NCBI RefSeq assembly: GCF_005925345.1 | Contig: NZ_SSHJ01000008.1 | Coordinates: forward strand, 124,001 to 188,000 | Source of the DNA: Pedobacter ureilyticus | Lineage (GTDB): Bacteria; Bacteroidota; Bacteroidia; Sphingobacteriales; Sphingobacteriaceae | Direction of reading: 5' to 3' | DNA length: 64,000 bases | In this document: positions 1-64,000 of the stretch, piece by piece | Numbering within the stretch: the first letter of the stretch is position 1 | Layout of the letters: every line of letters begins with the position of its first letter | Position numbers and translations under genes: made by a program | Notes under the pieces: model-generated | What the model was told of the DNA's origin: nothing | Databases searched by the model: none | Seen by the model: the letters and a program-made list of their open reading frames with translations, nothing else

Positions 1-2
1 GA

Positions 3-542
3 ATTTTACTTGTATTGATCTTTTCAAAATACTTTTACATGGCAAGCTTAACCAGCTATTTCACTTTCTATTTGATTGATAAATTCCATGTATCTGTACA
101 AACTTCTCAAATCTATTTGTTTGTTTTCTTGTTCTCGGTAGCTGCCGGCACTTTACTAGGAGGGCCAATTGGCGATAGAATTGGCCGTAAATACGTGATT
201 TGGGTGTCTATTTTAGGCGCAGCCCCTTTCGCCTTACTTTTACCTCATGCTAATTTATTCTGGACAGGAGTTTTGATTGTTCCTATCGGGATGATTTTAG
301 CCTCTGCTTTTTCAGCGATTTTAGTTTACGCACAAGAATTAATCCCTGGCAAAGTTGGCCTGGTTGCTGGCCTTTTCTTCGGCTTTGCCTTTGGCATGGG
401 CGGTTTGGGCTCGGCCTTAATCGGCAACTTAGCCGACAAAACCAGCATCAACTATGTTTTCTCTATATGCGCTTACCTGCCATTAATTGGATTGATTACG
501 ATGTTTTTGCCAAACATTAGCACCACGAGAAAGACCAGGTAA
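3..542 (+). CDS. MFS transporter, C-terminal part (fosmidomycin-resistance-like)
   Basis: The reading frame is open to the left edge, so only about the last 179 codons of a membrane transporter are present. Hydrophobic stretches correspond to roughly five transmembrane helices. A loop GDRIGRK, the conserved MFS cytoplasmic motif, follows a Gly-rich helix end (GTLLGG), and later helices are Gly/Ala-rich (FGFAFGMGGLG). The pattern resembles the Fsr fosmidomycin-resistance branch of the major facilitator superfamily, which exports small molecules by proton antiport. The substrate cannot be told from the sequence. The gene is convergent with the next gene, and a hairpin lies between them. Confidence 0.75.
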   Translation: MLLVLIFSKYFYMASLTSYFTFYLIDKFHVSVQTSQIYLFVFLFSVAAGTLLGGPIGDRIGRKYVIWVSILGAAPFALLLPHANLFWTGVLIVPIGMILASAFSAILVYAQELIPGKVGLVAGLFFGFAFGMGGLGSALIGNLADKTSINYVFSICAYLPLIGLITMFLPNISTTRKTR

Positions 543-550
543 TTAAAAAA

Positions 551-580
551 CTGCGCATTAATTTGAAGATTAATGCGCAG
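551..580 (-). terminator. intrinsic terminator of the secreted-protein gene
   Basis: Perfect 12-bp inverted repeat (551-562 with 569-580) with a 6-nt loop. Read on the minus strand it is followed by a run of six T, so it best terminates the minus-strand gene ending at 602. On the plus strand the following sequence is not T-rich, but the hairpin may also slow transcription from the MFS gene. Confidence 0.75.
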
Positions 581-601
581 TTACTCATTGGTTAAATTGG
601 T

Positions 602-1657
602 TTATTTTAGTGCACTAAAAAAAGCTTCAGCATGAAAATCTAGAAACTTTTTAGCGCCTGCATATACTCCTTCAATATATTTCTTGTTATCAACCTTTAT
701 TATTTTTGCAGTTTCCGATGTCCTATCCTCTGGTGTAAAATAAGTTACGTACAAATTGCTTGTTCCTACAAAATCTGCTCCACCTCTTGCAAAGCTGGTT
801 ACTTTTGTATCTTCGATAACATCATTAATTTCTAATGGCTTAGATAATTGTCCGCTGTAGCTGGTAGTAGCCCCTAAGCCCATTTTACCATAGGCAAAAT
901 TAACAGTACTATTAATGGCAGTAACACTATTTTGGCCTTTAAGCCTAACGAAAGAGTCGTTATCAGACATCACAATTGCTTCAGTATCTGCTATGCGCAA
1001 ATTTGTTTTTATTTTAATTGATGCGCCACCACCTTGAAAAGCAGTTTTATCTTCTACAAACATCACATAGATATTTACATCTGCAATAACGGCATCGCCT
1101 AGAGCTTTAGATAACTTAGGATACAAGAAAGAAGCATTTCCTAAAAAACCACCACTTTTGGTTTTGCCATCTTGTTTCAATTTCTTAACAAACCACTCAT
1201 AACCAGTTGGTGCGGTTGTCATAGTACCTGGAAATTGTGCCAAGCTCACTTTCCCACCCTGCATTTTTACATATTCCTCATACACCTCTGTTTTCCCAGC
1301 TTCGTCTGCGCTTACAATCTGCAAACCTTTTGCTTTAATTTGGGATAAGAAATCGTTGTATAACTTATCCGTAATTTGCTGAACATCGTTTTCTGACAAT
1401 CCGGTTAAACCAACAGAAGCTTCGGCTTTGGCATCGCCCCTATATCCCCCTCCCAGCATACGACCACCCTGCTTAAATTTTTGCTTTTCGTTGTAAATTT
1501 GATAGTTGATTGCAAAATTTGAAATATAAATCTTTGTTGCATCTTTAGCTTTGCCTAATCCAAACTTTGTTTCCTTTGGTTTAAATTCTCCCAAGGTTTG
1601 TGCGCTTACATTTACCGAAAAAGCAGTAATAAGTGCAAATAGTAGTTTCGTTTTCAT
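602..1657 (-). CDS. secreted protein of unknown function
   Basis: 351 residues with an N-terminal signal peptide (hydrophobic core, cleavage near SAQ at 18-20), so probably periplasmic or exported. The mature part has no family I can name with confidence. Residues about 40-110 read KIYISNFAINYQIY, then a helix-rich stretch with GLQIVSADE, faintly like nucleotide-independent CsgG/FlgO-type folds, but I do not claim that. A Gly-rich turn (MLGGGYRGD) and a loop FQGGGASIK are visible. It stands alone: a terminator follows it, and a 20-bp palindrome plus the tRNA terminator lie upstream. The start codon is supported by the signal peptide. Confidence 0.7.
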   Translation of the reverse strand: MKTKLLFALITAFSVNVSAQTLGEFKPKETKFGLGKAKDATKIYISNFAINYQIYNEKQKFKQGGRMLGGGYRGDAKAEASVGLTGLSENDVQQITDKLYNDFLSQIKAKGLQIVSADEAGKTEVYEEYVKMQGGKVSLAQFPGTMTTAPTGYEWFVKKLKQDGKTKSGGFLGNASFLYPKLSKALGDAVIADVNIYVMFVEDKTAFQGGGASIKIKTNLRIADTEAIVMSDNDSFVRLKGQNSVTAINSTVNFAYGKMGLGATTSYSGQLSKPLEINDVIEDTKVTSFARGGADFVGTSNLYVTYFTPEDRTSETAKIIKVDNKKYIEGVYAGAKKFLDFHAEAFFSALK

Positions 1658-1826
1658 CTTTGTACTTTCTTATTAGAAGCTTATCACTTTCCATTGCTAA
1701 GTTGCATAGATGAATAGCTAAACCGAATACCCTTTTATACGGAATTGAATTACGGGATAATACGTAGACAATAGAACAAATACGATATTAAATGTGTGCT
1801 GAAAGGCCTTTGAAAAGGTAATGAAC

Positions 1827-1846
1827 ATATCTTAAATTTAAGATAT
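1827..1846. repeat. 20-bp perfect AT-rich palindrome
   Basis: The 20 bases are identical to their reverse complement (core cttaaatttaag). It lies about 170 bp upstream of the secreted-protein gene and just downstream of the tRNA terminator. It could be an operator for a dimeric regulator or a chance AT-rich palindrome. Confidence 0.4.
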
Positions 1847-1855
1847 TTACCTAAA

Positions 1856-1890
1856 ACAAAAAAGCCTCGCTAGCTAAACTAACAAGGCTT
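1856..1890 (-). terminator. intrinsic terminator of the tRNA-Val operon
   Basis: On the minus strand an inverted repeat of 12 pairs (two of them G-T) with a 5-nt loop (stem halves at 1862-1873 and 1879-1890) is followed immediately by TTTTTTG. It starts a few bases after the 3' end of the downstream tRNA-Val. Confidence 0.85.
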
Positions 1891-1893
1891 AAG

Positions 1894-1968
1894 TGGAAAA
1901 TGAGGGATTCGAACCCCCGACCCCCTCGGTGTAAACGAGGTGCTCTGAACCAGCTGAGCTAATTTTCC
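1894..1968 (-). tRNA. tRNA-Val (anticodon UAC), copy 1
   Basis: 75 nt with all four arms: acceptor GGAAAAT/ATTTTCC, D stem GCTC/GAGC, anticodon stem CCTCG/CGAGG with loop TTTACAC (anticodon TAC, reading GUA and other Val codons), T arm with TTCGAAT, discriminator A. CCA is not encoded. It is identical to the copy at 2077-2151, and the identity continues about 15 nt beyond the 5' end, so the pair arose by segmental duplication. Confidence 0.97.
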
Positions 1969-1994
1969 AGTATTTCAATCTTAATCTCCTCCAA

Positions 1995-2040
1995 TCCGAT
2001 GTTAAATCGGAATGCGCTGAACCAGCTGAGCTAGTTTTAC
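1995..2040 (-). pseudogene. truncated tRNA remnant between the two tRNA-Val genes
   Basis: On the minus strand the 5' part of a tRNA is recognisable: a possible acceptor strand GTAAAAC, a D arm with the same loop as the tRNA-Val copies, and an anticodon arm TCCGA/TCGGA with loop TTTAACA. After the anticodon arm the sequence shows no T arm and no matching acceptor strand. It is about 46 nt and cannot fold as a full tRNA. It is most likely the decayed middle copy of a three-gene array, or a fragment of another tRNA. Confidence 0.75.
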
Positions 2041-2076
2041 TATTTTACCTTGCCTACTATCCAGTAAACATTGAAG

Positions 2077-2151
2077 TGGAAAATGAGGGATTCGAACCCC
2101 CGACCCCCTCGGTGTAAACGAGGTGCTCTGAACCAGCTGAGCTAATTTTCC
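2077..2151 (-). tRNA. tRNA-Val (anticodon UAC), copy 2 (promoter-proximal)
   Basis: Same 75 bases as the copy at 1894-1968, with anticodon loop TTTACAC and a complete T arm. It is the first gene after the promoter at 2207-2236, and the two copies plus the remnant are probably one transcript ending at 1856. Confidence 0.97.
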
Positions 2152-2206
2152 AGTATTTCAATCTTAAACTACTTTTCGGCATAACCACCGTTTTCGTTTG
2201 GGAATG

Positions 2207-2236
2207 CAAATATAGCGTTATATTATTTCTTTACAA
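2207..2236 (-). promoter_or_regulatory. promoter of the tRNA-Val operon
   Basis: On the minus strand TTG (2236-2234), exactly 19 nt, then TATATTTG (2214-2207). This matches the Bacteroidota housekeeping promoter form TTG-N19-TAnnTTTG. The predicted start is near 2200, about 50 nt before the first tRNA. Confidence 0.8.
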
Positions 2237-2253
2237 TTCTTTTTTTCTTTTTT

Positions 2254-2979
2254 TTAAGAAAGTACCTCTTCTAAAATCTGATGCGACTTCACTTGCCCAA
2301 ACGAAGCTGTATGCAACTGATAGTAAATCAATATTTTATCTAACAAATCTCTACGATAGGTGTTGTTAAATTTTATGGTGTTGATTTTTTCAAAAGAGGT
2401 ATCGAGTAGCTGCATCAAGGCATTTCCTTCTGCGGCGGCTACAAAATATGGATGTATAGGAGTTACAGAAGTGAAGTTACCATCCTGTAAATCGAAATAC
2501 TTTTGATCTTGCCGAATTTGTGCTTGCGGGGCAAATCCTAAAAACCGAGTTAACTTCATTAAAAACGACAAATGAAAATTTATGCTTACCCCATCCGTTT
2601 CATCAAACCAACTAATTGCGCTATATAGATAAGAAAATAGCTGCTCATCTATGTGCTGCTGTCTAATACTTTTATATAAAACCTCATTTAAAAACTGGAT
2701 AATGGTATTCTTAATTACATCATAAGGAATACTCTTAAACATGGGCATTGGTCTGGCTTCCTGTACTCTCTGTATCTGTATGTTCTGCTTGTGGTAAACA
2801 ACCATATCCAACAAATGCAAAGGCTGCAACACATTCATAGGTATCTTTGCCTTCGGCTTCTTTACTCCATTAATGAGGTAAGACTGTATCCCGAATTTTT
2901 CGGTAAACACCTGCACTACCACACTGCTTTCGCTATATGTAGTGGTTCGCAATACAATACCTCTGGTTTTATGCAGCAT
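2254..2979 (-). CDS. recO: DNA repair protein RecO
   Basis: 241 residues with the RecO layout: an N-terminal OB-fold opening with the family signature (MLHKTRGIVLRTTTYSESS, then VFTEKFGIQSYLINGVKKPK), followed by a helical domain. RecO acts with RecR to load RecA onto SSB-coated single-stranded gaps and can anneal strands. The Cys zinc site found in some RecO proteins is not obvious. The start codon directly abuts the stop codon of the diacylglycerol kinase gene with no spacer, so both are probably translated from one mRNA. A long T-rich tract lies just after the stop. Confidence 0.93.
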   Translation of the reverse strand: MLHKTRGIVLRTTTYSESSVVVQVFTEKFGIQSYLINGVKKPKAKIPMNVLQPLHLLDMVVYHKQNIQIQRVQEARPMPMFKSIPYDVIKNTIIQFLNEVLYKSIRQQHIDEQLFSYLYSAISWFDETDGVSINFHLSFLMKLTRFLGFAPQAQIRQDQKYFDLQDGNFTSVTPIHPYFVAAAEGNALMQLLDTSFEKINTIKFNNTYRRDLLDKILIYYQLHTASFGQVKSHQILEEVLS

Positions 2980-3327
2980 TTAAAAAATTTTAGGCACAAA
3001 AATAATCAAAGCCACGGTTAACGCCATTAATGCGACTATTAAAACTGCAGCCGCTGCAATATCTTTTACCAAGCCAGCTTTAGGGTTAAATTCAGGAGAA
3101 ACCAAATCTACCAACGCCTCAATTGAAGTATTAAGCAGCTCCGCAGCTAAAACACATCCTATACAAATTGTAATTGCTAACCATTCTGAAAACGAAATAT
3201 TGAATAAAAAACCAGCCACCACAACTATAACGGCAGCAAAAAGCTGAACTTTAATGTTTAACTGGGTCTTACTTGCAAACATCAATCCGCTTAAGGCAAA
3301 CTTAAATCCGTTAAAAAACTTGCGCAT
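2980..3327 (-). CDS. dgkA: diacylglycerol kinase family protein (probable undecaprenol kinase)
   Basis: 115 residues with three membrane helices and the DgkA signature (AAELLNTSIEALVD at about 61-74, then KDIAAAAV), where the Glu/Asn residues bind ATP-Mg. Family members phosphorylate diacylglycerol or, in most Gram-positive and many other bacteria, undecaprenol for lipid-carrier recycling; which substrate applies here is not decidable. It is the first gene of a two-gene unit with recO (no intergenic base). Confidence 0.9.
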   Translation of the reverse strand: MRKFFNGFKFALSGLMFASKTQLNIKVQLFAAVIVVVAGFLFNISFSEWLAITICIGCVLAAELLNTSIEALVDLVSPEFNPKAGLVKDIAAAAVLIVALMALTVALIIFVPKIF

Positions 3328-3469
3328 ATTGGTTTTAAAGTTACATCATTTTCACCGTAACAATTAAGTAAAAACCTTGTTTATAAAGACAATATTAACG
3401 CATATTTAACTTGCCGCATTTTGCATTCCGTCAATTTTATGCGTTCTTTACATTTTTTTAAAGATTTAT

Positions 3470-5827
3470 ATGTGGGTAAAACTATCTAGTGCAATATTAA
3501 AAAATCGCGTTCTTCTTATCGTTTTATTTATAGCCCTTACCATATTCATGGGATGGCAGGCCAAAAACATCAAACTATCTTACGCTGGTGCCAAAATACT
3601 ACCTTTAACCGATTCGGTTTTTATAAAGTATAATGCTTTTAAAAAACAATTTGGCGAAGATGGTAGCATTGTAGTAATTGGTGTAAAAAGTGAAAAAATC
3701 TTCCAAAAAGAAACCTACAACAAATGGGTGCAACTATCTAATGAGCTTCAAAAGCTTAACGGCATTAAAGGCGTGCTGTCCATCGGTAAGTTTTTCGAGC
3801 TCCAAAAAGACACCCTTCATCAAAAGTTTACCGTAAAGCCTCTTCCAGGAAAAACTATCACTACTGATGTGGAGATGGACTCGCTTAAAAGCAAACTCAA
3901 TCAACTCCCATTCTACAAAGGACTACTTTATAACACCGAAAGTAATGCCACTTTAATGGCCGTTACCTTTGACCAAAAGATTCTAAATTCGGCAGCTCGA
4001 AACCCAATCCTCAAAGAAATAGAAGAAAAAGCACTGGCTTTTGGCAAAAGCGAAGGGATTGACGTTCATTTATCGGGTTTGCCTTACATCAGAACAGCTA
4101 CAAGTAAACTGGTTTCTAATGAATTTGTACTCTTCTTAGGCTTATCTATTTTAGTCTCTGCATTAATTCTAGTTATCTTTTTCCGCAGTTTCTCAGCTGT
4201 TTTTTATCCAATTTTGGTAGTGATTATGGGTGTAGTTTGGAGTATCGGTACCTTGGTATTGTTTGGCTACGAAATTACCATCCTAACGGGATTAATTCCG
4301 CCGCTTATCGTAATTATCGGCATCCCAAATAGCATTCTTTTGCTAAATAAATATCATAACGAACTGAAAAAACACGGCGACAAACAAAGGGCTTGGCAAA
4401 TTACCGTAGAGCGAATTTCGGTAACCACCTTAATTGCAAATGTTACCGCCGCTATAGGTTTTGGAGTTTTATACTTTACAGGAAGCGAATTATTGATGCA
4501 ATTTGGTAGTGTAGCGGCCCTAAACGTGATGTTTACTTGGTTAATGAGCCTATGCTTAATTCCTGCTATCTTCAGTTACTTACCAGCGCCAAAGAATAAA
4601 ATTAACGGCACGCACAAAGCTAACTTTTTAGATAAAATTTTAACAAAAACAGATCACTTAGTACAACAAAAAAGCGCCACAATTTATTTAGTTACCATTA
4701 TTTTAACCTTAGTTTCTTTAATTGGCGTTTACCGCATCAACGTAAATGGATATGTGGTGGATGACCTGCCAAAAAGCTCTAAAATATTAACAGACCTTAA
4801 ATTTTTTGAGAAGAATTTTGAAGGAATTTTACCTTTAGAAATTAGCGTAAACACTAAGCGCAAAAATGGCGTAATGAGCGTTTCTACATTAAATAAAATT
4901 GATAAAATGGAAGAGATGATTGCGGCTTATCCCGAGTTTTCTCGCTCTATTTCTCTAAATACTGGATTAAAATACGCTACCCAAGTTTTTTACAATAGCG
5001 ACACCAATTTTTACCGCCTACCTTCTGATTTTGAGAAGAATTTCATATTAATCTATGCTGCCAATTCTGGAAAAGGAAATGGCGATATGCTCACCAATTT
5101 TGTAGATAAACCAAAACAAACGGCACGCGTCAGTTTCCAAATGGCCGATATTGGTTCTAAGCGCTTAGACCAAGTTCTGTTAGAATTAAAGCCACGCATA
5201 GATTCAATTCTTTCGCCAAAGCGTTTTGATGTTACTTTAACTGGATCTAGCATTATTTTTTCTAAAGGAACCGATTATTTGTTAGAACACTTATTTGAAA
5301 GCATTGGACTAGCTATTGTACTGATTTCGTTACTGCGTTTAGCTCAATTTAAGAGCTTGGGCATCATGTTCATTTCGTTGCTACCAAACATTGTTCCTTT
5401 AATTATTACCGCAGGGCTGATGGGCTTTTTTGGCATTCCACTAAAACCTTCTACCATTTTAATTTTTACCATCGCATTCGGTTTAGCTTCAGACCAAACC
5501 ATTTATTTCTTAACCAGGTACCAACAAGAGTTAAACCTTACTAATTACAGCGTTAGCAAGGTAATTACTGATACCATTACAGAAACAGGCGTAAGCATGA
5601 CACACATTGCGTTGATCTTATTCTTCGGTTTTGGCATTTTTACAGCTTCTACGTTTGGCGGGACAGTAATTTTGGGCTTTCTGCTTTCAATTACTTTGAT
5701 TGTAGCACTGATTTTTAACCTTACGCTATTGCCTACGCTAATGCTATGGTTAGATAAGAACAAAAAACGCAAAAAAATATCGGAAGCAGAGGTGGCAAAA
5801 AACCTCGAGAATTTAGATGATCATTAG
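3470..5827 (+). CDS. RND-superfamily (MMPL type) membrane exporter
   Basis: 785 residues with the two-fold RND/MMPL arrangement: one N-terminal helix (about 13-30), a periplasmic domain (31-210), a five-helix bundle (215-370), a linker helix (403-424), a second periplasmic domain, and a second helix bundle (about 607-750). The tail is basic and soluble. Similar single-subunit proteins move lipids such as hopanoids or polyketide lipids, powered by the proton gradient; the cargo here is unknown. The next gene starts 3 bases after the stop. No clear promoter of the TTG/TAnnTTTG type is visible in the 142-bp gap to the divergent dgkA. Confidence 0.85.
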   Translation: MWVKLSSAILKNRVLLIVLFIALTIFMGWQAKNIKLSYAGAKILPLTDSVFIKYNAFKKQFGEDGSIVVIGVKSEKIFQKETYNKWVQLSNELQKLNGIKGVLSIGKFFELQKDTLHQKFTVKPLPGKTITTDVEMDSLKSKLNQLPFYKGLLYNTESNATLMAVTFDQKILNSAARNPILKEIEEKALAFGKSEGIDVHLSGLPYIRTATSKLVSNEFVLFLGLSILVSALILVIFFRSFSAVFYPILVVIMGVVWSIGTLVLFGYEITILTGLIPPLIVIIGIPNSILLLNKYHNELKKHGDKQRAWQITVERISVTTLIANVTAAIGFGVLYFTGSELLMQFGSVAALNVMFTWLMSLCLIPAIFSYLPAPKNKINGTHKANFLDKILTKTDHLVQQKSATIYLVTIILTLVSLIGVYRINVNGYVVDDLPKSSKILTDLKFFEKNFEGILPLEISVNTKRKNGVMSVSTLNKIDKMEEMIAAYPEFSRSISLNTGLKYATQVFYNSDTNFYRLPSDFEKNFILIYAANSGKGNGDMLTNFVDKPKQTARVSFQMADIGSKRLDQVLLELKPRIDSILSPKRFDVTLTGSSIIFSKGTDYLLEHLFESIGLAIVLISLLRLAQFKSLGIMFISLLPNIVPLIITAGLMGFFGIPLKPSTILIFTIAFGLASDQTIYFLTRYQQELNLTNYSVSKVITDTITETGVSMTHIALILFFGFGIFTASTFGGTVILGFLLSITLIVALIFNLTLLPTLMLWLDKNKKRKKISEAEVAKNLENLDDH

Positions 5828-5830
5828 CAA

Positions 5831-6355
5831 ATGGATTTTCTAAAAATTGATTATTTAAAAGAGGGTAGCAAGAAGCAAAGAGCCGCATACCAAGCCCTCA
5901 TAACCCATCGAATTTTAGAAAAGCTAAGTCAATTTGAACCTATTTTAGCAGGCACCATTCCAATAAATATTGACATCGACAATAGCGACCTAGATATCAT
6001 CTGTTATTGGAAAGAGAAGCATTACTTTATTGAAACGCTACAGGCGCTTTTTGCAGAAAAACAAGCCTTTTTAATTAGAGAAACAAGCATTGATGGCGAA
6101 GAATCTGTAGTGTGCAGCTTTAACGTAGGTGAATTCGAGGTAGAAATTTTTGGCCAAAACATCCCGTCTAAACAACAAAATGCTTATCTGCACCTACTCG
6201 TTGAGCACCAAATTTTACAACAGCAAGGCGAAGACTTTAGACGTAACATTATTGCCCTAAAAAAAATTGGATATAAAACAGAACCTGCTTTTGCCAAGCT
6301 TTTAGAATTAAAAGGCAATCCCTATCAGGCTTTACTAGAACTTTACTTACAATGA
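5831..6355 (+). CDS. DUF4269 family protein (nucleotidyltransferase-like)
   Basis: 174 residues. The stretch GTIPINIDIDNSDLDIIC (about 41-58) matches the DUF4269 signature and looks like the GS...D-x-D core of the pol-beta nucleotidyltransferase fold, so it may be a minimal nucleotidyltransferase or a degenerate one; the activity is not established. It starts 3 bases after the exporter and is probably co-transcribed. Its last 13 bases overlap the end of the convergent O-antigen-ligase-like gene. Confidence 0.8.
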   Translation: MDFLKIDYLKEGSKKQRAAYQALITHRILEKLSQFEPILAGTIPINIDIDNSDLDIICYWKEKHYFIETLQALFAEKQAFLIRETSIDGEESVVCSFNVGEFEVEIFGQNIPSKQQNAYLHLLVEHQILQQQGEDFRRNIIALKKIGYKTEPAFAKLLELKGNPYQALLELYLQ

Positions 6356-8667
6356 ATTTCCAATAATTTCGCTGCGTCGGGATAGTTGCCTGCCAATTTG
6401 AAATAGCTACAAGCATTAACTTTATCCCCAACATTTACATAACATAAGCCCAAAAAGAACTCGGTTTTACCATTGTTTAAGCCAGGCAATGCTAATGCCT
6501 TTTTAAAATAAGGAATAGCCGCACTCGCCTGGCTTAGGTTAAAGTAATAAAATCCTATATTTTGATTTACATAAACATTGCTGGGATCTAATTTTAACCC
6601 CTGCTTGTAAGCATTTAAAGCTTCTTGGTGTTTACCAGCAGCAAACAAACGCTGCCCTTCTACAATATAGTTGGTAATAGCCAACTGGCTGATGGTTTTT
6701 TGTACTATCGTATCTTTTGGAAAACTCTTAAGCGCCAATCCCTTAAACTCGTTTAGTCCAGCTTTGCTGTAACCTGCATTATTTAACGACAAATAAGCCG
6801 TAGACCAACTTTTGGGTTTCGTTACATTTTCGGGAAAAGCAGCATACATCTTCAAAATTTCAGTAGTATCGCGGCGGGTAGCTGCTAATGTAGTAGCCGT
6901 TTCAAAAAAATTAGTGCTTATTGGCCTCTTATAAAAAGCAGATTTTACATAGAAGTAGGCGCTATCCGACAAACCTCGTTCGTTGGCGATTAAATACTTG
7001 TAGAAATCTGGCCGCCCCAAATGAGGATTTATCTTATTGGCACTATCTAGCAGTTTAATGGCTTTATCATAAGCTTTCTCTCTAAAAAAATAAATACCGG
7101 CGTACTCCACAAACGCTTCCGAAGATTGAAAAACATTAGGGATTTTTGGACTCCTGTTAATCACATCTTCTCCTTTTAATACGCCTGAGGTTGCAAAATT
7201 GATATTATCCGTTTGGATTAAATACTCTAAGTTAGAGGTTTTATAGGCATGATAGGTAACATATAGCGGGAGTAGGCACAGCGCAACAAAACCCAACAAG
7301 ATCTTCTTATTTAATGAATTTTTATCTTCGATTTGTTTTTCGGTATTTACAAAAGTAAAAGCCATTAAAAATGAAAAACAAAGCTGCATAGTTGGTCTAT
7401 AAAAAGGGAAATTAAACAGCGCATCGATGCCATATACAATTAGCAGCAACAAAGTAAGCAAGGCAATGTTTCTAACTTGAGTTTCCTTAGTTTTTATCAA
7501 CCGCTTTAAATTGATAAACAAAAGCATTACAAAAACCGAAAAATAAAGCAAGCTGTTAAACACGCCTGTTTCGGCGGCTAATTCTAAAAAATCATTGTGT
7601 GCATGCAAAGGAATGCTTATATCGGAATATAAATCGTAAGGAATAGATTCAACACGATAATTCCCTAGCCCAATGCCAGTAAGCGGTTTTTGTTTTGCCA
7701 ATGCAACGGCAGCCTTATAAAAAGTAATACGCCTATTGATAGAACCATCGTTCACGTTAACCTTCGTCAATCTATCTGCTGTAGATACAAACCTTAAATC
7801 TGACTTAGCTTTTTCTAAAACTTGGTTAGCCAGAAAAAAAGAAACAACCAATGGTAGAACTAAATACAAAAGCTGTATGGCGGCTTGCTTTTTTCGTTCG
7901 CTTACCCTAATAAAATAAGTTAAAAATACGATGCTCGTAATAATTAACGATAATATAGATGCCCTAGCGCTAATTAAGAAAATAACAGCAGCAGCAAAAA
8001 GCAGCCCTATTGCAAAGAACCATTTTTTCCAATTATTAAAATTAATGATACCGATGTAAATAAAAGGTATTTTAAACAGTAAACTAGCTGCGAGAATATT
8101 GATGTTACCAGCATTACCTTTTAAAAAATTGGAATGCAACGCTTCTGCTACCGACTTGTTTTCTGCTAAAACATTAAAATTATACAGCACCGTACCCGCC
8201 TGAAAAAAGGCACTTATCCCCACCAAGAAAGCTACCTTAACCACCAAATGCAGTTTGTTATAAAACAAAATAGCGAAGTTGATGACCATAGCCAGAACAA
8301 CAAAAATCTCGGCTATACTTACAACACCCAACGAAACATTTTTCGCAAAAAATATAGAAATGCTACATAGCACTATAAAACCTACATAAGCACTAAAAAT
8401 ATAACTTTGCTTAAAGATTGAAATGAGCGATTGTTGATGCAACAACGGGTTAGAATAAATATAAAGGCCAGTAATAAGATTGATTACCGTTAAGTATAAA
8501 AATTGAGGAGCTATGATTTCATAGCTTTTAAAATAAGGCAAGAAATCAATCAAAAGGAAGGCAACTACAAGCAAGAGCACCATAAACTCTTCGTAAGATA
8601 ATCCCTTGTTTTTTGCGCCAACATTTGAGGGAGCGGCGTGAATTTTAGATTTGTTTGATTTACTCAT
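6343..8667 (-). CDS. O-antigen ligase/polymerase-like membrane protein with TPR C-terminus
   Basis: 774 residues from the chosen start (MSKSNKSK). A start nine codons upstream at 8694 is possible, but its extra residues look untypical. About 11-12 membrane helices fill residues 25-460. The long loop contains GIGLGNYR and HAHNDFLELAAETG, the conserved O-antigen ligase (Wzy_C) loop that takes glycan from undecaprenyl diphosphate. The C-terminal 250 residues are tetratricopeptide repeats (for example HQEALNAYKQGLKLDPSN). The TPR fusion is common in Bacteroidota. No glycan genes are nearby, so the substrate is open: general O-glycosylation or polysaccharide ligation are both possible. Confidence 0.85.
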   Translation of the reverse strand: MSKSNKSKIHAAPSNVGAKNKGLSYEEFMVLLLVVAFLLIDFLPYFKSYEIIAPQFLYLTVINLITGLYIYSNPLLHQQSLISIFKQSYIFSAYVGFIVLCSISIFFAKNVSLGVVSIAEIFVVLAMVINFAILFYNKLHLVVKVAFLVGISAFFQAGTVLYNFNVLAENKSVAEALHSNFLKGNAGNINILAASLLFKIPFIYIGIINFNNWKKWFFAIGLLFAAAVIFLISARASILSLIITSIVFLTYFIRVSERKKQAAIQLLYLVLPLVVSFFLANQVLEKAKSDLRFVSTADRLTKVNVNDGSINRRITFYKAAVALAKQKPLTGIGLGNYRVESIPYDLYSDISIPLHAHNDFLELAAETGVFNSLLYFSVFVMLLFINLKRLIKTKETQVRNIALLTLLLLIVYGIDALFNFPFYRPTMQLCFSFLMAFTFVNTEKQIEDKNSLNKKILLGFVALCLLPLYVTYHAYKTSNLEYLIQTDNINFATSGVLKGEDVINRSPKIPNVFQSSEAFVEYAGIYFFREKAYDKAIKLLDSANKINPHLGRPDFYKYLIANERGLSDSAYFYVKSAFYKRPISTNFFETATTLAATRRDTTEILKMYAAFPENVTKPKSWSTAYLSLNNAGYSKAGLNEFKGLALKSFPKDTIVQKTISQLAITNYIVEGQRLFAAGKHQEALNAYKQGLKLDPSNVYVNQNIGFYYFNLSQASAAIPYFKKALALPGLNNGKTEFFLGLCYVNVGDKVNACSYFKLAGNYPDAAKLLEIHCK

Positions 8668-8828
8668 TTTACTTATAGGTATGCAAAGCTTCAATAACCA
8701 CTTTAATGTGGCTGTTACTCGGCAAATAAAAGTAAAAAAAATCTAATTAAATTCTATCGCACAATAAAAGCAATGTCTCTAATAACCTAAAGCGAAAAAA
8801 GACGAACTAGATGAAGTATGGCAATGGC

Positions 8829-9092
8829 TTAACTTGCATTTAGAGCTTGATTTTCTGGTTCTTTCTCTACTGGCTGCAACTCTACGCTTTTACCATCCTT
8901 ATCCGCTTTTTTAGCGAAAACAATTGGATATAAAAAGATAAGTGCACTGGCAATAAACAACACTCCAGCAACAGACAATACTACTTGGTTGCCTTCCATC
9001 TTATAGTTTTCCATGATTTTTGCGACAATAAGCGCCACAATACCCAAAGCCATTGCTACAACAGCTTTAGTTAGCTTTAAATGTTTTATCAT
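8829..9092 (-). CDS. small two-helix membrane protein
   Basis: 87 residues with two predicted membrane helices (about 10-24 and 38-61) and a charged, Glu/Lys-rich tail. I recognise no family. It begins 2 bases after the stop of the 64-residue gene upstream, which also encodes two helices, so the two probably form a pair of membrane proteins made together. Divergent from ileS. Confidence 0.65.
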   Translation of the reverse strand: MIKHLKLTKAVVAMALGIVALIVAKIMENYKMEGNQVVLSVAGVLFIASALIFLYPIVFAKKADKDGKSVELQPVEKEPENQALNAS

Positions 9093-9094
9093 TT

Positions 9095-9289
9095 TTATTG
9101 GATTTTACCTTTTCTTCGTTTCAATATACTTATGATAACAAAGACCAACCCAATAAGTTCTAAAATCATGCTTAAAAAAAGCACTACTAATGTTAAATTT
9201 TGGTACGAGCTTTTAAGCATCAACGCAGCCGGCATCAATAAAACTGCCGCCAACATACAAAAAAGTGCTCTTTTTATAAATTTATCCAT
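9095..9289 (-). CDS. small two-helix membrane protein
   Basis: 64 residues, helices at about 7-24 and 32-54, and a basic end (KRRKGK) that should face the cytoplasm. No family recognised. It is first in a two-gene unit with the 87-residue protein (2-base gap) and divergent from ileS, with about 80 bp shared upstream DNA. Confidence 0.6.
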   Translation of the reverse strand: MDKFIKRALFCMLAAVLLMPAALMLKSSYQNLTLVVLFLSMILELIGLVFVIISILKRRKGKIQ

Positions 9290-9334
9290 AAAACAATTTC
9301 CGTGGCAAAACTACCATTATTCATTCTAAAACCT

Positions 9335-9342
9335 TAACTTTG
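9335..9342 (+). promoter_or_regulatory. TAnnTTTG box upstream of ileS
   Basis: TAACTTTG matches the Bacteroidota -7 element, and the start codon follows 30 nt later. No TTG is found at the right distance upstream, so the call rests on the -7 box alone. Confidence 0.4.
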
Positions 9343-9372
9343 CAGCCTTTAATTTTTGGAGATACTTGATTG

Positions 9373-12300
9373 ATGTATAGGGAATTTAAACAATTAGAAC
9401 TAGCTAAAATAGGAGAAGAAATACTAGCATTTTGGAAAGCACAAAATATCTTTGATAAAAGTATTGATAGCCGACCAAAATCGAAACCTTTTACTTTTTA
9501 CGAGGGACCACCATCTGCCAATGGCATGCCGGGTATTCACCACGTAATGGCTCGTGCTATTAAAGATATTTTCTGTCGCTACAAAACCCTAAAAGGATAT
9601 CAAGTGAAACGCAAAGGCGGATGGGACACCCATGGTTTACCCATAGAGCTTGCGGTAGAGAAAAAATTAGGCATCACTAAAGAGGATATTGGCAAGAAAA
9701 TCTCGGTAGATGAATACAACGCAGCCTGTAAGGAAGAGGTAATGCGCTATACCGATGTTTGGAATGACCTTACCGAAAAAATGGGCTACTGGGTAGACTT
9801 ACAAAATCCTTACGTAACCTACCAAAATGAGTACATTGAAACCCTGTGGTGGATTTTAAAACAACTGTACAACAAGGGGCTTTTATACAAAGGCTACACC
9901 ATCCAACCTTATTCGCCAGCTGCAGGTACAGGTTTAAGTTCGCACGAGCTGAACCAACCGGGTACTTACCGTGATGTGAGTGATACCACGATTGTAGCCC
10001 AATTTAAGGCAAAAGCAGAAACTTTACCTTCGTTTTTACAAGGTTTCGGAGCTGTTGATATCCTAGCTTGGACGACTACCCCTTGGACTTTACCAAGTAA
10101 CACCGCATTAACGGTTGGTCCAAAAATTGACTACGTGTTGGTAAAGACTTTTAACCAATACACTTTTGAGCCGAGCAATGTAGTTTTAGCGAAAGCTTTG
10201 GTAGGCAAGCAGTTTGGTGGCAAATTTTTCCTAGCGGAAGATGAAACAGCCTTTGCCAATTACAAAGCCGAAGACAAGAAAATCCCTTACCAAATTTTAG
10301 CCGAATGCAAGGGCGAAGATTTAGTAGGTATCAGATACGAACAACTACTACCATTAGCTACACCTTACCAAAATGCAGCCGATGCTTTCCGCGTAATTGC
10401 CGGAGATTTTGTAACTACGGAAGATGGTACAGGTATTGTGCACACTGCCCCTACTTTTGGTGCAGATGATGCTCGTGTAGCTAAATTGGCTACACCAGAA
10501 ATCCCTCCAATGTTAATCTTGGATGATAAAGGTAATGCTGTTCCTTTAGTTGATTTACAAGGTAAGTTTGTAGCATCACTAGGCGAATTTGGCGGCAAAT
10601 ACGTTAAAAACGAATATTACGCAGAAGGCACAGCTCCTGAGAAATCGGTAGATGTAGAAATTGCCATCCGTTTAAAAGAAGAAAACAAAGCCTTTAAGGT
10701 TGAGAAATATGTACACAGTTATCCGCATTGTTGGAGAACTGATAAGCCAGTACTTTACTATCCGTTAGATAGCTGGTTCATTAAAACTACAGCCGTTAAA
10801 GAAAAAATGGCTGATTTAAACAAAACTATCAACTGGAAACCTGAAGCAACTGGAACTGGCCGTTTTGGTAACTGGCTAGAAAACTTGGTAGACTGGAACC
10901 TTTCGCGTTCTCGCTATTGGGGTACGCCATTGCCTATTTGGCGTACAAAAACTTCATTTGACGACGAGCTAGAAATTTGCATTGGTTCGGTTAGTGAGCT
11001 ACGAACAAGAAGGAATAATGTAAAACTTGAAGATGGTTATCTTGCGGATTACTTTGCTATTTCTTGTAATTTAGAGCAATTTGAAACTGATTTCAAAAAT
11101 GGCGAAGAGTTTATTTCCGATAGTTTAAGCTTAGCGAAAGAAGTATTTCTTGAAAGGCTAAAAAAAGAAAACAAAATTGATAGTTCTTTCTTTTATGATT
11201 ATCTGAATTCGATAGTTCCTGAAAAAGTCTCAGAAAACCTAGAAAGATACACCATTTTATTAAGCGAAAAATGGGCAAATGGCACTTTCGACTTACATCG
11301 CCCTTATATTGACGATGTTTTTATCATAAAAAAACGCTACTTAAACTATTCTGGTGCTATTGATGATAATCAATATGTATTTTTCAAACGCGAAACCGAC
11401 TTGATTGACGTTTGGTTTGATAGCGGTGCCATGCCTTACGCACAATGGCACTTCCCTTTTGAAAACAAAGAAGAATTTGAAAACGCTTACCCTGCAGATT
11501 TCATTGCAGAAGGTGTTGACCAAACTCGTGGTTGGTTCTTTACTTTACATGCCATTGCGGTAATGTTAAGCGAAAGCAGCGACGAGATCAAAGCCATTAA
11601 CGAGCGTGTAAACAACCCGGGCATTGCCTTTAAAAATGTGGTATCAAACGGATTGGTATTGGATAAAAACGGTGCTAAAATGTCTAAACGTTTAGGCAAT
11701 GCGGTTGATCCTTTCAGCACTATCGATACTTACAGTGCTGATGCTACCCGTTGGTACATGATCTCAAATGCATCACCTTGGGACAACTTGAAATTTAACC
11801 TAGAAGGATTAGATGAAGTACGTAGAAAATTCTTCGGAACCTTGTACAATACCTACTCTTTCTTCGCATTATATGCTAATATTGATAAGTTCGAGATTGA
11901 CTTGAACAACCAAACGCCAGTTGCGCAACGTAGCGAATTAGACCGTTGGATTTTATCGTTATTGCAAAACTTAATAGCAGAAGTTGACGAGGCTTACAAT
12001 ACCTATGAGCCAACCAAAGCGGCAAGAGCTATCCAAAACTTTGTAGACGAACATTTAAGTAACTGGTATATCCGCTTATCTCGTCGTCGTTTCTGGAAAG
12101 GCGAAATGACAGCGGATAAAAAAGCGGCTTATGAAACCTTGTATACTTGCTTAGTGAATATTGCACAGTTGATGTCGCCAGTGGCACCGTTCTTCTCAGA
12201 TTGGTTGTACCAAAATTTAACGGAGATTTTACCAGCAGAAGCAAAATCGGAATCGGTACACCTAACTATTTTGCCAGATGCAGATCAAACATTAGTCGAT

Positions 12301-13038
12301 AATGAGTTGAACGAGCGTATGGAATTGGCTCAAAACATCTCTTCGATGGTGTTATCGCTGCGCAAGAAAATGAGTATCAATGTTCGTCAGCCTTTAGCAA
12401 AAGTGTTGATTCCGGTTTTAGATGATACCTTTAAAAACAAGGTAGAATTAGTGAAGGATTTGATCCTTTCTGAAACCAATATTAAAGAAATTTCATACAT
12501 TACCGACACTGCTGGTTTCATCAAGAAAAAGGTTAAACCAAACTTTAAAGCTTTAGGCGCTAAAGTAGGCAAGGATATGAAGTTGGTAACGGAAGTCATC
12601 AACAAAATGAGCCAAGAAGAACTTGCTCAGTTTGAAAAAGAGGGCACTTTCTCTATACTCAATACTCCATACTCAATACTTTTGAGTGATGTAGAAATTA
12701 TTGCAGAAGACATCCCAGGATGGCAGGTAACTAATATGGGCAACTTAACCGTGGCCTTGGATATCAATATCACTACCGAGCTTAAACAAGAAGGTTTATC
12801 TCGTGAGTTGATTAATCGTATCCAAAACTTAAGAAAAGAATTGAATTTTGAAGTTACCGATAGGATAACGGTAAGTTTACAACAACATAATTTAATTGTA
12901 GATGCGGTAGCAAAAAACAAAACCTACATTTGCAACGAAATTTTAGCTAATGATATTTTGTTAACAGAAAGCATATCGAACGGAAACAAAATCATCATAG
13001 AAGATGTTGAATTGGATATTTTGATTACCAAATTATAA
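9373..13038 (+). CDS. ileS: isoleucine--tRNA ligase (with an extra insertion)
   Basis: Class I synthetase, 1221 residues from the ATG at 9373 (a TTG lies one codon earlier). Visible: the HIGH-type motif in GMPGIHHV (about residues 52-59), the editing domain with WTTTPWTLPSNTAL, the W-rich GTPLPIWRT segment, the conserved DVWFDSGAMPYAQWH, and KMSKR at about 771-775. Residues about 545-639 (RTRRNN... to ...WANGT) form an extra, AT-rich, Lys/Glu-rich segment between CIGSVSEL and FDLHRPY, where relatives as I know them have only a short linker. Residues near 1094-1103 are encoded by four tandem 7-nt repeats. Likely an operon with the following DksA-like gene and lspA. Confidence 0.95.
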   Translation: MYREFKQLELAKIGEEILAFWKAQNIFDKSIDSRPKSKPFTFYEGPPSANGMPGIHHVMARAIKDIFCRYKTLKGYQVKRKGGWDTHGLPIELAVEKKLGITKEDIGKKISVDEYNAACKEEVMRYTDVWNDLTEKMGYWVDLQNPYVTYQNEYIETLWWILKQLYNKGLLYKGYTIQPYSPAAGTGLSSHELNQPGTYRDVSDTTIVAQFKAKAETLPSFLQGFGAVDILAWTTTPWTLPSNTALTVGPKIDYVLVKTFNQYTFEPSNVVLAKALVGKQFGGKFFLAEDETAFANYKAEDKKIPYQILAECKGEDLVGIRYEQLLPLATPYQNAADAFRVIAGDFVTTEDGTGIVHTAPTFGADDARVAKLATPEIPPMLILDDKGNAVPLVDLQGKFVASLGEFGGKYVKNEYYAEGTAPEKSVDVEIAIRLKEENKAFKVEKYVHSYPHCWRTDKPVLYYPLDSWFIKTTAVKEKMADLNKTINWKPEATGTGRFGNWLENLVDWNLSRSRYWGTPLPIWRTKTSFDDELEICIGSVSELRTRRNNVKLEDGYLADYFAISCNLEQFETDFKNGEEFISDSLSLAKEVFLERLKKENKIDSSFFYDYLNSIVPEKVSENLERYTILLSEKWANGTFDLHRPYIDDVFIIKKRYLNYSGAIDDNQYVFFKRETDLIDVWFDSGAMPYAQWHFPFENKEEFENAYPADFIAEGVDQTRGWFFTLHAIAVMLSESSDEIKAINERVNNPGIAFKNVVSNGLVLDKNGAKMSKRLGNAVDPFSTIDTYSADATRWYMISNASPWDNLKFNLEGLDEVRRKFFGTLYNTYSFFALYANIDKFEIDLNNQTPVAQRSELDRWILSLLQNLIAEVDEAYNTYEPTKAARAIQNFVDEHLSNWYIRLSRRRFWKGEMTADKKAAYETLYTCLVNIAQLMSPVAPFFSDWLYQNLTEILPAEAKSESVHLTILPDADQTLVDNELNERMELAQNISSMVLSLRKKMSINVRQPLAKVLIPVLDDTFKNKVELVKDLILSETNIKEISYITDTAGFIKKKVKPNFKALGAKVGKDMKLVTEVINKMSQEELAQFEKEGTFSILNTPYSILLSDVEIIAEDIPGWQVTNMGNLTVALDINITTELKQEGLSRELINRIQNLRKELNFEVTDRITVSLQQHNLIVDAVAKNKTYICNEILANDILLTESISNGNKIIIEDVELDILITKL
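12652..12679 (+). repeat. four tandem 7-nt repeats inside ileS
   Basis: Four contiguous units of consensus TCNATAC in exact 7-nt phase, encoding part of SILNTPYSIL. The same unit family (TYRATAC) forms the six-copy array just upstream of rsmI at 19246-19287. Confidence 0.85.
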
Positions 13039-13118
13039 ACCATGTGGAACGATCTAGGTTTAAAGCCAGGTAAAACCACATATAGATAGCTTCATTTACC
13101 ACTAAATTAATTTAAGAG

Positions 13119-13502
13119 ATGGAAAAGACTGAAAAAACACGTTACTCTGATAGCGAATTGCAAGAGTTCAAAGAGCTTATTCAAGAAAAACTAAGAAGTT
13201 CGAGGGAAGAATTACAAGCTTTGACCGCATCGTTAAGCAACCCGAACTCTAATGGTACAGAAGATACTTCTGGTGCTTATAAAACTTTAGAAGATGGTTC
13301 TGCAACGCTAGAAAAAGAGCAAACCAACCAATTGGCAGCCCGTCAGAAAAAATTTATTGACAACTTAGAAGCTGCGTTGGTGCGCATAGAGAACAAAACT
13401 TACGGCATCTGCAGAGAAACAGGTAAATTGATCCAAAAAGAGCGTCTACGTGCTGTCCCTCACGCTACTTTAAGCATGGAAGCTAAATTGAAACAAGGTT
13501 AA
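13119..13502 (+). CDS. DksA/TraR-family protein
   Basis: 127 residues: a long helical hairpin (about 5-95) followed by the DksA zinc-finger region (YGICRETGKLIQKERLRAVP). Only one of the four zinc cysteines is present, which is usual for this Bacteroidota branch as I know it. DksA-type proteins enter the secondary channel of RNA polymerase and modulate transcription, often with ppGpp; without the zinc site the exact role is uncertain. Its stop is directly followed by the lspA start (no spacer), and it follows ileS by 80 bases. Confidence 0.85.
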   Translation: MEKTEKTRYSDSELQEFKELIQEKLRSSREELQALTASLSNPNSNGTEDTSGAYKTLEDGSATLEKEQTNQLAARQKKFIDNLEAALVRIENKTYGICRETGKLIQKERLRAVPHATLSMEAKLKQG

Positions 13503-14105
13503 ATGAAGGGCTACACAAAACCTTTACTTTTAATATGCTTAGTACTGTTGGCAGATCAAGTTTCTAAAACTTGGATCAAGACCAATATGTACTTAGAGCA
13601 AGAGTTTAAAATCTTGGGCGATTGGTTCATTATTCACTTTACGGAGAATAATGGAATGGCTTTTGGCCTTGAGTTTGGCGGAGAATTTGGCAAACTTGCA
13701 CTTTCTCTTTTTAGGATATTGGCTGTAGGTGGCATTGGTTATGCACTACACTACATGATTCAACGTAAATACCATCGTGGCCTCATTTTAAACGTAGCTT
13801 TGATATTTGCTGGAGCGTTGGGCAACATCATTGATTCTGTTTTTTACGGTGTAATTTACAAATACGCTACTCTTTTTCATGGCCGAGTTGTAGATATGCT
13901 CTACTTCCCTATTGTTAAAGGCACTTTCCCTAGCTGGTTTCCAATATGGGCAAATGAGCCATTTGAATTTTTCAGACCTGTATTTAACTTAGCAGATGCA
14001 GCCATTTCGGTTGGGGTAATTACCATTCTTATCTTCCAAAAAACTTATTTTAAGGAAGAGGTAACTGATGAAATTGGCATTAACAACGAAAGTGTAGAAG
14101 ATTAA
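13503..14105 (+). CDS. lspA: lipoprotein signal peptidase II (first of two)
   Basis: 200 residues with four membrane helices. Family motifs: DQVSKTWI (about 19-26), FTENNGMAFG, the Asp of GRVVDMLYF (about 130) and the Asp of FNLADAA (about 166), which form the catalytic aspartate pair. It cleaves the signal peptide of prolipoproteins at the lipidated Cys. A loop of about 20 residues between the two Asp motifs is longer than in E. coli LspA. A charged tail follows. A rho-independent terminator ends the ileS-dksA-like-lspA unit. A second, shorter lspA is at 23023. Confidence 0.93.
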   Translation: MKGYTKPLLLICLVLLADQVSKTWIKTNMYLEQEFKILGDWFIIHFTENNGMAFGLEFGGEFGKLALSLFRILAVGGIGYALHYMIQRKYHRGLILNVALIFAGALGNIIDSVFYGVIYKYATLFHGRVVDMLYFPIVKGTFPSWFPIWANEPFEFFRPVFNLADAAISVGVITILIFQKTYFKEEVTDEIGINNESVED

Positions 14106-14143
14106 GGGATTAACGATTTTAGATGTAATCTATACAGTTTTAT

Positions 14144-14176
14144 AAAAACCTCACAACATTAGTTCTGAGGTTTTTT
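14144..14176 (+). terminator. intrinsic terminator after lspA
   Basis: Stem aaaaacctca/tgaggttttt (14144-14153 with 14166-14175), 12-nt loop, T-run continuing to 14176. Placed 39 bases after the lspA stop. Confidence 0.85.
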
Positions 14177-14189
14177 ATTTCGTTATGAT

Positions 14190-14282
14190 CGTCATTTCGA
14201 CTGAAGCGCAGCGAAATGGAGAAATCTATAACCTATAAATTAGATTTTAGTCAAAAGATTTCTCCGCAAGGTTGAAATGACG
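14190..14282. repeat. palindromic dispersed repeat (cgtcatttcga ... gaaatgacg)
   Basis: 93-bp element with imperfect inverted ends: cgtcatttcga and ggagaaatct on the left, agatttctcc and gaaatgacg on the right. It is closely similar to the elements at 21220-21309 and, at its ends, 59861-69, and could fold into a long hairpin in RNA. Confidence 0.85.
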
Positions 14283-14323
14283 ACAACAATAATTTCCTTA
14301 CATTTGATAAAAGACCAAATCGT

Positions 14324-15019
14324 ATGTTCAGCAAGAAACTCCTTTCCATCTTCCTATTGTTAATCAGTTTAAACTATTTGGCATTTGCTCAAAAAACCAT
14401 TAACCTCTTTAACAGAAAAGATTTAACAGGTTGGCATGCCGATGTACCCGGAAAAGATAAAAACCCAGATACTGCGGCTTCTTTTATAGTTAGAGATGGG
14501 AAATTAGTTAGCATGGGCGATCCACGTGGACACTTGATTACCGATGCCAGCTACGCAGATTATAGCTTAGAAGTTGAATATCGCTTTGCGGGAAAGCCGG
14601 GCAACTGTGGTGTGTTGGTACATGTTTCTACTCCCAGAGTATTGTACAAAATGTTTCCTAAATCTTTAGAAGTACAAATGCAGCATAAAGATGCCGGAGA
14701 TTTTTGGTGTATTGGGGAGGATATCACCGTACCAAACATGGAGGAAAGACGCGGACCAAAGGCAGAATGGAGCATTGACAAGAAAAATGGCAGGCGCATT
14801 AAAAACCTGACAGATGATTCTGAAAAACCATTAGGCCAGTGGAATACGATGAGGATAGAATGTTTGAAAGATAAAGTTAGGGTTTGGGTAAATGGTATTT
14901 TAGTGAATGATGGCTACAACTGTACAGCAACTAAAGGACAAATTGCATTACAGGCCGAAGGCAGTGAAGTAGAATTTAGAAAGCTGGAAATTAAGCCAAT
15001 TAAAAAATTAAGCAAGTAA
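14324..15019 (+). CDS. secreted DUF1080 (3-keto-disaccharide hydrolase type) protein
   Basis: 231 residues with a signal peptide (hydrophobic 7-20, cleavage near AFAQ), then the DUF1080 concanavalin-like beta sandwich: NLFNRKDLTGWHADV at the start, GKLVSMGDP, YSLEVEYRF, GNCGVLVHV, LEVQMQHKDAGDFW, WNTMRIECLKDKVRVWVNG and the closing IALQAEGSEVEFRKLEI. The family is found around sugar metabolism, and members hydrolyse 3-keto-glycosides; the substrate here is unknown since no sugar genes adjoin. A TAnnTTTG-like box lies 17 bases before the start. Confidence 0.9.
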   Translation: MFSKKLLSIFLLLISLNYLAFAQKTINLFNRKDLTGWHADVPGKDKNPDTAASFIVRDGKLVSMGDPRGHLITDASYADYSLEVEYRFAGKPGNCGVLVHVSTPRVLYKMFPKSLEVQMQHKDAGDFWCIGEDITVPNMEERRGPKAEWSIDKKNGRRIKNLTDDSEKPLGQWNTMRIECLKDKVRVWVNGILVNDGYNCTATKGQIALQAEGSEVEFRKLEIKPIKKLSK

Positions 15020-15399
15020 GTTAAATAGCCAGAAAGCACACGGAAACTCAAGCTATTACAAGCTAGCCAACTTTAAACCAAACCCTTAAACAAAAATTGC
15101 TATTCAGAAAAAAGTTCATTTTTTTAAGTATCCCTTTTTTGAACTTTTAGGTCATTTATGACTAAAACATATTCCTTGATTTCTGTGATCTACTTTGGAT
15201 ACAGTAAATTAAACAAAATCCGCATTACCAACAATTCACTGTTTTTTCGTATCTTTGCATATCTTCAAAACATCCCAACGTAAATTGTTGGCTCAGGCAC
15301 TGTCTTAAGATTTAAAAACTACCAATTACGCTCATTAAAGGCAATAATGCCACTAACTATCCAATGTGCCTATCTGGATATAAAACGAAATAATTAAAT
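15020..15399 (+). promoter_or_regulatory. 380-bp gap: TAnnTTTG box and long leader of the cold-shock gene
   Basis: The first 230 bases show nothing I can name. At 15250-15257 TATCTTTG matches the -7 element; no clear TTG partner. A start near 15264 would give a leader of about 135 nt, long for this genome but typical of cold-shock genes, whose leaders act as RNA thermosensors. A small stem (tatcca/tggata) forms about 30 nt before the start codon. Confidence 0.4.
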
Positions 15400-15855
15400 A
15401 TGGCTAAATCTCAAGCAACTTTTAGTAAAAAAGAAAACGAGAAAAAACGATTAAAAAAGAGAAACGACAAATTAGAAAAGCGTGAAGAACGCCAAGCTAA
15501 TAAAAAAAGCATGAGCTTAGAGGACATGATGGCTTACGTAGATGAGAATGGAAATATTACCTCTACACCACCAGATCCGAACAGAAAGAAAAAAGTAATC
15601 AATACAGAAGATATTCAAATCTCTACTGCGAGACAAGAAGATTTGATTGATGAAGACCCAATTAAAAAAGGTACTGTTACTTTTTTTAACGACTCTAAAG
15701 GCTATGGTTTCATTAGAAATAGCGAAACTCAAGAAAGTGTTTTTGTACACGTTAATGGTTTAAAAACCCAAATCAAAGAAGGCGATAAAGTTACCTTCGA
15801 GGTAGAAAAAGGTCAGAAAGGCCCAACTGCGGTTAGAGTTTCTACAGTCAAATAA
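15400..15855 (+). CDS. cold-shock domain protein with charged N-terminal extension
   Basis: 151 residues. The last 65 form a cold-shock domain with both RNA-binding motifs (KGYGFI at about 104-109 and VFVHV near 117-121), which binds single-stranded nucleic acid and melts RNA structure. The first 85 residues are a strongly basic, Lys/Arg/Glu-rich, probably disordered or coiled extension followed by a Pro-rich linker. Such an extension is common in this phylum and may bind ribosomes or RNA. The gene is monocistronic. Confidence 0.9.
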   Translation: MAKSQATFSKKENEKKRLKKRNDKLEKREERQANKKSMSLEDMMAYVDENGNITSTPPDPNRKKKVINTEDIQISTARQEDLIDEDPIKKGTVTFFNDSKGYGFIRNSETQESVFVHVNGLKTQIKEGDKVTFEVEKGQKGPTAVRVSTVK

Positions 15856-15867
15856 ACTCCAGATATA

Positions 15868-15906
15868 CTGAAATAAATTCAAAAGGTTGCATTGAATTTA
15901 TTTCAG
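15868..15906. repeat. perfect 15-bp inverted repeat after the cold-shock gene
   Basis: ctgaaataaattcaa and its exact complement (15892-15906) with a 9-nt loop. It shares gaatttatttcag with the elements flanking the GIY-YIG pseudogene. It may serve as a terminator for the cold-shock gene, although no T-run follows. Confidence 0.7.
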
Positions 15907-16003
15907 CACTTTGACGAAAAGCACCTCGTTTCCTCTCCAGAATAGCAGCAATGTCTTTGCTTAATGAACCCGATTGAAGCGGTATACTTTTTGTTTTACT
16001 TAT

Positions 16004-16080
16004 TGTCATCCTGAACGCTAGTGAAGGATCTGTATGTTTAAGCAGGTCGGAAATAGATTCGTAGTGCCTCGGAATGTCAG
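16004..16080. repeat. degenerate palindromic repeat (gtcatcctga ... ggaatgtcag)
   Basis: 77-bp element with imperfect inverted ends and inner parts (gtgaaggatct / agattcgtagtgcctc), matching the same general design as the elements at 33949 and 20034. Confidence 0.6.
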
Positions 16081-16275
16081 GATGCCTAAACAAAAAGATA
16101 CTAACGGAAAGCGGGACTATGTTTCCCTAATAGCAGTAAATTGCTTTTCAAAATAAAAAAATAAATCACTCATTTTTTGATGGTTGGCTCAATTTTTGCA
16201 TATCGCATGAAAATTGTTTATGGATTTACATGGATATTTACATCTGATTTATAAACACACATAAAAACACACAAG

Positions 16276-16989
16276 ATGAAACGATTATTCGCAATTGCGC
16301 TTGTAGCGCTTACCACATTAGCTAGTTTAAATGCCTCGGCACAACAAGTAGATTTAAGAAAAAAAATTACCGTTAGCGGCACTGCCGAAACCGAAATTAC
16401 GCCAGATATTATCTACATCAATATTTCGTTAAAAGAATATTTAAAAGATGGCAACAGCAAGAAAAAAGTAGATATCACTACGTTGGAGACGCAATTATTT
16501 AACGCTGTGCAAAAAGCAGGCATTGCTAAAGAAAATTTAACCATTAATAATTTGAGCAGCTGGAACTACACCACCTCTAAGAAAAAAGATCCTGATTTTT
16601 TAGCTAGCAAACAATACCGTTTAAAAGTTAGCGACTTAAACAAGTTCAATTTGATTTTAGAAGGAATTGATGCCAAAGGGATTGCTAGCACGAACATTGA
16701 CAGCTACGATTACAGCAAAATTGATGTCTTGAAAAAAGAATTGAAAGTGAAGGCTTTATTGGCTGCGAAAGAAAAAGCTACTTATATGGTAGAGGCTTTA
16801 GGAGATAAATTAGGTAGCGTGTTAGATATACAAGATTTAGGAGATAACAACGGTGGCATGATGGTACCACAATACAGAAACTATGCAATGAAGGCAGAAA
16901 TGGCCATGGATGCTTCGCAAGCGCCAGAAATTGACTTTAAAAAGATTAAATTGAGCTTTACAGTAAATACTGTGTTCGAGATTAAATAA
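16276..16989 (+). CDS. secreted SIMPL-domain (DUF541) protein
   Basis: 237 residues with a signal peptide (cleavage near NASAQQ), then one SIMPL domain: KKITVSGTAETEITPDIIYI near the start, a KAGIAKENLTINN segment and a VKALLAAKEKATYMVEALG helix. These are periplasmic or surface proteins of poorly known function; E. coli YggE is linked to oxidative-stress tolerance. The gene stands alone and is closed by a strong terminator. Confidence 0.88.
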   Translation: MKRLFAIALVALTTLASLNASAQQVDLRKKITVSGTAETEITPDIIYINISLKEYLKDGNSKKKVDITTLETQLFNAVQKAGIAKENLTINNLSSWNYTTSKKKDPDFLASKQYRLKVSDLNKFNLILEGIDAKGIASTNIDSYDYSKIDVLKKELKVKALLAAKEKATYMVEALGDKLGSVLDIQDLGDNNGGMMVPQYRNYAMKAEMAMDASQAPEIDFKKIKLSFTVNTVFEIK

Positions 16990-17008
16990 TTTATTTGATA
17001 ATTTTGTA

Positions 17009-17042
17009 GGCCTATCAACGTATATGTTGATAGGCTTTTTTA
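17009..17042 (+). terminator. intrinsic terminator after the SIMPL gene
   Basis: Perfect 10-bp stem (17010-17019 with 17026-17035), 6-nt loop, followed by TTTTTTA. Confidence 0.9.
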
Positions 17043-17105
17043 TTTTCTAAAACCTGAAAAGAAAACACGAAGTTTTCTAATCCATTAAAAGCAATAATTA
17101 CGCAA

Positions 17106-17414
17106 ATGAAAAAATTACTTTACACCTTAATCTTAGTTTTTACGCTTTCTACTACTGTTAATGCCAAATCTGCAATTAAAGACAAGCCAAATACAGAACT
17201 TACGGCAGAACAAAAAATAGAACTAGAAAGCATTACTAAACGAGTGGAAGAAATTAGATCAATGGATAGATCTATGCTTACCAAAACAGAAAGAAAAGCC
17301 TTGAGAAAAGAAGTGAAAGAGCTAAAAAAGCGTGCAGATTTTCTAAATCAAAACGTAACGCTTTCTTTAGGTGCTATCATCATCATATTATTGTTATTGA
17401 TCATTATTCTCTAA
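17106..17414 (+). CDS. small exported protein with coiled-coil and C-terminal membrane helix (paralogue A)
   Basis: 102 residues: signal peptide (1-20), a 60-residue charged helix rich in Lys/Glu (TELTAEQKIELESITKRV to KELKKRADFL), then a very hydrophobic C-terminal helix ending in a run of Ile/Leu. The order suggests a periplasmic coiled coil anchored by its tail. Its neighbour at 17520 is a clear paralogue with the same length and motif TELTAEQ, so a tandem duplication. I do not know its function. Confidence 0.75.
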   Translation: MKKLLYTLILVFTLSTTVNAKSAIKDKPNTELTAEQKIELESITKRVEEIRSMDRSMLTKTERKALRKEVKELKKRADFLNQNVTLSLGAIIIILLLLIIIL

Positions 17415-17452
17415 ATCAATTTTCTTTTTGTTAAGGATAGAACAATATTTTA

Positions 17453-17505
17453 CAATTGTTGTTATAGAATGGAGTTAAAAAAACTCAACGAATGCTATAA
17501 CAATT
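17453..17505. repeat. nested inverted repeat between the two paralogues
   Basis: Outer arms 17453-17466 and 17495-17505 pair with one 3-nt bulge, and an inner stem gagtt/aactc sits between them. Lies just upstream of the second paralogue; could be a terminator or a regulatory fold. Confidence 0.5.
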
Positions 17506-17519
17506 AAAACCTTAAAAAG

Positions 17520-17828
17520 ATGAAAAAAATTATCTATCCTTTGCTGCTATTGGTTACGCTAACCTTTAACCTCAACTTCGCTGTTGCCGCAGGCGACAAA
17601 CCTAAAACCGAACTCACAGCCGAGCAACGTGCAGAGTTAAACAGAATTATATCCAGGGTTGACGAAATTAAAGCCATGGATAAATCTAAACTAACTAGAG
17701 AAGAGAAAAAAGAGCTGCGTAAAGAGTTAAAGGAAATGAAGAAAAAGGCTAATTCAATGAGTGGCGGCGTTTATCTTTCGGTTGGAGCCATCATTATTAT
17801 CATCTTACTATTGATACTTATTTTATAA
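17520..17828 (+). CDS. small exported protein with coiled-coil and C-terminal membrane helix (paralogue B)
   Basis: 102 residues, same plan as its neighbour: signal peptide (cleavage near VAAG), charged helix (TELTAEQRAELNRII to KELKEMKKKA), then a Gly-Gly linker and a terminal Ile/Leu helix. The two proteins agree in length and in the central helix; the tails are also nearly the same. Function unknown. The gene ends at a two-way terminator shared with serS. Confidence 0.75.
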   Translation: MKKIIYPLLLLVTLTFNLNFAVAAGDKPKTELTAEQRAELNRIISRVDEIKAMDKSKLTREEKKELRKELKEMKKKANSMSGGVYLSVGAIIIIILLLILIL

Positions 17829-17844
17829 GCCAAGTTCATAAAAC

Positions 17845-17884
17845 AAAAAATGCCAGAAACGCTAAGTCTCTGGCATTTTTTTTT
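17845..17884. terminator. bidirectional terminator between paralogue B and serS
   Basis: Stem aaaaaatgccaga (17845-17857) with its complement from 17869, about 11-nt loop, flanked by A-run and T-run, so it works for both convergent genes. Confidence 0.88.
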
Positions 17885-17902
17885 AAGATTGTTAGACTAT
17901 CT

Positions 17903-19174
17903 CTAATCAATCATATCAAATCCGGTATATTTCACTAAGGCTTCCGGAATTTTAATTCCTTTTTCGGTTTGGCAATTTTCCAAGATTGAAGCAACGATAC
18001 GAGGCAAAGCTAACGCGCTACCGTTTAACGTGTGCGCCAATTGGGTTTTACCCTCTTTGCCTTTAAACCTTAACTTTAAACGGTTACTTTGGTAAGTTTC
18101 AAAGTTAGATACTGAAGATACCTCTAACCAACGTTGTTGTGCTGCACTCCAAACCTCCATATCGTAAGTCATTGCCGAAGTAAAGCCCATATCGCCACCG
18201 CATAAACGTAACACACGGTAATGCAAACCCAATTCTTGCAATAACGATTGTACATATTTGCTCATGTCTTCTAAAGTTTCGTAACTCTTATCAGGATGTG
18301 TAATCTGCACCACCTCAACTTTATCAAACTGATGCAAACGATTTAATCCACGTACGTGAGCACCGTAAGAACCGGCCTCTCTACGGAAACACGGTGTGTA
18401 ACCCGTATTTTTAATGGGAAGATCTTCTTCTTTCAAAATCACATCGCGGTATAAGTTGGTTACGGGTACCTCAGCCGTTGGGATCAAGTACAAATCATCA
18501 ACACCAACATGGTACATCTGCCCTTCTTTATCTGGCAACTGCCCCGTACCAAAACCCGATGCAGCATTTACTAAATGCGGCACCTGCATCTCTTTATAAC
18601 CCGCAGCTGTAGCATGGTCTAAAAAGAAATTAATTAAAGCACGCTGCAACCTCGCTCCCTTTCCTTTATAAACCGGAAAACCAGCTCCAGTAATTTTTAC
18701 ACCTAATTCAAAATCGATGATGTCATATTTTGCAGCCAATTCCCAATGTGGCAAGGCATTTTCTGGCAAAGCCGATGGCTCACCATGTGTATATACAACT
18801 TCATTATCATCAGCTGTGCTACCTGTTTTTACCAAATGATAAGGCAAATTTGGTAACTGCACAATTAAACTCTGTTGCTTTTCTTCTAACGCGGTTAACT
18901 GCTCGTTTTGCGCTTTAATTTTCTCTTTGTGAGCTGCCGTATTAGCCTTAATAGCTTCGGCTTCTTCTTTTTTTCCATTGCGCATTAGCTCGCCAATTTG
19001 CTTGGCCGCACTGTTCGCTTCTGCTTGCAAATTATCCAAAGAGGACTGTGTAGAGCGGCGCTCTTCATCTACAGCGATGATTTCATCTACCAATTCTACC
19101 TGTTTAAAGTTACGAACGTTCAATCGCTCTAAAACTTTCTCTCTATTTTCACGGATATAGTTAACTTGCAACAT
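17903..19174 (-). CDS. serS: serine--tRNA ligase
   Basis: 423 residues, full length. N-terminal long coiled-coil arm (about 25-105) that holds the tRNA-Ser extra arm, then the class II core: TAEVPVTNLYRD, motif 2 CFRREAGSYGAHVRGL followed by RLHQFDKVE, SSVSNFETYQSNR, and motif 3 near LNGSALALPRIVASILEN. Charges tRNA-Ser in the cytoplasm. Monocistronic and divergent from rsmI; the gap between the two consists almost wholly of heptamer repeat arrays. Confidence 0.97.
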   Translation of the reverse strand: MLQVNYIRENREKVLERLNVRNFKQVELVDEIIAVDEERRSTQSSLDNLQAEANSAAKQIGELMRNGKKEEAEAIKANTAAHKEKIKAQNEQLTALEEKQQSLIVQLPNLPYHLVKTGSTADDNEVVYTHGEPSALPENALPHWELAAKYDIIDFELGVKITGAGFPVYKGKGARLQRALINFFLDHATAAGYKEMQVPHLVNAASGFGTGQLPDKEGQMYHVGVDDLYLIPTAEVPVTNLYRDVILKEEDLPIKNTGYTPCFRREAGSYGAHVRGLNRLHQFDKVEVVQITHPDKSYETLEDMSKYVQSLLQELGLHYRVLRLCGGDMGFTSAMTYDMEVWSAAQQRWLEVSSVSNFETYQSNRLKLRFKGKEGKTQLAHTLNGSALALPRIVASILENCQTEKGIKIPEALVKYTGFDMID

Positions 19175-19190
19175 TATTTATAATTTTTGA

Positions 19191-19198
19191 CAAAGATA
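19191..19198 (-). promoter_or_regulatory. TAnnTTTG box upstream of serS
   Basis: On the minus strand TATCTTTG lies 17 bases before the serS start codon. The place where the -33 TTG should be is occupied by the heptamer array starting at 19204, and no TTG is found there. Confidence 0.5.
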
Positions 19199-19203
19199 AG
19201 AAG

Positions 19204-19231
19204 AGTTTTCAGTTTTCAGTTGGCAGTTTTC
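19204..19231 (+). repeat. four tandem 7-nt repeats (AGTTTTC)
   Basis: Units AGTTTTC, AGTTTTC, AGTTGGC, AGTTTTC in exact phase. Overlaps the expected -33 region of serS. Confidence 0.9.
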
Positions 19232-19245
19232 AATAGGGGCCAATC

Positions 19246-19287
19246 TTGATACTTGATACTTGATACTCAATACTCGATACTCGATAC
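19246..19287 (+). repeat. six tandem 7-nt repeats (TYRATAC) abutting rsmI
   Basis: Six contiguous units (TTGATAC three times, TCAATAC, TCGATAC twice) end one base before the rsmI start codon. A longer reading of rsmI would translate this array (MILDTQYSILDT), which is why that start was rejected. The same unit type occurs inside ileS. Confidence 0.92.
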
Positions 19288-19288
19288 T

Positions 19289-20023
19289 ATGCAGGGAAAG
19301 CTTTACATCGTACCTACGCCAATTGGCAACCTAGAAGATATGACTTTTAGGGCTATCCGTATTTTAAAAGAGGTGGATTTGATTTTGGCAGAGGATACAC
19401 GCACCAGTGCACCTTTGTTGAGACATTTTGGTATCGATAAACGAGTGTTTGCGCATCATCAACATAATGAGCATAAGGCTACTGCCGAGATCATCAAGTT
19501 TTTAAAAGAAGGTCAAAACATTGCTTTAATTTCTGATGCGGGCACACCAGCCATTTCCGACCCTGGATTTTTCTTGGTTCGTGAGGCCATTAAGCATGAA
19601 ATTGAAATTAATTGCTTGCCAGGCGCTACTGCCTTTGTGCCGGCTTTGGTTAACTCGGGTTTGCCTAACGATCAATTTGTTTTTGAAGGTTTTTTGCCCG
19701 TGAAGAAGGGGCGCCAAACGCGAATGAAACAGTTGGCCGAAGAAGAAAGAACCATGATTTTTTATGAAAGTCCGCACCGTTTGTTAAAAACATTAACAGA
19801 GTTTGCCGAGTTTTTTGGCGAGGACAGACGGGTCTGCGTAAGCAGAGAATTAAGCAAAATGTACGAAGAAAATGTTCGTGGCACAGTTAAAGAAGTAAAA
19901 TCACATTTTGAAAACAATATTTTAAAAGGAGAATTCGTAATTTGTGTTGGCGGAAATGAGGAGAGCGTGAAGAACAAGGATAAAAGAGCAAAGAAGGATA
20001 AGTACGGTATGCTAGACGACTAG
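19289..20023 (+). CDS. rsmI: 16S rRNA (cytidine-2'-O)-methyltransferase RsmI
   Basis: 244 residues from the ATG at 19289, where homology begins (MQGKLYIVPTPIGNLEDMT). Family motifs: AEDTRTSAPLLRHFGI, LISDAGTPAISDPGF (SAM-binding loop region), NCLPGATAFVPALVNSGLP and FYESPHRLLKTL. RsmI methylates the ribose of C1402 of 16S rRNA in the ribosomal P site. An upstream in-frame TTG at 19253 would add 12 residues encoded by the heptamer array and is not favoured. The C-terminus ends in a basic KDKRAKKDK tail. Confidence 0.94.
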   Translation: MQGKLYIVPTPIGNLEDMTFRAIRILKEVDLILAEDTRTSAPLLRHFGIDKRVFAHHQHNEHKATAEIIKFLKEGQNIALISDAGTPAISDPGFFLVREAIKHEIEINCLPGATAFVPALVNSGLPNDQFVFEGFLPVKKGRQTRMKQLAEEERTMIFYESPHRLLKTLTEFAEFFGEDRRVCVSRELSKMYEENVRGTVKEVKSHFENNILKGEFVICVGGNEESVKNKDKRAKKDKYGMLDD

Positions 20024-20033
20024 TCAAGTCGGT

Positions 20034-20118
20034 CGTCATCCTGAATTTATTTCAGGATCAGCTAGTATATTAAATAGAAAACCTGTAGAACTGATGCTGA
20101 ACTAAATTCAGCATGACG
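20034..20118. repeat. paired-hairpin repeat, left copy beside GIY-YIG pseudogene
   Basis: 85 bp with outer ends cgtcat/atgacg. Two inner hairpins: cctgaa(tttat)ttcagg and tgctgaa(ctaaa)ttcagca. Closely matches the right copy at 20440-20522, in the same orientation. Confidence 0.88.
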
Positions 20119-20130
20119 GGAAGAATAAAA

Positions 20131-20433
20131 ATGGTACGAGGTGGAAGTGTTTATATTTTAACAAACTACAATAATGACATATTTTACATCGGAGTAACTT
20201 CCAATTTGTTTTCATGAATTGTAGAGCATAAAGAAAAATATTATCCAAATTCGTTTACAGCAAAATATAACTGCTATAAATTGGTTTATTTTGAACATTT
20301 TATGAATATCGAAGAAGCCATAGCTAAAGAAAAACAACTTAAAAACTGGAAAAGACAATGGAAAATAAATCTAATTGATAATTTTAATCCCGATTGGGAA
20401 GATTTATTTTACAAATTAAACGAAGAAATTTGA
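20131..20433 (+). pseudogene. GIY-YIG endonuclease domain protein, broken by an in-frame TGA
   Basis: Reading from the ATG at 20131 gives a 100-codon frame with the small GIY-YIG pattern: VYILTN, FYIGVTSNL, VEHKEKYY, KLVYFEHF, AIAKEKQLKNWKR, and the family end NPDWEDL. Codon 29 is TGA (20215-20217) at the place where relatives have Arg (SNL-x-x-R), so one C-to-T change from CGA explains it. The Arg is part of the active-site region. No frameshift is seen. These single-domain proteins resemble YhbQ/UvrC-type nucleases, and copies often look mobile. The gene is framed by two near-identical palindromic repeats. Confidence 0.9.
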
Positions 20434-20439
20434 CACTGT

Positions 20440-20522
20440 CGTCATCCTGAATTTATTTCAGGATCGGCTATATAGATATAGTAAACTTGCAAAACTGATG
20501 CTGAACTAAATTCAGCATGACG
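20440..20522. repeat. paired-hairpin repeat, right copy beside GIY-YIG pseudogene
   Basis: 83 bp, same ends and the same two inner hairpins as the copy at 20034-20118; differences lie mainly in the 30-bp centre. Confidence 0.88.
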
Positions 20523-20560
20523 AAACGCCTAATTAGCATTAGAATAATAAAAAGAAAACC

Positions 20561-21208
20561 ATGATTAACATAGATAGATTTTTGGCCGACGAGCAAGACC
20601 CGAAAGCCGTAGAAAAAGTAGCTGGCAAATTGAACGATTTATTAACCAGTGGCGAAGAAATTTTATACTTAGCAGTGCAAAAAAAACCTGCAGTAAATTT
20701 GTTGCCAGATTGCATTGCGATTAGTAACAAAAGAATTTTTTACTGCTCGCCAAGCAACTTAGGTTTAACCATGAACTTTAAGGATATTTCTTGGAAAAAC
20801 ATCAAAGAAGTTTCTTTTAAAGAAGGATTATTAGGTTCTAAATTTATTTGCGTACCACAATCTGGCGAAAACATCGTTACTGATTTTATTCCCAAAACAC
20901 AGGTGCGTAAGCTGCACCAAGCTGCCAACCAACAACTAGAAGAATACAAAGAGTTGCTAAGACAACAAAAGCTGGAAGAAAACAGAGCAACGGCCTCTAC
21001 ATTTAACATCCCGGCACCAAGCCCGCAAGTTATTGATTTACCTATCGAAGAAGCGGTTGTAATTCCAGAGATTGCTCCTGTAGCCGAAGTGAACAAAGAA
21101 GATGAAATTGAGCAAAAACTGATTAAGCTAAAAACTTTATACGACAAGCAGCTAATTACCCGCGAGGAGTATGAACATAAAAAAGCTGCCATTTTAGATA
21201 GTATGTAG
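20561..21208 (+). CDS. PH-domain and SHOCT-domain protein
   Basis: 215 residues. Residues about 30-125 look like a bacterial PH domain (EEILYLAVQKKP, LPDCIAISNKRIFYCS, KDISWKNIKEVSFKEGL, GSKFICV), followed by a Glu/Gln-rich helix, a Pro-rich linker, and a C-terminal SHOCT motif (EQKLIKLKTLYDKQLITREE, ending in KKAAIL). SHOCT motifs are short oligomerisation helices. The role is unknown; it may sense membranes or bind partners. No signal peptide. It stands alone between two palindromic repeats. Confidence 0.8.
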   Translation: MINIDRFLADEQDPKAVEKVAGKLNDLLTSGEEILYLAVQKKPAVNLLPDCIAISNKRIFYCSPSNLGLTMNFKDISWKNIKEVSFKEGLLGSKFICVPQSGENIVTDFIPKTQVRKLHQAANQQLEEYKELLRQQKLEENRATASTFNIPAPSPQVIDLPIEEAVVIPEIAPVAEVNKEDEIEQKLIKLKTLYDKQLITREEYEHKKAAILDSM

Positions 21209-21219
21209 GTATTTCCATC

Positions 21220-21309
21220 CGTCATTTCGACTGGAGCATAGCGGAATGGAGAAATCTTTCAGCTTAATTTAAAGATTTCTCTTCGTCGTTCCTCCTCATC
21301 GAAATGACG
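21220..21309. repeat. palindromic dispersed repeat (cgtcatttcga ... tcgaaatgacg)
   Basis: 90-bp element; the left half (cgtcatttcgactggagc, then ggagaaatct) is nearly the same as that at 14190-14282, and the right end is the exact complement of the left end. Confidence 0.88.
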
Positions 21310-21341
21310 GATACTATTAATCGTTCTCTGATAACACACGA

Positions 21342-22961
21342 ATGAAAATCAAACAGAATTACCTCCTAGCCTTACTTAGCGCTTTTATGATGTGGTTGGC
21401 ATGGCCACCACATACTTGGCTTGCACCGCTACTTTTTATCGGTTTAGTGCCTTTGTTAATTGCATTAAAGCAAATTACTACTACTTCAGACAAGAAAACT
21501 GGCAAAAAAGTATTTCTTACTGCTGGCTTAACTTTTTTAGTTTGGAACACCGCTTCTATTTACTGGGTTTTTAACTCTATCAACGCTGTAAATACCGGTG
21601 TGGTAGGTTCGCTAGTTTCATTGCTAGTATCACTTATTCCTTACGGACTAGGCGCCTTGCTAATGACCTTTGCCTTTTGGATGTATTACCGACTGGGCAC
21701 CTACACTAAAAACAAATGGATTAGCTATGCGGCTTTAATTGGTTTCTACATCAGCATGGAGTATTTGCATCAAACTTGGGATTTGGCTTTCCCTTGGATG
21801 ACCTTAGGCAACGGTTTTGCAGGTATGCATCAAATTGTGCAATGGTATGAGTTTACTGGCGTTTATGGTGGTTCGCTGTGGATTTTATTGAGTAATATTT
21901 TTGCTTTCGAAGCTTATCGACAAATTAAAGTACAAAAGCAATATAAATTAGCTGGTATTTGGGTTTTCATCCTGCTTTTGCCTATCGGATTTTCCATCTA
22001 CCAATACAAAAATTACAAAGAGAAAAGTGTTCCCGTAAACGTAGTCACCGTACAACCTAATATCGATCCTTACGAAAAGTATGGCAGCACACCTGCCGCA
22101 GAACAGCTTCAAATTCTCAGCCATTTGTCTGATTCGCTTGGTCAAACCAATACAGAATACTTTATATGGCCAGAGACCGCTATTCCAACGTATGTAGACG
22201 AAGAACGCATTAGAAGCGACAGACAATTTTTGCAAGCGCAGCAATGGCTTTCAAAATACAAAAACGGCACATTAATCACCGGAATTGAAAGCGTTAGATT
22301 TTACAACGATAAAAACACAATTTCTGCAAAGGAAAATCCCAATGGAGGGTTTTACGACAATTATAATTCGGCAGTACAGATAGAAAACTCTGCTAATGTA
22401 GCTTTCTACCATAAATCTAAACTAGTACCCGGTGTAGAAAAGCTGCCTTTTCCCGAAGTATTTTCATTTTTAATTCCTGTTTTTGCCCAGCTAGGCGGAA
22501 GCACAGGCGGTTATGGCTGGCAAGATGAGCCTAGTGTGCTGTACGCTTATAGTGGAATAGGTGTTGCGCCAGTAATTTGCTACGAATCTATTTGGGGCAA
22601 TTGGGTGGCTGGCTCGGTTAAACAAGGAGCACAATTTATTGCCATAATTACCAACGATGGCTGGTGGGGAAACACTTCTGGCAAAGACCAACACCTACTG
22701 TATGCCAAACTACGTGCAATAGAAACCAGAAGATATATAGTACGCTCTGCAAACACCGGCATTTCGGGGTTCATTAACCAACGTGGAGACGTGGTACAAC
22801 AAAGTAAATGGTGGACACGCACCGCTTTGAAAGCTGATATCAACCTAAATGATGAGATTACTTTTTACGTAAATTACGGAGATATCGTTGCAAAAATTAG
22901 TATTGTACTAGGATTATTAGCTGCTGCATTTATCTTGATAAAAAGATGGATTTTAAAATAA
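21342..22961 (+). CDS. lnt: apolipoprotein N-acyltransferase
   Basis: 539 residues: about seven membrane helices in the first 215, a nitrilase-like periplasmic domain, and one final helix. The catalytic triad is visible as Glu in FIWPETAIP (about 276), Lys in YHKSKLVPG (about 357) and Cys in APVICYESIWG (about 412). Lnt adds the third acyl chain to the N-terminal Cys of mature lipoproteins at the inner membrane. Second-copy lspA follows 61 bases later on the same strand, so two consecutive lipoprotein-maturation steps are encoded together. Confidence 0.94.
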   Translation: MKIKQNYLLALLSAFMMWLAWPPHTWLAPLLFIGLVPLLIALKQITTTSDKKTGKKVFLTAGLTFLVWNTASIYWVFNSINAVNTGVVGSLVSLLVSLIPYGLGALLMTFAFWMYYRLGTYTKNKWISYAALIGFYISMEYLHQTWDLAFPWMTLGNGFAGMHQIVQWYEFTGVYGGSLWILLSNIFAFEAYRQIKVQKQYKLAGIWVFILLLPIGFSIYQYKNYKEKSVPVNVVTVQPNIDPYEKYGSTPAAEQLQILSHLSDSLGQTNTEYFIWPETAIPTYVDEERIRSDRQFLQAQQWLSKYKNGTLITGIESVRFYNDKNTISAKENPNGGFYDNYNSAVQIENSANVAFYHKSKLVPGVEKLPFPEVFSFLIPVFAQLGGSTGGYGWQDEPSVLYAYSGIGVAPVICYESIWGNWVAGSVKQGAQFIAIITNDGWWGNTSGKDQHLLYAKLRAIETRRYIVRSANTGISGFINQRGDVVQQSKWWTRTALKADINLNDEITFYVNYGDIVAKISIVLGLLAAAFILIKRWILK

Positions 22962-23022
22962 TTGCTTACCCAATCCTACTTACTTGACGCAAAAATGAGT
23001 TAACCGTTTCAACAATTAAACA

Positions 23023-23550
23023 ATGCAGAATAAAACCCCTATAAAATTTGCCTTCCTGCTACTGATTATTGCGCTTAACTTGGGCTGCGACCAATTTTCG
23101 AAAGTAATTGCTAGAAAAAATATTGCCCCTTATGAGCAAATTGATGTTATCAAAAATCGTTTTACTTTAACGCTAGTAGAAAATACCGGAGCTTTTTTAA
23201 GTGCAGGCAGCAATTTGCCAGAATTTGTAAGAATTATCGTGCTAACTATACTTCCTATTCTAGTTTTAGGTTATGGACTATGGTTTCTATACTCAAACAA
23301 ACATATCCCCCGCTTAATGCAAATTGGAGTTTGCTTTTTAATTGGCGGTGGCATTGGCAACATTTACGACAGAATTGTTCACGGTTCCGTAACCGATTTC
23401 CTGCACATGGATTTCGTACTGTTTAGAACCGGCATTTTTAACATGGCCGATGTTTCTATTATGATTGGAATAGGCCTGTTATTGTTGCAAAATTTAATGG
23501 CTGCTAAAAAGAAAAGACAGGAAGCCGAGCTGGAAGAGGCATCAGCTTAA
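23023..23550 (+). CDS. lspA: lipoprotein signal peptidase II (second copy)
   Basis: 175 residues, four helices, all key motifs: DQFSKVIAR (about 23-31), VENTGAFLS, GGGIGNIYDRIVHG, the Asp in GSVTDFLH (about 124) and in FNMADVS (about 145). It is closer to the usual LspA length than the copy at 13503 and should be active. It follows lnt on the same strand. The bases around its start codon (caacaattaaacaatg) resemble the 8-nt repeat type at 41342. Ends in a basic/acidic tail. Confidence 0.92.
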   Translation: MQNKTPIKFAFLLLIIALNLGCDQFSKVIARKNIAPYEQIDVIKNRFTLTLVENTGAFLSAGSNLPEFVRIIVLTILPILVLGYGLWFLYSNKHIPRLMQIGVCFLIGGGIGNIYDRIVHGSVTDFLHMDFVLFRTGIFNMADVSIMIGIGLLLLQNLMAAKKKRQEAELEEASA

Positions 23551-23673
23551 TGCAAAAAACTTACGAAGTTTTGAACCGGTAATACCCTCAGTTTTGCCTT
23601 TAAAAATCAAGAAAAACAAAAGTTAAACTTTGTAAATCTACTTTTTACATCTAACATTTAAACTTTTTAAAAA

Positions 23674-23696
23674 GTCCCCTTTGGGGATTTAGGGGC
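23674..23696. repeat. short G/C-block repeat (tcccctttgggga type)
   Basis: gtccccttt/ggggattt/agggg pattern with a small hairpin cccc(ttt)gggg, lying 2 bases beyond the nadE stop. The same type occurs inside thrB at 34091-34113. Confidence 0.7.
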
Positions 23697-23698
23697 TT

Positions 23699-25339
23699 CT
23701 AATCCATATACTTGCCCACAATTGGCATACGCCTACCCATGCCAAAAGCTTTTGGAGATACCCTTAAAATTGGTGGGGTTTGATAACGTTTAAACTCTGC
23801 TAAGTTAACCATACGTAAAATTCGCCTCACCAAAGCCTCGTTAAAACCTTGTGCAATAATGGCGTTCGAGCCTTTTTTAAGCTCAATGTGTTGATATAAA
23901 ATTGCATCCAATTCATCGTACTCTGGAAGTGAATCAGAATCTTTCTGATCCGGCCTAAGTTCTGCAGATGGCGGCTTAACGATGGTATTGATTGGGATGA
24001 TTTCTCGATCCTTATTGATATATCTGGCCAAGTTAAACACTTGTGTTTTGTACACATCCCCAATAACACTAATGGCGCCGCACATATCGCCATACAGCGT
24101 TCCATAACCAACCGCACACTCACTTTTGTTTGATGTGTTCAGCAAAATGTAGCCAAACTTATTAGACATTGCCATCACCACAATACCGCGGCTACGTGCC
24201 TGAATGTTCTCTTCGGCCAAACTAAACGGCAAACCTTCAAAAGGTTTCGCCAGCATGCTATCAAAAGCATCAGCAGCCTCTTTAATTGGAATAATTTCGT
24301 GTTTACAGCCAATGTTGTTCACTAAATCCAAGGCATCTTGCACCGAATGGTCTGAAGAATATTTTGAAGGCATCAGTATGGCCATCACATTTTCTGCGCC
24401 CAAAGCCTTACATGCCAAGGCACACACTACTGCCGAATCGATGCCACCAGATAAGCCCAAAACTGCCTTTTTAAAGCCAGACTTTGCAAAGTAATCTTTA
24501 ATACCCAAAATTAGCGCATCGTGTATTTGCTCAATATCCGAGGTTCTTTCTGCCGCTGGATATTTATTCTTTACATTTTGTACTTCCTCCAAATCGAACA
24601 CTTGCAAATCTTCTTCAAAGTACTTCATCTCTGCCTTTAGCGAGCCCTCTTCATCAAATACTAAAGAACCGCCATCAAAAATGATTTCTGTTTGCGCCCC
24701 AACTTGGTTCACATAAAACAAAGGCAATTGATATTTCTTCGCATTATCAGACAATACTTTGATGCGATCTTCATCATGTCCATAATCAAATGGCGAAGCC
24801 GCAATGTTAATCATCAAATCGGGCTGCTGTTTAATCAGTTCATCCATTGGGCAAGAAACATATAATGGATTATCGTTGATGTTCCAAAGATCTTCGCAAA
24901 TGGTTAGTGCAATTTTTTTGCCCTTAAAGTTTACGCATTCGAAAACCGTATTAGGTTCAAAATAGCGATATTCGTCAAACACATCATAAGTTGGTAACAA
25001 AGCCTTTTTTACCGTTTGCTTTACTTCACCATCTGCCATAAAATAAGCGGCATTAAACAAGTCTTTGCCCTCAATTACCGGATTTTTTATTGGCAGCCCC
25101 ACAATACAGGCAATTTCAGTACAGTGTTTAGCAATGGTTTGCGCTGCATTGTCGCAAAGCGATATAAAATCTTCGAACTCTAAAAAATCACGTGGAGGAT
25201 AACCGCAAATTGCCAATTCGGCAAACACTACCATATCTGCACCTTTAGACTTTGCCAGTTCAATCTGAGAAATGATCTTTTGAGTATTACTTTCGAAATT
25301 TCCGATATGGTAATTGAGTTGTGCTAAGGCTATTTTCAT
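23699..25339 (-). CDS. nadE: glutamine-dependent NAD+ synthetase
   Basis: 546 residues from the ATG at 25339 (MKIALAQLNYHIG), where homology begins; a longer reading to 25372 adds 11 untypical residues. N-terminal nitrilase-type glutaminase domain with Glu in FAELAICGYPPRD, Lys in KKALLPTYDVFDE and Cys in LTICEDLWN; C-terminal synthetase with the ATP PP-loop LGLSGGIDSAVVCALA. It makes NAD from deamido-NAD, ATP and glutamine. It lies downstream of the outer-membrane protein gene but behind a terminator placed only 24 bases before its start. Confidence 0.95.
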   Translation of the reverse strand: MKIALAQLNYHIGNFESNTQKIISQIELAKSKGADMVVFAELAICGYPPRDFLEFEDFISLCDNAAQTIAKHCTEIACIVGLPIKNPVIEGKDLFNAAYFMADGEVKQTVKKALLPTYDVFDEYRYFEPNTVFECVNFKGKKIALTICEDLWNINDNPLYVSCPMDELIKQQPDLMINIAASPFDYGHDEDRIKVLSDNAKKYQLPLFYVNQVGAQTEIIFDGGSLVFDEEGSLKAEMKYFEEDLQVFDLEEVQNVKNKYPAAERTSDIEQIHDALILGIKDYFAKSGFKKAVLGLSGGIDSAVVCALACKALGAENVMAILMPSKYSSDHSVQDALDLVNNIGCKHEIIPIKEAADAFDSMLAKPFEGLPFSLAEENIQARSRGIVVMAMSNKFGYILLNTSNKSECAVGYGTLYGDMCGAISVIGDVYKTQVFNLARYINKDREIIPINTIVKPPSAELRPDQKDSDSLPEYDELDAILYQHIELKKGSNAIIAQGFNEALVRRILRMVNLAEFKRYQTPPILRVSPKAFGMGRRMPIVGKYMD

Positions 25340-25362
25340 GATTTTTTCTGAGCTATAAATAT

Positions 25363-25391
25363 AAAAAAACAAGCCTTGATTAAGACTTGTT
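25363..25391 (-). terminator. intrinsic terminator between the outer-membrane gene and nadE
   Basis: On the minus strand AACAAG ... CTTGTT with two more pairs, 8-nt loop, followed by seven T (one shared with the stem). It ends 24 bases before the nadE start codon. Its tail forms TATATTTA, close to the TAnnTTTG box, so the same bases may also be the nadE promoter. Confidence 0.75.
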
Positions 25392-25423
25392 ACATTTTAA
25401 AATCTAAATAATTTTAAGCGCTT

Positions 25424-26074
25424 TTAGAAGAAAACTCCGATATTGATACCAACGTAATGATTTTTAACGCTATGATCATTTTTTGCGATGTTAGTGATAC
25501 CATTGTTATAGGTTAAACCACCAAGCAAGCTGGTTTTCCCACTTAAACGATATTCTACACCGCCACCAATGATCATTCCTGCTCTAAAAAACTTGGTGTT
25601 ATCGGTGGCTTTAATGTCATCAACCAGTGGTGTGTTTCCTCTTTCAACATCTTGCCTTGCACCAATCCTAAAATCGGTAGTTAAACCAAACTGTCCGTAC
25701 CATTTCATATCATCTTTTTCATCTGTTTTTAGTTTAATTGAAAGAGGAATTTGCAAATATTGCATTTTAAATTTCACATCGTAATCTGTATTACCAGCTG
25801 CTTCAGAATGATAAGGTTGATAGTTTAAAATGGTTCCAGTACCATTAATGGTAGTTACCGTTAATCCTGTAGCAAAACAGTAGTTTTCGGCAAATTCAAA
25901 ATCGCTCATTAAACCGTAACTAAAACCGGTACTTAAGCCATTGCCTTTTCCATTTTCTAATTTTAAGAAACCAAAAGTGGGGTGTGCGGTTAGCCCCAAC
26001 CTAATTTGAGATGCATCTTGTGCAAATGAATTGGCTGCGATAAATAAAAATAATACTAATAGTGTTTTTTTCAT
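25424..26074 (-). CDS. outer-membrane beta-barrel protein (PorT-like family)
   Basis: 216 residues, signal peptide (cleavage near SFAQ), then alternating amphipathic strands and a terminal aromatic (GVFF), the usual C-terminal signature of barrel proteins. Family motifs such as YCFATGLTV, YLQIPLSIKLK, GQFGLTTDFRIGA and GVEYRLSGKTSLLGGL place it in the Bacteroidota OMP_b-brl/PorT-like group. The exact function is unknown; PorT itself is a type 9 secretion factor, but this protein may be another member. It is divergent from gldB. Confidence 0.85.
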   Translation of the reverse strand: MKKTLLVLFLFIAANSFAQDASQIRLGLTAHPTFGFLKLENGKGNGLSTGFSYGLMSDFEFAENYCFATGLTVTTINGTGTILNYQPYHSEAAGNTDYDVKFKMQYLQIPLSIKLKTDEKDDMKWYGQFGLTTDFRIGARQDVERGNTPLVDDIKATDNTKFFRAGMIIGGGVEYRLSGKTSLLGGLTYNNGITNIAKNDHSVKNHYVGINIGVFF

Positions 26075-26173
26075 TTTGGATGTATTTTATGATGTGTTTA
26101 CTATTTCGAAAGTACCAGCTCAGATATTTTAATTATAGAACTAACATATTAACGACAGTTCGTATACGTTTTA

Positions 26174-26181
26174 TATATTTG
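26174..26181 (+). promoter_or_regulatory. TAnnTTTG box 6 bases before the gldB start
   Basis: TATATTTG is an exact -7 element, but no TTG lies 19-21 bases upstream. A start 7 bases downstream would fall on the ATG itself, giving a leaderless mRNA. Confidence 0.35.
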
Positions 26182-26187
26182 TTAACC

Positions 26188-27225
26188 ATGATATACAAAT
26201 CGAAATTTCGCCAAAGTTATCTATTTTTTCTATGTGCTGTGCTTTTTTTTTCATGCAGCAAAACCAATAAGCCCGACGTTAGCGACATTAAACTAACTAT
26301 TAAAGTAGAAAGGTTCGACAAGGATTTATATCAGGGTAAAGACCAAAAAATTAGCTTAACTGATAGCATACTACACCAAAAGTATGGTGCTTTTTATGAA
26401 GATTTTATCTTTAAAATGGTAGGTAACGATAGCTATACCAGTCAAGAAGTGCTGCAAGGCTTATACAATGACAAGGCTTATTTTGATCTTAATAAAGAAG
26501 TGGATAGTGTTTTCCCGAAGCTAACGCAAGTTGAAAACGAACTTACCCAAAGCTTTAAATATATCAAACATTACTACCCCAAAGCTCAAATCCCTCGTTT
26601 TATTGGTTTCTTATCAGGATTTTCTTACCAAACACCCATAGGCGATAATTATATAGGCATTGGCTTAGATATGTTTTTGGGCAAAGACAGTAAATTCTAT
26701 GGTGCTTTGGTACATAGCATACCTTTTTATCTTTCTAGAAAATTTACGCCAGCATATATTGTACCTCGCGTAAGCGAATATTACGTTAGAGAAAACTTGT
26801 TTAAAGAACGTGATGAAGATCGCAGTTTATTGTCCAAAATGATCTACAACGGAAAGATTTTGTATTTCATGGATCAAATTATGCCCGATAACATGCCCGA
26901 TAGCGTGAAGATTGGTTATACCTATAAACAGCTAGGTTGGTGCAAGGCTTTTGAAGCGGAAATATGGGGGTTCTATTTGGAGAGCAATTTACTTTACGAA
27001 ACAGACTATCCAAAAATACAAGTGTATTTGAGCGAAGGACCATTTACGCCTGGCTTGGGCGAGAACCAGCAATCGGCCCCCAAATTAGGTGTTTGGACCG
27101 GTTGGCAAATTGTAAGAAAATATATGGAAGAAAATCCAAAGGTTACTTTACAACAACTTATGGCAGATACCGATGCGCAAAAAATATTGACTAAATCGAA
27201 GTATAAACCTAAATTGATGAAATAA
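26188..27225 (+). CDS. gldB: gliding-motility lipoprotein GldB
   Basis: 345 residues from the ATG at 26188, which starts a lipoprotein signal peptide (FFLCAVLFFSC, lipid Cys at about 24). A longer reading back to 26062 overlaps the divergent gene and is not favoured. Matching family features: KVERFDKDLYQ, YGAFYEDFI, RFIGFLSGFSY, IGIGLDMFLG, YGALVHSIPFYLSRKF, YTYKQLGWCKAFEAEIWGFY, GPFTPGLGENQQSAPKLGVWTGW. GldB is needed for gliding in Flavobacterium johnsoniae and is placed beside nadE there as well; in non-gliding members its role is less clear. Confidence 0.9.
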   Translation: MIYKSKFRQSYLFFLCAVLFFSCSKTNKPDVSDIKLTIKVERFDKDLYQGKDQKISLTDSILHQKYGAFYEDFIFKMVGNDSYTSQEVLQGLYNDKAYFDLNKEVDSVFPKLTQVENELTQSFKYIKHYYPKAQIPRFIGFLSGFSYQTPIGDNYIGIGLDMFLGKDSKFYGALVHSIPFYLSRKFTPAYIVPRVSEYYVRENLFKERDEDRSLLSKMIYNGKILYFMDQIMPDNMPDSVKIGYTYKQLGWCKAFEAEIWGFYLESNLLYETDYPKIQVYLSEGPFTPGLGENQQSAPKLGVWTGWQIVRKYMEENPKVTLQQLMADTDAQKILTKSKYKPKLMK

Positions 27226-27258
27226 TTGGCAAATATGATATTTAGCTAATAACCTTTT

Positions 27259-27295
27259 CAAATCATCACATTCTCAAATTAACAAATCATCACAT
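27259..27295. repeat. 13-bp direct repeat upstream of the patatin gene
   Basis: caaatcatcacat occurs at 27259-27271 and again at 27283-27295, 24 bases apart, with a partial unit between (approximate period 12). Ends a few bases before the start codon of the patatin gene. Confidence 0.75.
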
Positions 27296-27303
27296 CAGTA
27301 AAA

Positions 27304-28083
27304 ATGAAAGTTGGTATTGTATTAAGCGGAGGCGGAATAAGAGGAATTGCGCACTTGGGTGTATTAAAAGCACTAAAAAACTCCGGATTACAGGTCAGTC
27401 AAATTGTAGGCACCAGTGCTGGCTCTATTGCGGGTTCGTTTTACGCCGCCTCTGTAGACCCAGAAGAAGCTTTCAATATTTTCATGAAAACAAAGTTGAT
27501 GAAATTTGTTCGCCCTGCTTTGGGGTCTTTAGGTTTGATCAACATTGAACATACAGGAGAGATATTTAAAGCGTACTTACCTGCACATATTGAGGATTTA
27601 AAAATTCCGATGACGATTTGCACCACCAACTTTAGCGAAGGTAGTGCAGCTTATTTTACCAAAGGTCCATTAGTAAGGGCCATCCACGCTTCTTGTTGTA
27701 TCCCCGGCGTTTTTAAACCCATCATGATCCACGAGCAAATGTACGTGGATGGCGGTGTGTTGAACAATTTCCCTGTAGAGCCGCTATTAAATAATTGCGA
27801 TTATATTATCGGTTCTACCTGCAACCACCTAAAACCTGTAGATAAAATTGTTGGCATTACGAGGTTAATGCAGCGAGCCGCAATCATGTCCATCAACCAT
27901 GATATGGAACGAAAATCCAAATTTTGTGATTTGATGATCGAACCAAAAGGGATGGGAGAGATCAATACTTTTGATACCCGAAAAGCAGAAACCATTTACT
28001 GGCTGGCTTATGAAGAAGCCTTGAAAACGATTAAAAATAGTGAGAGTTTTAGGGAGTTAATTAAAGCACAAGCAGCAACTTAA
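27304..28083 (+). CDS. patatin-like phospholipase
   Basis: 259 residues with the complete patatin core: oxyanion-hole GGGIRG (about 10-15), nucleophile Ser in GTSAGS (about 39), and catalytic Asp in YVDGGVLNNFPVEPL (about 150). These Ser-Asp dyad enzymes cleave acyl esters of phospholipids or other lipids in the cytoplasm or at the inner membrane. No signal peptide. Its relatives include RssA. The gene follows gldB by 78 bases on the same strand, with a repeat in between. Confidence 0.92.
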   Translation: MKVGIVLSGGGIRGIAHLGVLKALKNSGLQVSQIVGTSAGSIAGSFYAASVDPEEAFNIFMKTKLMKFVRPALGSLGLINIEHTGEIFKAYLPAHIEDLKIPMTICTTNFSEGSAAYFTKGPLVRAIHASCCIPGVFKPIMIHEQMYVDGGVLNNFPVEPLLNNCDYIIGSTCNHLKPVDKIVGITRLMQRAAIMSINHDMERKSKFCDLMIEPKGMGEINTFDTRKAETIYWLAYEEALKTIKNSESFRELIKAQAAT

Positions 28084-28130
28084 TTTTCTATTAAATTTGG
28101 TATTTTAGGACTACATCTAATGGAAAACCT

Positions 28131-28712
28131 ATGCCAAATAAATTTGATAGGCGAAGTATCAGACTTAAAGGGTATGATTACTCAAATGAAGGATTATATT
28201 TTGTGACCATCTGTTGCCAAAATATGGCTCATTTGTTCGGCAAAGTAGTTAGTGGACAAATGCAGCTAAACGCAGCTGGGCTGATGGTTAACGAGTGGAT
28301 TAAAAAACTCGAAAACAAATTCCCTGATATTCGAATTGATGAATATGTAATTATGCCTAATCATATCCATCTTATTATTGAAAATATTGGATTGCATAAT
28401 CCCGACGCGGTACGGGTCGACCTATGTGTCAACCCTTCTACCGACCTATGTGTCGACCCTAACATGCATCGCCAAGCAGAGGGCGAACACAGTGGTTCGC
28501 CCCTACACCGCGTTGTTCAATGGCTTAAAACGATGACGACAAATTCATACATAAAGGGCGTGAAAACTTTGGGATGGGAACCTTTCAATAAAAAAATCTG
28601 GCACCGCAATTATTACGAACACATCATTCGTGATGACAGAGCACATCACAATATCGCCGAATACATCAAAAACAATCCGTTAAAGTGGGAGGCCGATAAA
28701 TTTTACAGGTAA
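28131..28712 (+). CDS. REP-associated tyrosine transposase (RAYT, Y1/IS200-like)
   Basis: 193 residues with the family pattern: RRSIRLKGYDYSNEGLYFVT at the start, EYVIMPNHIHLII holding the HUH pair (His78/His80), a candidate catalytic Tyr near 140 (TTNSYIKGVK), and KIWHRNYYEHIIRD near the end. Such proteins cut and join single strands at REP hairpins and are usually single-copy and not mobile by IS ends. Residues about 92-126 are encoded by a segment with three hairpins (see 28414-28502), yet the frame stays open. No flanking inverted repeats or target duplication are visible. Confidence 0.9.
   Translation: MPNKFDRRSIRLKGYDYSNEGLYFVTICCQNMAHLFGKVVSGQMQLNAAGLMVNEWIKKLENKFPDIRIDEYVIMPNHIHLIIENIGLHNPDAVRVDLCVNPSTDLCVDPNMHRQAEGEHSGSPLHRVVQWLKTMTTNSYIKGVKTLGWEPFNKKIWHRNYYEHIIRDDRAHHNIAEYIKNNPLKWEADKFYR
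28414..28502. repeat. three REP-like hairpins inside the RAYT gene
   Basis: Hairpin 1 at 28414-28435 (gggtcgac/gtcaaccc, one mismatch, loop ctatgt), hairpin 2 at 28442-28455 (cgac/gtcg, same loop ctatgt), hairpin 3 at 28481-28502 (gggcgaac/gttcgccc, perfect, loop acagtg). All use 6-nt loops. Confidence 0.88.
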
Positions 28713-28721
28713 TAATGACGG

Positions 28722-29435
28722 TTAAAAAGATAGCTTTACCAACTTCTCCCCCTCCAAAACAGGAATAGTTGCACACACATCCAATTTCAAACAAAACTGT
28801 ACATCTTCTTCGATATTCAACTTCACTAGACGATGGTTATGAGAAGATTTTTTGAGGTATCCGCGTAGATCGGTTTTGGCCAATTGATACATATCTAAAG
28901 CAGCTACACTAGAATCGTCGCCAACTGTAAAATCATTTTGAAGTTGCTCCACTACTGCCCCTGCAAACAAAGTATCTTCTAAATTGAAATTATCTTTCCA
29001 GCCTGCGCAGAGCAGTAACACGTCTTTATTTTCTTTCTTCAAATAATTGCAAACAGAACTTAGATTAAGAAAGGAGCCTACAATTACTTGATGCGCACGC
29101 TCTTGTGCCAAGTGCATGGCTTTGGTACCGTTGGTGGTAGTTAACACGATGGTTTCTCCGGCTACTTTTTCGACAGTATAAGAAAAGGGCGAATTACCAA
29201 AATCATAACCCTCAACTACCTCTCCGTTACGTTCAGCAGCCAGCAAATAACCTTTATCAGCATAGTTAAGGCAATCTTCCACATTCATTACCGGAATAAT
29301 TGCTTCAGCACCATTTTCGATACCGTAAGTGATAGAAGAAGTTGCCCTCAGAATATCTATAACAACAACAATACTATTTTCGATAGCATATAAATCTAAC
29401 AGAGCGGGCGTTAAACAAACTTCTATTTTAGGCAT
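28722..29435 (-). CDS. comB: 2-phosphosulfolactate phosphatase family protein (ComB-like)
   Basis: 237 residues. Family segments: VVIDILRATSSITYGIENGA near 24-43 (with the metal-binding region), LLAAERNGEVVEGYDFGNSP, TIVLTTTNGTKAM and VLLLCAGWKDNFNLEDTLFAGA. ComB hydrolyses 2-phosphosulfolactate in coenzyme M synthesis in archaea; in bacteria without coenzyme M the substrate is unclear, and the symbol is by homology only. It lies downstream of gcvT, separated by a hairpin made of heptamer arrays. Confidence 0.85.
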   Translation of the reverse strand: MPKIEVCLTPALLDLYAIENSIVVVIDILRATSSITYGIENGAEAIIPVMNVEDCLNYADKGYLLAAERNGEVVEGYDFGNSPFSYTVEKVAGETIVLTTTNGTKAMHLAQERAHQVIVGSFLNLSSVCNYLKKENKDVLLLCAGWKDNFNLEDTLFAGAVVEQLQNDFTVGDDSSVAALDMYQLAKTDLRGYLKKSSHNHRLVKLNIEEDVQFCLKLDVCATIPVLEGEKLVKLSF

Positions 29436-29442
29436 CGGAGTG

Positions 29443-29517
29443 GGTTATGAGTTATGAGTTACAGGTTATGAGATAAAAGCTTAGCCTCGCAACTCAAAAC
29501 CTGTAACTCGTAACCTT
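29443..29517. repeat. facing heptamer arrays between gcvT and comB
   Basis: Left array 29443-29470: four 7-nt units (GGTTATG, AGTTATG, AGTTACA, GGTTATG). Right array 29490-29517: four complementary-type units (for example AACCTGT, AACTCGT). A 17-base piece of the left matches the reverse complement of the right with one mismatch, so RNA would fold into a hairpin with about a 20-nt loop. The right array runs into the gcvT stop codon. Confidence 0.88.
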
Positions 29518-30598
29518 ATTTTTTCAAAAAAGGAAACTTAACTATTTTAGCTTTTACTTTATTATTTCTAATGTCGATAAAGATTTCTGTACCTTCTTTA
29601 GCAAATTCTTTAGCTACGTAGGCAATGCCAATAGCTTTTTGTAAAGATGGCGATTGTGTGCCAGAAGTTACTTTCCCAATTTGGTTTCCATCAGCATCAA
29701 CCACTACATAATCATGACGAGGAATACCTCGATCAACCATTTCGAAACCAACCAACTTACGGCTTACCCCTGCCTCTTTTTGCGCTAACAGAGCTGCCGA
29801 ATTGGTAAATTCTTTGGTGAATTTTGTTACCCAGCCTAAGCCAGCTTCAATTGGAGAAGTGGTATCATCAATATCATTTCCGTATAAACAGAAACCCATT
29901 TCTAAACGCAAAGTATCACGGGCTCCTAAACCAATTGGCTTAATTCCGAATTCCGCCCCGGCATTGAAAATGGCATCCCAAATTTTTTCTGCATGTTCGT
30001 TTTCAAAATAAACCTCGAAACCACCGGCTCCTGTATAACCTGTAGCCGATATCAAAACATTATCTACCCCTGCAAACTTACCTTTCTTGAAAGTGTAATA
30101 TTCCATAGAAGCTAAATCCATATCGGTTAAAGATTGTAAAGCATCTGCCGTTTTTGGACCCTGCACCGCCAACAAAGAAGTCTGGTCAGAAATATTGTGC
30201 ATCTCTACATCTTTATCATTGAATTTTTGGATCCAGTTCCAATCTTTTTCAATGTTAGAGGCATTTACCACTAGCATATACGTTTTCTCATCGATACGGT
30301 AAACCAATAAATCATCTACAATGCCTCCAATTTCGTTAGGCAAACATGAATACTGAATTTTACCGTCGTAAAGCTTTGAAGCATCGTTACTGGTTACCCG
30401 TTGAATTAAATCCAAAGCGTTTTCTCCTTTAAGAATAAACTCGCCCATGTGGCTTACATCAAAAACACCTACTGCATTACGTACTGTCGCATGTTCGGCA
30501 TTAATTCCTTCGTATTGTACCGGCATGTTATAGCCAGCAAAGGGAACCATTTTAGCCCCAAGGGAGATGTGTTTTTCGGTTAATGCCGTATTTTTCAT
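29516..30598 (-). CDS. gcvT: aminomethyltransferase (glycine cleavage T protein)
   Basis: 360 residues, full length. Signatures: [27 protein letters not shown] (with the folate-binding Asp region), [52 protein letters not shown] and GIPRHDY. It transfers the methylene group from the lipoyl arm of GcvH to tetrahydrofolate, releasing ammonia. Its partner gcvH is also in this window, at 47374, but far away; gcvP is not. No glycine riboswitch is apparent upstream. Confidence 0.96.
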
Positions 30599-30645
30599 TT
30601 TTATAATAATAAAGTTTTATCAGTCTATCTTGGTTTTTATTGCCG

Positions 30646-30653
30646 CAAAAGTA
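30646..30653 (-). promoter_or_regulatory. TAnnTTTG box upstream of gcvT
   Basis: On the minus strand TACTTTTG, 47 bases before the gcvT start. No TTG at 19-21 bases. It lies back to back with the promoter of the GNAT gene. Confidence 0.4.
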
Positions 30654-30672
30654 CTAAGAAAATGCCAATTTT

Positions 30673-30703
30673 TTGTGGTCGAAGGCATTTAAACCTATAT
30701 TTG
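30673..30703 (+). promoter_or_regulatory. promoter of the GNAT gene
   Basis: TTG (30673-30675), 20 nt, TATATTTG (30696-30703). Both elements match the Bacteroidota consensus; the ATG follows 17 bases later, so the leader is about 10 nt. Confidence 0.7.
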
Positions 30704-30720
30704 AGTTTCAATTTCCAGAC

Positions 30721-31173
30721 ATGACTTTCTCCATTAAAAGAACGACCTCCAACAACCCAGATTTTATTAAACTGGTAAAACAGTTAGATACTGAATTATC
30801 CAAGATCAACGGCGACGAGGACGCATTTTATGCTCAATTCAATAAGATCGATAAAATTAATCACGTGGTTTTGGTTTATGATGGCGATAATGCCTTCGCT
30901 TGCGGAGCAATAAAAGAATTTTTACCAGAGGCGATGGAAGTAAAACGCATGTATACCCAGCCAAATTTTAGAGGAAAAGGTGTTGCCAGTATGCTTTTGC
31001 AAGCGCTAGAAAAATGGGCAAAAGAAATGAATTACAAAAAATGCGTGCTAGAGACCAGCAAACGTCAACCAGATGCATTAGCGCTTTACCGTAAAAACGG
31101 TTATGAAGTTACTCCTAATTATGGGCAGTACATTGGCATAGCAAACAGCATTTGCTTTGAAAAAACAATATAA
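30721..31173 (+). CDS. GNAT family N-acetyltransferase
   Basis: 150 residues from the ATG at 30721; the longer frame to 30673 runs through the promoter. Visible GNAT motif A: VKRMYTQPNFRGKGVASMLL, in which RGKGVA binds the acetyl-CoA pyrophosphate, followed by KCVLETSKRQPDALALYRKN and a closing NGYEVTPNYGQYIG. It acetylates an amine of unknown identity in the cytoplasm. Monocistronic. Confidence 0.9.
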   Translation: MTFSIKRTTSNNPDFIKLVKQLDTELSKINGDEDAFYAQFNKIDKINHVVLVYDGDNAFACGAIKEFLPEAMEVKRMYTQPNFRGKGVASMLLQALEKWAKEMNYKKCVLETSKRQPDALALYRKNGYEVTPNYGQYIGIANSICFEKTI

Positions 31174-31271
31174 CCCGCCCCTACATTTTGAAAATTTTGC
31201 AAAATAAAAACTCCAAATCAACCAACTTCATAAATCTTTACAGAAAAAATTAAAAATTTCAACAGAAACAT

Positions 31272-31302
31272 TTGCATATATCAAAATTATTACGCTCTTT
31301 TG
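31272..31302 (+). promoter_or_regulatory. probable promoter of the thr operon
   Basis: TTG (31272-31274), 20 nt, then CTCTTTTG, which keeps the TTTG half but not the TA of TAnnTTTG. Start near 31309, 20 nt before the leader peptide. Confidence 0.4.
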
Positions 31303-31328
31303 AAGTGTAAATAAAACACTAACAAAAA

Positions 31329-31403
31329 ATGACTTTTAACTCTTCAATTATTACCACAATTATTATTACCGGCGGCCAAGCTATCGGGAGCAACCTTGTG
31401 TAA
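31329..31403 (+). CDS. thrL: thr operon leader peptide
   Basis: 24 codons, ATG at 31329 and TAA at 31401. Residues 7-14 are Ile-Ile-Thr-Thr-Ile-Ile-Ile-Thr, so eight consecutive codons test the supply of threonine and isoleucine, the end products of the downstream pathway. This is the same design as the enterobacterial thr leader. It is followed by a terminator and then thrA. Translation is inferred. Confidence 0.85.
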   Translation: MTFNSSIITTIIITGGQAIGSNLV

Positions 31404-31464
31404 GATTGAGAAAAACATAAAACACAAAAAGCGTCCCGATAAAAATCGGGACGCTTTTTTTTTA
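31382..31464 (+). promoter_or_regulatory. transcription attenuator of thrABC
   Basis: Terminator: stem gcgtcccgat/atcgggacgc (31431-31440 with 31445-31454), 4-nt loop, extended by A/T pairs and a T-run to 31464. Antiterminator: tatcggga at 31382-31389, in the last codons of the leader peptide, is complementary to tcccgata (31434-31441) and would block the terminator. A ribosome stalled on the Ile/Thr codons leaves it free; one that reaches the stop covers it. Confidence 0.85.
31426..31464 (+). terminator. attenuator terminator before thrA
   Basis: 10 G/C-rich plus 5 A/T pairs with loop AAAA and ten T; ends 26 bases before the thrA start. Confidence 0.92.
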
Positions 31465-31490
31465 AACCGTAAAACCTAATTTTTAAATAA

Positions 31491-33938
31491 ATGAAAGTCC
31501 TCAAATTTGGTGGCACATCCGTAGGTACCACCGAAAACATTAAAACCCTTCTAAAGCTGGTGCAGGAAGAAAGACAGCATGCTAATCCGGTAGTTGTATT
31601 ATCGGCAATGAGCGGCGTAACCAATCTTCTTCTAGAAATGGCAGAACTAGCCGAAAAAGGAGAAAGCTATCAAGAACAACTGAAAAGCATTGAGCAAAAG
31701 CACTTCGATGTAGTAAAAACCTTATTACCGGCAGCTGCTCAAAATCCAATCTTAACCAAACTAAAAATCCACTTTAACGAATTGGAAGATGCTTTGCAAG
31801 CGGTTTCTAGTTTGCAAGAACTCAGCTTACGCACTAGAGATTTCATTGTTAGTTTTGGCGAAAGATGCTCAAATAGCATGGTAGCGCACATTGCCACGCA
31901 GTATTTCGACAATTCATTGTACGTGGATGGTTCTAAACTCATTAAAACCGATAGTGAATTTGGCAATGCAAGGGTTAATTTCGAACTGACTGATACGCTA
32001 ATCAAAGAATTTTACAAAGAAAACAGCGACAAAGTTTTGTTCGTTACGGGTTTCATTGCAAGTAATGCGGCCAACCAAATTACCACGCTGGGCCGTGGCG
32101 GCTCTGATTATACCGCAGCCATTTGGGGTGCCGCTTTAGATGTTTCGGAAATTGAAATTTGGACAGACGTAAACGGCATGATGACTGCCGATCCACGCAT
32201 CGTTAAAAAAGCTTTTTCATTAGACGAACTGAGCTACATCGAGGCAATGGAACTGAGTTATTTTGGAGCTAAAGTGATCTATCCACCAACCATGGTTCCT
32301 GCTTTTGCTAAAAAAATCCCCTTGGTCATTAAAAACACTTTCGAGCCAGAATTTGCTGGAACTTTCATCCGCAGTAATATTAAACCTTCTGAATTGCCGA
32401 TTAAAGGTATTTCTTCTATCAATCAAATCAGCATCATTAATTTGAGCGGTAGTGGCATGGTGGGTAAAGCAGGCTTTAGTGGTCGCTTGTTCTCTTTACT
32501 TTCGAGAGAGCAAATCAATGTGATTTTAATTACGCAATCCTCTTCTGAACATAGCATCACCTTTGCGGTTAATCCATCTGATGCCGCTAGAGCTGTAACC
32601 ATCATCAACAAAGAGTTTGAATTAGAGTTAGCTGCAGGCAAATTAGCTTATCCGGAAGTTGAAGGCGAACTTGCTGTACTGGCCATAGTGGGCGAAAACA
32701 TGAAACGTACACCCGGCATGAGTGGCAGACTGTTCAATGCTTTAGGCAGAAATGGCGTTAACGTGAGAGCCATTGCTCAGGGCTCTTCAGAATATAACAT
32801 TTCGGTAATTATTGGTAAAGATGATTTGGCAAAGTCATTAAACGCTGTACATGATGCTTTCTACACCGATTTAAAACGTACCCTAAATGTGTATTGTTTA
32901 GGAACTGGAAACATTGGCAAGACTATGTTTAAGCAAATTAAAGAGCAAAGCCAATTTTTAGCAGAGAAAAACGATTTGCAAGTAAAAGTTGTAGGTATTG
33001 CCAACACCCGAAAAATGGTTTTTGATGCCAATGGTATTGATTTAGATAACTGGGAAAATACTTTAGAAGCAAACGGCGAACAGGCTAATTTATCAGAGTT
33101 TGTAGCGAAAATGCAAACGTTGAATTTGGCCAATAGCGTTTTTGTAGACAACACTGCTAGCGAAGCACCAATTCCTTTTTACAAACAGGTTTTCGAAAGT
33201 AGCGTTTCTATTGTTGCCTGCAACAAAAAAGGAAACTCGGCAGAGTTTGCCCAATACAAATTATTTAAGGATACCGCCAGTAAACACGGTGTAGATTTCT
33301 ATTACGAAACTAACGTGGGTGCAGGTTTGCCTATCATTGGCACATTGAAAAACCTGATGATGAGCGGAGACCGAATCGATAGAATCGAAGCAATTTTATC
33401 GGGAACCATTTCTTTCATCTTTAACAGCTTTAAAGGCGACAAAGAATTTTACGACATCGTTAAAGAAGCACAAGATTTAGGTTATACCGAACCTGATCCA
33501 CGAGACGACTTGAACGGCATGGACTTTATGCGTAAAATGTTGATTTTAGCAAGGGACGCAGGCTATCCGTTAGAATCAAGTGATGTAAAAATAGATAACA
33601 TTTTGCCCGAAGCTTGCTTAAAAGCAGCAACGGTAGAAGAATTTTATCAAGAACTTAAAAACAACAGTGCCTATTTCGAAAACCTAAAAAATACGGCCGA
33701 GAGCGAGAAAAAAGTATTGCGTTACATCGGTAAACTAGAAAATGGCAAAGTAGAAATCAGCCTACAAATGGTTGGCGAAGAGCATCCTTTCTATGCACTT
33801 TCTGGCGCTGACAATATCATTTCTTTCGTAACCGATAGATATAAATTTCGCCCAATGGTAGTAAAAGGCCCAGGTGCTGGTGCCGAAGTAACCGCAGCGG
33901 GTGTGTTTGCAGATATTATTAACGTGGCTACTCCGTAA
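31491..33938 (+). CDS. thrA: bifunctional aspartate kinase/homoserine dehydrogenase
   Basis: 815 residues. Aspartokinase domain (1 to about 290) opens with KVLKFGGTSVGTTENI and contains TTLGRGGSDYTAA; two ACT segments follow (about 315-455, with VGENMKRTPGMSGRLF); the homoserine dehydrogenase domain begins near 465 (YCLGTGNIGKTMFKQI) and includes VGAGLPIIGTLKNLMMSGD and YTEPDPRDDLNGMD. It catalyses the first and third steps from aspartate to threonine, with feedback through the ACT domains. First structural gene of thrABC, controlled by the leader attenuator. Confidence 0.97.
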   Translation: MKVLKFGGTSVGTTENIKTLLKLVQEERQHANPVVVLSAMSGVTNLLLEMAELAEKGESYQEQLKSIEQKHFDVVKTLLPAAAQNPILTKLKIHFNELEDALQAVSSLQELSLRTRDFIVSFGERCSNSMVAHIATQYFDNSLYVDGSKLIKTDSEFGNARVNFELTDTLIKEFYKENSDKVLFVTGFIASNAANQITTLGRGGSDYTAAIWGAALDVSEIEIWTDVNGMMTADPRIVKKAFSLDELSYIEAMELSYFGAKVIYPPTMVPAFAKKIPLVIKNTFEPEFAGTFIRSNIKPSELPIKGISSINQISIINLSGSGMVGKAGFSGRLFSLLSREQINVILITQSSSEHSITFAVNPSDAARAVTIINKEFELELAAGKLAYPEVEGELAVLAIVGENMKRTPGMSGRLFNALGRNGVNVRAIAQGSSEYNISVIIGKDDLAKSLNAVHDAFYTDLKRTLNVYCLGTGNIGKTMFKQIKEQSQFLAEKNDLQVKVVGIANTRKMVFDANGIDLDNWENTLEANGEQANLSEFVAKMQTLNLANSVFVDNTASEAPIPFYKQVFESSVSIVACNKKGNSAEFAQYKLFKDTASKHGVDFYYETNVGAGLPIIGTLKNLMMSGDRIDRIEAILSGTISFIFNSFKGDKEFYDIVKEAQDLGYTEPDPRDDLNGMDFMRKMLILARDAGYPLESSDVKIDNILPEACLKAATVEEFYQELKNNSAYFENLKNTAESEKKVLRYIGKLENGKVEISLQMVGEEHPFYALSGADNIISFVTDRYKFRPMVVKGPGAGAEVTAAGVFADIINVATP

Positions 33939-33948
33939 TTATGTCTCT

Positions 33949-34012
33949 TGTCATTCTGAGCACAGCGAAGAATCTGTTTGACTAATAGATTCCTCTTATC
34001 GTTGGAATGACA
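33949..34012. repeat. palindromic dispersed repeat between thrA and thrB
   Basis: 64-bp element with inverted ends tgtcatt(c)/(g)aatgaca and inner gaagaatct/agattcctc. Lies within the operon, so it would form a hairpin in the thr mRNA. Confidence 0.8.
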
Positions 34013-34039
34013 GAAAGCTTTAAATTAAAAGAAAACAAA

Positions 34040-35038
34040 ATGTTAAACAATATAAATAACGAAACATTAGCTAAGCAACCTGAAAAGAAAGCCCCCTTTG
34101 GGGCTGTGGGGGCTGAGATAAAAGTTTTCGCCCCAGCAACTGTAGCCAACGTAGTATGCGGATTTGATGTACTAGGCTTTGCCGTAAACGCTCCCGGCGA
34201 TGAGGTGGTAATGCGTTTAGTGGGAGAACCTGGTGTGCGCCTATTAAAAATCACTGGCGACGAAGGGAAACTTCCGCTAAATAGCGATAAAAATACCGTT
34301 AGCGCATCGGTAAAACATTATCTATCACACATTGGCAGAGAAGATGTTGGTGTGGAAATAGAACTGCATAAAAAAATGCCTATTGGTAGTGGATTGGGTT
34401 CTAGCTCGGCAAGTACTGTAGCAGGCTTGTACGCTATTAACCAATTGATGGGAAATTTGCTAACAGCTAAAGAACTGGTTCCGTTTGCCATGAAAGGCGA
34501 AGAAATTGCCTGCGGTTATGGGCATGCAGATAATGTAGCGCCCGCAATTATGGGCGGTTTTGTGTTAGTGCGCAGTTACGAGCCTTTGGATGTAATTTCC
34601 CTTCCCGTTCCTGATGGCATGTTTGCCGCCATTGTATACCCAGAGGTAGATGTGCCAACCAAAGATGCTCGCCAAATGATCCGTGCTAAGGTGGCTTTAA
34701 AAGATGCCGTTACCCAATGGGGAAATGTGGCTGGTTTGGTAAGCGGATTGTTTTTAAATGATATGGATTTGGTTGGCCGCAGCATGAAAGATGTTTTAGT
34801 AGAGCCTACTCGTTCTATTCTTATCCCAGATTTTGAGATATTACGCAAACTAGCGATGGAGAACGGTGCTGTAGGTTTCGGGATTTCTGGCTCTGGCCCT
34901 TCGGTTTTTGCCTTAACCAAAGATGAAGAAAGTGCGAAGAAAATCACCAAAGCCCAACAAATGCACTTGCATCAAATTAATATTAAAAGTCAAGCTTACG
35001 TTTCTGAAGTAAATACTGAAGGACCGAGAACGTTATAA
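34040..35038 (+). CDS. thrB: homoserine kinase
   Basis: 332 residues from the ATG at 34040; an earlier start at 34007 would lie in the palindromic repeat. The GHMP-kinase core begins with KVFAPATVANVVCGFDVLGFAV (about 30-50); the ATP loop is PIGSGLGSSSAS; a C-terminal GFGISGSGPSVFAL matches the third GHMP motif. It phosphorylates homoserine. The first about 28 residues exceed the usual start and are partly encoded by a G/C-block repeat (34091-34113). The stop codon lies in a heptamer array. Confidence 0.95.
   Translation: MLNNINNETLAKQPEKKAPFGAVGAEIKVFAPATVANVVCGFDVLGFAVNAPGDEVVMRLVGEPGVRLLKITGDEGKLPLNSDKNTVSASVKHYLSHIGREDVGVEIELHKKMPIGSGLGSSSASTVAGLYAINQLMGNLLTAKELVPFAMKGEEIACGYGHADNVAPAIMGGFVLVRSYEPLDVISLPVPDGMFAAIVYPEVDVPTKDARQMIRAKVALKDAVTQWGNVAGLVSGLFLNDMDLVGRSMKDVLVEPTRSILIPDFEILRKLAMENGAVGFGISGSGPSVFALTKDEESAKKITKAQQMHLHQINIKSQAYVSEVNTEGPRTL
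34091..34113 (+). repeat. G/C-block repeat inside the thrB N-terminus
   Basis: gcccccttt/ggggctgt/gggggc pattern, same type as the intergenic repeat at 23674-23696; encodes part of KKAPFGAVGAE. Confidence 0.75.
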
Positions 35039-35109
35039 GTTATACGTATTACGTTATACGTTTTGTATGTCGGCTGTTGATGACGTAAAACTTATAACGT
35101 AAAACTTAA
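35032..35109. repeat. facing heptamer arrays between thrB and thrC
   Basis: Left array 35032-35059: GTTATAA, GTTATAC, GTATTAC, GTTATAC. Right array 35082-35109: GACGTAA, AACTTAT, AACGTAA, AACTTAA. A 16-base piece of the left matches the reverse complement of the right with one mismatch. The 22-nt spacer would form the loop. The first unit contains the thrB stop codon. Confidence 0.9.
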
Positions 35110-35119
35110 TACTCGCAAA

Positions 35120-36433
35120 ATGAAATTCTACTCAACCAACAATAAAGATTTACGTGTTTCCTTTAAAGAAGCCGTGTTTAACAGCATGCCTTTAGACAAA
35201 GGTTTGTACATGCCCGAGTCAATTCCTCAATTACCTGCTTCATTTATCGATAACATTGAGCAATATTCCCTAACGGAAATAGCTTACGAAGTAGCATCAG
35301 CTTTGCTGAAAGACGAAATACCAGCCGAGGATTTGAAGGCTTTGGTAGAAGAAGCGGCTAATTTCGAAGCACCTGCCGTTCCTTTAGATGAGAATACTTT
35401 TGTGTTAGAGCTTTTCCATGGGCCATCATTAGCTTTTAAAGATTTTGGCGCCCGCTTCATGAGCCGCGTAATGGGGTATTACCTTAAAGATGGCGAGCAA
35501 TTGTTAGATGTTTTGGTAGCCACATCTGGCGATACTGGCGGTGCTGTAGCTTTAGGTTTTTTGGGCGTAGCCAATACCCGGGTAACCATTCTTTATCCAA
35601 AGGGAAAAGTGAGCCCAATACAAGAACAACAATTAACCACTTTAGGGCAAAATATTAGAGCAATTGAAATTGACGGTACTTTTGACGACTGTCAAGCTTT
35701 AGTTAAACAAGCTTTCGCTGATGAAGAACTGAACCAAAAATTCCGCTTGACTTCTGCAAATTCTATCAATATTTCTCGCTTAATTCCGCAAACTTTCTAC
35801 TATTTCAACGCCTTTGCGCAATTGAAAAGAAAAGGTTTTAAAGAGGTAGTTTTCTCTGTACCAAGTGGCAACTTCGGCAACATTGGCGCTGGTTTATTAG
35901 CCTTCAAAATGGGGTTACCTGTAAAGCAGTTTATAGCCGCTACCAATGTAAACGATACCGTTCCTCGCTTTTTAGAAACGGGTGTTTACGAAACCAAACC
36001 ATCAGTACAAACCTATGCTAACGCAATGGATGTTGGTGCACCGAGCAACTGGGTCCGTATCATGGATTTGTTTAATCAAGATACCGTAGCTTTGAAAAAA
36101 GTTGTGACTTCGTCTCGTTTTACGGATGAAGAAACTTTCGCTGGTATCAAAGCAATTGATAAAGATTTCGATTACATCGCTTGTCCGCATACGGCAATAG
36201 CCTATTTAGCGGTAGAAAAATACCGTAATGAAACTGGCTACGATGGTGCCGCAGTATTCTTATCTACTGCCCACGCTTGCAAATTCCCAGATATTTTCCC
36301 AGCCGAGTTAGCGGCCAAAATTGAAATCCCCGCTTCGGTAAAAGAACTGGAAGGCAGGGCAAAACAAGCTGATGAATTAGGCGTAGCATTCGAAGATTTT
36401 AAAAACTGGTTAATCCATAAAGAAGCTGTATAA
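35120..36433 (+). CDS. thrC: threonine synthase
   Basis: 437 residues, PLP enzyme of fold type II. The PLP lysine lies in SLAFKDFGARFM (about 112), and the phosphate/PLP loops in VATSGDTGGAVALGFLG and FSVPSGNFGNIGAG. It converts O-phosphohomoserine to threonine, the last step of the pathway started by thrA. Final gene of the operon; a long terminator hairpin follows at 36527. Confidence 0.96.
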   Translation: MKFYSTNNKDLRVSFKEAVFNSMPLDKGLYMPESIPQLPASFIDNIEQYSLTEIAYEVASALLKDEIPAEDLKALVEEAANFEAPAVPLDENTFVLELFHGPSLAFKDFGARFMSRVMGYYLKDGEQLLDVLVATSGDTGGAVALGFLGVANTRVTILYPKGKVSPIQEQQLTTLGQNIRAIEIDGTFDDCQALVKQAFADEELNQKFRLTSANSINISRLIPQTFYYFNAFAQLKRKGFKEVVFSVPSGNFGNIGAGLLAFKMGLPVKQFIAATNVNDTVPRFLETGVYETKPSVQTYANAMDVGAPSNWVRIMDLFNQDTVALKKVVTSSRFTDEETFAGIKAIDKDFDYIACPHTAIAYLAVEKYRNETGYDGAAVFLSTAHACKFPDIFPAELAAKIEIPASVKELEGRAKQADELGVAFEDFKNWLIHKEAV

Positions 36434-36474
36434 TTGAAGGGCATAATTTTTAAGAGAATTAAATTTGGCGTTAT

Positions 36475-36499
36475 CGTCATTCCCGCGAAGGCGGGAATC
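36475..36499. repeat. short REP-type hairpin (cgtcattcccgc gaag gcgggaat)
   Basis: Perfect 8-bp G/C-rich stem with a GAAG tetraloop, preceded by cgtc, so the left end equals that of the larger dispersed elements. Confidence 0.8.
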
Positions 36500-36526
36500 G
36501 TAAAGCGCTTTAAATTAAAATGATCA

Positions 36527-36585
36527 ATTAACGGCCAGGTGTTGATATCAAGTAATTATATCAACATCTGGCCGTTTAATTTTAA
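36527..36585 (+). terminator. terminator of the thr operon
   Basis: Stem of about 20 bp (centred on cggccag/ctggccg) with one G-T pair and a 9-nt loop, followed by TTTAATTTT. Confidence 0.85.
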
Positions 36586-36603
36586 AGCCCTAGCCTATTT
36601 ACC

Positions 36604-36611
36604 TATATTTG
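36604..36611 (+). promoter_or_regulatory. TAnnTTTG box 7 bases before the LutB-like gene
   Basis: TATATTTG; at -33 only TTT is seen. A start 7 bases downstream would be next to the ATG, so the mRNA may have no leader. Confidence 0.35.
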
Positions 36612-36618
36612 GAAACTT

Positions 36619-38007
36619 ATGAGCACTGCGGAAGAATTTTTAATAAAAGCCGATGAAAAGGCTTTCGACACCTCTCACCGTGATACCATCAATTACAATA
36701 TTGGGAAGTATAATACGGCGGTTGAACGTGGCTTGTCGAAATTTGAAAATCTAGAAGCTTCCAAACGTAAAGCGCACGTTATTAAATGGCGTGTAATGGA
36801 AAACCTTGACAAGCTTTTGCCAGAATTTGAATCTAATTTCCAGAAGCGAGGCGGCAAGGTAATTTGGGCAAATGATGCTGCCGAGGCTCAAAAAGAAATC
36901 TTGCAGATCATTCAACGTGCGGGTGGCAAAAGCGTCATCAAGTCTAAATCGATGACTACCGAAGAAATTCATTTAAACGATTTTCTAGAGAAGAACAATA
37001 TCGAATCTTTAGAGAGTGATCTGGGCGAATATATTGTGCAATTGTTGGGGCAAGCGCCTTATCATATTGTAACACCTGCTATGCACTTGAGCAAGGAAGA
37101 TATCGCCAAACTATTCAACGAAAAATTCGGTACGCCAATAGATGCCACTCCCGAGCAGCTTACCCAAAAAGCTCGCGAACTATTGCGTGATAAATATCTG
37201 ACCGCAGATATTGGCATTACTGGCGGCAACTTTTTAATTGCCGATAGCGGAAGTATTGCATTGACAGAAAATGAGGGCAATGCCAGATTGACCACTACGT
37301 TTCCGAAAATCCATATTGCTATTGTTGGTATTGAAAAGCTAGTTCCGTCTATGGCCGACTTAGATTTGTTTTGGCCCTTATTGTCTAGCCATGGCACCGG
37401 ACAAAATTTAACGGTTTACAACACCATTTTAAGTGGCCCACGCCAAGCCCATGAAACCGATGGTCCAGAAGAAATGTACGTGATTTTGCTAGATAACGGA
37501 CGCACGAACTTATTAGCACAAAAAGACCAACGTCAAGCCTTATACTGCATTCGCTGTGGCGCTTGTTTAAACGCCTGCCCAGTATATAAAAACATTGGAG
37601 GCCACACTTATAACACCACTTACAGCGGGCCAATTGGTTCTATCATTACGCCTCATTTTAAGGGGATGAAAGATTTTAAACATTTGAGCTATGCCTCTAG
37701 CTTATGCGGAAAATGTTCTGAAGTTTGCCCGGTTAAAATCGATATTCACAAAATGTTGTTGCTTAACCGTAGAGATGCGGCTGCAGCTAATGAAAATACT
37801 GCCAAAGAAAACATGGGCTGGAATCTTTGGAAAAAAGGGATGAAAAAACGCTCATTGATGGATTTCTTCGGTGGAAAAATGAAAAACTTCTTCCTTAAAA
37901 CTTTCTTTAAAAAAGGCTGGGGCAAATACCGTGAAATGCCAGAAGTGGCAGAGAAATCTTTCGCAAAACGTTGGGAAGAACATCAGAAGAAGAAAGAGAT
38001 AGAATAA
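36619..38007 (+). CDS. lutB: LutB/LldF-type iron-sulfur protein
   Basis: 462 residues. N-terminal LUD domain (about 60-300; ending ITGGNFLIADSGSIALTENEGNA and THE VGIEKLVPSMADL-type core), then two 4Fe-4S motifs: CIRCGACLNACPVY (about 313-326) and SLCGKCSEVCPV (about 365-376). In lactate-using bacteria LutB works with LutA and LutC as an L-lactate dehydrogenase. No lutA or lutC adjoins it here, so partners must be elsewhere or the role differs. The C-terminal 90 residues are basic and Trp/Phe-rich. Monocistronic. Confidence 0.88.
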   Translation: MSTAEEFLIKADEKAFDTSHRDTINYNIGKYNTAVERGLSKFENLEASKRKAHVIKWRVMENLDKLLPEFESNFQKRGGKVIWANDAAEAQKEILQIIQRAGGKSVIKSKSMTTEEIHLNDFLEKNNIESLESDLGEYIVQLLGQAPYHIVTPAMHLSKEDIAKLFNEKFGTPIDATPEQLTQKARELLRDKYLTADIGITGGNFLIADSGSIALTENEGNARLTTTFPKIHIAIVGIEKLVPSMADLDLFWPLLSSHGTGQNLTVYNTILSGPRQAHETDGPEEMYVILLDNGRTNLLAQKDQRQALYCIRCGACLNACPVYKNIGGHTYNTTYSGPIGSIITPHFKGMKDFKHLSYASSLCGKCSEVCPVKIDIHKMLLLNRRDAAAANENTAKENMGWNLWKKGMKKRSLMDFFGGKMKNFFLKTFFKKGWGKYREMPEVAEKSFAKRWEEHQKKKEIE

Positions 38008-38010
38008 ACA

Positions 38011-38145
38011 GGGATTAGGTGTTAGGGATCAGGTGTCAGGCTGAGTGGCAAAACTGTAGCGAGCAGCTATTTGTTTAGCTAAACGAACCTTAAACAGATC
38101 TAAAGGTTCAAAATAAAACTGTCTCCTGATTTCTGACGACTGATT
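38011..38145. repeat. facing heptamer arrays downstream of the LutB-like gene
   Basis: Left array 38011-38038: GGGATTA, GGTGTTA, GGGATCA, GGTGTCA. Right array about 38119-38145 has complementary-type units (TGTCTCC, TGATTTC, TGACGAC, TGATTAG), less regular. The spacer is about 80 nt, longer than in the other pairs. Confidence 0.75.
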
Positions 38146-38185
38146 AGTTAATTACTATATTTACGGTAAACCAATATCAACCTTT

Positions 38186-40162
38186 ATGCAATTCAACCGT
38201 AAGCAAAAAAGCGATTCAGAGTTATTGGAAATCTATAAGCATTTACTTTTTCCGCGTTTGGTAGAAGAAAAAATGCTCATTTTATTACGGCAGGGCCGAA
38301 TTGGCAAGTGGTTTTCGGGCATTGGCCAAGAAGCTATTGCGGTTGGCAGTACCCTAGCCATGCAGAACGATGAATACATTTTGCCCATGCATCGCAATTT
38401 GGGTGTATTTACCACCCGAGATATTCCACTAAAAAAGCTAATGGCCCAATGGCAAGGCAAGCTTACTGGTTTTACCAAAGGACGGGATAGGTCTTTCCAT
38501 TTTGGAACTCAGGAGTATAAAATTATCGGGATGATTTCGCACCTAGGTCCGCAAATGGCCTTAGCCGATGGCATTGCATTGGCAGATTTGATTGCCGAAA
38601 AACCCAAAGCTACCTTAGTTTTTACGGGAGAAGGCGCCACCAGCGAAGGCGATTTTCATGAAGCAATTAACGTTGCTGCCGTTTGGAACTTACCGGTAAT
38701 CTTTCTGATTGAAAATAATGGCTATGGTCTCTCTACCCCTGTTAACGAACAATACAAATGCAAACATTTAGTAGACAGGGCCATTGGTTACGGCATTCAA
38801 GGAGTTCAACTAGATGGTAATAACATCTTAGAAGTTTACGATAAATTAAATGAATTAGCCGAAGATATTCGCCAAAACCCTAGGCCAGTTTTGGTAGAGT
38901 GCTTAACCTTCCGGATGCGTGGTCATGAAGAAGCTTCTGGTACTAAATATGTTCCTCAACATTTGTTTGACGAATGGGCGCAGAAAGACCCGGTGAAGAA
39001 TTTCGAAGATTATCTTTTAGACGAAAATATTTTAACCGAACAACTGATTACCGAAATTAGGAATACGTTCAAAAAACAAATTGACAGCGAAGTGGAAGCG
39101 GCCTTTGCGGAACCTGAGCCACAAGCCAATGCCAACCAAGAATTGGCAGATATGTATTATCCTTATCAAGCTAATACGGTTAACCCAAGCACGCCAAGTA
39201 GTGAAAAAAGATATTTAGATGCCATTACCGATGGTTTAAGAGTGGCAATGCAACGCCATAGCAACTTGATATTAATGGGGCAAGACATTGCAGAATACGG
39301 TGGTGCGTTCAAAATTACCGATGGCTTTGTCGCAGAATTTGGCAAAGCTAGGGTGCGTAATACGCCCATTTGCGAGTCGGCTATCGTGGGTGCCGGCTTA
39401 GGTCTTTCCATTAATGGATACAAGTCGGTGGTAGAAATGCAATTTGCTGATTTTGTTAGTGTGGGTTTCAACCAAATTGTAAATAACTTAGCCAAAACAC
39501 ACTACCGTTGGGACGAAAAAGCAGATGTGGTGGTGCGCATGCCAACAGGTGCTGGAACTGGTGCAGGCCCATTCCACTCGCAAAGTAACGAAGCCTGGTT
39601 TACCAAAACACCCGGACTAAAAATCGTTTATCCGGCTTTTCCATATGATGCAAAAGGTTTATTGCTTGCCGCCATCGAAGACCCTAATCCAGTGATCTAT
39701 TTCGAACATAAATATTTATATCGAAGCTTAACAGGTTCGGTACCTGAGGATTTCTACACCCTTGAAATCGGGAAAGCAAATGTTTTACAAAGAGGCGAAC
39801 AGCTCAGCATTATTACCTATGGCCTTGGCGTGCATTGGGCACTAGACTATCTAAAATCTAATCCAGAAATTTCTGCAACATTAATAGACTTGGTTAGTTT
39901 GCAACCTTGGGATAAAGAAGCCGTAAAAGCGGCTGTAAAAGCTACCGGAAAAGTTTTGGTACTTCATGAAGATACTTTAACTAACGGCTTTGGCGCTGAA
40001 ATTTCTGCATGGATCAGTGAAAACTGCTTTGAGTATTTAGATGCTCCAGTAATGCGTTGTGCTAGCTTAGATACCGCTATTCCAATGAACAAGGCCTTAG
40101 AAGATATTTTTTTAGCAAAAGCTAAGCTGCCAGATTTGGTAACTAAATTGTTAGCATATTGA
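38186..40162 (+). CDS. 2-oxoacid dehydrogenase E1, alpha and beta subunits fused
   Basis: 658 residues. Residues 1-320 are the alpha part with the thiamine-diphosphate motif TGEGATSEGDFHEAINVAA and IENNGYGLSTP; residues about 340-658 are the beta part with ILMGQDIAEYGGAFKITDGF, TPICESAIVGAGLGLSINGY and MPTGAGTGAGPFHSQSNEAW. Such fusions in Bacteroidota act as branched-chain 2-oxoacid (or related) dehydrogenase E1, feeding acyl groups to lipoyl-E2. E2 and E3 are not adjacent. Pyruvate or acetoin as substrate cannot be excluded. Confidence 0.92.
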   Translation: MQFNRKQKSDSELLEIYKHLLFPRLVEEKMLILLRQGRIGKWFSGIGQEAIAVGSTLAMQNDEYILPMHRNLGVFTTRDIPLKKLMAQWQGKLTGFTKGRDRSFHFGTQEYKIIGMISHLGPQMALADGIALADLIAEKPKATLVFTGEGATSEGDFHEAINVAAVWNLPVIFLIENNGYGLSTPVNEQYKCKHLVDRAIGYGIQGVQLDGNNILEVYDKLNELAEDIRQNPRPVLVECLTFRMRGHEEASGTKYVPQHLFDEWAQKDPVKNFEDYLLDENILTEQLITEIRNTFKKQIDSEVEAAFAEPEPQANANQELADMYYPYQANTVNPSTPSSEKRYLDAITDGLRVAMQRHSNLILMGQDIAEYGGAFKITDGFVAEFGKARVRNTPICESAIVGAGLGLSINGYKSVVEMQFADFVSVGFNQIVNNLAKTHYRWDEKADVVVRMPTGAGTGAGPFHSQSNEAWFTKTPGLKIVYPAFPYDAKGLLLAAIEDPNPVIYFEHKYLYRSLTGSVPEDFYTLEIGKANVLQRGEQLSIITYGLGVHWALDYLKSNPEISATLIDLVSLQPWDKEAVKAAVKATGKVLVLHEDTLTNGFGAEISAWISENCFEYLDAPVMRCASLDTAIPMNKALEDIFLAKAKLPDLVTKLLAY

Positions 40163-40195
40163 CCTAAAAGAGAATAAAAAAAATATAAGGGTAAA

Positions 40196-40302
40196 AATTA
40201 GGTCCGTAGAGCCCGCAACATCTGAAAAGAGAGAGCGTTAATCAAATGATGGGGCTTATTACGTGAGCGGCTGAGCGTTTATTTAAATGACGGACCTTAA
40301 TT
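40196..40302. other. structured intergenic region, possible small RNA
   Basis: Bounded by aggtccgt (40200-40207) and its complement acggacct (40290-40297). Inside are two near-direct repeats of about 20 nt (starting near 40233 and 40273; gagcgttaatcaaatga and gagcgtttatttaaatga) and further G/C-rich complementary words. No reading frame. Could be a small RNA, a terminator fold or the remains of a mobile piece. Confidence 0.35.
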
Positions 40303-40415
40303 GTTGGATGTAAAAATATTCATTTACAGCACATAACGAGAAAATGTGACTTTTTTTCCCATTTTGTGTATTAATGAAGTTGTATCTTTAGTTGATTTAC
40401 TACAAATACGCTTTT

Positions 40416-40712
40416 ATGAATGTTGGTAAAATCTTAAGGAAGCTAAGAAAATACAAAGGAGTTACGCAAGAGAACATAGCTAATTTTTTAAATTTGGAGA
40501 GAACCAGTTATGCCAAGTTAGAGAAGGATAAAACTATGCTAAGATTAGATACGGCCAAAATGATTGCGGTTTTCTATGGGTTTGAGCTGCACTATCTTAT
40601 TTTATGTATGGAATATGATAATTATGTTAACAACCCTACTACCATTAGGCTAATTAAAGCTCAAAAGGAAAGAGAAGCACTTTACGAGAAACAGGCAGTT
40701 TATTCTGCATGA
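40416..40712 (+). CDS. XRE-family helix-turn-helix regulator
   Basis: 98 residues from the ATG at 40416 (MNVGKILRKLRKYKG), where the domain begins; an upstream in-frame start at 40392 adds eight untypical residues. The HTH is complete: GVTQENIANFLNLERTSYAKLEKDKTML, positions about 16-43. The C-terminal half is helical and charged. It probably represses a small regulon including itself; no partner toxin adjoins it. The last 13 bases overlap the end of the convergent SprT-like gene. Confidence 0.85.
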   Translation: MNVGKILRKLRKYKGVTQENIANFLNLERTSYAKLEKDKTMLRLDTAKMIAVFYGFELHYLILCMEYDNYVNNPTTIRLIKAQKEREALYEKQAVYSA

Positions 40713-41302
40713 ACTTCTGCTAAAGGATTAAACAGATAAATCTTATTATTATCTAAACAAACGCAGCGATAACGCTTTCTAATTCGCTCGCCTTTTTGAA
40801 ATCTGCGACCATCATTTAGAGTGAAAATAGTTCCAATGGGCAGCTGCTCTACATGTATGCTATCTTCTGCTTCATCGTACTTTTTTAGGGCTCTAGCTAA
40901 GTGCAAGTCGGTACAACTAGATGCTGCAGGGTTATTCAAATAAGCAACGATACTTTGGTTAACATCTGGAGGAAACACATTTAGGTCAAAAAAAGGTTTC
41001 ATCATACGCTTAAAGTTTGTCTTCCATTCTGCACCATGAGGCTTAACTTTATTCTTATGGTCGTTCCAGGTAAGCAAATGAGCAAATTCATGTACAGTAG
41101 TTACCAAAAAAGCGTAGGGATTTAAGTTATTATTTACCGAAATTTTATGCCCATTATTTTTAAACGGGTGTCGGTAATCGCCAAGTTTAGTGCTTCTGCT
41201 TTTAGAAATCTTAAACTCACACTGGAAATAATCTATCCACTTAGCAATAATTGGAGCAGCTAACGGAGGCATATACTTTGCCAATACTTCTTTCTTATCC
41301 AA
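40700..41302 (-). CDS. SprT-like zinc metalloprotease domain protein
   Basis: 200 residues. The metal site HEFAH is at 71-75, with a further HGAEWK motif (about 89-94) holding the third ligand region, as in SprT/Spartan domains. The C-terminal part has two Cys (SSCTD, RCVCLDN) but no full zinc ribbon. Eukaryotic Spartan cleaves DNA-protein crosslinks; the bacterial role is not established. No signal peptide, so cytoplasmic. Its terminal 13 bases overlap the convergent XRE gene, and feoB lies behind a repeat on the same strand. Confidence 0.85.
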   Translation of the reverse strand: MDKKEVLAKYMPPLAAPIIAKWIDYFQCEFKISKSRSTKLGDYRHPFKNNGHKISVNNNLNPYAFLVTTVHEFAHLLTWNDHKNKVKPHGAEWKTNFKRMMKPFFDLNVFPPDVNQSIVAYLNNPAASSCTDLHLARALKKYDEAEDSIHVEQLPIGTIFTLNDGRRFQKGERIRKRYRCVCLDNNKIYLFNPLAEVHAE

Positions 41303-41373
41303 TGAATGATGACTAATTTTTGAATGATTGAATATCCTTACAGCAATTCAACAATGAAGCAATATAGCAATTT
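41303..41373. repeat. 8-nt repeat arrays between feoB and the SprT-like gene
   Basis: 41342-41373 is four 8-nt units (AGCAATTC, AACAATGA, AGCAATAT, AGCAATTT), the last reaching into the feoB stop codon. 41303-41335 carries tgaatgat-type words that read on the opposite strand as a second 8-nt array, so the pair is again face to face. Confidence 0.75.
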
Positions 41374-43495
41374 ACTTCAACAACTGATAAGCAATCAGCG
41401 CCGCTAGATAAGCCATTACCGTCATATAAACCAATTGGATAATTGGCCATTTCCACGATTTGGTTTCTCTATAAACAATGGCAACTGTACTCATACACTG
41501 CATGGCAAAAGCATAAAATAACATTAACGATAAGGCCGTTGCAAAGGTGAATATGGGCAAACCAGTTTCCGGATTTTTTGCAGCAGCAATTTTATCGCGT
41601 AACCGCAATTCACCATTTTCGTCATCTACACCTTCTACGCTATAAATGGTAGCCATAGTGCCAACAAAAGCCTCTCGAGCGGCAAATGAAGTAATTAAGG
41701 CAATACCAATTTTCCAATCGTAGCCCAAAGGTTTAATGGCCGGCTCTATAGATTTACCAATAATTCCGGCGTATGAGTTCTCCAACTTCTCTGCAGATCT
41801 ATCTCTTTCTAACGAAGCCAACTGCACGGTATCTGTAGATGTAGCTTCTATCTTATCGTATTTGACATCAATGGCTTCAAAGCGTGAGCTAGGACCATAA
41901 GTAGACATCACCCATAAAATGATTGAAATAGCAATGATGACCTTACCAGCCTCGATTACAAAAGTCTTAGACTTCTCGTACATCGTATACAAAACATTGC
42001 TCCAACGCGGCATGCGGTACACCGGCAGTTCCATAATAAAATACGATCGTTCTTTAGCCTTAATAATAAATTTGAATACCAAAGCCACTAAAATAGCTGC
42101 AATGATACTAATGAAGTACATAGCCATCAGCGTTAAACCTTGAAGACTAAAGAAACCCCATACTTTTTCATCTGGCACTACCAATGAAATCAATAAGGTA
42201 TAAACTGGCAACCTTGCCGAACAGCTTACTAAAGGCGTTACCATAATGGTAATGATCCGGTCTTTCCAGCTTTCGATATTACGAGCACTCATAATAGACG
42301 GCACCGCACAGGCTATCCCGCCAATCATTGGCACAACAGATTTTCCGCTTAGCCCAAACTTACGCATGATTTTATCCATCATGAAAGTAACACGGGCCAT
42401 GTAACCCGTATCTTCTAAAATGGAAATGAGCGCAAATAAGATGGCAATTTGAGGGATAAAAATCACAATTCCACCTAAACCAGCAACTACACCATCCAAT
42501 AGCAAATCAGTAAGCACACCCGCCGGCAAATATTCATGTCCCCATTCAGTTAATTTTGCAAAAGTACCTTCAATTAAATCCATCGGCAACGAAGACCAAG
42601 AGAAAATAGCATTAAAGATGAAGAAGAGGATAAAGAAGAAAATAACGAAGCCCCAAACTTTGTGCGTTAATATAGAATCGAGTTTATCCGTAACGGTAAA
42701 TTTCTTTGCTGCTCCGGTATCGGTTACCACATCGGTTAATACTTTACTTAAATGCTTATATCTGGCAACGGTTTCCTCACCTTGTAATTTGGTGGTATCA
42801 AAACCCGTGCTTACCTCAATAGCTTCAATTTCTTTTTGTTCCTTTTGGGTAAAAAAAGCCAAATGTTCGTGTTGGTGTAATACCTGCAGCGCAAAATAAT
42901 CGTTATCTGTAGTTATTTTTTGCTTAATCGCCTCTATGGCTTGTGGAGCGAAATCTTTAGCCAATATGCTACTGGTTTGCGTAGCAACAGTAGTAGTTTG
43001 AGCAATAGCCTGCTTAAGTTCGGTTAATCCTTCTCCTTTTCTTGCCGAGATGTTTACCACCTGTACGCCTAAACGCTCAGCGAGTTTATCTATATCGATA
43101 TTGATGCCCTCTTTCTTAGCCATATCGGCCATGTTAAGCACCAATAGCATGGGTATACCCAAATCAGCAACTTGCGAGAACAGCAAAAGATTACGGCGTA
43201 AATTGGTAGAATCTGCTACCAGTACGATCATATCTGGATGGCTTGCATTGTTTTTATCCGCAAGCACCTGAAAAACGATGCTTTCGTCTTTACTTTTTGG
43301 GTAAAGGCTATAAGTACCTGGCAAGTCAATAATCTCGGCAGTTTTACCTGATGGAAGCTTGCAGTAACCCGTTTTTTTATCAACGGTAATACCTGGAAAG
43401 TTTCCAATTTTTTGATTTAATCCGGTTAGGAGGTTAAATAGGGTAGACTTTCCTGTATTCGGATTTCCAACTAATGCTACTTTTAAATCGGCCAA
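41372..43495 (-). CDS. feoB: ferrous iron transport protein B
   Basis: 707 residues. N-terminal G domain with G1 GNPNTGKSTLFN, G3 DLPGTYSLYP and G4 NMAD, then a GDI-like linker and a membrane part of about eight to nine helices with two Gate regions (for example VPMIGGIACAVPSIMSARN, and RLPVYTLLISLVVPD). It imports Fe2+ across the inner membrane. feoA lies 4 bases upstream, so the two are one operon. No Fur box was identified upstream. Confidence 0.97.
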   Translation of the reverse strand: MADLKVALVGNPNTGKSTLFNLLTGLNQKIGNFPGITVDKKTGYCKLPSGKTAEIIDLPGTYSLYPKSKDESIVFQVLADKNNASHPDMIVLVADSTNLRRNLLLFSQVADLGIPMLLVLNMADMAKKEGINIDIDKLAERLGVQVVNISARKGEGLTELKQAIAQTTTVATQTSSILAKDFAPQAIEAIKQKITTDNDYFALQVLHQHEHLAFFTQKEQKEIEAIEVSTGFDTTKLQGEETVARYKHLSKVLTDVVTDTGAAKKFTVTDKLDSILTHKVWGFVIFFFILFFIFNAIFSWSSLPMDLIEGTFAKLTEWGHEYLPAGVLTDLLLDGVVAGLGGIVIFIPQIAILFALISILEDTGYMARVTFMMDKIMRKFGLSGKSVVPMIGGIACAVPSIMSARNIESWKDRIITIMVTPLVSCSARLPVYTLLISLVVPDEKVWGFFSLQGLTLMAMYFISIIAAILVALVFKFIIKAKERSYFIMELPVYRMPRWSNVLYTMYEKSKTFVIEAGKVIIAISIILWVMSTYGPSSRFEAIDVKYDKIEATSTDTVQLASLERDRSAEKLENSYAGIIGKSIEPAIKPLGYDWKIGIALITSFAAREAFVGTMATIYSVEGVDDENGELRLRDKIAAAKNPETGLPIFTFATALSLMLFYAFAMQCMSTVAIVYRETKSWKWPIIQLVYMTVMAYLAALIAYQLLK

Positions 43496-43499
43496 AATA

Positions 43500-43715
43500 C
43501 TATTGAATTATAATTACCGCAGCTTCGGCTTTACGTAAACAAAGTTGGTATCCCGCAATGCGGATGGCTATTGGGCAACCCAGTGGAGCACAACGCTCTA
43601 CTTCTACTTCTTCACCTGGAAGACATCCCATTTCCATCAATTTTACAGCCATTTCAGAATCTGTGAACGAGATAATAGTAGCCTTTTTACCGGGATCTAA
43701 TTGCGAAAGTTTCAT
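43500..43715 (-). CDS. feoA: ferrous iron transport protein A
   Basis: 71 residues with an SH3-like fold pattern (LDPGKKATI, VKLMEMGCLPGEEVEVERCAP, IRIAGYQLCLRKAEAAVI). FeoA supports FeoB, perhaps on its G domain. First gene of feoAB. Start codon by family length. Confidence 0.94.
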   Translation of the reverse strand: MKLSQLDPGKKATIISFTDSEMAVKLMEMGCLPGEEVEVERCAPLGCPIAIRIAGYQLCLRKAEAAVIIIQ

Positions 43716-43861
43716 AGAAAAATCTTTATTTACAAGCCAAAAACAACATTTTTACGCTCGTTAAAACGCCTGCAAGTTAACCCTTATTTATATCAAATCC
43801 AAATAAGAATATGTAACAAAAAAGTATTAGCAATACAGTGCTTTACAAGGTAGATATTCAT

Positions 43862-43897
43862 CAAAAAGAAAGGGAGCTAATTTCGCTTTAGCTCCCT
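43862..43897 (-). terminator. terminator of the outer-membrane barrel gene
   Basis: 10-bp stem agggagctaa/ttagctccct (43871-43880 with 43888-43897), 7-nt loop; read on minus it is followed by TTCTTTTTGA. It begins 24 bases after the stop of the gene ending at 43922. Confidence 0.8.
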
Positions 43898-43921
43898 TCT
43901 AAGTGTATAAAATTTTGATGA

Positions 43922-46696
43922 TTACATTCTTCTGCCTGTACCACCCATCCTAAAGTTGCCTTGGCCTCTGCCTTGCTGTTGCGGGCTCATACCTGCAATG
44001 GTACTTAGCGAATAAGTGAAAGAGAACATAAAATAGCGTTTCAACACGTTAAAGTTTTGATCAACAATAGCGTTGGCACTTGCATTACGAATAACACCCG
44101 TATTTTCGTTAAACAAATCATTTACCGAAAGCTTAAATGTTCCTTTATTTTTGAAGAACTGACGACTAATGTAAGCGTTAACCTGGGTATAGTCTGCATT
44201 TGCCGGACCTCTACCCGTTAAGCTATTGTAAGTAACGTCTGTTTGCAAACGGATATTCCCAGGAAACATATAACTGATATCGATATTAGGCGATAAGGTA
44301 TAGAAGTTTGTAGTTTGACCAATGGTATAATTACTATGATCCCATCTACCAGAAACACCCGCAATTAAATCTAATTTATCCATATTAGAAACTAATTTAT
44401 AGCCATTTCTAATCCCAATAGACTTGGTTACATTCTCTAAGCCTTCGGTAACGTTGGTACCTTGACTTGCCGACAAACCGCCGTCTATCTGAAGATTTAA
44501 TTTATTGCCTTTAATAATTGGCAGACCTAAGCTACCAAATAAGTTTGCGCTGTAATTTCCTTTAACGTTTACATAGCCATTTTCAATCTTTCCCAAATCA
44601 TCTCCAGCCTCGGTAATTTCTCTTTGTGCATTACCAAAATCATTAAATGTTTGTGTAATAAATGCTCCCAAAAACAAAGTACGATAACTCGCAAAATCAA
44701 AATTATTATAAAAAATTCTTAAGTTATTAGAGAATGAAGGCTTTAAATTTGGATTACCTAAAGGCACTGTTTGCGTGTTGGTATTGTCTCTTACTGGTTG
44801 TATTTGATCAATACCCGGTTGGTTAGTTCTACCATCATAGCGAATGTTTAAGCGCTTAGAGTTGCTAAAGTTATACCTAAATTGTGCAGAAGGGGTAATA
44901 TTGAAAAAATCTTGTTTAAATAAAAAGCCGGTAGTAAGGTTATCGTTTGCTCTATTGGTAAGTTGTCCAGCTACACCTACATTCCAATTGTATTTCTTCT
45001 CATTTTTATTTAAACTAAAACCTAAGGCATTGGTCCAGGTTGTGTTTTCGAATTCATTGCTATAATCTATGTTTACCACATCATACTGTTGGGTTCCGTT
45101 ATTAAAATCGTAAACCAAACGCTGCCTATTATCATGCATATAGGCGTTCTGTAAGTTAAACTCTAAGCTCAAAGTTTTAGACAACGGCTCTGTATACACC
45201 AATCGGGCAGTATTACTAAACGAGTTTACATTGTTGTTAGTTAACTGATCTAAATTTCTATTTGGAAGCCCATCTAGCGTTTCCGGATTTTTATTGAAAT
45301 TATCCGCTTCGCTATCGTTGATATTTGTGTTTACATTTAAGGAAAGCGTACGTCCACGGCGAAGAAACTTTCTCCTTAGTAACAAGTTGTTACTAATTGA
45401 TGGAGCCTTAGAGCCAGTAATCAAATTCTGCGTACCCACCGCATTTCCGGCAGTATTCATCCTGTCGTAACTACTGAAACTATTTGCACTATTATCTGTG
45501 TAAGAAATATTTGGCTGTATCCTAATTGAAGTTGCCGAGTCCAATTTAGTGTCAATCATAAAGTTTAAACGATGGTTTAATCGCTCGGTAGTACTTTCAG
45601 AGTTTTCTAAACTGGTAGTTGTTCTATTATCGCTCAAAAACCTTTGCGTGCTAGAAGTATTGGTGTTGAATAATGATGTTTTATTAAAGAAGTAACTTCC
45701 GTTAAATTGCATACCATCATCAAATGTATCAGCAAAATCTATACCTGCTGCACTGGTAGTAGTAATACCTTGCTGCGTACCGCCGCCGCCAAACATCTGA
45801 CCACGGCCACCGCCGCCGCCGCCAACACCACCGCCGAAGTTTTGCTTGTTCACGTTATTAAACTGACCTAAAAGCGTAATTCTTTGAGAACCATCAAAAC
45901 GGTTGAGGTTGATATTTACATCATGACGCTCGTCTGTACCATAACCCGCCGTAGCATTTCCGATGTAACCTTTGTTTTTAATGCCATTTTTGGTAACGAT
46001 ATTTAAAATCTTTTCGCGGTTACCATCATCAACACCCGAGAATTTCGATTGCTCAGACATGTCATCAATGATTTGGATTTTATCTACCATATCCGCAGGT
46101 AAGTTTCTGGTGGCCAACAACGGGTCGTTACCCATAAAGTCTTTACCATCTACTCTTACTCTTTTGATCGTTTCTCCTTGGGTGGTTACCGTACCGTCTT
46201 TAGCAACATCTACGCCTGGTACTTTTTTCAGTAGATCTTCTACTACCGAGTTCTCTTTAACTTTTAGCGTAGAAGCATTGATCTCTAAAGTATCTTTTTT
46301 TACCACCACAGGCGGCGTTTCTCCTTTAATTTCTACACCTTGTAGTGTAACCCCGGTATCCTCCATTAAAAGCTCGCCAAAGTTAATACTAGGCTTAGCT
46401 GCGGTTAACTCAAAATCTTTATTAATCGTTTTTAAGCCTAAATAAACTACATATAACCTGTATTTACCAGCGGCAATATTATTAACAGAGAAAGTACCGT
46501 TAGCACTGGTAGATGTTGCACCAACCACTGCAGAATCGGCACTTAACTTTTTAATGGCAATAGAAGCATAGTCTATTGGTTGTTTGTCTTTTTGATTTAA
46601 TACTTTGCCGCTTACAGTACCCTGCGCTTGTGCAAAAGCCATATTGACAAGGCAAAGCATAGCCAATAATAAAAATCGTTGTAAATGTTTGTTCAT
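43922..46696 (-). CDS. large outer-membrane beta-barrel protein with CarboxypepD-reg-like and plug domains
   Basis: 924 residues with a signal peptide (cleavage near AQAQ). After it come a carboxypeptidase-regulatory-like beta domain (about 26-110; GTVSGKVLNQKDKQPIDYAS), a TonB-plug-like part (KVKENSVVEDLLKKVPGVDV, VRVDGKDF), then a long barrel of the OMP_b-brl_3 type. A Gly-rich loop near residues 288-312 is coded by runs of GGT/GGC codons. It resembles TonB-dependent receptors but lacks a clear TonB box and a SusD partner, so it is probably a general outer-membrane barrel of unknown cargo. The tail is Gln/Gly/Arg-rich. Confidence 0.85.
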   Translation of the reverse strand: MNKHLQRFLLLAMLCLVNMAFAQAQGTVSGKVLNQKDKQPIDYASIAIKKLSADSAVVGATSTSANGTFSVNNIAAGKYRLYVVYLGLKTINKDFELTAAKPSINFGELLMEDTGVTLQGVEIKGETPPVVVKKDTLEINASTLKVKENSVVEDLLKKVPGVDVAKDGTVTTQGETIKRVRVDGKDFMGNDPLLATRNLPADMVDKIQIIDDMSEQSKFSGVDDGNREKILNIVTKNGIKNKGYIGNATAGYGTDERHDVNINLNRFDGSQRITLLGQFNNVNKQNFGGGVGGGGGGRGQMFGGGGTQQGITTTSAAGIDFADTFDDGMQFNGSYFFNKTSLFNTNTSSTQRFLSDNRTTTSLENSESTTERLNHRLNFMIDTKLDSATSIRIQPNISYTDNSANSFSSYDRMNTAGNAVGTQNLITGSKAPSISNNLLLRRKFLRRGRTLSLNVNTNINDSEADNFNKNPETLDGLPNRNLDQLTNNNVNSFSNTARLVYTEPLSKTLSLEFNLQNAYMHDNRQRLVYDFNNGTQQYDVVNIDYSNEFENTTWTNALGFSLNKNEKKYNWNVGVAGQLTNRANDNLTTGFLFKQDFFNITPSAQFRYNFSNSKRLNIRYDGRTNQPGIDQIQPVRDNTNTQTVPLGNPNLKPSFSNNLRIFYNNFDFASYRTLFLGAFITQTFNDFGNAQREITEAGDDLGKIENGYVNVKGNYSANLFGSLGLPIIKGNKLNLQIDGGLSASQGTNVTEGLENVTKSIGIRNGYKLVSNMDKLDLIAGVSGRWDHSNYTIGQTTNFYTLSPNIDISYMFPGNIRLQTDVTYNSLTGRGPANADYTQVNAYISRQFFKNKGTFKLSVNDLFNENTGVIRNASANAIVDQNFNVLKRYFMFSFTYSLSTIAGMSPQQQGRGQGNFRMGGTGRRM

Positions 46697-46964
46697 TCGA
46701 TGTGTGAATATTTATTTTTTTGAATTACCTATCAGACTACTAAAAGCCCTAAAAGTTTGTTGAGGAATGTTAAAAGCGCAGTAACATTTTAAATACAACT
46801 AACTTTATCGTTACAAAAGCTAGTTTGCAAATAAAAGTTCAGGAAGCATATTGGGGAATTAAATGCTTTTTTGACGTGAGTGAGGTATTTTTGGGCATTT
46901 GCAGCTAGGTTTAAAAATACTACAAGATTGCAATACCGCTAACAGAAAAAAAATTAAAAAGAGA

Positions 46965-47372
46965 TTAAACCTTGTCTTCATTGTAATTTGATCGGTGCAA
47001 AAGTACATAACTAAACACGCCCATTAAGCAACCTATCATGTCACTAGCAAAATCCCACCACTCGGCAGAGCGATAGGTAAACATTTTCCATTGTAGCAAT
47101 TCTATACCGCCGCCAATAACTACAGATATCATGATGATTTTGAAAATAGTGAGCGAACGGAAGCTATAGTTATGCTGATATTTTATCTTTCCGTAGAATA
47201 GTAAAATGGTGAGTACATAAAAAAAGCCTAGATGGGCAAGTTTATCGAAACCAGTAAAGAAAAAGCCGGGTGAGTGGCTTGCTTTAGATAAATCTATATT
47301 GCAAAGCACTAAAGTTACAACTGCCCAAAGTATGGCCCAACGTTGATACTTTAGTGCTTTAAAACTGGGCAT
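46965..47372 (-). CDS. VanZ-like membrane protein
   Basis: 135 residues from the ATG at 47372 (MPSFKALKYQRW). A TTG four codons earlier would overlap gcvH by 11 bases and is less likely. Four membrane helices and the VanZ pattern FDKLAHLGFFYVLTILLF and GGGIELLQW, ending WWDFASDMIGCLMGVF. VanZ homologues are linked to glycopeptide resistance or envelope stress but mostly lack a defined role. Lies one base after gcvH, as expected for the Bacteroidota gcvH-vanZ pair. Confidence 0.85.
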   Translation of the reverse strand: MPSFKALKYQRWAILWAVVTLVLCNIDLSKASHSPGFFFTGFDKLAHLGFFYVLTILLFYGKIKYQHNYSFRSLTIFKIIMISVVIGGGIELLQWKMFTYRSAEWWDFASDMIGCLMGVFSYVLLHRSNYNEDKV

Positions 47373-47373
47373 A

Positions 47374-47754
47374 TTAAGCGCCAATCAATGCTTTATATTC
47401 GTCTGCACCAAGCAAACCATCTACATCACTAGCATTAGCTAAAGTTACTTTAACCATCCATCCTTGTCCATAAGGATCTGAGTTTACCAGCTCAGGATTG
47501 TCGTTTAATGCCGAATTAAATTCGCTTACTGTACCTGCAACAGGCATGAAAAGATCAGAAACCGTTTTAACTGCTTCTACAGTACCAAACACTTCTTCTG
47601 CTGCAACTTCTGCACCCACAGTGTTGATATCAATATAAACAATATCTCCTAATTCTCTTTGTGCAAAATCAGTAATACCGATGGTGGCTTCGTTACCTGA
47701 TACCGACACCCATTCGTGGTCTTTTGTGTATTTTAACTCTGATGGAAAGTTCAT
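47374..47754 (-). CDS. gcvH: glycine cleavage system H protein
   Basis: 126 residues. The lipoyl lysine lies in [19 protein letters not shown] (about residue 63). It carries the aminomethyl group between GcvP and GcvT (gcvT is at 29516). It is downstream of sprA on the same strand with a 108-bp gap containing its own TAnnTTTG box. Confidence 0.96.
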
Positions 47755-47798
47755 TTTTATATGATTAAGTTTGTTTATTTTTTTAACGGATTAAAGTC

Positions 47799-47806
47799 CA
47801 AAGTTA
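47799..47806 (-). promoter_or_regulatory. TAnnTTTG box upstream of gcvH
   Basis: On minus TAACTTTG, 44 bases before the gcvH start. No TTG at the normal distance. Confidence 0.4.
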
Positions 47807-47862
47807 ATGATTTTTGTCGGGGCGAAAAATCTTTCTTACTGTTGTAAAAAAATGTTTGTTTT

Positions 47863-50800
47863 TTAATTTAATGTCGCTCTTAAGCTAAAACCAAAATTGC
47901 TGAACGAGGTATTGAACGATTGCGAAGTATAAGGTTTGGTAATATTCGAATCGTAGAATAAACGTACGTTAAAACGCTGGTTCAGTACATAATCTACGCT
48001 TGGGCGTAAGGTAATGTTTTTTGCTCCAGAAGACACTTCGGCCTCTACAATGTCTGCTCTGTAAATTACCGTTTTGTTATCACGAACTGAGATATCCAAC
48101 TTAAAATCCATGTTGTTATCCATTTTTAACTGCTTAAACAAGCCAAACGGAAAACGGAATTTTGTTGTGCGGTAACCCAAGCCAAACACCAAGTTATTTT
48201 CTGAAAGATGAGCCAATTGACTATTTGACAAACTTAAGCCCAACAATCTGGTTTTGTTAATTTCGAAGTTAAGGGTCATATTGTTTTTCAAACGAGTATC
48301 GATCCCAACCAAAGGCGCAAACTGCTCGGCAATACTTACCTGCGCAAATTGATACAATGGCAAGAAGTTACCGTTTACATCCTTACTGCTAGCGAAACCA
48401 TCAACCTCCTCGTACCTTAGCAAGCTGTTAAAGCCGTTTACGCTATACACCGAACGATAACCATGCCTTAAGCTCATTTCAGAAAAACGATCGGCAATGA
48501 AACCATACTTTGTTAGGCCAGAATAGGTTAATCGCCAGTTTGGCAATGGTATTTTAGGCAATGCATTTAAGCTTGATGAATTGGCATCTTTACCGGTATA
48601 AGCAGCTAAGAACGAAAGTACTACCACATCTTGCGAGCTCTTATCGTAACCATTTGCATAACCCGCTGTAACACCACCCGAGTTAGGATTTCGTGCTCCT
48701 AACCTACGCGAAATTACCGACCTGTTATTCATAAACTCGTTAAACACTCCAGAGAGCGTGCTGCCGCTTTTATCTTTAAATGCCGTACCAAAAGTAATGG
48801 TAGAGATGCTATAGTCGCCTGTTGTATTTGGACTTAAATTGGTAAATCCGCCAGAAGGCACATCGTATTTAAAGTTGGTAGAATAGTTTAATGTACGGTT
48901 TTTACTCGCTGTTAAAGTTACCTTTAAGTCTTTTAGCGGTTCTATCGTACTCGTTAACTGAAAATCTTCGCGAAGCGTGTTTACATACAATTGCATCTGA
49001 TTTTCGTCGGTGGTAATCCATCCGTTGTTAACGGCCATCAACCTGATGTCTCTTTGGCTACCGAATACGAAGCCTAAACCCGGTGCACCGCTAACATCAT
49101 CTATACCAAAGAACTTTGTTTTTGGCAGATAACCCGGCAAGAAAGTTCCTTTTGTTTGGGTAAATGCAACGTTCACATTTTTGATACTGGTTAGCAAGCC
49201 AACCATGAAGTTCGAAAACTTAAATACCGTATCCCGATTGTTGAGTGTTCGCCTAATAAAGCCAAACTTATTGTACAGCGAAGCCATATTTAAGGTAGGA
49301 TTTACCTGTATAGTTCTCGAGTTTTGAATGGTATTACCTAAATCAATTGTTGGATCATTTAAGGTAGACAATGCCTCTGTTTGCCAAGTAAAGGTAGTTC
49401 CGTAAGTAGTGGCTACGGTCATCCAGTCCATACCCGGAATTTTATTGATTGGCCAGTTGTATCTTACATTTAAGCTATGGTTATAATCGGTGGTTCTTCC
49501 TAAGCTTTTAAGGTTATTCCAAAGTGTGTCTCTTTTTAAACCATTTATACGTCCTTCTGGCTCATCAATAATGGAGTAGTTGGTGGCATCAAAATCTAAG
49601 CTTAATGATTTGGTTAAATCCCAAGCAATGCCATACACCCTCGTTACCTGAAAATTCTTGTTAAAGGTGGTATTAATTGGAATATAGTTATTTGGATCGT
49701 TGTTTCTCAGTGTATTTTCTGAGTAGAAACGATCGAAATCTATCCTAAAATTAATTGCATTTGGCAATAAAGAAAAATTGAAATCCTTCAATAACTTTAA
49801 GGTATTGGATTTAATCAGTTTATCAAATGGCTGATAGCTTTTGGAGTTATAGCTGTAATTATAAGCTAAGGAAGCTTTGTAAGTATTTTGTATGGTAGAT
49901 TGGTTGATAAAATCGCGATGCGACAACTTACTTTGCGCATAAGAAATATTGAAGTTTTCTATATCCCAAAGCCTTACTTTTGCATCTTCTTTCACTCTAT
50001 CTTTGCGCACATTGGTAAAGGCCAAACTACTACGGGTGGTATAATCCTGTGCAAAGTTTAATATCGAATCTCTTTGTGCTTTGTTAGCAGCATCCAACGC
50101 TTTAGACAATTCGATATCTGGTGTACGCGGATCGAACTGCGGAGTGGCCACCTGCTTAGAATAGCTCACAAACATAGGTACTTTAACCCCACTTGTTTTT
50201 GGCAAAAACTTACCTAATTCCATGTTCGAAGAAATATCAAAAGCGGTATGATCTGCCCTACTACGTTCGCTCACTTTGCTATCTATTGAACCAAAACCTA
50301 CGGTAGATCTAGTTCCCGATACGTTTACATCAGCAAAATCGGCAAGTTTCATGCTCATTCTAGCAGTTGCTGCCCAGCCGCCACGTTCATCAAACTCAGT
50401 TAAGCGCAGTTCGTTAAACCAAACTTGGGCGTACTTGGCTAAGCCATCATCATCCGTAGGAGAGCCTGTTGCTCCCCGCAACGGGTTTTTAACGCCGAGC
50501 ATATACACCCGCACCTTACTCATATCTGGCTGCCCTTTTACAATGATGGTATTTACGCCATCGCTGTAACGGAATGGTTGGTTAATTGGCCAAGGGCCCG
50601 CACCTAAACGGGCATTGTTACGAGCAATTTTCGCTTTTTGAAACAACTCGAGCTCAATATCTAACTTATTATCCTCAGGCCAAATAGCGTACGGATCGCT
50701 TGTGCCCGCCTGCGTTACTCGTAAGGGTTTATTGTATTCGTAATAGTTATCGTCATTATCGGTACCAATTCGTAAAAAGGCACTTAAATCATTATTTTCT

Positions 50801-53800
50801 AAAGCGTGTATCCCATCGCCCTCCAAATGGACATACATTTCTAATCGCTTATAAGATCTAAAATCGTTGATACCCGTTTTAAACGCAGCCCTACCGTAAC
50901 CATCTCGTAAATCTTTTACAATTAACGATAGCGATTGCTCATTCTGACGAGTATCTCCCCTATAGTTACTAAAATCGCGTTCTCTTTCTATACCCGGAGG
51001 AACAACATAAGGGATTGGCGTTCTTCTTCCGTTTTCTTCAATATTTACAGTCCCTAATTCCAAAATAGAATTATCTGCTGGCGGCGTTAAGCCCAAGCTA
51101 GGATCTGCAATTACTTTATTACTTTCGTTTTTGGCATTGTACTGTCTCCACTCGCCACGCACAAACTGAATTTTTGCGAACCTTAAAACAGCGGTATCGG
51201 CAAAATCGGTCATAAACATCCTTACAAAACGGATAGATTTAAAATCTTGAATACCGCCCATTGCTCTCTCATATTGTGCCAAAGGAATACGGATTTGATA
51301 CCAAGTAGCATTTTGCGTTTGCCCGTTTGCCAACTTTACAGAAGAAACTACTTTATCTGTTACGAAACCTTGCCCTACCTGCAAATCTCCCGGACGAATA
51401 GAAACCTTATATTGAAAATATTCGTCAGACTGGGTCATGTTGTTATCACGGTTCACATCTTCGCCATCGGGCAAGGCCGTAGAAGCAGAGTTTTCCAGTC
51501 CTAGCTCTTGCTGCGATTGTTGCGAAGTTTTAGAGTTGCCCTCTAAACCGTTAAAATTCATGTATCTTTTTAAGATACCCGCATTTTCTTGATCTAATGC
51601 CCCACCTCTAAAATAAGCGTAATCATCTGACGACGGATCATTCTCGAATGCAACAGCAGCATCAGGATTTAACAACGCTTTAATCTGGTTAATTTCGTTT
51701 TGGAACTTGGCTCTTTCATTGCTATTAGATAAACCATCCAAACCTACATCTTGTGCACGCCTAACATTTGGATCATTGTCGAAAACCTGTACCACTGGCT
51801 GTAACTTGGCTACCCTACCCCAAATCGTTTCATCGTATTTGGTTGGGTCATCCCCGGCAGGCAAACCGTTTTCAATAGATTTACGGCCGTCTTTTAGAAT
51901 ATCCTCAGAGATGTTACCAATGTTAAAATATAAATCTCCACCTTGTGAGCCTGGCTTGTACATAAACGGATCCATCATCCAAAGCTCTACATACTCAATA
52001 TTGTTGGCTTCAAAATCGTTTACATCTACCCTACGCATTAAACCTCCCCATCTACTCCTTGGGTTTTGCAAAGTTCCGTCTGCATTAAAGCCCGTTGTGG
52101 TAAAATTGTATGGGCCCCTTATCATTGGGTAGTAAGCCAAATCTAACGTTTGCAGCGTAATGGCCTGCCCAGTACTAATTTGTTTAAACGGAAACACTTC
52201 GGTTTCTAAAACTTCTCTCACATAGTGATTAGAAAGTTCGTTTTTATCGTTACGTAAACCCGCTGGTATTTGCCCTTGCCCTCCTCTACCATAAAAAAGT
52301 GGGTCGATATTATAGAAAGCTATTTTAGCTCTGTTATAGCCATAAGACAAACTTGGAGTTAATGCTGGCGAGCCCTCTGGAAATAATTGAGGCGTACCAG
52401 AAATTTGCCAAGCGATAGCGCTCTTCAAATCTATTACCGATCGAGAAGCCTCAAAATCATCGATATAACTGGTACCACCCTTGCTGCCGCCCATATTTAA
52501 GGCAGACGGATGCCCTGGAACCAATTGTGCAAACTCTCCGTAAAAGGTAATGTTAGATTTTTCTTTGGTAGAAATTAAAGGAAGTTTATCTACCAGTTTG
52601 GTTAAAAACCTTGATGAAGAGGTATAATTTACGTCCATCCCCCATATAGAGTTGGAAATAGGTTCTTCCCCAAAGTTTACTTTCGGCGTAATTGGCCGCT
52701 CGGTAAGGTTCATAAAGGTACCACCGATATTCAATTTATTATTTACGCGATAATCTCCACGAAGACCAAACAAAGATCGTTGTTGCAAGCCAAAAAGTTC
52801 ATTGTTTTCTGTAGAAATACGGATAGATTGGCCCGAGCTCAATAAAGCGGTATTCAAGATTTTTACACGACCGCTCATGTAATCTACCGTATAATCGTTA
52901 CCCTCTACCAAAGGAATACTTCCCATAAATACTTTCACAGAGCCTTCGGGCACATTGATGGCATTTAAGCTAAATTCTGAGGAAATCTCTGATTGGTAAT
53001 GACCCTTGATGAGGTATCTATCCTTACCAGGGAAATTTTGTTGGGCAACGACTTTGGTAGAATCGTACAATTGCGGATAGGTGTACTTATCTATCAAATT
53101 GGTTTCAGTAGAAACAAACTGACCAGCCAAATCTTTACCAAAAGGCTCTATTACAGGGAAAATGATTCGACCGTTTTGTGGATCTATAGTGACATAACCG
53201 CTGATGGTATTGGTTAACGAGGTAGCCGACGTACCCGTACCAAAAGTAGGGTTATTGGTAGTGCCTATATTACTTTGCGATGAAGCAAAAGGACTACTTT
53301 GGGCTTCAAAATCAAAAACACCATCGGGCTTACGCTCTTTCTGCTGATTTAGCCGATCTAAAGCTACCGCTTGTAACCAAATTTTATTAGTAGTTCTAGC
53401 TCCTTCGGTAATTACAGCACGCTCTACGCCTGCTGTTTCGTCTATTCTAAAAATATCTAATTTAAAGTTTTGATTACTAATTTGATACCCACCAATGTTA
53501 TAGATGTTTTTCATCATCAAATCCCAAATTGGCAAGTTGGGTTTGGTGGTTTCGTTCTTTAACAGCTTTGCAAATAGAACGTTTGGCGTGGCTTGGTCAA
53601 AAGGCACATCGGTAGAAAACTCACCCACCTGAAACTCCTGCCCATTGTAGGTATAGCGGTAAGCTACTGCCAACAACTCATCTGTATTTAACTGGACGTT
53701 TAAAGAGATATATCCTAACTGCGGATGCATGGTAAACTCTCTATCGGTAAGTTTACGGGCGTAGGTAATTTTAGCGAAGTTATCTGTAGAACCAGAGCCC

Positions 53801-55029
53801 TGAAAAAATTGAAGTAAATCGTTACTGTTAGATAGCCTAGCCCCCGGCGGGATGGTCGCTAATAAATTATTCGATTGCGTAGGGAAGGTACTGTTATTGA
53901 AGCCTGAAGGTAAACTATCCGTTCTGGTACGGGTAAAATTGGGGTTATAAGGTGCGTACTCGGCCAAGTCTGCAAAACCGATCACATCTCTCGAGTCGGT
54001 AGTGTTGCCTGTTTTATTGGTAATCCAAACCTCAACCTTGGTAATATTTACCGGCGATAGTACTGTTGGAGGCGTTCTTTGTGCTCTATTGTATTGATCT
54101 CTAAAATACTGCGCCAAGAAATAGTGTTTGTTGGCTTCGTACTCGCTACCACTAATACGGTACTCGCTCTGTTGTGCCCCATTGCTAATTTCTATCTGTT
54201 TAGATTGAGATTTTTGCTGTGTAAAAACGGTAGTTAAACCCAGCTTACCAAATTGCAACTGCGTTTTAATACCGAACAAGGCTTGTGTACCTGTAATTAA
54301 CGACGTATTTAAAGGCAAACTCACGTTACCGGCTTCAATTTTTCTGATGATGTCATCAGGACCGCCAGTGTAATCTAGCTTAATCTGGTTCTCAAAATCA
54401 AACTGCGCCTCGGTATTGTAATTCATCTTGATTTTCATCTTGGTACCAATGTTACCCACCACATCCATTTGGATACGTTGCGTAAAATCAAAATTGCTTT
54501 GAACCCGTTGACGTTCGTTAAACAAGGGATTTTCGTTCTTATTTATACGACCTAAGAAAGTAAGTTCTGCCTCGCCGCTTGGCTGTATATCTATAGTGGT
54601 ACCACCAAAAATCTTTTCAAAAACACGACTGTTAATCTTTACCTCCGGAATAACACCCGTTTTACGGATATCATCAATTTCTTGGTTAGAAAACAAGCGC
54701 CAGTTCTCACGCTTAATGTCGCTATTAACCATGCGCAAATACTGTTCTACGGTAAGGTATTGAGGTGGCGTGTACAACTTATCGCCAATGCGCTCGGTAA
54801 TTACATAACGGTTATTGGTGGCATCATACTCTACCTCACGTTTGATGTTTTCGGGAAGTTTAAAAAATGGATTGCTGTAGTTGCGCAACCCCATCCATTG
54901 TTTTTCTTGTAGGTTAAATGTGTTCTTCGCAGAGTCTATCCTAGATCCTACACTGTTTATTTGTGAGAACGATTTTTTGCCTAAGCATAGGCCTACCAAT
55001 AAAACAAAATAGGTAAGTTTGTTTTTCAA
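47863..55029 (-). CDS. sprA: SprA, outer-membrane translocon of the type 9 secretion system
   Basis: 2388 residues, the largest gene here. Signal peptide (cleavage near SFSQ), then the SprA/Sov layout: an early region QWMGLRNYSNPFFKLPENIK, LGRINKNENPLFNERQR, QIKLDYTGGPDDIIRKIEAGN, a central NMGGSKGGTSYIDDFEASRS segment, and a very long series of barrel strands up to the C-terminus. SprA forms the 36-strand outer-membrane pore that exports proteins with T9SS C-terminal signals. It needs partners such as SprE, SprT and GldKLMN, not in this window. It lies between ruvA (10-base gap) and gcvH, an arrangement found widely in Bacteroidota. Confidence 0.96.
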   Translation of the reverse strand: MKNKLTYFVLLVGLCLGKKSFSQINSVGSRIDSAKNTFNLQEKQWMGLRNYSNPFFKLPENIKREVEYDATNNRYVITERIGDKLYTPPQYLTVEQYLRMVNSDIKRENWRLFSNQEIDDIRKTGVIPEVKINSRVFEKIFGGTTIDIQPSGEAELTFLGRINKNENPLFNERQRVQSNFDFTQRIQMDVVGNIGTKMKIKMNYNTEAQFDFENQIKLDYTGGPDDIIRKIEAGNVSLPLNTSLITGTQALFGIKTQLQFGKLGLTTVFTQQKSQSKQIEISNGAQQSEYRISGSEYEANKHYFLAQYFRDQYNRAQRTPPTVLSPVNITKVEVWITNKTGNTTDSRDVIGFADLAEYAPYNPNFTRTRTDSLPSGFNNSTFPTQSNNLLATIPPGARLSNSNDLLQFFQGSGSTDNFAKITYARKLTDREFTMHPQLGYISLNVQLNTDELLAVAYRYTYNGQEFQVGEFSTDVPFDQATPNVLFAKLLKNETTKPNLPIWDLMMKNIYNIGGYQISNQNFKLDIFRIDETAGVERAVITEGARTTNKIWLQAVALDRLNQQKERKPDGVFDFEAQSSPFASSQSNIGTTNNPTFGTGTSATSLTNTISGYVTIDPQNGRIIFPVIEPFGKDLAGQFVSTETNLIDKYTYPQLYDSTKVVAQQNFPGKDRYLIKGHYQSEISSEFSLNAINVPEGSVKVFMGSIPLVEGNDYTVDYMSGRVKILNTALLSSGQSIRISTENNELFGLQQRSLFGLRGDYRVNNKLNIGGTFMNLTERPITPKVNFGEEPISNSIWGMDVNYTSSSRFLTKLVDKLPLISTKEKSNITFYGEFAQLVPGHPSALNMGGSKGGTSYIDDFEASRSVIDLKSAIAWQISGTPQLFPEGSPALTPSLSYGYNRAKIAFYNIDPLFYGRGGQGQIPAGLRNDKNELSNHYVREVLETEVFPFKQISTGQAITLQTLDLAYYPMIRGPYNFTTTGFNADGTLQNPRSRWGGLMRRVDVNDFEANNIEYVELWMMDPFMYKPGSQGGDLYFNIGNISEDILKDGRKSIENGLPAGDDPTKYDETIWGRVAKLQPVVQVFDNDPNVRRAQDVGLDGLSNSNERAKFQNEINQIKALLNPDAAVAFENDPSSDDYAYFRGGALDQENAGILKRYMNFNGLEGNSKTSQQSQQELGLENSASTALPDGEDVNRDNNMTQSDEYFQYKVSIRPGDLQVGQGFVTDKVVSSVKLANGQTQNATWYQIRIPLAQYERAMGGIQDFKSIRFVRMFMTDFADTAVLRFAKIQFVRGEWRQYNAKNESNKVIADPSLGLTPPADNSILELGTVNIEENGRRTPIPYVVPPGIERERDFSNYRGDTRQNEQSLSLIVKDLRDGYGRAAFKTGINDFRSYKRLEMYVHLEGDGIHALENNDLSAFLRIGTDNDDNYYEYNKPLRVTQAGTSDPYAIWPEDNKLDIELELFQKAKIARNNARLGAGPWPINQPFRYSDGVNTIIVKGQPDMSKVRVYMLGVKNPLRGATGSPTDDDGLAKYAQVWFNELRLTEFDERGGWAATARMSMKLADFADVNVSGTRSTVGFGSIDSKVSERSRADHTAFDISSNMELGKFLPKTSGVKVPMFVSYSKQVATPQFDPRTPDIELSKALDAANKAQRDSILNFAQDYTTRSSLAFTNVRKDRVKEDAKVRLWDIENFNISYAQSKLSHRDFINQSTIQNTYKASLAYNYSYNSKSYQPFDKLIKSNTLKLLKDFNFSLLPNAINFRIDFDRFYSENTLRNNDPNNYIPINTTFNKNFQVTRVYGIAWDLTKSLSLDFDATNYSIIDEPEGRINGLKRDTLWNNLKSLGRTTDYNHSLNVRYNWPINKIPGMDWMTVATTYGTTFTWQTEALSTLNDPTIDLGNTIQNSRTIQVNPTLNMASLYNKFGFIRRTLNNRDTVFKFSNFMVGLLTSIKNVNVAFTQTKGTFLPGYLPKTKFFGIDDVSGAPGLGFVFGSQRDIRLMAVNNGWITTDENQMQLYVNTLREDFQLTSTIEPLKDLKVTLTASKNRTLNYSTNFKYDVPSGGFTNLSPNTTGDYSISTITFGTAFKDKSGSTLSGVFNEFMNNRSVISRRLGARNPNSGGVTAGYANGYDKSSQDVVVLSFLAAYTGKDANSSSLNALPKIPLPNWRLTYSGLTKYGFIADRFSEMSLRHGYRSVYSVNGFNSLLRYEEVDGFASSKDVNGNFLPLYQFAQVSIAEQFAPLVGIDTRLKNNMTLNFEINKTRLLGLSLSNSQLAHLSENNLVFGLGYRTTKFRFPFGLFKQLKMDNNMDFKLDISVRDNKTVIYRADIVEAEVSSGAKNITLRPSVDYVLNQRFNVRLFYDSNITKPYTSQSFNTSFSNFGFSLRATLN

Positions 55030-55039
55030 TCTGGTTTAT

Positions 55040-55624
55040 TTATAAATTCTTCAAAGCTTGTTTGATCATTTGCTCTACAGTTAGCTCACCTTCGGCTTTT
55101 TTAAGCACATTTTCTAATGCTTTTTCTGCCACCTGCTTGCCAAAGCCAAGCATGATCAAAGCAGATAACGCTTCATCTTTAATTGTATTGTGAATAGGCA
55201 TCGAAATTAATGATTCTATGCCTTCTTTTTTCAATTTATCTTGTAGCTCTAACACAATTCGTTGTGCAGATTTAGCGCCTATTCCTTTTATTTTTTGAAT
55301 CAAGGCTACATCGGCGTTTACAATTGCTTGTTGTATTTCTGCTGGCGTTATAGAAGAGAGCATCATGCGGCAGGTGGTTGGACCAATGCCCGAAACCGAA
55401 ATTAAATGCAGGAACAACTTACGTTCTCCTTCGTCTGCAAAACCATAAAGTGTATGCGCATCTTCTTTTACATGCAGCCAAGTGTAGATCTTGCATCGCT
55501 CTGCGCTACCTAATGCAGCGTAAGTATTAAGCGATATATGGATTTGATAACCCACACCGCCCGTTTCTACAACAATGTAGGTTGGGCATTTAAACGTAAG
55601 CTTACCATCAATATACGCGTACAT
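55040..55624 (-). CDS. ruvA: Holliday junction branch-migration protein RuvA
   Basis: 194 residues: N-terminal OB fold (MYAYIDGKLTFKCPTYIVVETGGVGYQIHIS), two helix-hairpin-helix motifs (LISVSGIGPTTCRMML and IQKIKGIGAKSAQRIVLEL), and the C-terminal RuvB-binding domain. It binds four-way junctions as a tetramer and directs RuvB. It is upstream of sprA by 10 bases, so the two may share a transcript. Confidence 0.96.
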   Translation of the reverse strand: MYAYIDGKLTFKCPTYIVVETGGVGYQIHISLNTYAALGSAERCKIYTWLHVKEDAHTLYGFADEGERKLFLHLISVSGIGPTTCRMMLSSITPAEIQQAIVNADVALIQKIKGIGAKSAQRIVLELQDKLKKEGIESLISMPIHNTIKDEALSALIMLGFGKQVAEKALENVLKKAEGELTVEQMIKQALKNL

Positions 55625-55633
55625 ATTTTTAAG

Positions 55634-55661
55634 TTATAAGTAAAAAATCAAAAGTCAAAAA
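55634..55661. repeat. four 7-nt repeats upstream of ruvA
   Basis: Units TTATAAG, TAAAAAA, TCAAAAG, TCAAAAA in phase; less regular than other arrays. Located between the terminator of maeB and the ruvA start. Confidence 0.5.
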
Positions 55662-55694
55662 AGATTTTCAGTTTTTAAACACAAGTGTTAATAA

Positions 55695-55730
55695 AACACT
55701 TTAGGCGAGTGCAATTACACTCGCCTAAAG
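55695..55730 (-). terminator. terminator of maeB
   Basis: Perfect 13-bp stem ctttaggcgagtg/cactcgcctaaag (55699-55711 with 55718-55730), 6-nt loop, followed on minus by TGTTTTATT. Ends about 55 bases after the maeB stop. Confidence 0.8.
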
Positions 55731-55785
55731 CTACATAGCTAACGTAGCGTTTAATGCTAAATTAACCAGATTTTTATTTTTATGG

Positions 55786-58095
55786 CTATTTCTTTTTAAA
55801 TAAACCTTTTTTTCTCGGTCCTGCCTCTTCCTCTTTGGCTTGTACATCTAGCACTGCAATGGTTACCATGTTTACAATTTCCCTCACCGAGCTGCCTAAC
55901 TGCACAATATGAACCGGTTTTTTCAACCCTAAAAGGATTGGGCCAACTGCTTCGGCGCCGCCAAGCTCTTGCAATAATTTATAAGCAATGTTACCCGACT
56001 CTAAGTTAGGAAATATTAGCGTATTTGCCGGCGCACCTGCTAAACTACTAAAAGGAAAGTTATCTTTCAACATGGCACTGTTAATTGCAAAATTTCCTTG
56101 CATTTCGCCATCTACAATAATATCTGGGTACTTTTCATGAAGAATTTTAACTGCCTTTCTAGTTTTTTCGGGCACAATGCCCTCGTTAGAACCAAAGTTA
56201 GAGTAAGAGAGCACCGCAATACGTGGCGTAATATTAAATTTCCTAACTGATTTTTCTAACAACAATGCAACATCTACCAACTCTTCCGCTGTTGGATCTA
56301 CATTAACGGTCGTATCTCCAAAGAAAACCGGACCTTTTTCGGTCATCATCATATACATACCCGCCACTCGGCTTACACCTTCTTCTGTACCAATAATTTG
56401 CAAAGCTGGTTTAATGGTAGTAGCATAGTTTTTGGTTAAACCGGAAATCATGGCATCGGCTTCGCCAAATTCTACCATCGAAGAGCCGAAGTAGTTCCTG
56501 TCTCGCATCATTTTTGCTGCTTCGGCTACAGAAGTTACTCCGCGTCTTTGCCTTTTTTCGTATAATGATTGTGCATATTTCTTAGTTCTTTCTGGCTCTA
56601 AAGCCGGATCTATAATTTGCACACCATCTAATTCTAAAGCACTTTCTTCTATAATTTGCTGGATTTTCTCTTTGTTACCCAATAAAATCGGTATAGCAAT
56701 GTTGTCTTCCTTCACAATTTGAGCGGCTTTTAAAATTTTATAGTTATCCGCCTCCGCAAAAACCACACGTTTAGGATCTGACTTTGCTTTATTAGTGATA
56801 GCACGCATAATGGCATCATCGGTGCCTAAACGTTTTCTCAACTCTTCTGCATAAGCATCCCAATCGGTAATGGTTTTACGAGCCACACCACTTTCAATAG
56901 CCGCTTTTGCCACCGCCATAGAAACGTTGGTCATCAAACGAAAATCCATTGGTTTTGGAATGATATATTCTTTACCAAACTTAATATTTTTAGCGTTATA
57001 CGCCATGTTTACTGCCTCTGGAACTGGCTTTTTAGCAAGCTCAGCAATGGCACGCACCGCGGCAATTTTCATTTCTTCGTTAATTGCAGTAGCTCTTACG
57101 TCTAAGGCACCTCTAAAAATATACGGAAAACCCAATACATTATTTACTTGGTTAGGATAATCTGACCGGCCAGTTGCCATAATGATATCCTTACGTGAAT
57201 TGATGGCTAAATCGTAGGCAATTTCTGGATTTGGATTGGCCATGGCCATTACGATTGGATTTTTCGCCATCGATTTTAGCATCTCTACAGAAACACAATC
57301 TGCCGAAGAAAGACCAATGAAAACATCCGAATCTTTCATCGCCTCTTCTAATGTATGCAGGTCTCTTTTAGTTACAAATTCAGCTTTGATTGGATCTATT
57401 TTCTCACGATCAGCACGGATCACACCGCTCCTGTCGCACATTACGATGTTTTCTTTTTTAGCTCCCAGCGCCACATACAAACGCGAACAAGAAATAGCCG
57501 CAGCGCCCGCACCATTCACCACAATCTTGATTTTGTCCATTTTCTTTTTCTGCAATTCACAAGCATTTAACAATGCCGCTGCAGAAATGATGGCTGTACC
57601 ATGTTGGTCATCGTGCATCACCGGGATGTTCATTTCTTCTTTAAGCCTGCGCTCAATTTCGAAACACTCTGGTGCTTTAATATCTTCTAAGTTAACGCCG
57701 CCAAAAGTTGGCTCTAAAGCTTTAACGATGTTTACAAACTCATCAACATTCTTGGTGTCTAATTCTAAGTCAAACACATCGATATCAGCAAAAATCTTAA
57801 ACAAAAGACCTTTACCCTCCATTACTGGTTTACCAGCCTCTGGACCAATATCGCCTAAGCCTAAAACAGCGGTACCATTACTAATTACGGCTACCAAATT
57901 ACCTTTTGCGGTGTATTTATATACATCGTCTTTATTGTCTGCAATTTTTAAACATGGCTCTGCTACTCCAGGAGAATAGGCCAATGTTAAATCACGTTGT
58001 GAAGAATATGGTTTGGTTGGGATTACTTCAATTTTTCCAGGTCTACCCTGCGAGTGGTAGTCCAAGGCATCTTGCTTTCTATTAATCTTGCTCAT
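55786..58095 (-). CDS. maeB: NADP-dependent malic enzyme with phosphotransacetylase-like domain
   Basis: 769 residues. Malic-enzyme part (1 to about 420): LTLAYSPGVAEPC, VLGLGDIGPEAGKPVMEGKG, MHDDQHGTAIISAAALLNA, and the Rossmann VVNGAGAAAISCSRLYV. C-terminal phosphotransacetylase-like part (about 430-760): RVVFAEADNYKILKAAQ, VDGEMQGNFAIN and SGNIAYKLLQELGGAEAVGP. It decarboxylates malate to pyruvate; the C-terminal domain in this family is usually regulatory. The tail is Lys-rich. Monocistronic, with its own terminator. Confidence 0.96.
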   Translation of the reverse strand: MSKINRKQDALDYHSQGRPGKIEVIPTKPYSSQRDLTLAYSPGVAEPCLKIADNKDDVYKYTAKGNLVAVISNGTAVLGLGDIGPEAGKPVMEGKGLLFKIFADIDVFDLELDTKNVDEFVNIVKALEPTFGGVNLEDIKAPECFEIERRLKEEMNIPVMHDDQHGTAIISAAALLNACELQKKKMDKIKIVVNGAGAAAISCSRLYVALGAKKENIVMCDRSGVIRADREKIDPIKAEFVTKRDLHTLEEAMKDSDVFIGLSSADCVSVEMLKSMAKNPIVMAMANPNPEIAYDLAINSRKDIIMATGRSDYPNQVNNVLGFPYIFRGALDVRATAINEEMKIAAVRAIAELAKKPVPEAVNMAYNAKNIKFGKEYIIPKPMDFRLMTNVSMAVAKAAIESGVARKTITDWDAYAEELRKRLGTDDAIMRAITNKAKSDPKRVVFAEADNYKILKAAQIVKEDNIAIPILLGNKEKIQQIIEESALELDGVQIIDPALEPERTKKYAQSLYEKRQRRGVTSVAEAAKMMRDRNYFGSSMVEFGEADAMISGLTKNYATTIKPALQIIGTEEGVSRVAGMYMMMTEKGPVFFGDTTVNVDPTAEELVDVALLLEKSVRKFNITPRIAVLSYSNFGSNEGIVPEKTRKAVKILHEKYPDIIVDGEMQGNFAINSAMLKDNFPFSSLAGAPANTLIFPNLESGNIAYKLLQELGGAEAVGPILLGLKKPVHIVQLGSSVREIVNMVTIAVLDVQAKEEEAGPRKKGLFKKK

Positions 58096-58117
58096 TTTTC
58101 AAATTATTTGTAACGGC

Positions 58118-58125
58118 CAAAGTTA
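58118..58125 (-). promoter_or_regulatory. TAnnTTTG box upstream of maeB
   Basis: On minus TAACTTTG, 22 bases before the maeB start; no TTG at 19-21 bases. Confidence 0.45.
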
Positions 58126-58280
58126 CAATCTTTTTTTAAGGATGCTGCGTTTTTATCAATCTGTATTGATTGGCAATAGGTTATGAATGTTTAGAAAATA
58201 GTCTGTAAAAATGACCAAAAGGACCGACAAAGATTTTTGAAAAGGTAATTATAGCTATTATTAATAGTTAGCCCCTCTTT

Positions 58281-58327
58281 CCGCTGTAGTCCCCGCTCGC
58301 TACGTCCACTCCGGGCTGCCGCTACAA
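58281..58327. repeat. G/C-rich intergenic repeat
   Basis: 47 bp markedly richer in G and C than the surroundings. Ends ccgctgtag and cgctacaa are nearly complementary (gctgtag/ctacaa), with an inner cccg ... cggg pairing and a centre gctcgctacgtcc. Looks like a REP-type dispersed element. Confidence 0.65.
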
Positions 58328-58444
58328 TAGGATTGACCCTTTGTTATTTCCAATGTAATAACCTATAAATTTATCCTTATAATGTGGGTTGTTACCAAGT
58401 ACTGATTTTTTTTGGTCAAGAAAAGATTAAATAAGAAGAACAAC

Positions 58445-59845
58445 CTACATCACCTTCAACACCATACCTTCAGTAATCTTTGCGGATTTTAAACCATTTG
58501 CCGCTTTTAAGCTGGCCACGGTAATACCAACAAATTTTTCGGCGATGCTAGATAAAGTATCACCTTGTTTCACTTTATAATTTACAAAACTAGCTTTGGC
58601 TTTTGGTGTAAACTTAGCTGGAACAGTGTCTCTGTAAATTTTTAGTTTCTGCCCCGGAATAATGGTTGTAACCTCTAATTTGTTCCAAACTTTTAAATCT
58701 TGTACCTCTACGCCGTATTTATTGGCAATGGCCGTTAAACTTTGTCCGGGCGTTACTTTATGCACTAATGTTTTGGTTTGGGCGGCTTCCTTTTTAGGTA
58801 ATGCTTTTTTACGTAAATCCCTCACATCATCTGTTGATGCCAATATAATTTCCCTATCAACGTCAATATCATTATTCAAAACAGTAAAAAGAGACTCGTA
58901 AAACTGGTGGTCTGGTCTTGGTATTACGATTCGTTTGGGCGAAATATCCGTTCCATTTACAATCTTCTTTTTATAGCTTGGATTTAAGGCTATTAATGTT
59001 TCCTCTTTATGGTCAATGGCATTGGCAACATCGGCCAGTGCTACAAAATTTCTAACCTGTACCGTATCTGTTTTAAAAGCAAATGCATTAGGCTTAGCCA
59101 CAATTTGATGGCTAGGTGCGTATTTCATTACATATACTGCTGCAATAAAGGCTGGTACATAATTACTGGTTTCTTTCGGCAAAAACTTTCTGATGTCCCA
59201 AAAATTACGGGAACCCGCTTTCAGTATTGCCCTATTCACGTTGCCTTTGCCACAATTGTAGGCGGCAATGGCCAATAGCCAATCGCCTAGCTCTTCGTAA
59301 GCATCGCGAAAATACGCTGCAGCAGCATAACTTGCTTGTATGGGGTCTTTGCGCTCATCTACAAAGTTATCCATATTTAAGCCGTATGCTTTTGCCGTAC
59401 CAAACATAAACTGCCATAAACCCGTAGCGCCAACCCTAGAAACCGCATGTGGATTTAAAGACGACTCGACAATAGATAAATACTTGATTTCTGTTGGAAT
59501 GTTGTAAGATTTCAGTGCTTTTTCAAAAATGGGAAAATAGTATGAAGAAAGGCCAAGCATATCGCCATACATCGCTCTGCGCTTTACATAAATATCGATA
59601 TAGCTTTGAACATACTCATTATAGTCTAACGGAACAGTTTGTTGTATAGAATCTAAGCGCATTTTATATAACAATTGTTGTCCAAACAGTAAGGGCTGCT
59701 CAATGGCAGGAACGGCTACAGTATCTGTCGGCGGTGCTGTAGTTAGCCGTTTTAAGATCGTATCTACTTGAATTTTACTCGTAACTTGCGCTAAAGTGCT
59801 AAAAGCAATCGCAAAACTCAAAACAGTAAGTATCAATTTCCTCAT
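58445..59845 (-). CDS. lytic transglycosylase with two LysM domains (MltD-like)
   Basis: 466 residues: signal peptide (cleavage near TLAQ), a helical linker, an SLT domain with the catalytic Glu in YLSIVESSLNPHAVSRVGAT (about residue 129) and the conserved GLWQFM and AYNCGKGNVNRA, then two LysM motifs (about 366-410 and 423-466; HKVTPGQSLTAIANKYGV and YKVKQGDTLSSIAEKFVG). It cleaves peptidoglycan to anhydro-muropeptides in the periplasm. It follows gatA on the same strand behind a palindromic repeat. Confidence 0.93.
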   Translation of the reverse strand: MRKLILTVLSFAIAFSTLAQVTSKIQVDTILKRLTTAPPTDTVAVPAIEQPLLFGQQLLYKMRLDSIQQTVPLDYNEYVQSYIDIYVKRRAMYGDMLGLSSYYFPIFEKALKSYNIPTEIKYLSIVESSLNPHAVSRVGATGLWQFMFGTAKAYGLNMDNFVDERKDPIQASYAAAAYFRDAYEELGDWLLAIAAYNCGKGNVNRAILKAGSRNFWDIRKFLPKETSNYVPAFIAAVYVMKYAPSHQIVAKPNAFAFKTDTVQVRNFVALADVANAIDHKEETLIALNPSYKKKIVNGTDISPKRIVIPRPDHQFYESLFTVLNNDIDVDREIILASTDDVRDLRKKALPKKEAAQTKTLVHKVTPGQSLTAIANKYGVEVQDLKVWNKLEVTTIIPGQKLKIYRDTVPAKFTPKAKASFVNYKVKQGDTLSSIAEKFVGITVASLKAANGLKSAKITEGMVLKVM

Positions 59846-59860
59846 AGGCTAAAATTTCTC

Positions 59861-59969
59861 GTCATTTCGATAACGCAGGAGGAGAAATCTAGAGCCAAAG
59901 CACTTAGAAAACAGATTTAACCTCGTTGATTTTCAATTCTCTCTACGTTATACTTCGTTCGAAATGACG
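59861..59969. repeat. palindromic dispersed repeat overlapping the 3' end of gatA
   Basis: 109-bp element with ends cgtcatttcg/cgaaatgacg and inner ggagaaatct. Its right 22 bases lie inside gatA and encode its last residues (NVISNEV) and stop. Confidence 0.85.
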
Positions 59970-61393
59970 TTAGAGTTTAAAAAACTATATGATAAATTGA
60001 GCAAAGCTTGCTCGTTAAAATGTTTGGTCATTAATTGCATACTTAACGGCAAACCCGCTTGGTTATTGCCTAAGGGTAAAGCTACTGCCGGAATACCTGC
60101 TAAAGATGCCAATACGGTATAAATATCTGCCATGTACATTACCAAGGGGTCTTGCACATTTTCACCAATTTTAAAAGCTGGGGTGGGTGCCACTGGACTA
60201 ATTAAAACATCATTGTCTTTTAACAAAGCTTCTACTCGCTCCCTAATTAATCGACGAACCTTTTGTGCTTTTTGATAATAAGCATCATAATATCCGGCGC
60301 TTAACACAAAAGCACCTAACATGATACGCCGCTTAACTTCTTCTCCAAAACCTTCGGCTCTTGAGCTTTTGTACAGTTGGTTTAGGCTTTGTGCTTGCGT
60401 GTTACGGTATCCATAATGTACGCCATCGTAACGCGACAGGTTTGACGAGGCTTCGGCTGTAGTGAGAATATAGTAGGTTGGCACTAAATACTCCAACAAA
60501 TCGAAAGAAACATAAGTTACTTCGTGACCAGCAGCCTTAAATTTATCGAGCGCCAACAGAATGGCTGTTTTAGTTTCAGGATCTAGCGCTTCACTTTCTA
60601 TCGTTTCTTTTAGTACAGCTATTCTGAGATTTGGGATTTGAGATTTGAGATTTGAGCTGTAAGACGGCACTGGTTGTTGCGAAACTGTACTATCGTTTTC
60701 ATCGGCGCCGGCCAGCACTTCTAACAGTAAAGCGGCATCAGTAACCGATGAAGTTAGTGTACCCACCTGATCAAAAGAAGAAGCATAAGCAATTACACCA
60801 TAGCGAGAAATGCGCCCGTAAGTTGGCTTAAAACCAATGTTGCCACAAAATGCCGCAGGTTGGCGAACTGAACCACCTGTATCGGTACCTAAAGCCGCTA
60901 GACATAGATCTGCCTGCACGGCAACTGCCGAACCTCCAGATGAACCACCTGCAACACGCTCTTCATCGGCTGCATTTTTTACCGTACCGAAATATGAAGT
61001 TTCGTTAGAACCGCCCATGGCAAACTCATCGCAATTTAAACGGCCAATAATAATGGCATCTTCGGCAAGCAAACGCTTAACTACCGTAGAGGAGTAGGGA
61101 GAAACGAAACCATCTAACATTTTAGAAGAAGCAGTTACCACATGGCCCTCGTAGCAAATATTATCTTTAATCCCGATAACCATGCCCGCCAATTTACCTG
61201 CCGAACCGTGATCAAGTTTAGCTTGAATTTCTTCAGCTTGCTTTTTTGCAGAATCAAAAAACACCTCATTAAATGCATTGAGGTGTTGATGCTTTTCTAT
61301 TTGCTGAAAATAGTAAGTAATAAGTTCTTTTAAAGTAAGCTGCTTTTGCGCAAGTTCTCCCTGTATCTCTGTTAAAGAGCTGTATTTCTTCAA
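59948..61393 (-). CDS. gatA: Asp-tRNA(Asn)/Glu-tRNA(Gln) amidotransferase subunit A
   Basis: 481 residues of the amidase-signature family: catalytic Lys in GIKDNICYEG (about 76), cis-Ser and nucleophile Ser in AGGSSGGSAVAVQ and GTDTGGSVRQPAAFCG. With GatB and GatC it transamidates misacylated tRNA; gatB and gatC are not adjacent. Two segments are made from repeats: SSNLKSQIPNLR (residues about 248-259), encoded by four TGRGATT heptamers, and the C-terminal tail. Next gene upstream is a TatA-like gene. Confidence 0.96.
   Translation of the reverse strand: MKKYSSLTEIQGELAQKQLTLKELITYYFQQIEKHQHLNAFNEVFFDSAKKQAEEIQAKLDHGSAGKLAGMVIGIKDNICYEGHVVTASSKMLDGFVSPYSSTVVKRLLAEDAIIIGRLNCDEFAMGGSNETSYFGTVKNAADEERVAGGSSGGSAVAVQADLCLAALGTDTGGSVRQPAAFCGNIGFKPTYGRISRYGVIAYASSFDQVGTLTSSVTDAALLLEVLAGADENDSTVSQQPVPSYSSNLKSQIPNLRIAVLKETIESEALDPETKTAILLALDKFKAAGHEVTYVSFDLLEYLVPTYYILTTAEASSNLSRYDGVHYGYRNTQAQSLNQLYKSSRAEGFGEEVKRRIMLGAFVLSAGYYDAYYQKAQKVRRLIRERVEALLKDNDVLISPVAPTPAFKIGENVQDPLVMYMADIYTVLASLAGIPAVALPLGNNQAGLPLSMQLMTKHFNEQALLNLSYSFLNSNVISNEV
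60625..60652. repeat. four tandem 7-nt repeats inside gatA
   Basis: Units TGAGATT, TGGGATT, TGAGATT, TGAGATT in exact phase (plus strand); a fifth partial unit follows. Encodes part of SNLKSQIPNL on the minus strand. Confidence 0.88.
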
Positions 61394-61424
61394 AATCTAA
61401 ACTTAAAGCGTTTGTAAATACGGT

Positions 61425-61619
61425 TTATTGAGGCTTGTTGGTGTTATCGGTGGTAGTAGAATCAACTCCGTCTTTACCATCTTTAAATTCCTTCATTCCT
61501 TTACCTAAGCCACGCATTAATTCTGGAATTTTTTTACCTCCAAAAAGTAATAAAAGTGCTACTACGATTAGAACGATTTCCATTGTGCCTAACGCAGCTA
61601 GTAGTGGTGTTTGTAACAT
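61425..61619 (-). CDS. tatA: twin-arginine translocase TatA-like protein (short copy)
   Basis: 64 residues: short N-terminal membrane helix ([20 protein letters not shown]), then an amphipathic helix with [13 protein letters not shown], the TatA signature. TatA oligomers form the pore for folded Tat substrates. It lies 26 bases after a longer TatA/B-like gene. Confidence 0.92.
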
Positions 61620-61645
61620 GATTGTTGTTTTATATTTCCTATTTC

Positions 61646-62011
61646 TTAAATAGAGTTTTTAGGCTCTTTACTTTCTTCCTTAACATCTACGGTATTTAGC
61701 TCAGTTTGGTTTTCTGGGCTAACCGTAGGCTCATCGTGAATAGAATGAGAATGGTCTATTTCTGGCTCACGATACTTTCGATTTTCATCAGCTTTTCTAT
61801 CTTCTTCATCGATATCAAAAGAGTTAATGTTCCGATGGATTTCTCTTTTTACCCCTTCCGAAGCATCTTTAAACTCGCGAATTCCTTTTCCTAATCCCCT
61901 TGCTAATTCTGGCAATTTTTTACCTCCAAATAACAAAAGTATCGCAATTACGATGAGCATCATCTCACCGCCTCCCATATTTAAAAACTCTAATAACGGC
62001 GTGCTGTACAT
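61646..62011 (-). CDS. TatA/TatB-like protein with long acidic tail
   Basis: 121 residues: the same helix pattern ([33 protein letters not shown]) followed by a 70-residue Glu/Asp/His-rich tail. The FGGKK-LPEL hinge is TatA-like; the longer tail is TatB-like. It may be the TatB equivalent in this two-gene set. tatC is not in the window. First of a run: this gene, tatA, gatA, lytic transglycosylase. Confidence 0.88.
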
Positions 62012-62028
62012 TTCTAACTAGTTTTATA

Positions 62029-62036
62029 CAAATATA
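62029..62036 (-). promoter_or_regulatory. TAnnTTTG box upstream of the tatA/B-like gene
   Basis: On minus TATATTTG, 17 bases before the start codon, the same spacing as in the GNAT gene. No TTG at 19-21 bases. Confidence 0.45.
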
Positions 62037-62061
62037 GCGTTTATTTCACCAAAAACACAGC

Positions 62062-63336
62062 TTATCGGGCCAGCCAGCTTTCTGGGTTTTGTGCAACGGC
62101 CCCCCTATGTATTTGAAATCCTAACTCTGGAACTCCATCTGATGTGCCGGCAGTTCCAATGGTTTGCTTAGTAGTTACCTTTTGGCCTTTGCCTACGCTA
62201 ACACTTTGCAAGCCCTCATAAACTGTAAAGTACTCACCATGTATAATGACCACATAATACCTACCGAACTGCTGAAAAACTGAACTTACAGTACCATTAA
62301 AAACCGCCCTAACTGCTGCCCCATCACTAGTTTGAAAGACTACACCATTACGCACTGCCGTAGCCTGATCTACTTTATAGGCTCCAAACCTGCCAGTAAT
62401 ATAGCCAGTAGCTACCGGAGAAGGCAAACTGCCCCTATTAGCTTCAAAGGCATCAGAAAGTTTCGCTGCTTCTGGTGTTGCTCTTAAAGCTTCGCTAGTG
62501 GTTTTCGGTTTTGAAGCTGTAGTGGTAGGCGCAGGCTTATTTTCGGCCTTGGCTTTTGCTGCGGCAATTCTTTCTCTTTCTCTGGCCTCTTCTTCCGCCT
62601 TTTTTCGAGCTGCGGCAATTTCTCTAGCAATGGCAGCTTGAATTTGTCTATCTATAGTAGCCTGCTGTTGTCTTTTTCTTTTAATATCTGCTTGGTATTG
62701 TTTCTCTTGCTTGCTTAATTTGTTCAATACCACCGTTTGCTGACTTCTATTTTTATCAAGTTTACTTTTCTCAGTTTCTTCTTCTTTTAATAAAGAACTC
62801 TTACTTTTTAGGTTCTTATCCAATACCACAATCTGGTTACTCAATTGCTTCTGTGTTCCTTGAATATAAGCGGCCTGCTTTTTACGATACTGGCCAAATT
62901 GCTGTAAATACTTGATACGTTTATAGGCTTGGTTAAAATCGCTTGCAGCAAAAATAAACATCATTTTATCATAAGAATTGCGGTTGCGTTGCGCAAAGCG
63001 AATCATCCCCGCATATTCCTTTTTTAGATCTGCCAAACGACCTTTCAGGTTTTGCACCTTATTGGTATTCTCGTGAATTTGATGATCGATGTTTTTGATC
63101 TCTGAGTTAATGGTGGAGATTTTATCTTGCCTTAGCCTTATTTGAGCTTTAATGGCATTAATTTGGCCCAGTGTTAGTTTCTTGCCTTTAGCCGCCTTAT
63201 TCAAATTTTTCTGAGCTAGCTCTATTTCTCTCTGTAATGCTTCCTTTTTACGCTTTAGCTCTTTACTAGATTGTGCAAAAGCACTAGCGCAAAAACATAC
63301 AGCAATAATTAAAAGCAGGACTTTATGTAACTTCAT
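62062..63336 (-). CDS. EnvC-like coiled-coil protein with degenerate LytM (M23) domain
   Basis: 424 residues: signal peptide (cleavage near AFAQ), a coiled coil (about 22-255) rich in Lys/Glu/Gln, a Pro/Thr linker, and a LytM-fold domain (about 300-424). The first zinc His-x3-Asp is replaced by QATAVRNGVVF, and the final H-x-H position reads GFQIHRG, so the zinc site is incomplete. That is the pattern of EnvC, an activator of cell-wall amidases at division, not an enzyme. It lies between DUF4292 and the tat genes, in what looks like an envelope-maintenance cluster. Confidence 0.88.
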   Translation of the reverse strand: MKLHKVLLLIIAVCFCASAFAQSSKELKRKKEALQREIELAQKNLNKAAKGKKLTLGQINAIKAQIRLRQDKISTINSEIKNIDHQIHENTNKVQNLKGRLADLKKEYAGMIRFAQRNRNSYDKMMFIFAASDFNQAYKRIKYLQQFGQYRKKQAAYIQGTQKQLSNQIVVLDKNLKSKSSLLKEEETEKSKLDKNRSQQTVVLNKLSKQEKQYQADIKRKRQQQATIDRQIQAAIAREIAAARKKAEEEARERERIAAAKAKAENKPAPTTTASKPKTTSEALRATPEAAKLSDAFEANRGSLPSPVATGYITGRFGAYKVDQATAVRNGVVFQTSDGAAVRAVFNGTVSSVFQQFGRYYVVIIHGEYFTVYEGLQSVSVGKGQKVTTKQTIGTAGTSDGVPELGFQIHRGAVAQNPESWLAR

Positions 63337-63355
63337 TAACCAAAAGTATAAAAAA

Positions 63356-64000
63356 TTAATTGATAACTTCGTAGTTCTTTGGAACCGAAAAAGGGAACTC
63401 TACGGCCACATTGGCTTCTATTTTAACAAAATCAACGGCTACACTTATTTTTTTATTGCCCACTGCCGAGTTTATTTTTACCACTGACGGGAAAAGGCCA
63501 TTATTTATAGGTGTGTATTTATCGTAAACCACTTTGAGCCCTTGCGCTGCTGCTGCATCATTTAAAGTAAGCTCTGTAGATTTTAACAGTGTATTAAATA
63601 AGGTTCTGTAGGCCAACGTTTGTTCTGTACCGTTTAATACCCATACGCCATTTTCTTGATTAAGATCAGATTTTTCGGTCATAAACTCTTTAATAGTGTT
63701 TCCTATTAAGATAGATTGTAACCAACCAAAATTCACTTGTTTATTGGTATAGTCGTGTATATACGACAATGGTTTTCTAAGAATGGTTTTTTGAAGCCTA
63801 TTCATCAACCACAAACTATCGGGTGTAATTATACCGCGAGCAGCTTCTAGCGCACCTCCCAAAGCAGTAACGCTAAACCATATTTTTTGGTCTTTTTGGA
63901 TACGAATATTAAGTGTTACGTTATTCGAATTGCCATTAATATCTAAATCGGCTTTCCCCTTTAAAGATAAAGTATTGTACTGAAGTTCTTTACCAAGAAG
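63356..64000 (-). CDS. DUF4292 protein, C-terminal part
   Basis: The frame is open to the right edge; 214 codons are present of a longer protein. The visible part fits DUF4292: QYNTLSLKGKADLDINGNSN, NVTLNIRIQKDQKIWFSV, ALGGALEAARGIITPDSLWLMNRLQK, YIHDYTNKQVNFGWLQSIL, KISVAVDFVKIEANVAVEF. These are usually lipoproteins of unknown function near the LytM gene. An N-terminal lipobox would be outside the window. Stop lies 20 bases before the EnvC-like start. Confidence 0.88.
   Translation of the reverse strand, partial: LLGKELQYNTLSLKGKADLDINGNSNNVTLNIRIQKDQKIWFSVTALGGALEAARGIITPDSLWLMNRLQKTILRKPLSYIHDYTNKQVNFGWLQSILIGNTIKEFMTEKSDLNQENGVWVLNGTEQTLAYRTLFNTLLKSTELTLNDAAAAQGLKVVYDKYTPINNGLFPSVVKINSAVGNKKISVAVDFVKIEANVAVEFPFSVPKNYEVIN

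Follow-up and report, generated by a model that had tools for sequence, protein, structure and literature searches.

Two facing arrays of 7-nt units form a hairpin between gcvT and comB in the stretch of Pedobacter DNA analysed here, which is 64,000 nt long and is called the window below. This hairpin and its counterparts in the window are probably ORF-less forms, internally deleted or decayed, of a small dispersed element that carries a gene for a 23S rRNA intervening-sequence protein (IVP; PF05635/TIGR02436, named "four helix bundle protein" by NCBI). The full element would consist of a 5' array of a few 7- or 8-nt units, rich in G, T and A and poor in C, followed by an IVP gene of ∼110-140 codons and by an opposed, complementary 3' array. 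The tie of the arrays to the IVP gene family is the main point that goes beyond the preliminary description of this DNA, which had been made from the sequence alone.

The features at the gcvT-comB junction, in window coordinates, are:

28722..29435, minus strand: comB-like 2-phosphosulpholactate phosphatase gene (PF04029), downstream of the junction and co-directional with gcvT
29443..29472, no strand assigned: left array, four 7-nt units (GGTTATG/GAGTTAT type), G/T-rich on the plus strand, reported by TRF with period 7 at 29444-29472
29473..29492, no strand assigned: hairpin loop of 20 nt, without an ORF
29493..29515, no strand assigned: right array, opposed (CTCAAAACCTGTAACTCGTAACC), its end adjoining the gcvT stop codon
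29516..30598, minus strand: gcvT, glycine cleavage T protein gene (PF01571, GCV_T; PF08669), upstream of the junction

Pfam confirms the identities of both genes, and the nearest named kin of this gcvT are from Pedobacter and Nubsella. The two arrays together occupy 29443-29515 of the gap, and the paired arms, 29451-29472 and 29493-29514, are 22 nt each, 91% complementary and separated by a spacer of 20 nt. The fold is more stable than expected (z -5.9 on the plus strand and -6.8 on the minus strand, with none of 200 shuffles equally stable), and with arms paired to this extent the facing arrays and their hairpin, as first described, are real. The right array had been said to reach the gcvT stop, and it does, ending at 29515 where the gcvT ORF begins at 29516. 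The spacer of about 20 nt also stands, but the stem, which had been put at 17 bases with one mismatch, is 22 nt with two. No Rfam family was found at the site, and the only Rfam matches in the whole window were two tRNA genes on the minus strand (1894-1968 and 2077-2151), which have equal scores and lie 183 bases apart. A genome search (4.98 Mb in 52 contigs) returned sister hairpins that share its GTTAYGN unit on C4, C18 and C8, each of which begins ∼10 bases or less from a stop codon.

A strong stem between co-directional genes, with TTATTTTTT coming after it on the plus strand, would suit a selected cis-regulatory or processing hairpin, such as an attenuator, an mRNA stabiliser or a terminator, in which the arrays are incidental. 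However, an intrinsic terminator has its T-run after the stem in the direction of transcription, and none follows the stem on the gcvT-to-comB strand; the run lies on the other strand only. The view that this is not a plain terminator therefore stands, and the comparison with relatives, given below, weighs further against a regulatory role.

The same architecture had been said to recur in the window at 35032-35109 and, less perfectly, at 38011-38145 and 41303-41373. The features at these sites are:

34007-35038: GHMP kinase ORF, thrB-like, preceding a threonine-synthase-like gene (35120)
35030..35064, no strand assigned: second hairpin, left array (GTTATAC units), overlapping the end of the GHMP kinase ORF
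35078..35112, no strand assigned: second hairpin, opposed array in a 14-nt register (ACGTAAAACTTATA)
38009..38040, no strand assigned: third candidate, with a longer loop, left array (GATTAGG/GATCAGG units)
38119..38147, no strand assigned: third candidate, opposed array
41303..41373, no strand assigned: fourth named site, at best a decayed copy

Recurrence at the first of these sites is partly upheld, since 35030-35112 contains an inverted repeat (94% over 18 nt; local self-complementarity z 5.3), but its fold is weak (z -1.8/-1.9). The next site is also a mixed case; arrays are present and the fold of 38008-38150 is stable (z -4.5), but local self-complementarity is not above that of shuffles (z 0.8). 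Recurrence at the last site finds no support, as 41305-41382 folds no more stably than shuffles (z +0.9 and -0.8). We traced the thrB-thrC site in six relatives with IVP genes and in no relative without them; all six have an array score of at least 13 of 18, and a stem was called in three. Elsewhere in the window, heptamer arrays with no clear opposed partner lie within long ORFs at 12651-12680 (CTCAATA) and 60625-60656 (TGAGATT), and two unlike arrays, AGTTTTC and GATACTC, lie side by side at 19204-19288 with no evident mutual stem.

Tandem units of this length are more frequent than expected by chance. A strict array scan of the window returned five arrays at period 7 and none at every other period from 4 to 13. 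When the scan was extended to 464 kb (the window plus 400 kb), there were 10 arrays at period 7, 5 at period 8 and 0-2 at each of the other periods from 4 to 13, with 8, 4 and 5 at the multiples 14, 16 and 21, and the same scan of three shuffles gave 0, 0 and 1 arrays of period 7. Intergenic hairpins in a 1.264-Mb sample behaved similarly, with arms of period 7 in 11, of period 8 in 10, and of each remaining period in the 4-13 range in 1-4, an arm being counted as periodic at an autocorrelation of at least 0.5. The 1-4 hairpins at other periods imply that a few of the period-7/8 hairpins are due to chance. In this sample there are 20 distinct period-7/8 hairpins, of which 17 lie between co-directional genes, 3 between convergent genes and none between divergent ones; one adjoins an IVP gene. 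Since 8-nt units also occur, seven is not a universal unit length. At a separate locus (L021, ∼2834-2897; G000:C1:242834-242897), seven consecutive GGGTTTA units lie between genes, a plant telomere-like heptamer.

The genome that contains the window has 11 PF05635 matches, and opposed 7/8-nt repeats can be seen by eye around all 11 of these IVP genes, least clearly at L172 and L173; polarity is reversed at L173, and the locus L168 is broken. Complementarity between the 220-nt flanks of the 11 genes ranges from 14 to 31 and is at least 18 in 10 of them, compared with a mean of 10.7 and a 99th percentile of 17.6 for 189 control ORFs of similar size, of which 17 reach 14. One of the controls is itself an IVP gene, and among the remaining 188, one reaches 18. 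A strict array rule, by which each of the two flanks had to match 15 of 21 or more with a period of 7 or 8, was passed by 5 of the 11 IVP genes and by 0 of the 188 controls. Together with the period spectrum, these flank controls rule out local drift or chance as the source of the arrays. The full element is thus a PF05635 ORF in the loop of an inverted repeat, as in S23p elements, and the window hairpins have the repeat without the ORF. None of this is located in 23S rRNA (helix 9, 25 or 45), as both the window hairpins and the IVP loci inspected lie between protein-coding genes.

REP or BIME sequences with RAYT genes are short dispersed intergenic palindromes, maybe mobilised in trans. If a Y1 (RAYT) transposase moved a REP-like element, dispersed intergenic palindromes would also result, and the genome has four RAYT genes (PF01797), two of which score 18 and 31 for flank complementarity through other palindromes. 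However, unlike the IVP genes, none of the four has period-7/8 arrays in its flanks, so that a RAYT/REP identity was rejected and we regard it as scarcely credible; the earlier statement that the hairpin is not a REP of the cgtcat type holds. The IVP element further differs from REP/BIME in its tandem 7/8-nt units, which these lack, and in its protein. Separate palindromes of the REP type, CGTCAT, do occur in the window, as a near-identical pair at 20034-20118 and 20439-20523, 89% paired and ∼400 bases apart.

IVP genes are very common, being present in 61 of 80 sampled Bacteroidota genomes, our own included. A set of the 64 best-scoring IVP loci was compiled, from which 4 loci of odd length had been dropped and in which five pairs are one gene under two handles; 58 of the 64 score at least 14 and 45 at least 18. 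The best period in the upstream flanks of this set is 7 in 44 loci and 8 in 10, and in the downstream flanks 7 in 42 and 8 in 10, compared with 23 and 22 of 189 control downstream flanks. A further 19 Bacteroidota loci, taken from the phylum sample, score lower than those of Pedobacter (at least 14 in 15 of 19 and at least 18 in 8 of 19). Outside the Bacteroidota we scored 12 plasmid IVP loci (12 of 43 records found), and 10 of these reach 18, namely eight of the ten cyanobacterial loci and those from Azospirillum and Gemmatirosa. Judged from these sequences, IVP genes are nested in arrays in several phyla, the pattern being present beyond Pedobacter in other Bacteroidota, in Cyanobacteria, in one alphaproteobacterium and in one gemmatimonad. 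Two of the cyanobacteria, Pseudanabaena galeata and Anabaena sp. 90, have array-nested IVP genes between cas6 and cas4 in plasmid CRISPR loci (L285, 601-960; L288, 595-963), and the relevant part of a CRISPR survey lists the IVP domain too (PMC10910872). At such loci the IVP gene is perhaps a passenger.

The sequence of the unit is related to that of the protein. Across 72 of 116 distinct IVP genes, those with arrays on both sides, IVP protein identity correlates with unit similarity (r 0.48), the largest value in 500 permutations being 0.109. After removal of 235 same-site pairs, leaving different-site pairs only, r is 0.22, with 0.158 the largest of 500 permutations. Unit similarity in different-site pairs is 0.12 at less than 40% protein identity and rises to 0.80 at more than 80%, with only 19 such pairs above 60% identity and with mismatched units in some (L166/L228, L182/L216, L268/L277). 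These comparisons indicate that the unit covaries with IVP protein lineage. In 43 non-redundant elements, C makes up 9.9% of the upstream-arm strand, and 78% of the consensus units contain AG, compared with 46% expected; the conserved residues of the protein include Q, R, S and N-I-A-E-G. Both neighbours are co-directional with the IVP gene at 55 of 67 scorable loci (26 of 93 were unscorable, and the argD and metF loci were excluded), compared with 262 of 660 control triplets; the IVP gene is mostly oriented in the sense direction of its neighbours.

At the gcvT-comB junction, 80 named loci from Pedobacter, Mucilaginibacter and their kin were compared with the window. Many relatives have the same architecture directly 3' of the gcvT stop but built from a different unit, namely GTTAYGG, GCGTATT, AAGTTNT, AAGTATC or GAGATTT in Pedobacter, and 8-nt GTCATTRR or GTTCATTA in Mucilaginibacter; the remaining junctions are bare or have other palindromes. 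When the junctions of 50 nt or more are pooled, their autocorrelation has its peaks at 7 (z 16.9) and 8 (z 14.7). At six loci from Mucilaginibacter and related groups (L119, L127, L132, L136, L138, L142) the palindrome is CCCCCT...AGGGGG, so this junction hosts more than one repeat type. The description of a recurring element is thereby borne out, as the arrays exceed chance and the relatives maintain the architecture while the units differ, and not the chance-level recurrence or mere random drift that would have spoken against it. A terminator or conserved regulator is disfavoured, since relatives either lack the hairpin or change its units. The cis-regulatory explanation as a whole is very unlikely; 20 relatives without IVP genes keep the same gene order and have no hairpin, the unit is unconserved between close species, and the architecture is found at unrelated genes as well.

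No IVP ORF was seen between gcvT and comB in any of the 81 junctions, and derivation from a full element at exactly that site is therefore argued by analogy with two other junctions, where different states can be compared. The first, argD-argF', was examined in our own genome and 30 named relatives. In the 11 genomes without IVP genes, argD and argF' overlap by 4 nt (10 genomes) or lie 1 nt apart (one genome). An array-nested IVP gene is present in 8 of the 31, our own included, one of them broken. Two genomes (L074, L095) have relics in which only the 3' end of the IVP gene remains, together with the 3' array, and one (L089) has an ORF-less hairpin of 93 nt that starts like our own IVP copy (TACGTTTTAAGTA then CAGAACT), thus combining the unit and the edge of that copy. 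In nine others the site is occupied by 3' arrays accompanied by REP sequence, by other palindromes or by short spacers. In our own genome the argD stop codon lies within the 5' array of the element (L163, 1460-1490), and the insert may thus have taken the place of the last part of argD.

The second junction, metH-metF, was examined in our own genome and 30 others, and has an IVP element in 14 of 31, of three unit kinds: GTTAYGR (6, one broken), 8-nt TTGTTTGG (6) and AGTATTTAG (2). A further genome (L084) has a deletion relic, with the IVP 3' end beside an array. The 11 genomes without IVP genes have plain spacers of 8-54 nt, and the junction of five others consists of palindromes, of a 3' array or of a short spacer. 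The element in our own genome has the GTTAYGR unit, a kind shared with the window hairpin; the gcvT-comB hairpin itself shares only the unit with an own-genome IVP element (L164). The sister genomes L070 and L071 (support 100/100) differ in the kind of element at metH-metF, as do L075 and L077 (93/83). A single intercistronic site is thus empty in some species and in others contains the full element, a relic left by deletion or a hairpin without the ORF, and sister species differ in the type of element at one site. These states indicate that elements are lost, eroded and replaced at one junction. Among same-site pairs identified by flank similarity, 82 are below 50% protein identity, and at one further site the two members of a close pair, L107 and L113, carry arrays of different units. 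The structure expected of a MITE-like derivative, with the terminal repeats of a gene-bearing element and an internal deletion, is found at related sites (the L089 hairpin compared with our own argD-argF' copy, and the relics L074, L095 and L084) and not in the window copy. At the argD-argF' junctions and in nine close locus pairs, neither a target-site duplication nor a clean recent insertion could be read.

Genomes with and without IVP genes were then set against each other at the gcvT-comB junction. An array score of at least 13 of 18 was obtained in 21 of 31 genomes with IVP genes and in 0 of 20 without, where the highest score was 10. Stem scores gave 26 of 31 and 0 of 20 (Fisher 7e-10), a comparison that amounts to only 1-2 independent contrasts, because the gcvT tree has just about two changes in IVP presence; the junctions of genomes without IVP genes are also shorter. 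The array score is reported beside the stem calls because automatic hairpin calling erred both ways, overlooking L071, L074, L079 and L080 (the L080 junction had been cut too short) and including some hairpins without 7/8-nt units (e.g., L108, L119). Among the Pedobacter kin examined, then, gcvT-comB arrays appear only in genomes that bear IVP genes. Three genomes with a single IVP match (L080, L085, L106) nonetheless have arrays at this junction, which legacy copies would explain and which independence from IVP would explain too.

Wider searches gave results in the same direction, although as genome-level comparisons they are weak. The window element matched 6 of 58 other genomes, all of the same genus and all with IVP genes. 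A ten-unit probe matched 10 of 80 Bacteroidota genomes (our own included) from seven families, all with IVP genes; it matched none of the 19 genomes without them, and 51 genomes with IVP genes were also unmatched. Stretches sampled across the phylum contained 4 period-7/8 arrays in 374 kb from 10 genomes with IVP genes, three of the four lying in one 200-nt stretch of one genome, and 0 in 360 kb from 9 genomes without; period-7/8 hairpins were found in neither group of these stretches.

These comparisons bear on the possibility that the arrays came first, with 7/8-nt repeats produced by polymerase slippage and turned into hairpins by template switching, and the IVP gene a later passenger inserted or captured between them. 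Such an order would fit the excess of ORF-less period-7/8 hairpins (20 in 1.26 Mb, a few by chance) over IVP genes (11 in 4.98 Mb), and the unpaired arrays that start at 12651, 19204 and 60625; Mrazek (2007), cited in PMC4679880, also put forward slippage at 7 nt. On the other hand, no array score of at least 13 of 18 was seen at gcvT-comB in the 20 congeners without IVP genes, the IVP 3' ends beside arrays in L074, L095 and L084 show decay of a full element, and the unit tracks protein lineage even at different sites. We consider an origin of the arrays before the gene unlikely.

The arrays would be the ends of the IVP element and its recognition sites, and the IVP protein may bind the repeated units and be needed for spread both in cis and in trans. 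In mRNA the two arms would pair into a stem that RNase III could cleave, by analogy with the intervening sequence of Coxiella 23S rRNA, and such cutting would account for the tolerance of the insert by operons. Slippage and exchange between arrays could alter unit numbers, erode the ORF and leave hairpins like that at gcvT-comB. No transposase partner of the element was identified. In one variant of this explanation a reverse transcriptase copies the excised IVP RNA back, and IVP plays a part like that of the Avd protein in diversity-generating retroelements. IVP weakly matches the Avd model (E 2.5e-6; 27.7 bits, where the cut-off is 80), the resemblance of PF05635 to Avd is noted in a passage of the literature (PMC10053308), and the sense orientation of the IVP genes would be in keeping with it. 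However, the partner reverse transcriptase that an Avd element should have was not provided by PF00078, which had no match in 12 of the 22 IVP-bearing genomes searched, among them one with 18 IVP matches (G063); a genomic PF00078 reverse transcriptase is thus not required, and other reverse transcriptase families or gaps in draft assemblies could hide one. Overall, the variant seems quite improbable.

Relatives of IVP with solved structures are 2gsc (XCC0516 of X. campestris) and 2rld, and the Xanthomonas relative is described in the pertinent section of PMC4990558 as a homopentamer of four-helix bundles. A broader reading, which we put forward only tentatively and think less likely to be right than wrong, is that of a pan-bacterial class of mobile elements without transposases, in which tandem 7/8-nt units are read by a single small four-helix-bundle protein, probably pentameric, that thereby drives targeted spread into operon junctions. 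About one unit would be read per subunit, each unit usually containing AG. Heptamer hairpins in Bacteroidota, Cyanobacteria and Xanthomonas, and rRNA intervening sequences as well, would all stem from this class. If the window hairpins are rightly read as forms of the IVP element, IVP genes would signal an element whose movement involves no known transposase or reverse transcriptase, and several separately published heptamer repeats would be remains of IVP elements, linked to rRNA intervening sequences. This would also account for hairpins between operon genes that are otherwise read as regulatory signals.

The preliminary description knew of no element built from opposed heptamer arrays, but such arrays had already been published. 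In Xanthomonas, convergent pairs of GGGAATC arrays are reported to number 70 in one genome and 75 in another (Rehm et al., 2015; PMC4692102), and other passages report complementary 7-nt repeats in the P6b stem of Nostoc trnL (PMC4476775). A general link of heptamer arrays to IVP genes was not found in the open-licence PubMed Central literature, and the portions of such texts that name the PF05635/TIGR02436 family do not tie it to repeats. The Xanthomonas GGGAATC and Nostoc GGGGA(C/T)T arrays are treated as G-quadruplex repeats in the sections of PMC4692102 that deal with them, where "four helix" has no occurrence. The Nostoc trnL stem resembles the present elements in its complementary 7-nt repeats, its alternative unit classes and their independent replacement by lineage; unlike them, it lies inside a group I intron and has two unit classes only, and no ORF is mentioned in the part concerned (PMC4476775). 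The TAACTGA repeats of Beggiatoaceae, Cyanobacteria and Bacteroidetes are likewise mostly intergenic heptamer arrays, patchy and in overlapping phyla, but as far as the passages on them go they have a single unit and are nearly all direct, with one inverted case (PMC4679880).

Among the closest known systems is the 23S rRNA intervening sequence of Coxiella burnetii, in which, as here, an ORF of the S23p family lies in sense orientation in an inverted-repeat stem loop. According to the account of it in PMC4990558, RNase III cuts within the stem and the sequence is excised from the transcript, and three tandem heptameric repeats, variable in number between strains, precede the S23p start codon. 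These heptamers, the single hint of a tie between the family and repeats that the literature gave, fit the reading as an IVP element, and are not generalised in the part of PMC4990558 that describes them. The elements described here differ from the 23S rRNA intervening sequences in their host, which is the operon junction, in their many copies per genome and many unit types, and in their ORF-less forms. We therefore class the IVP element with the rRNA intervening-sequence elements, as a form found outside rRNA that has an ORF-less class, to which the window hairpin would belong.
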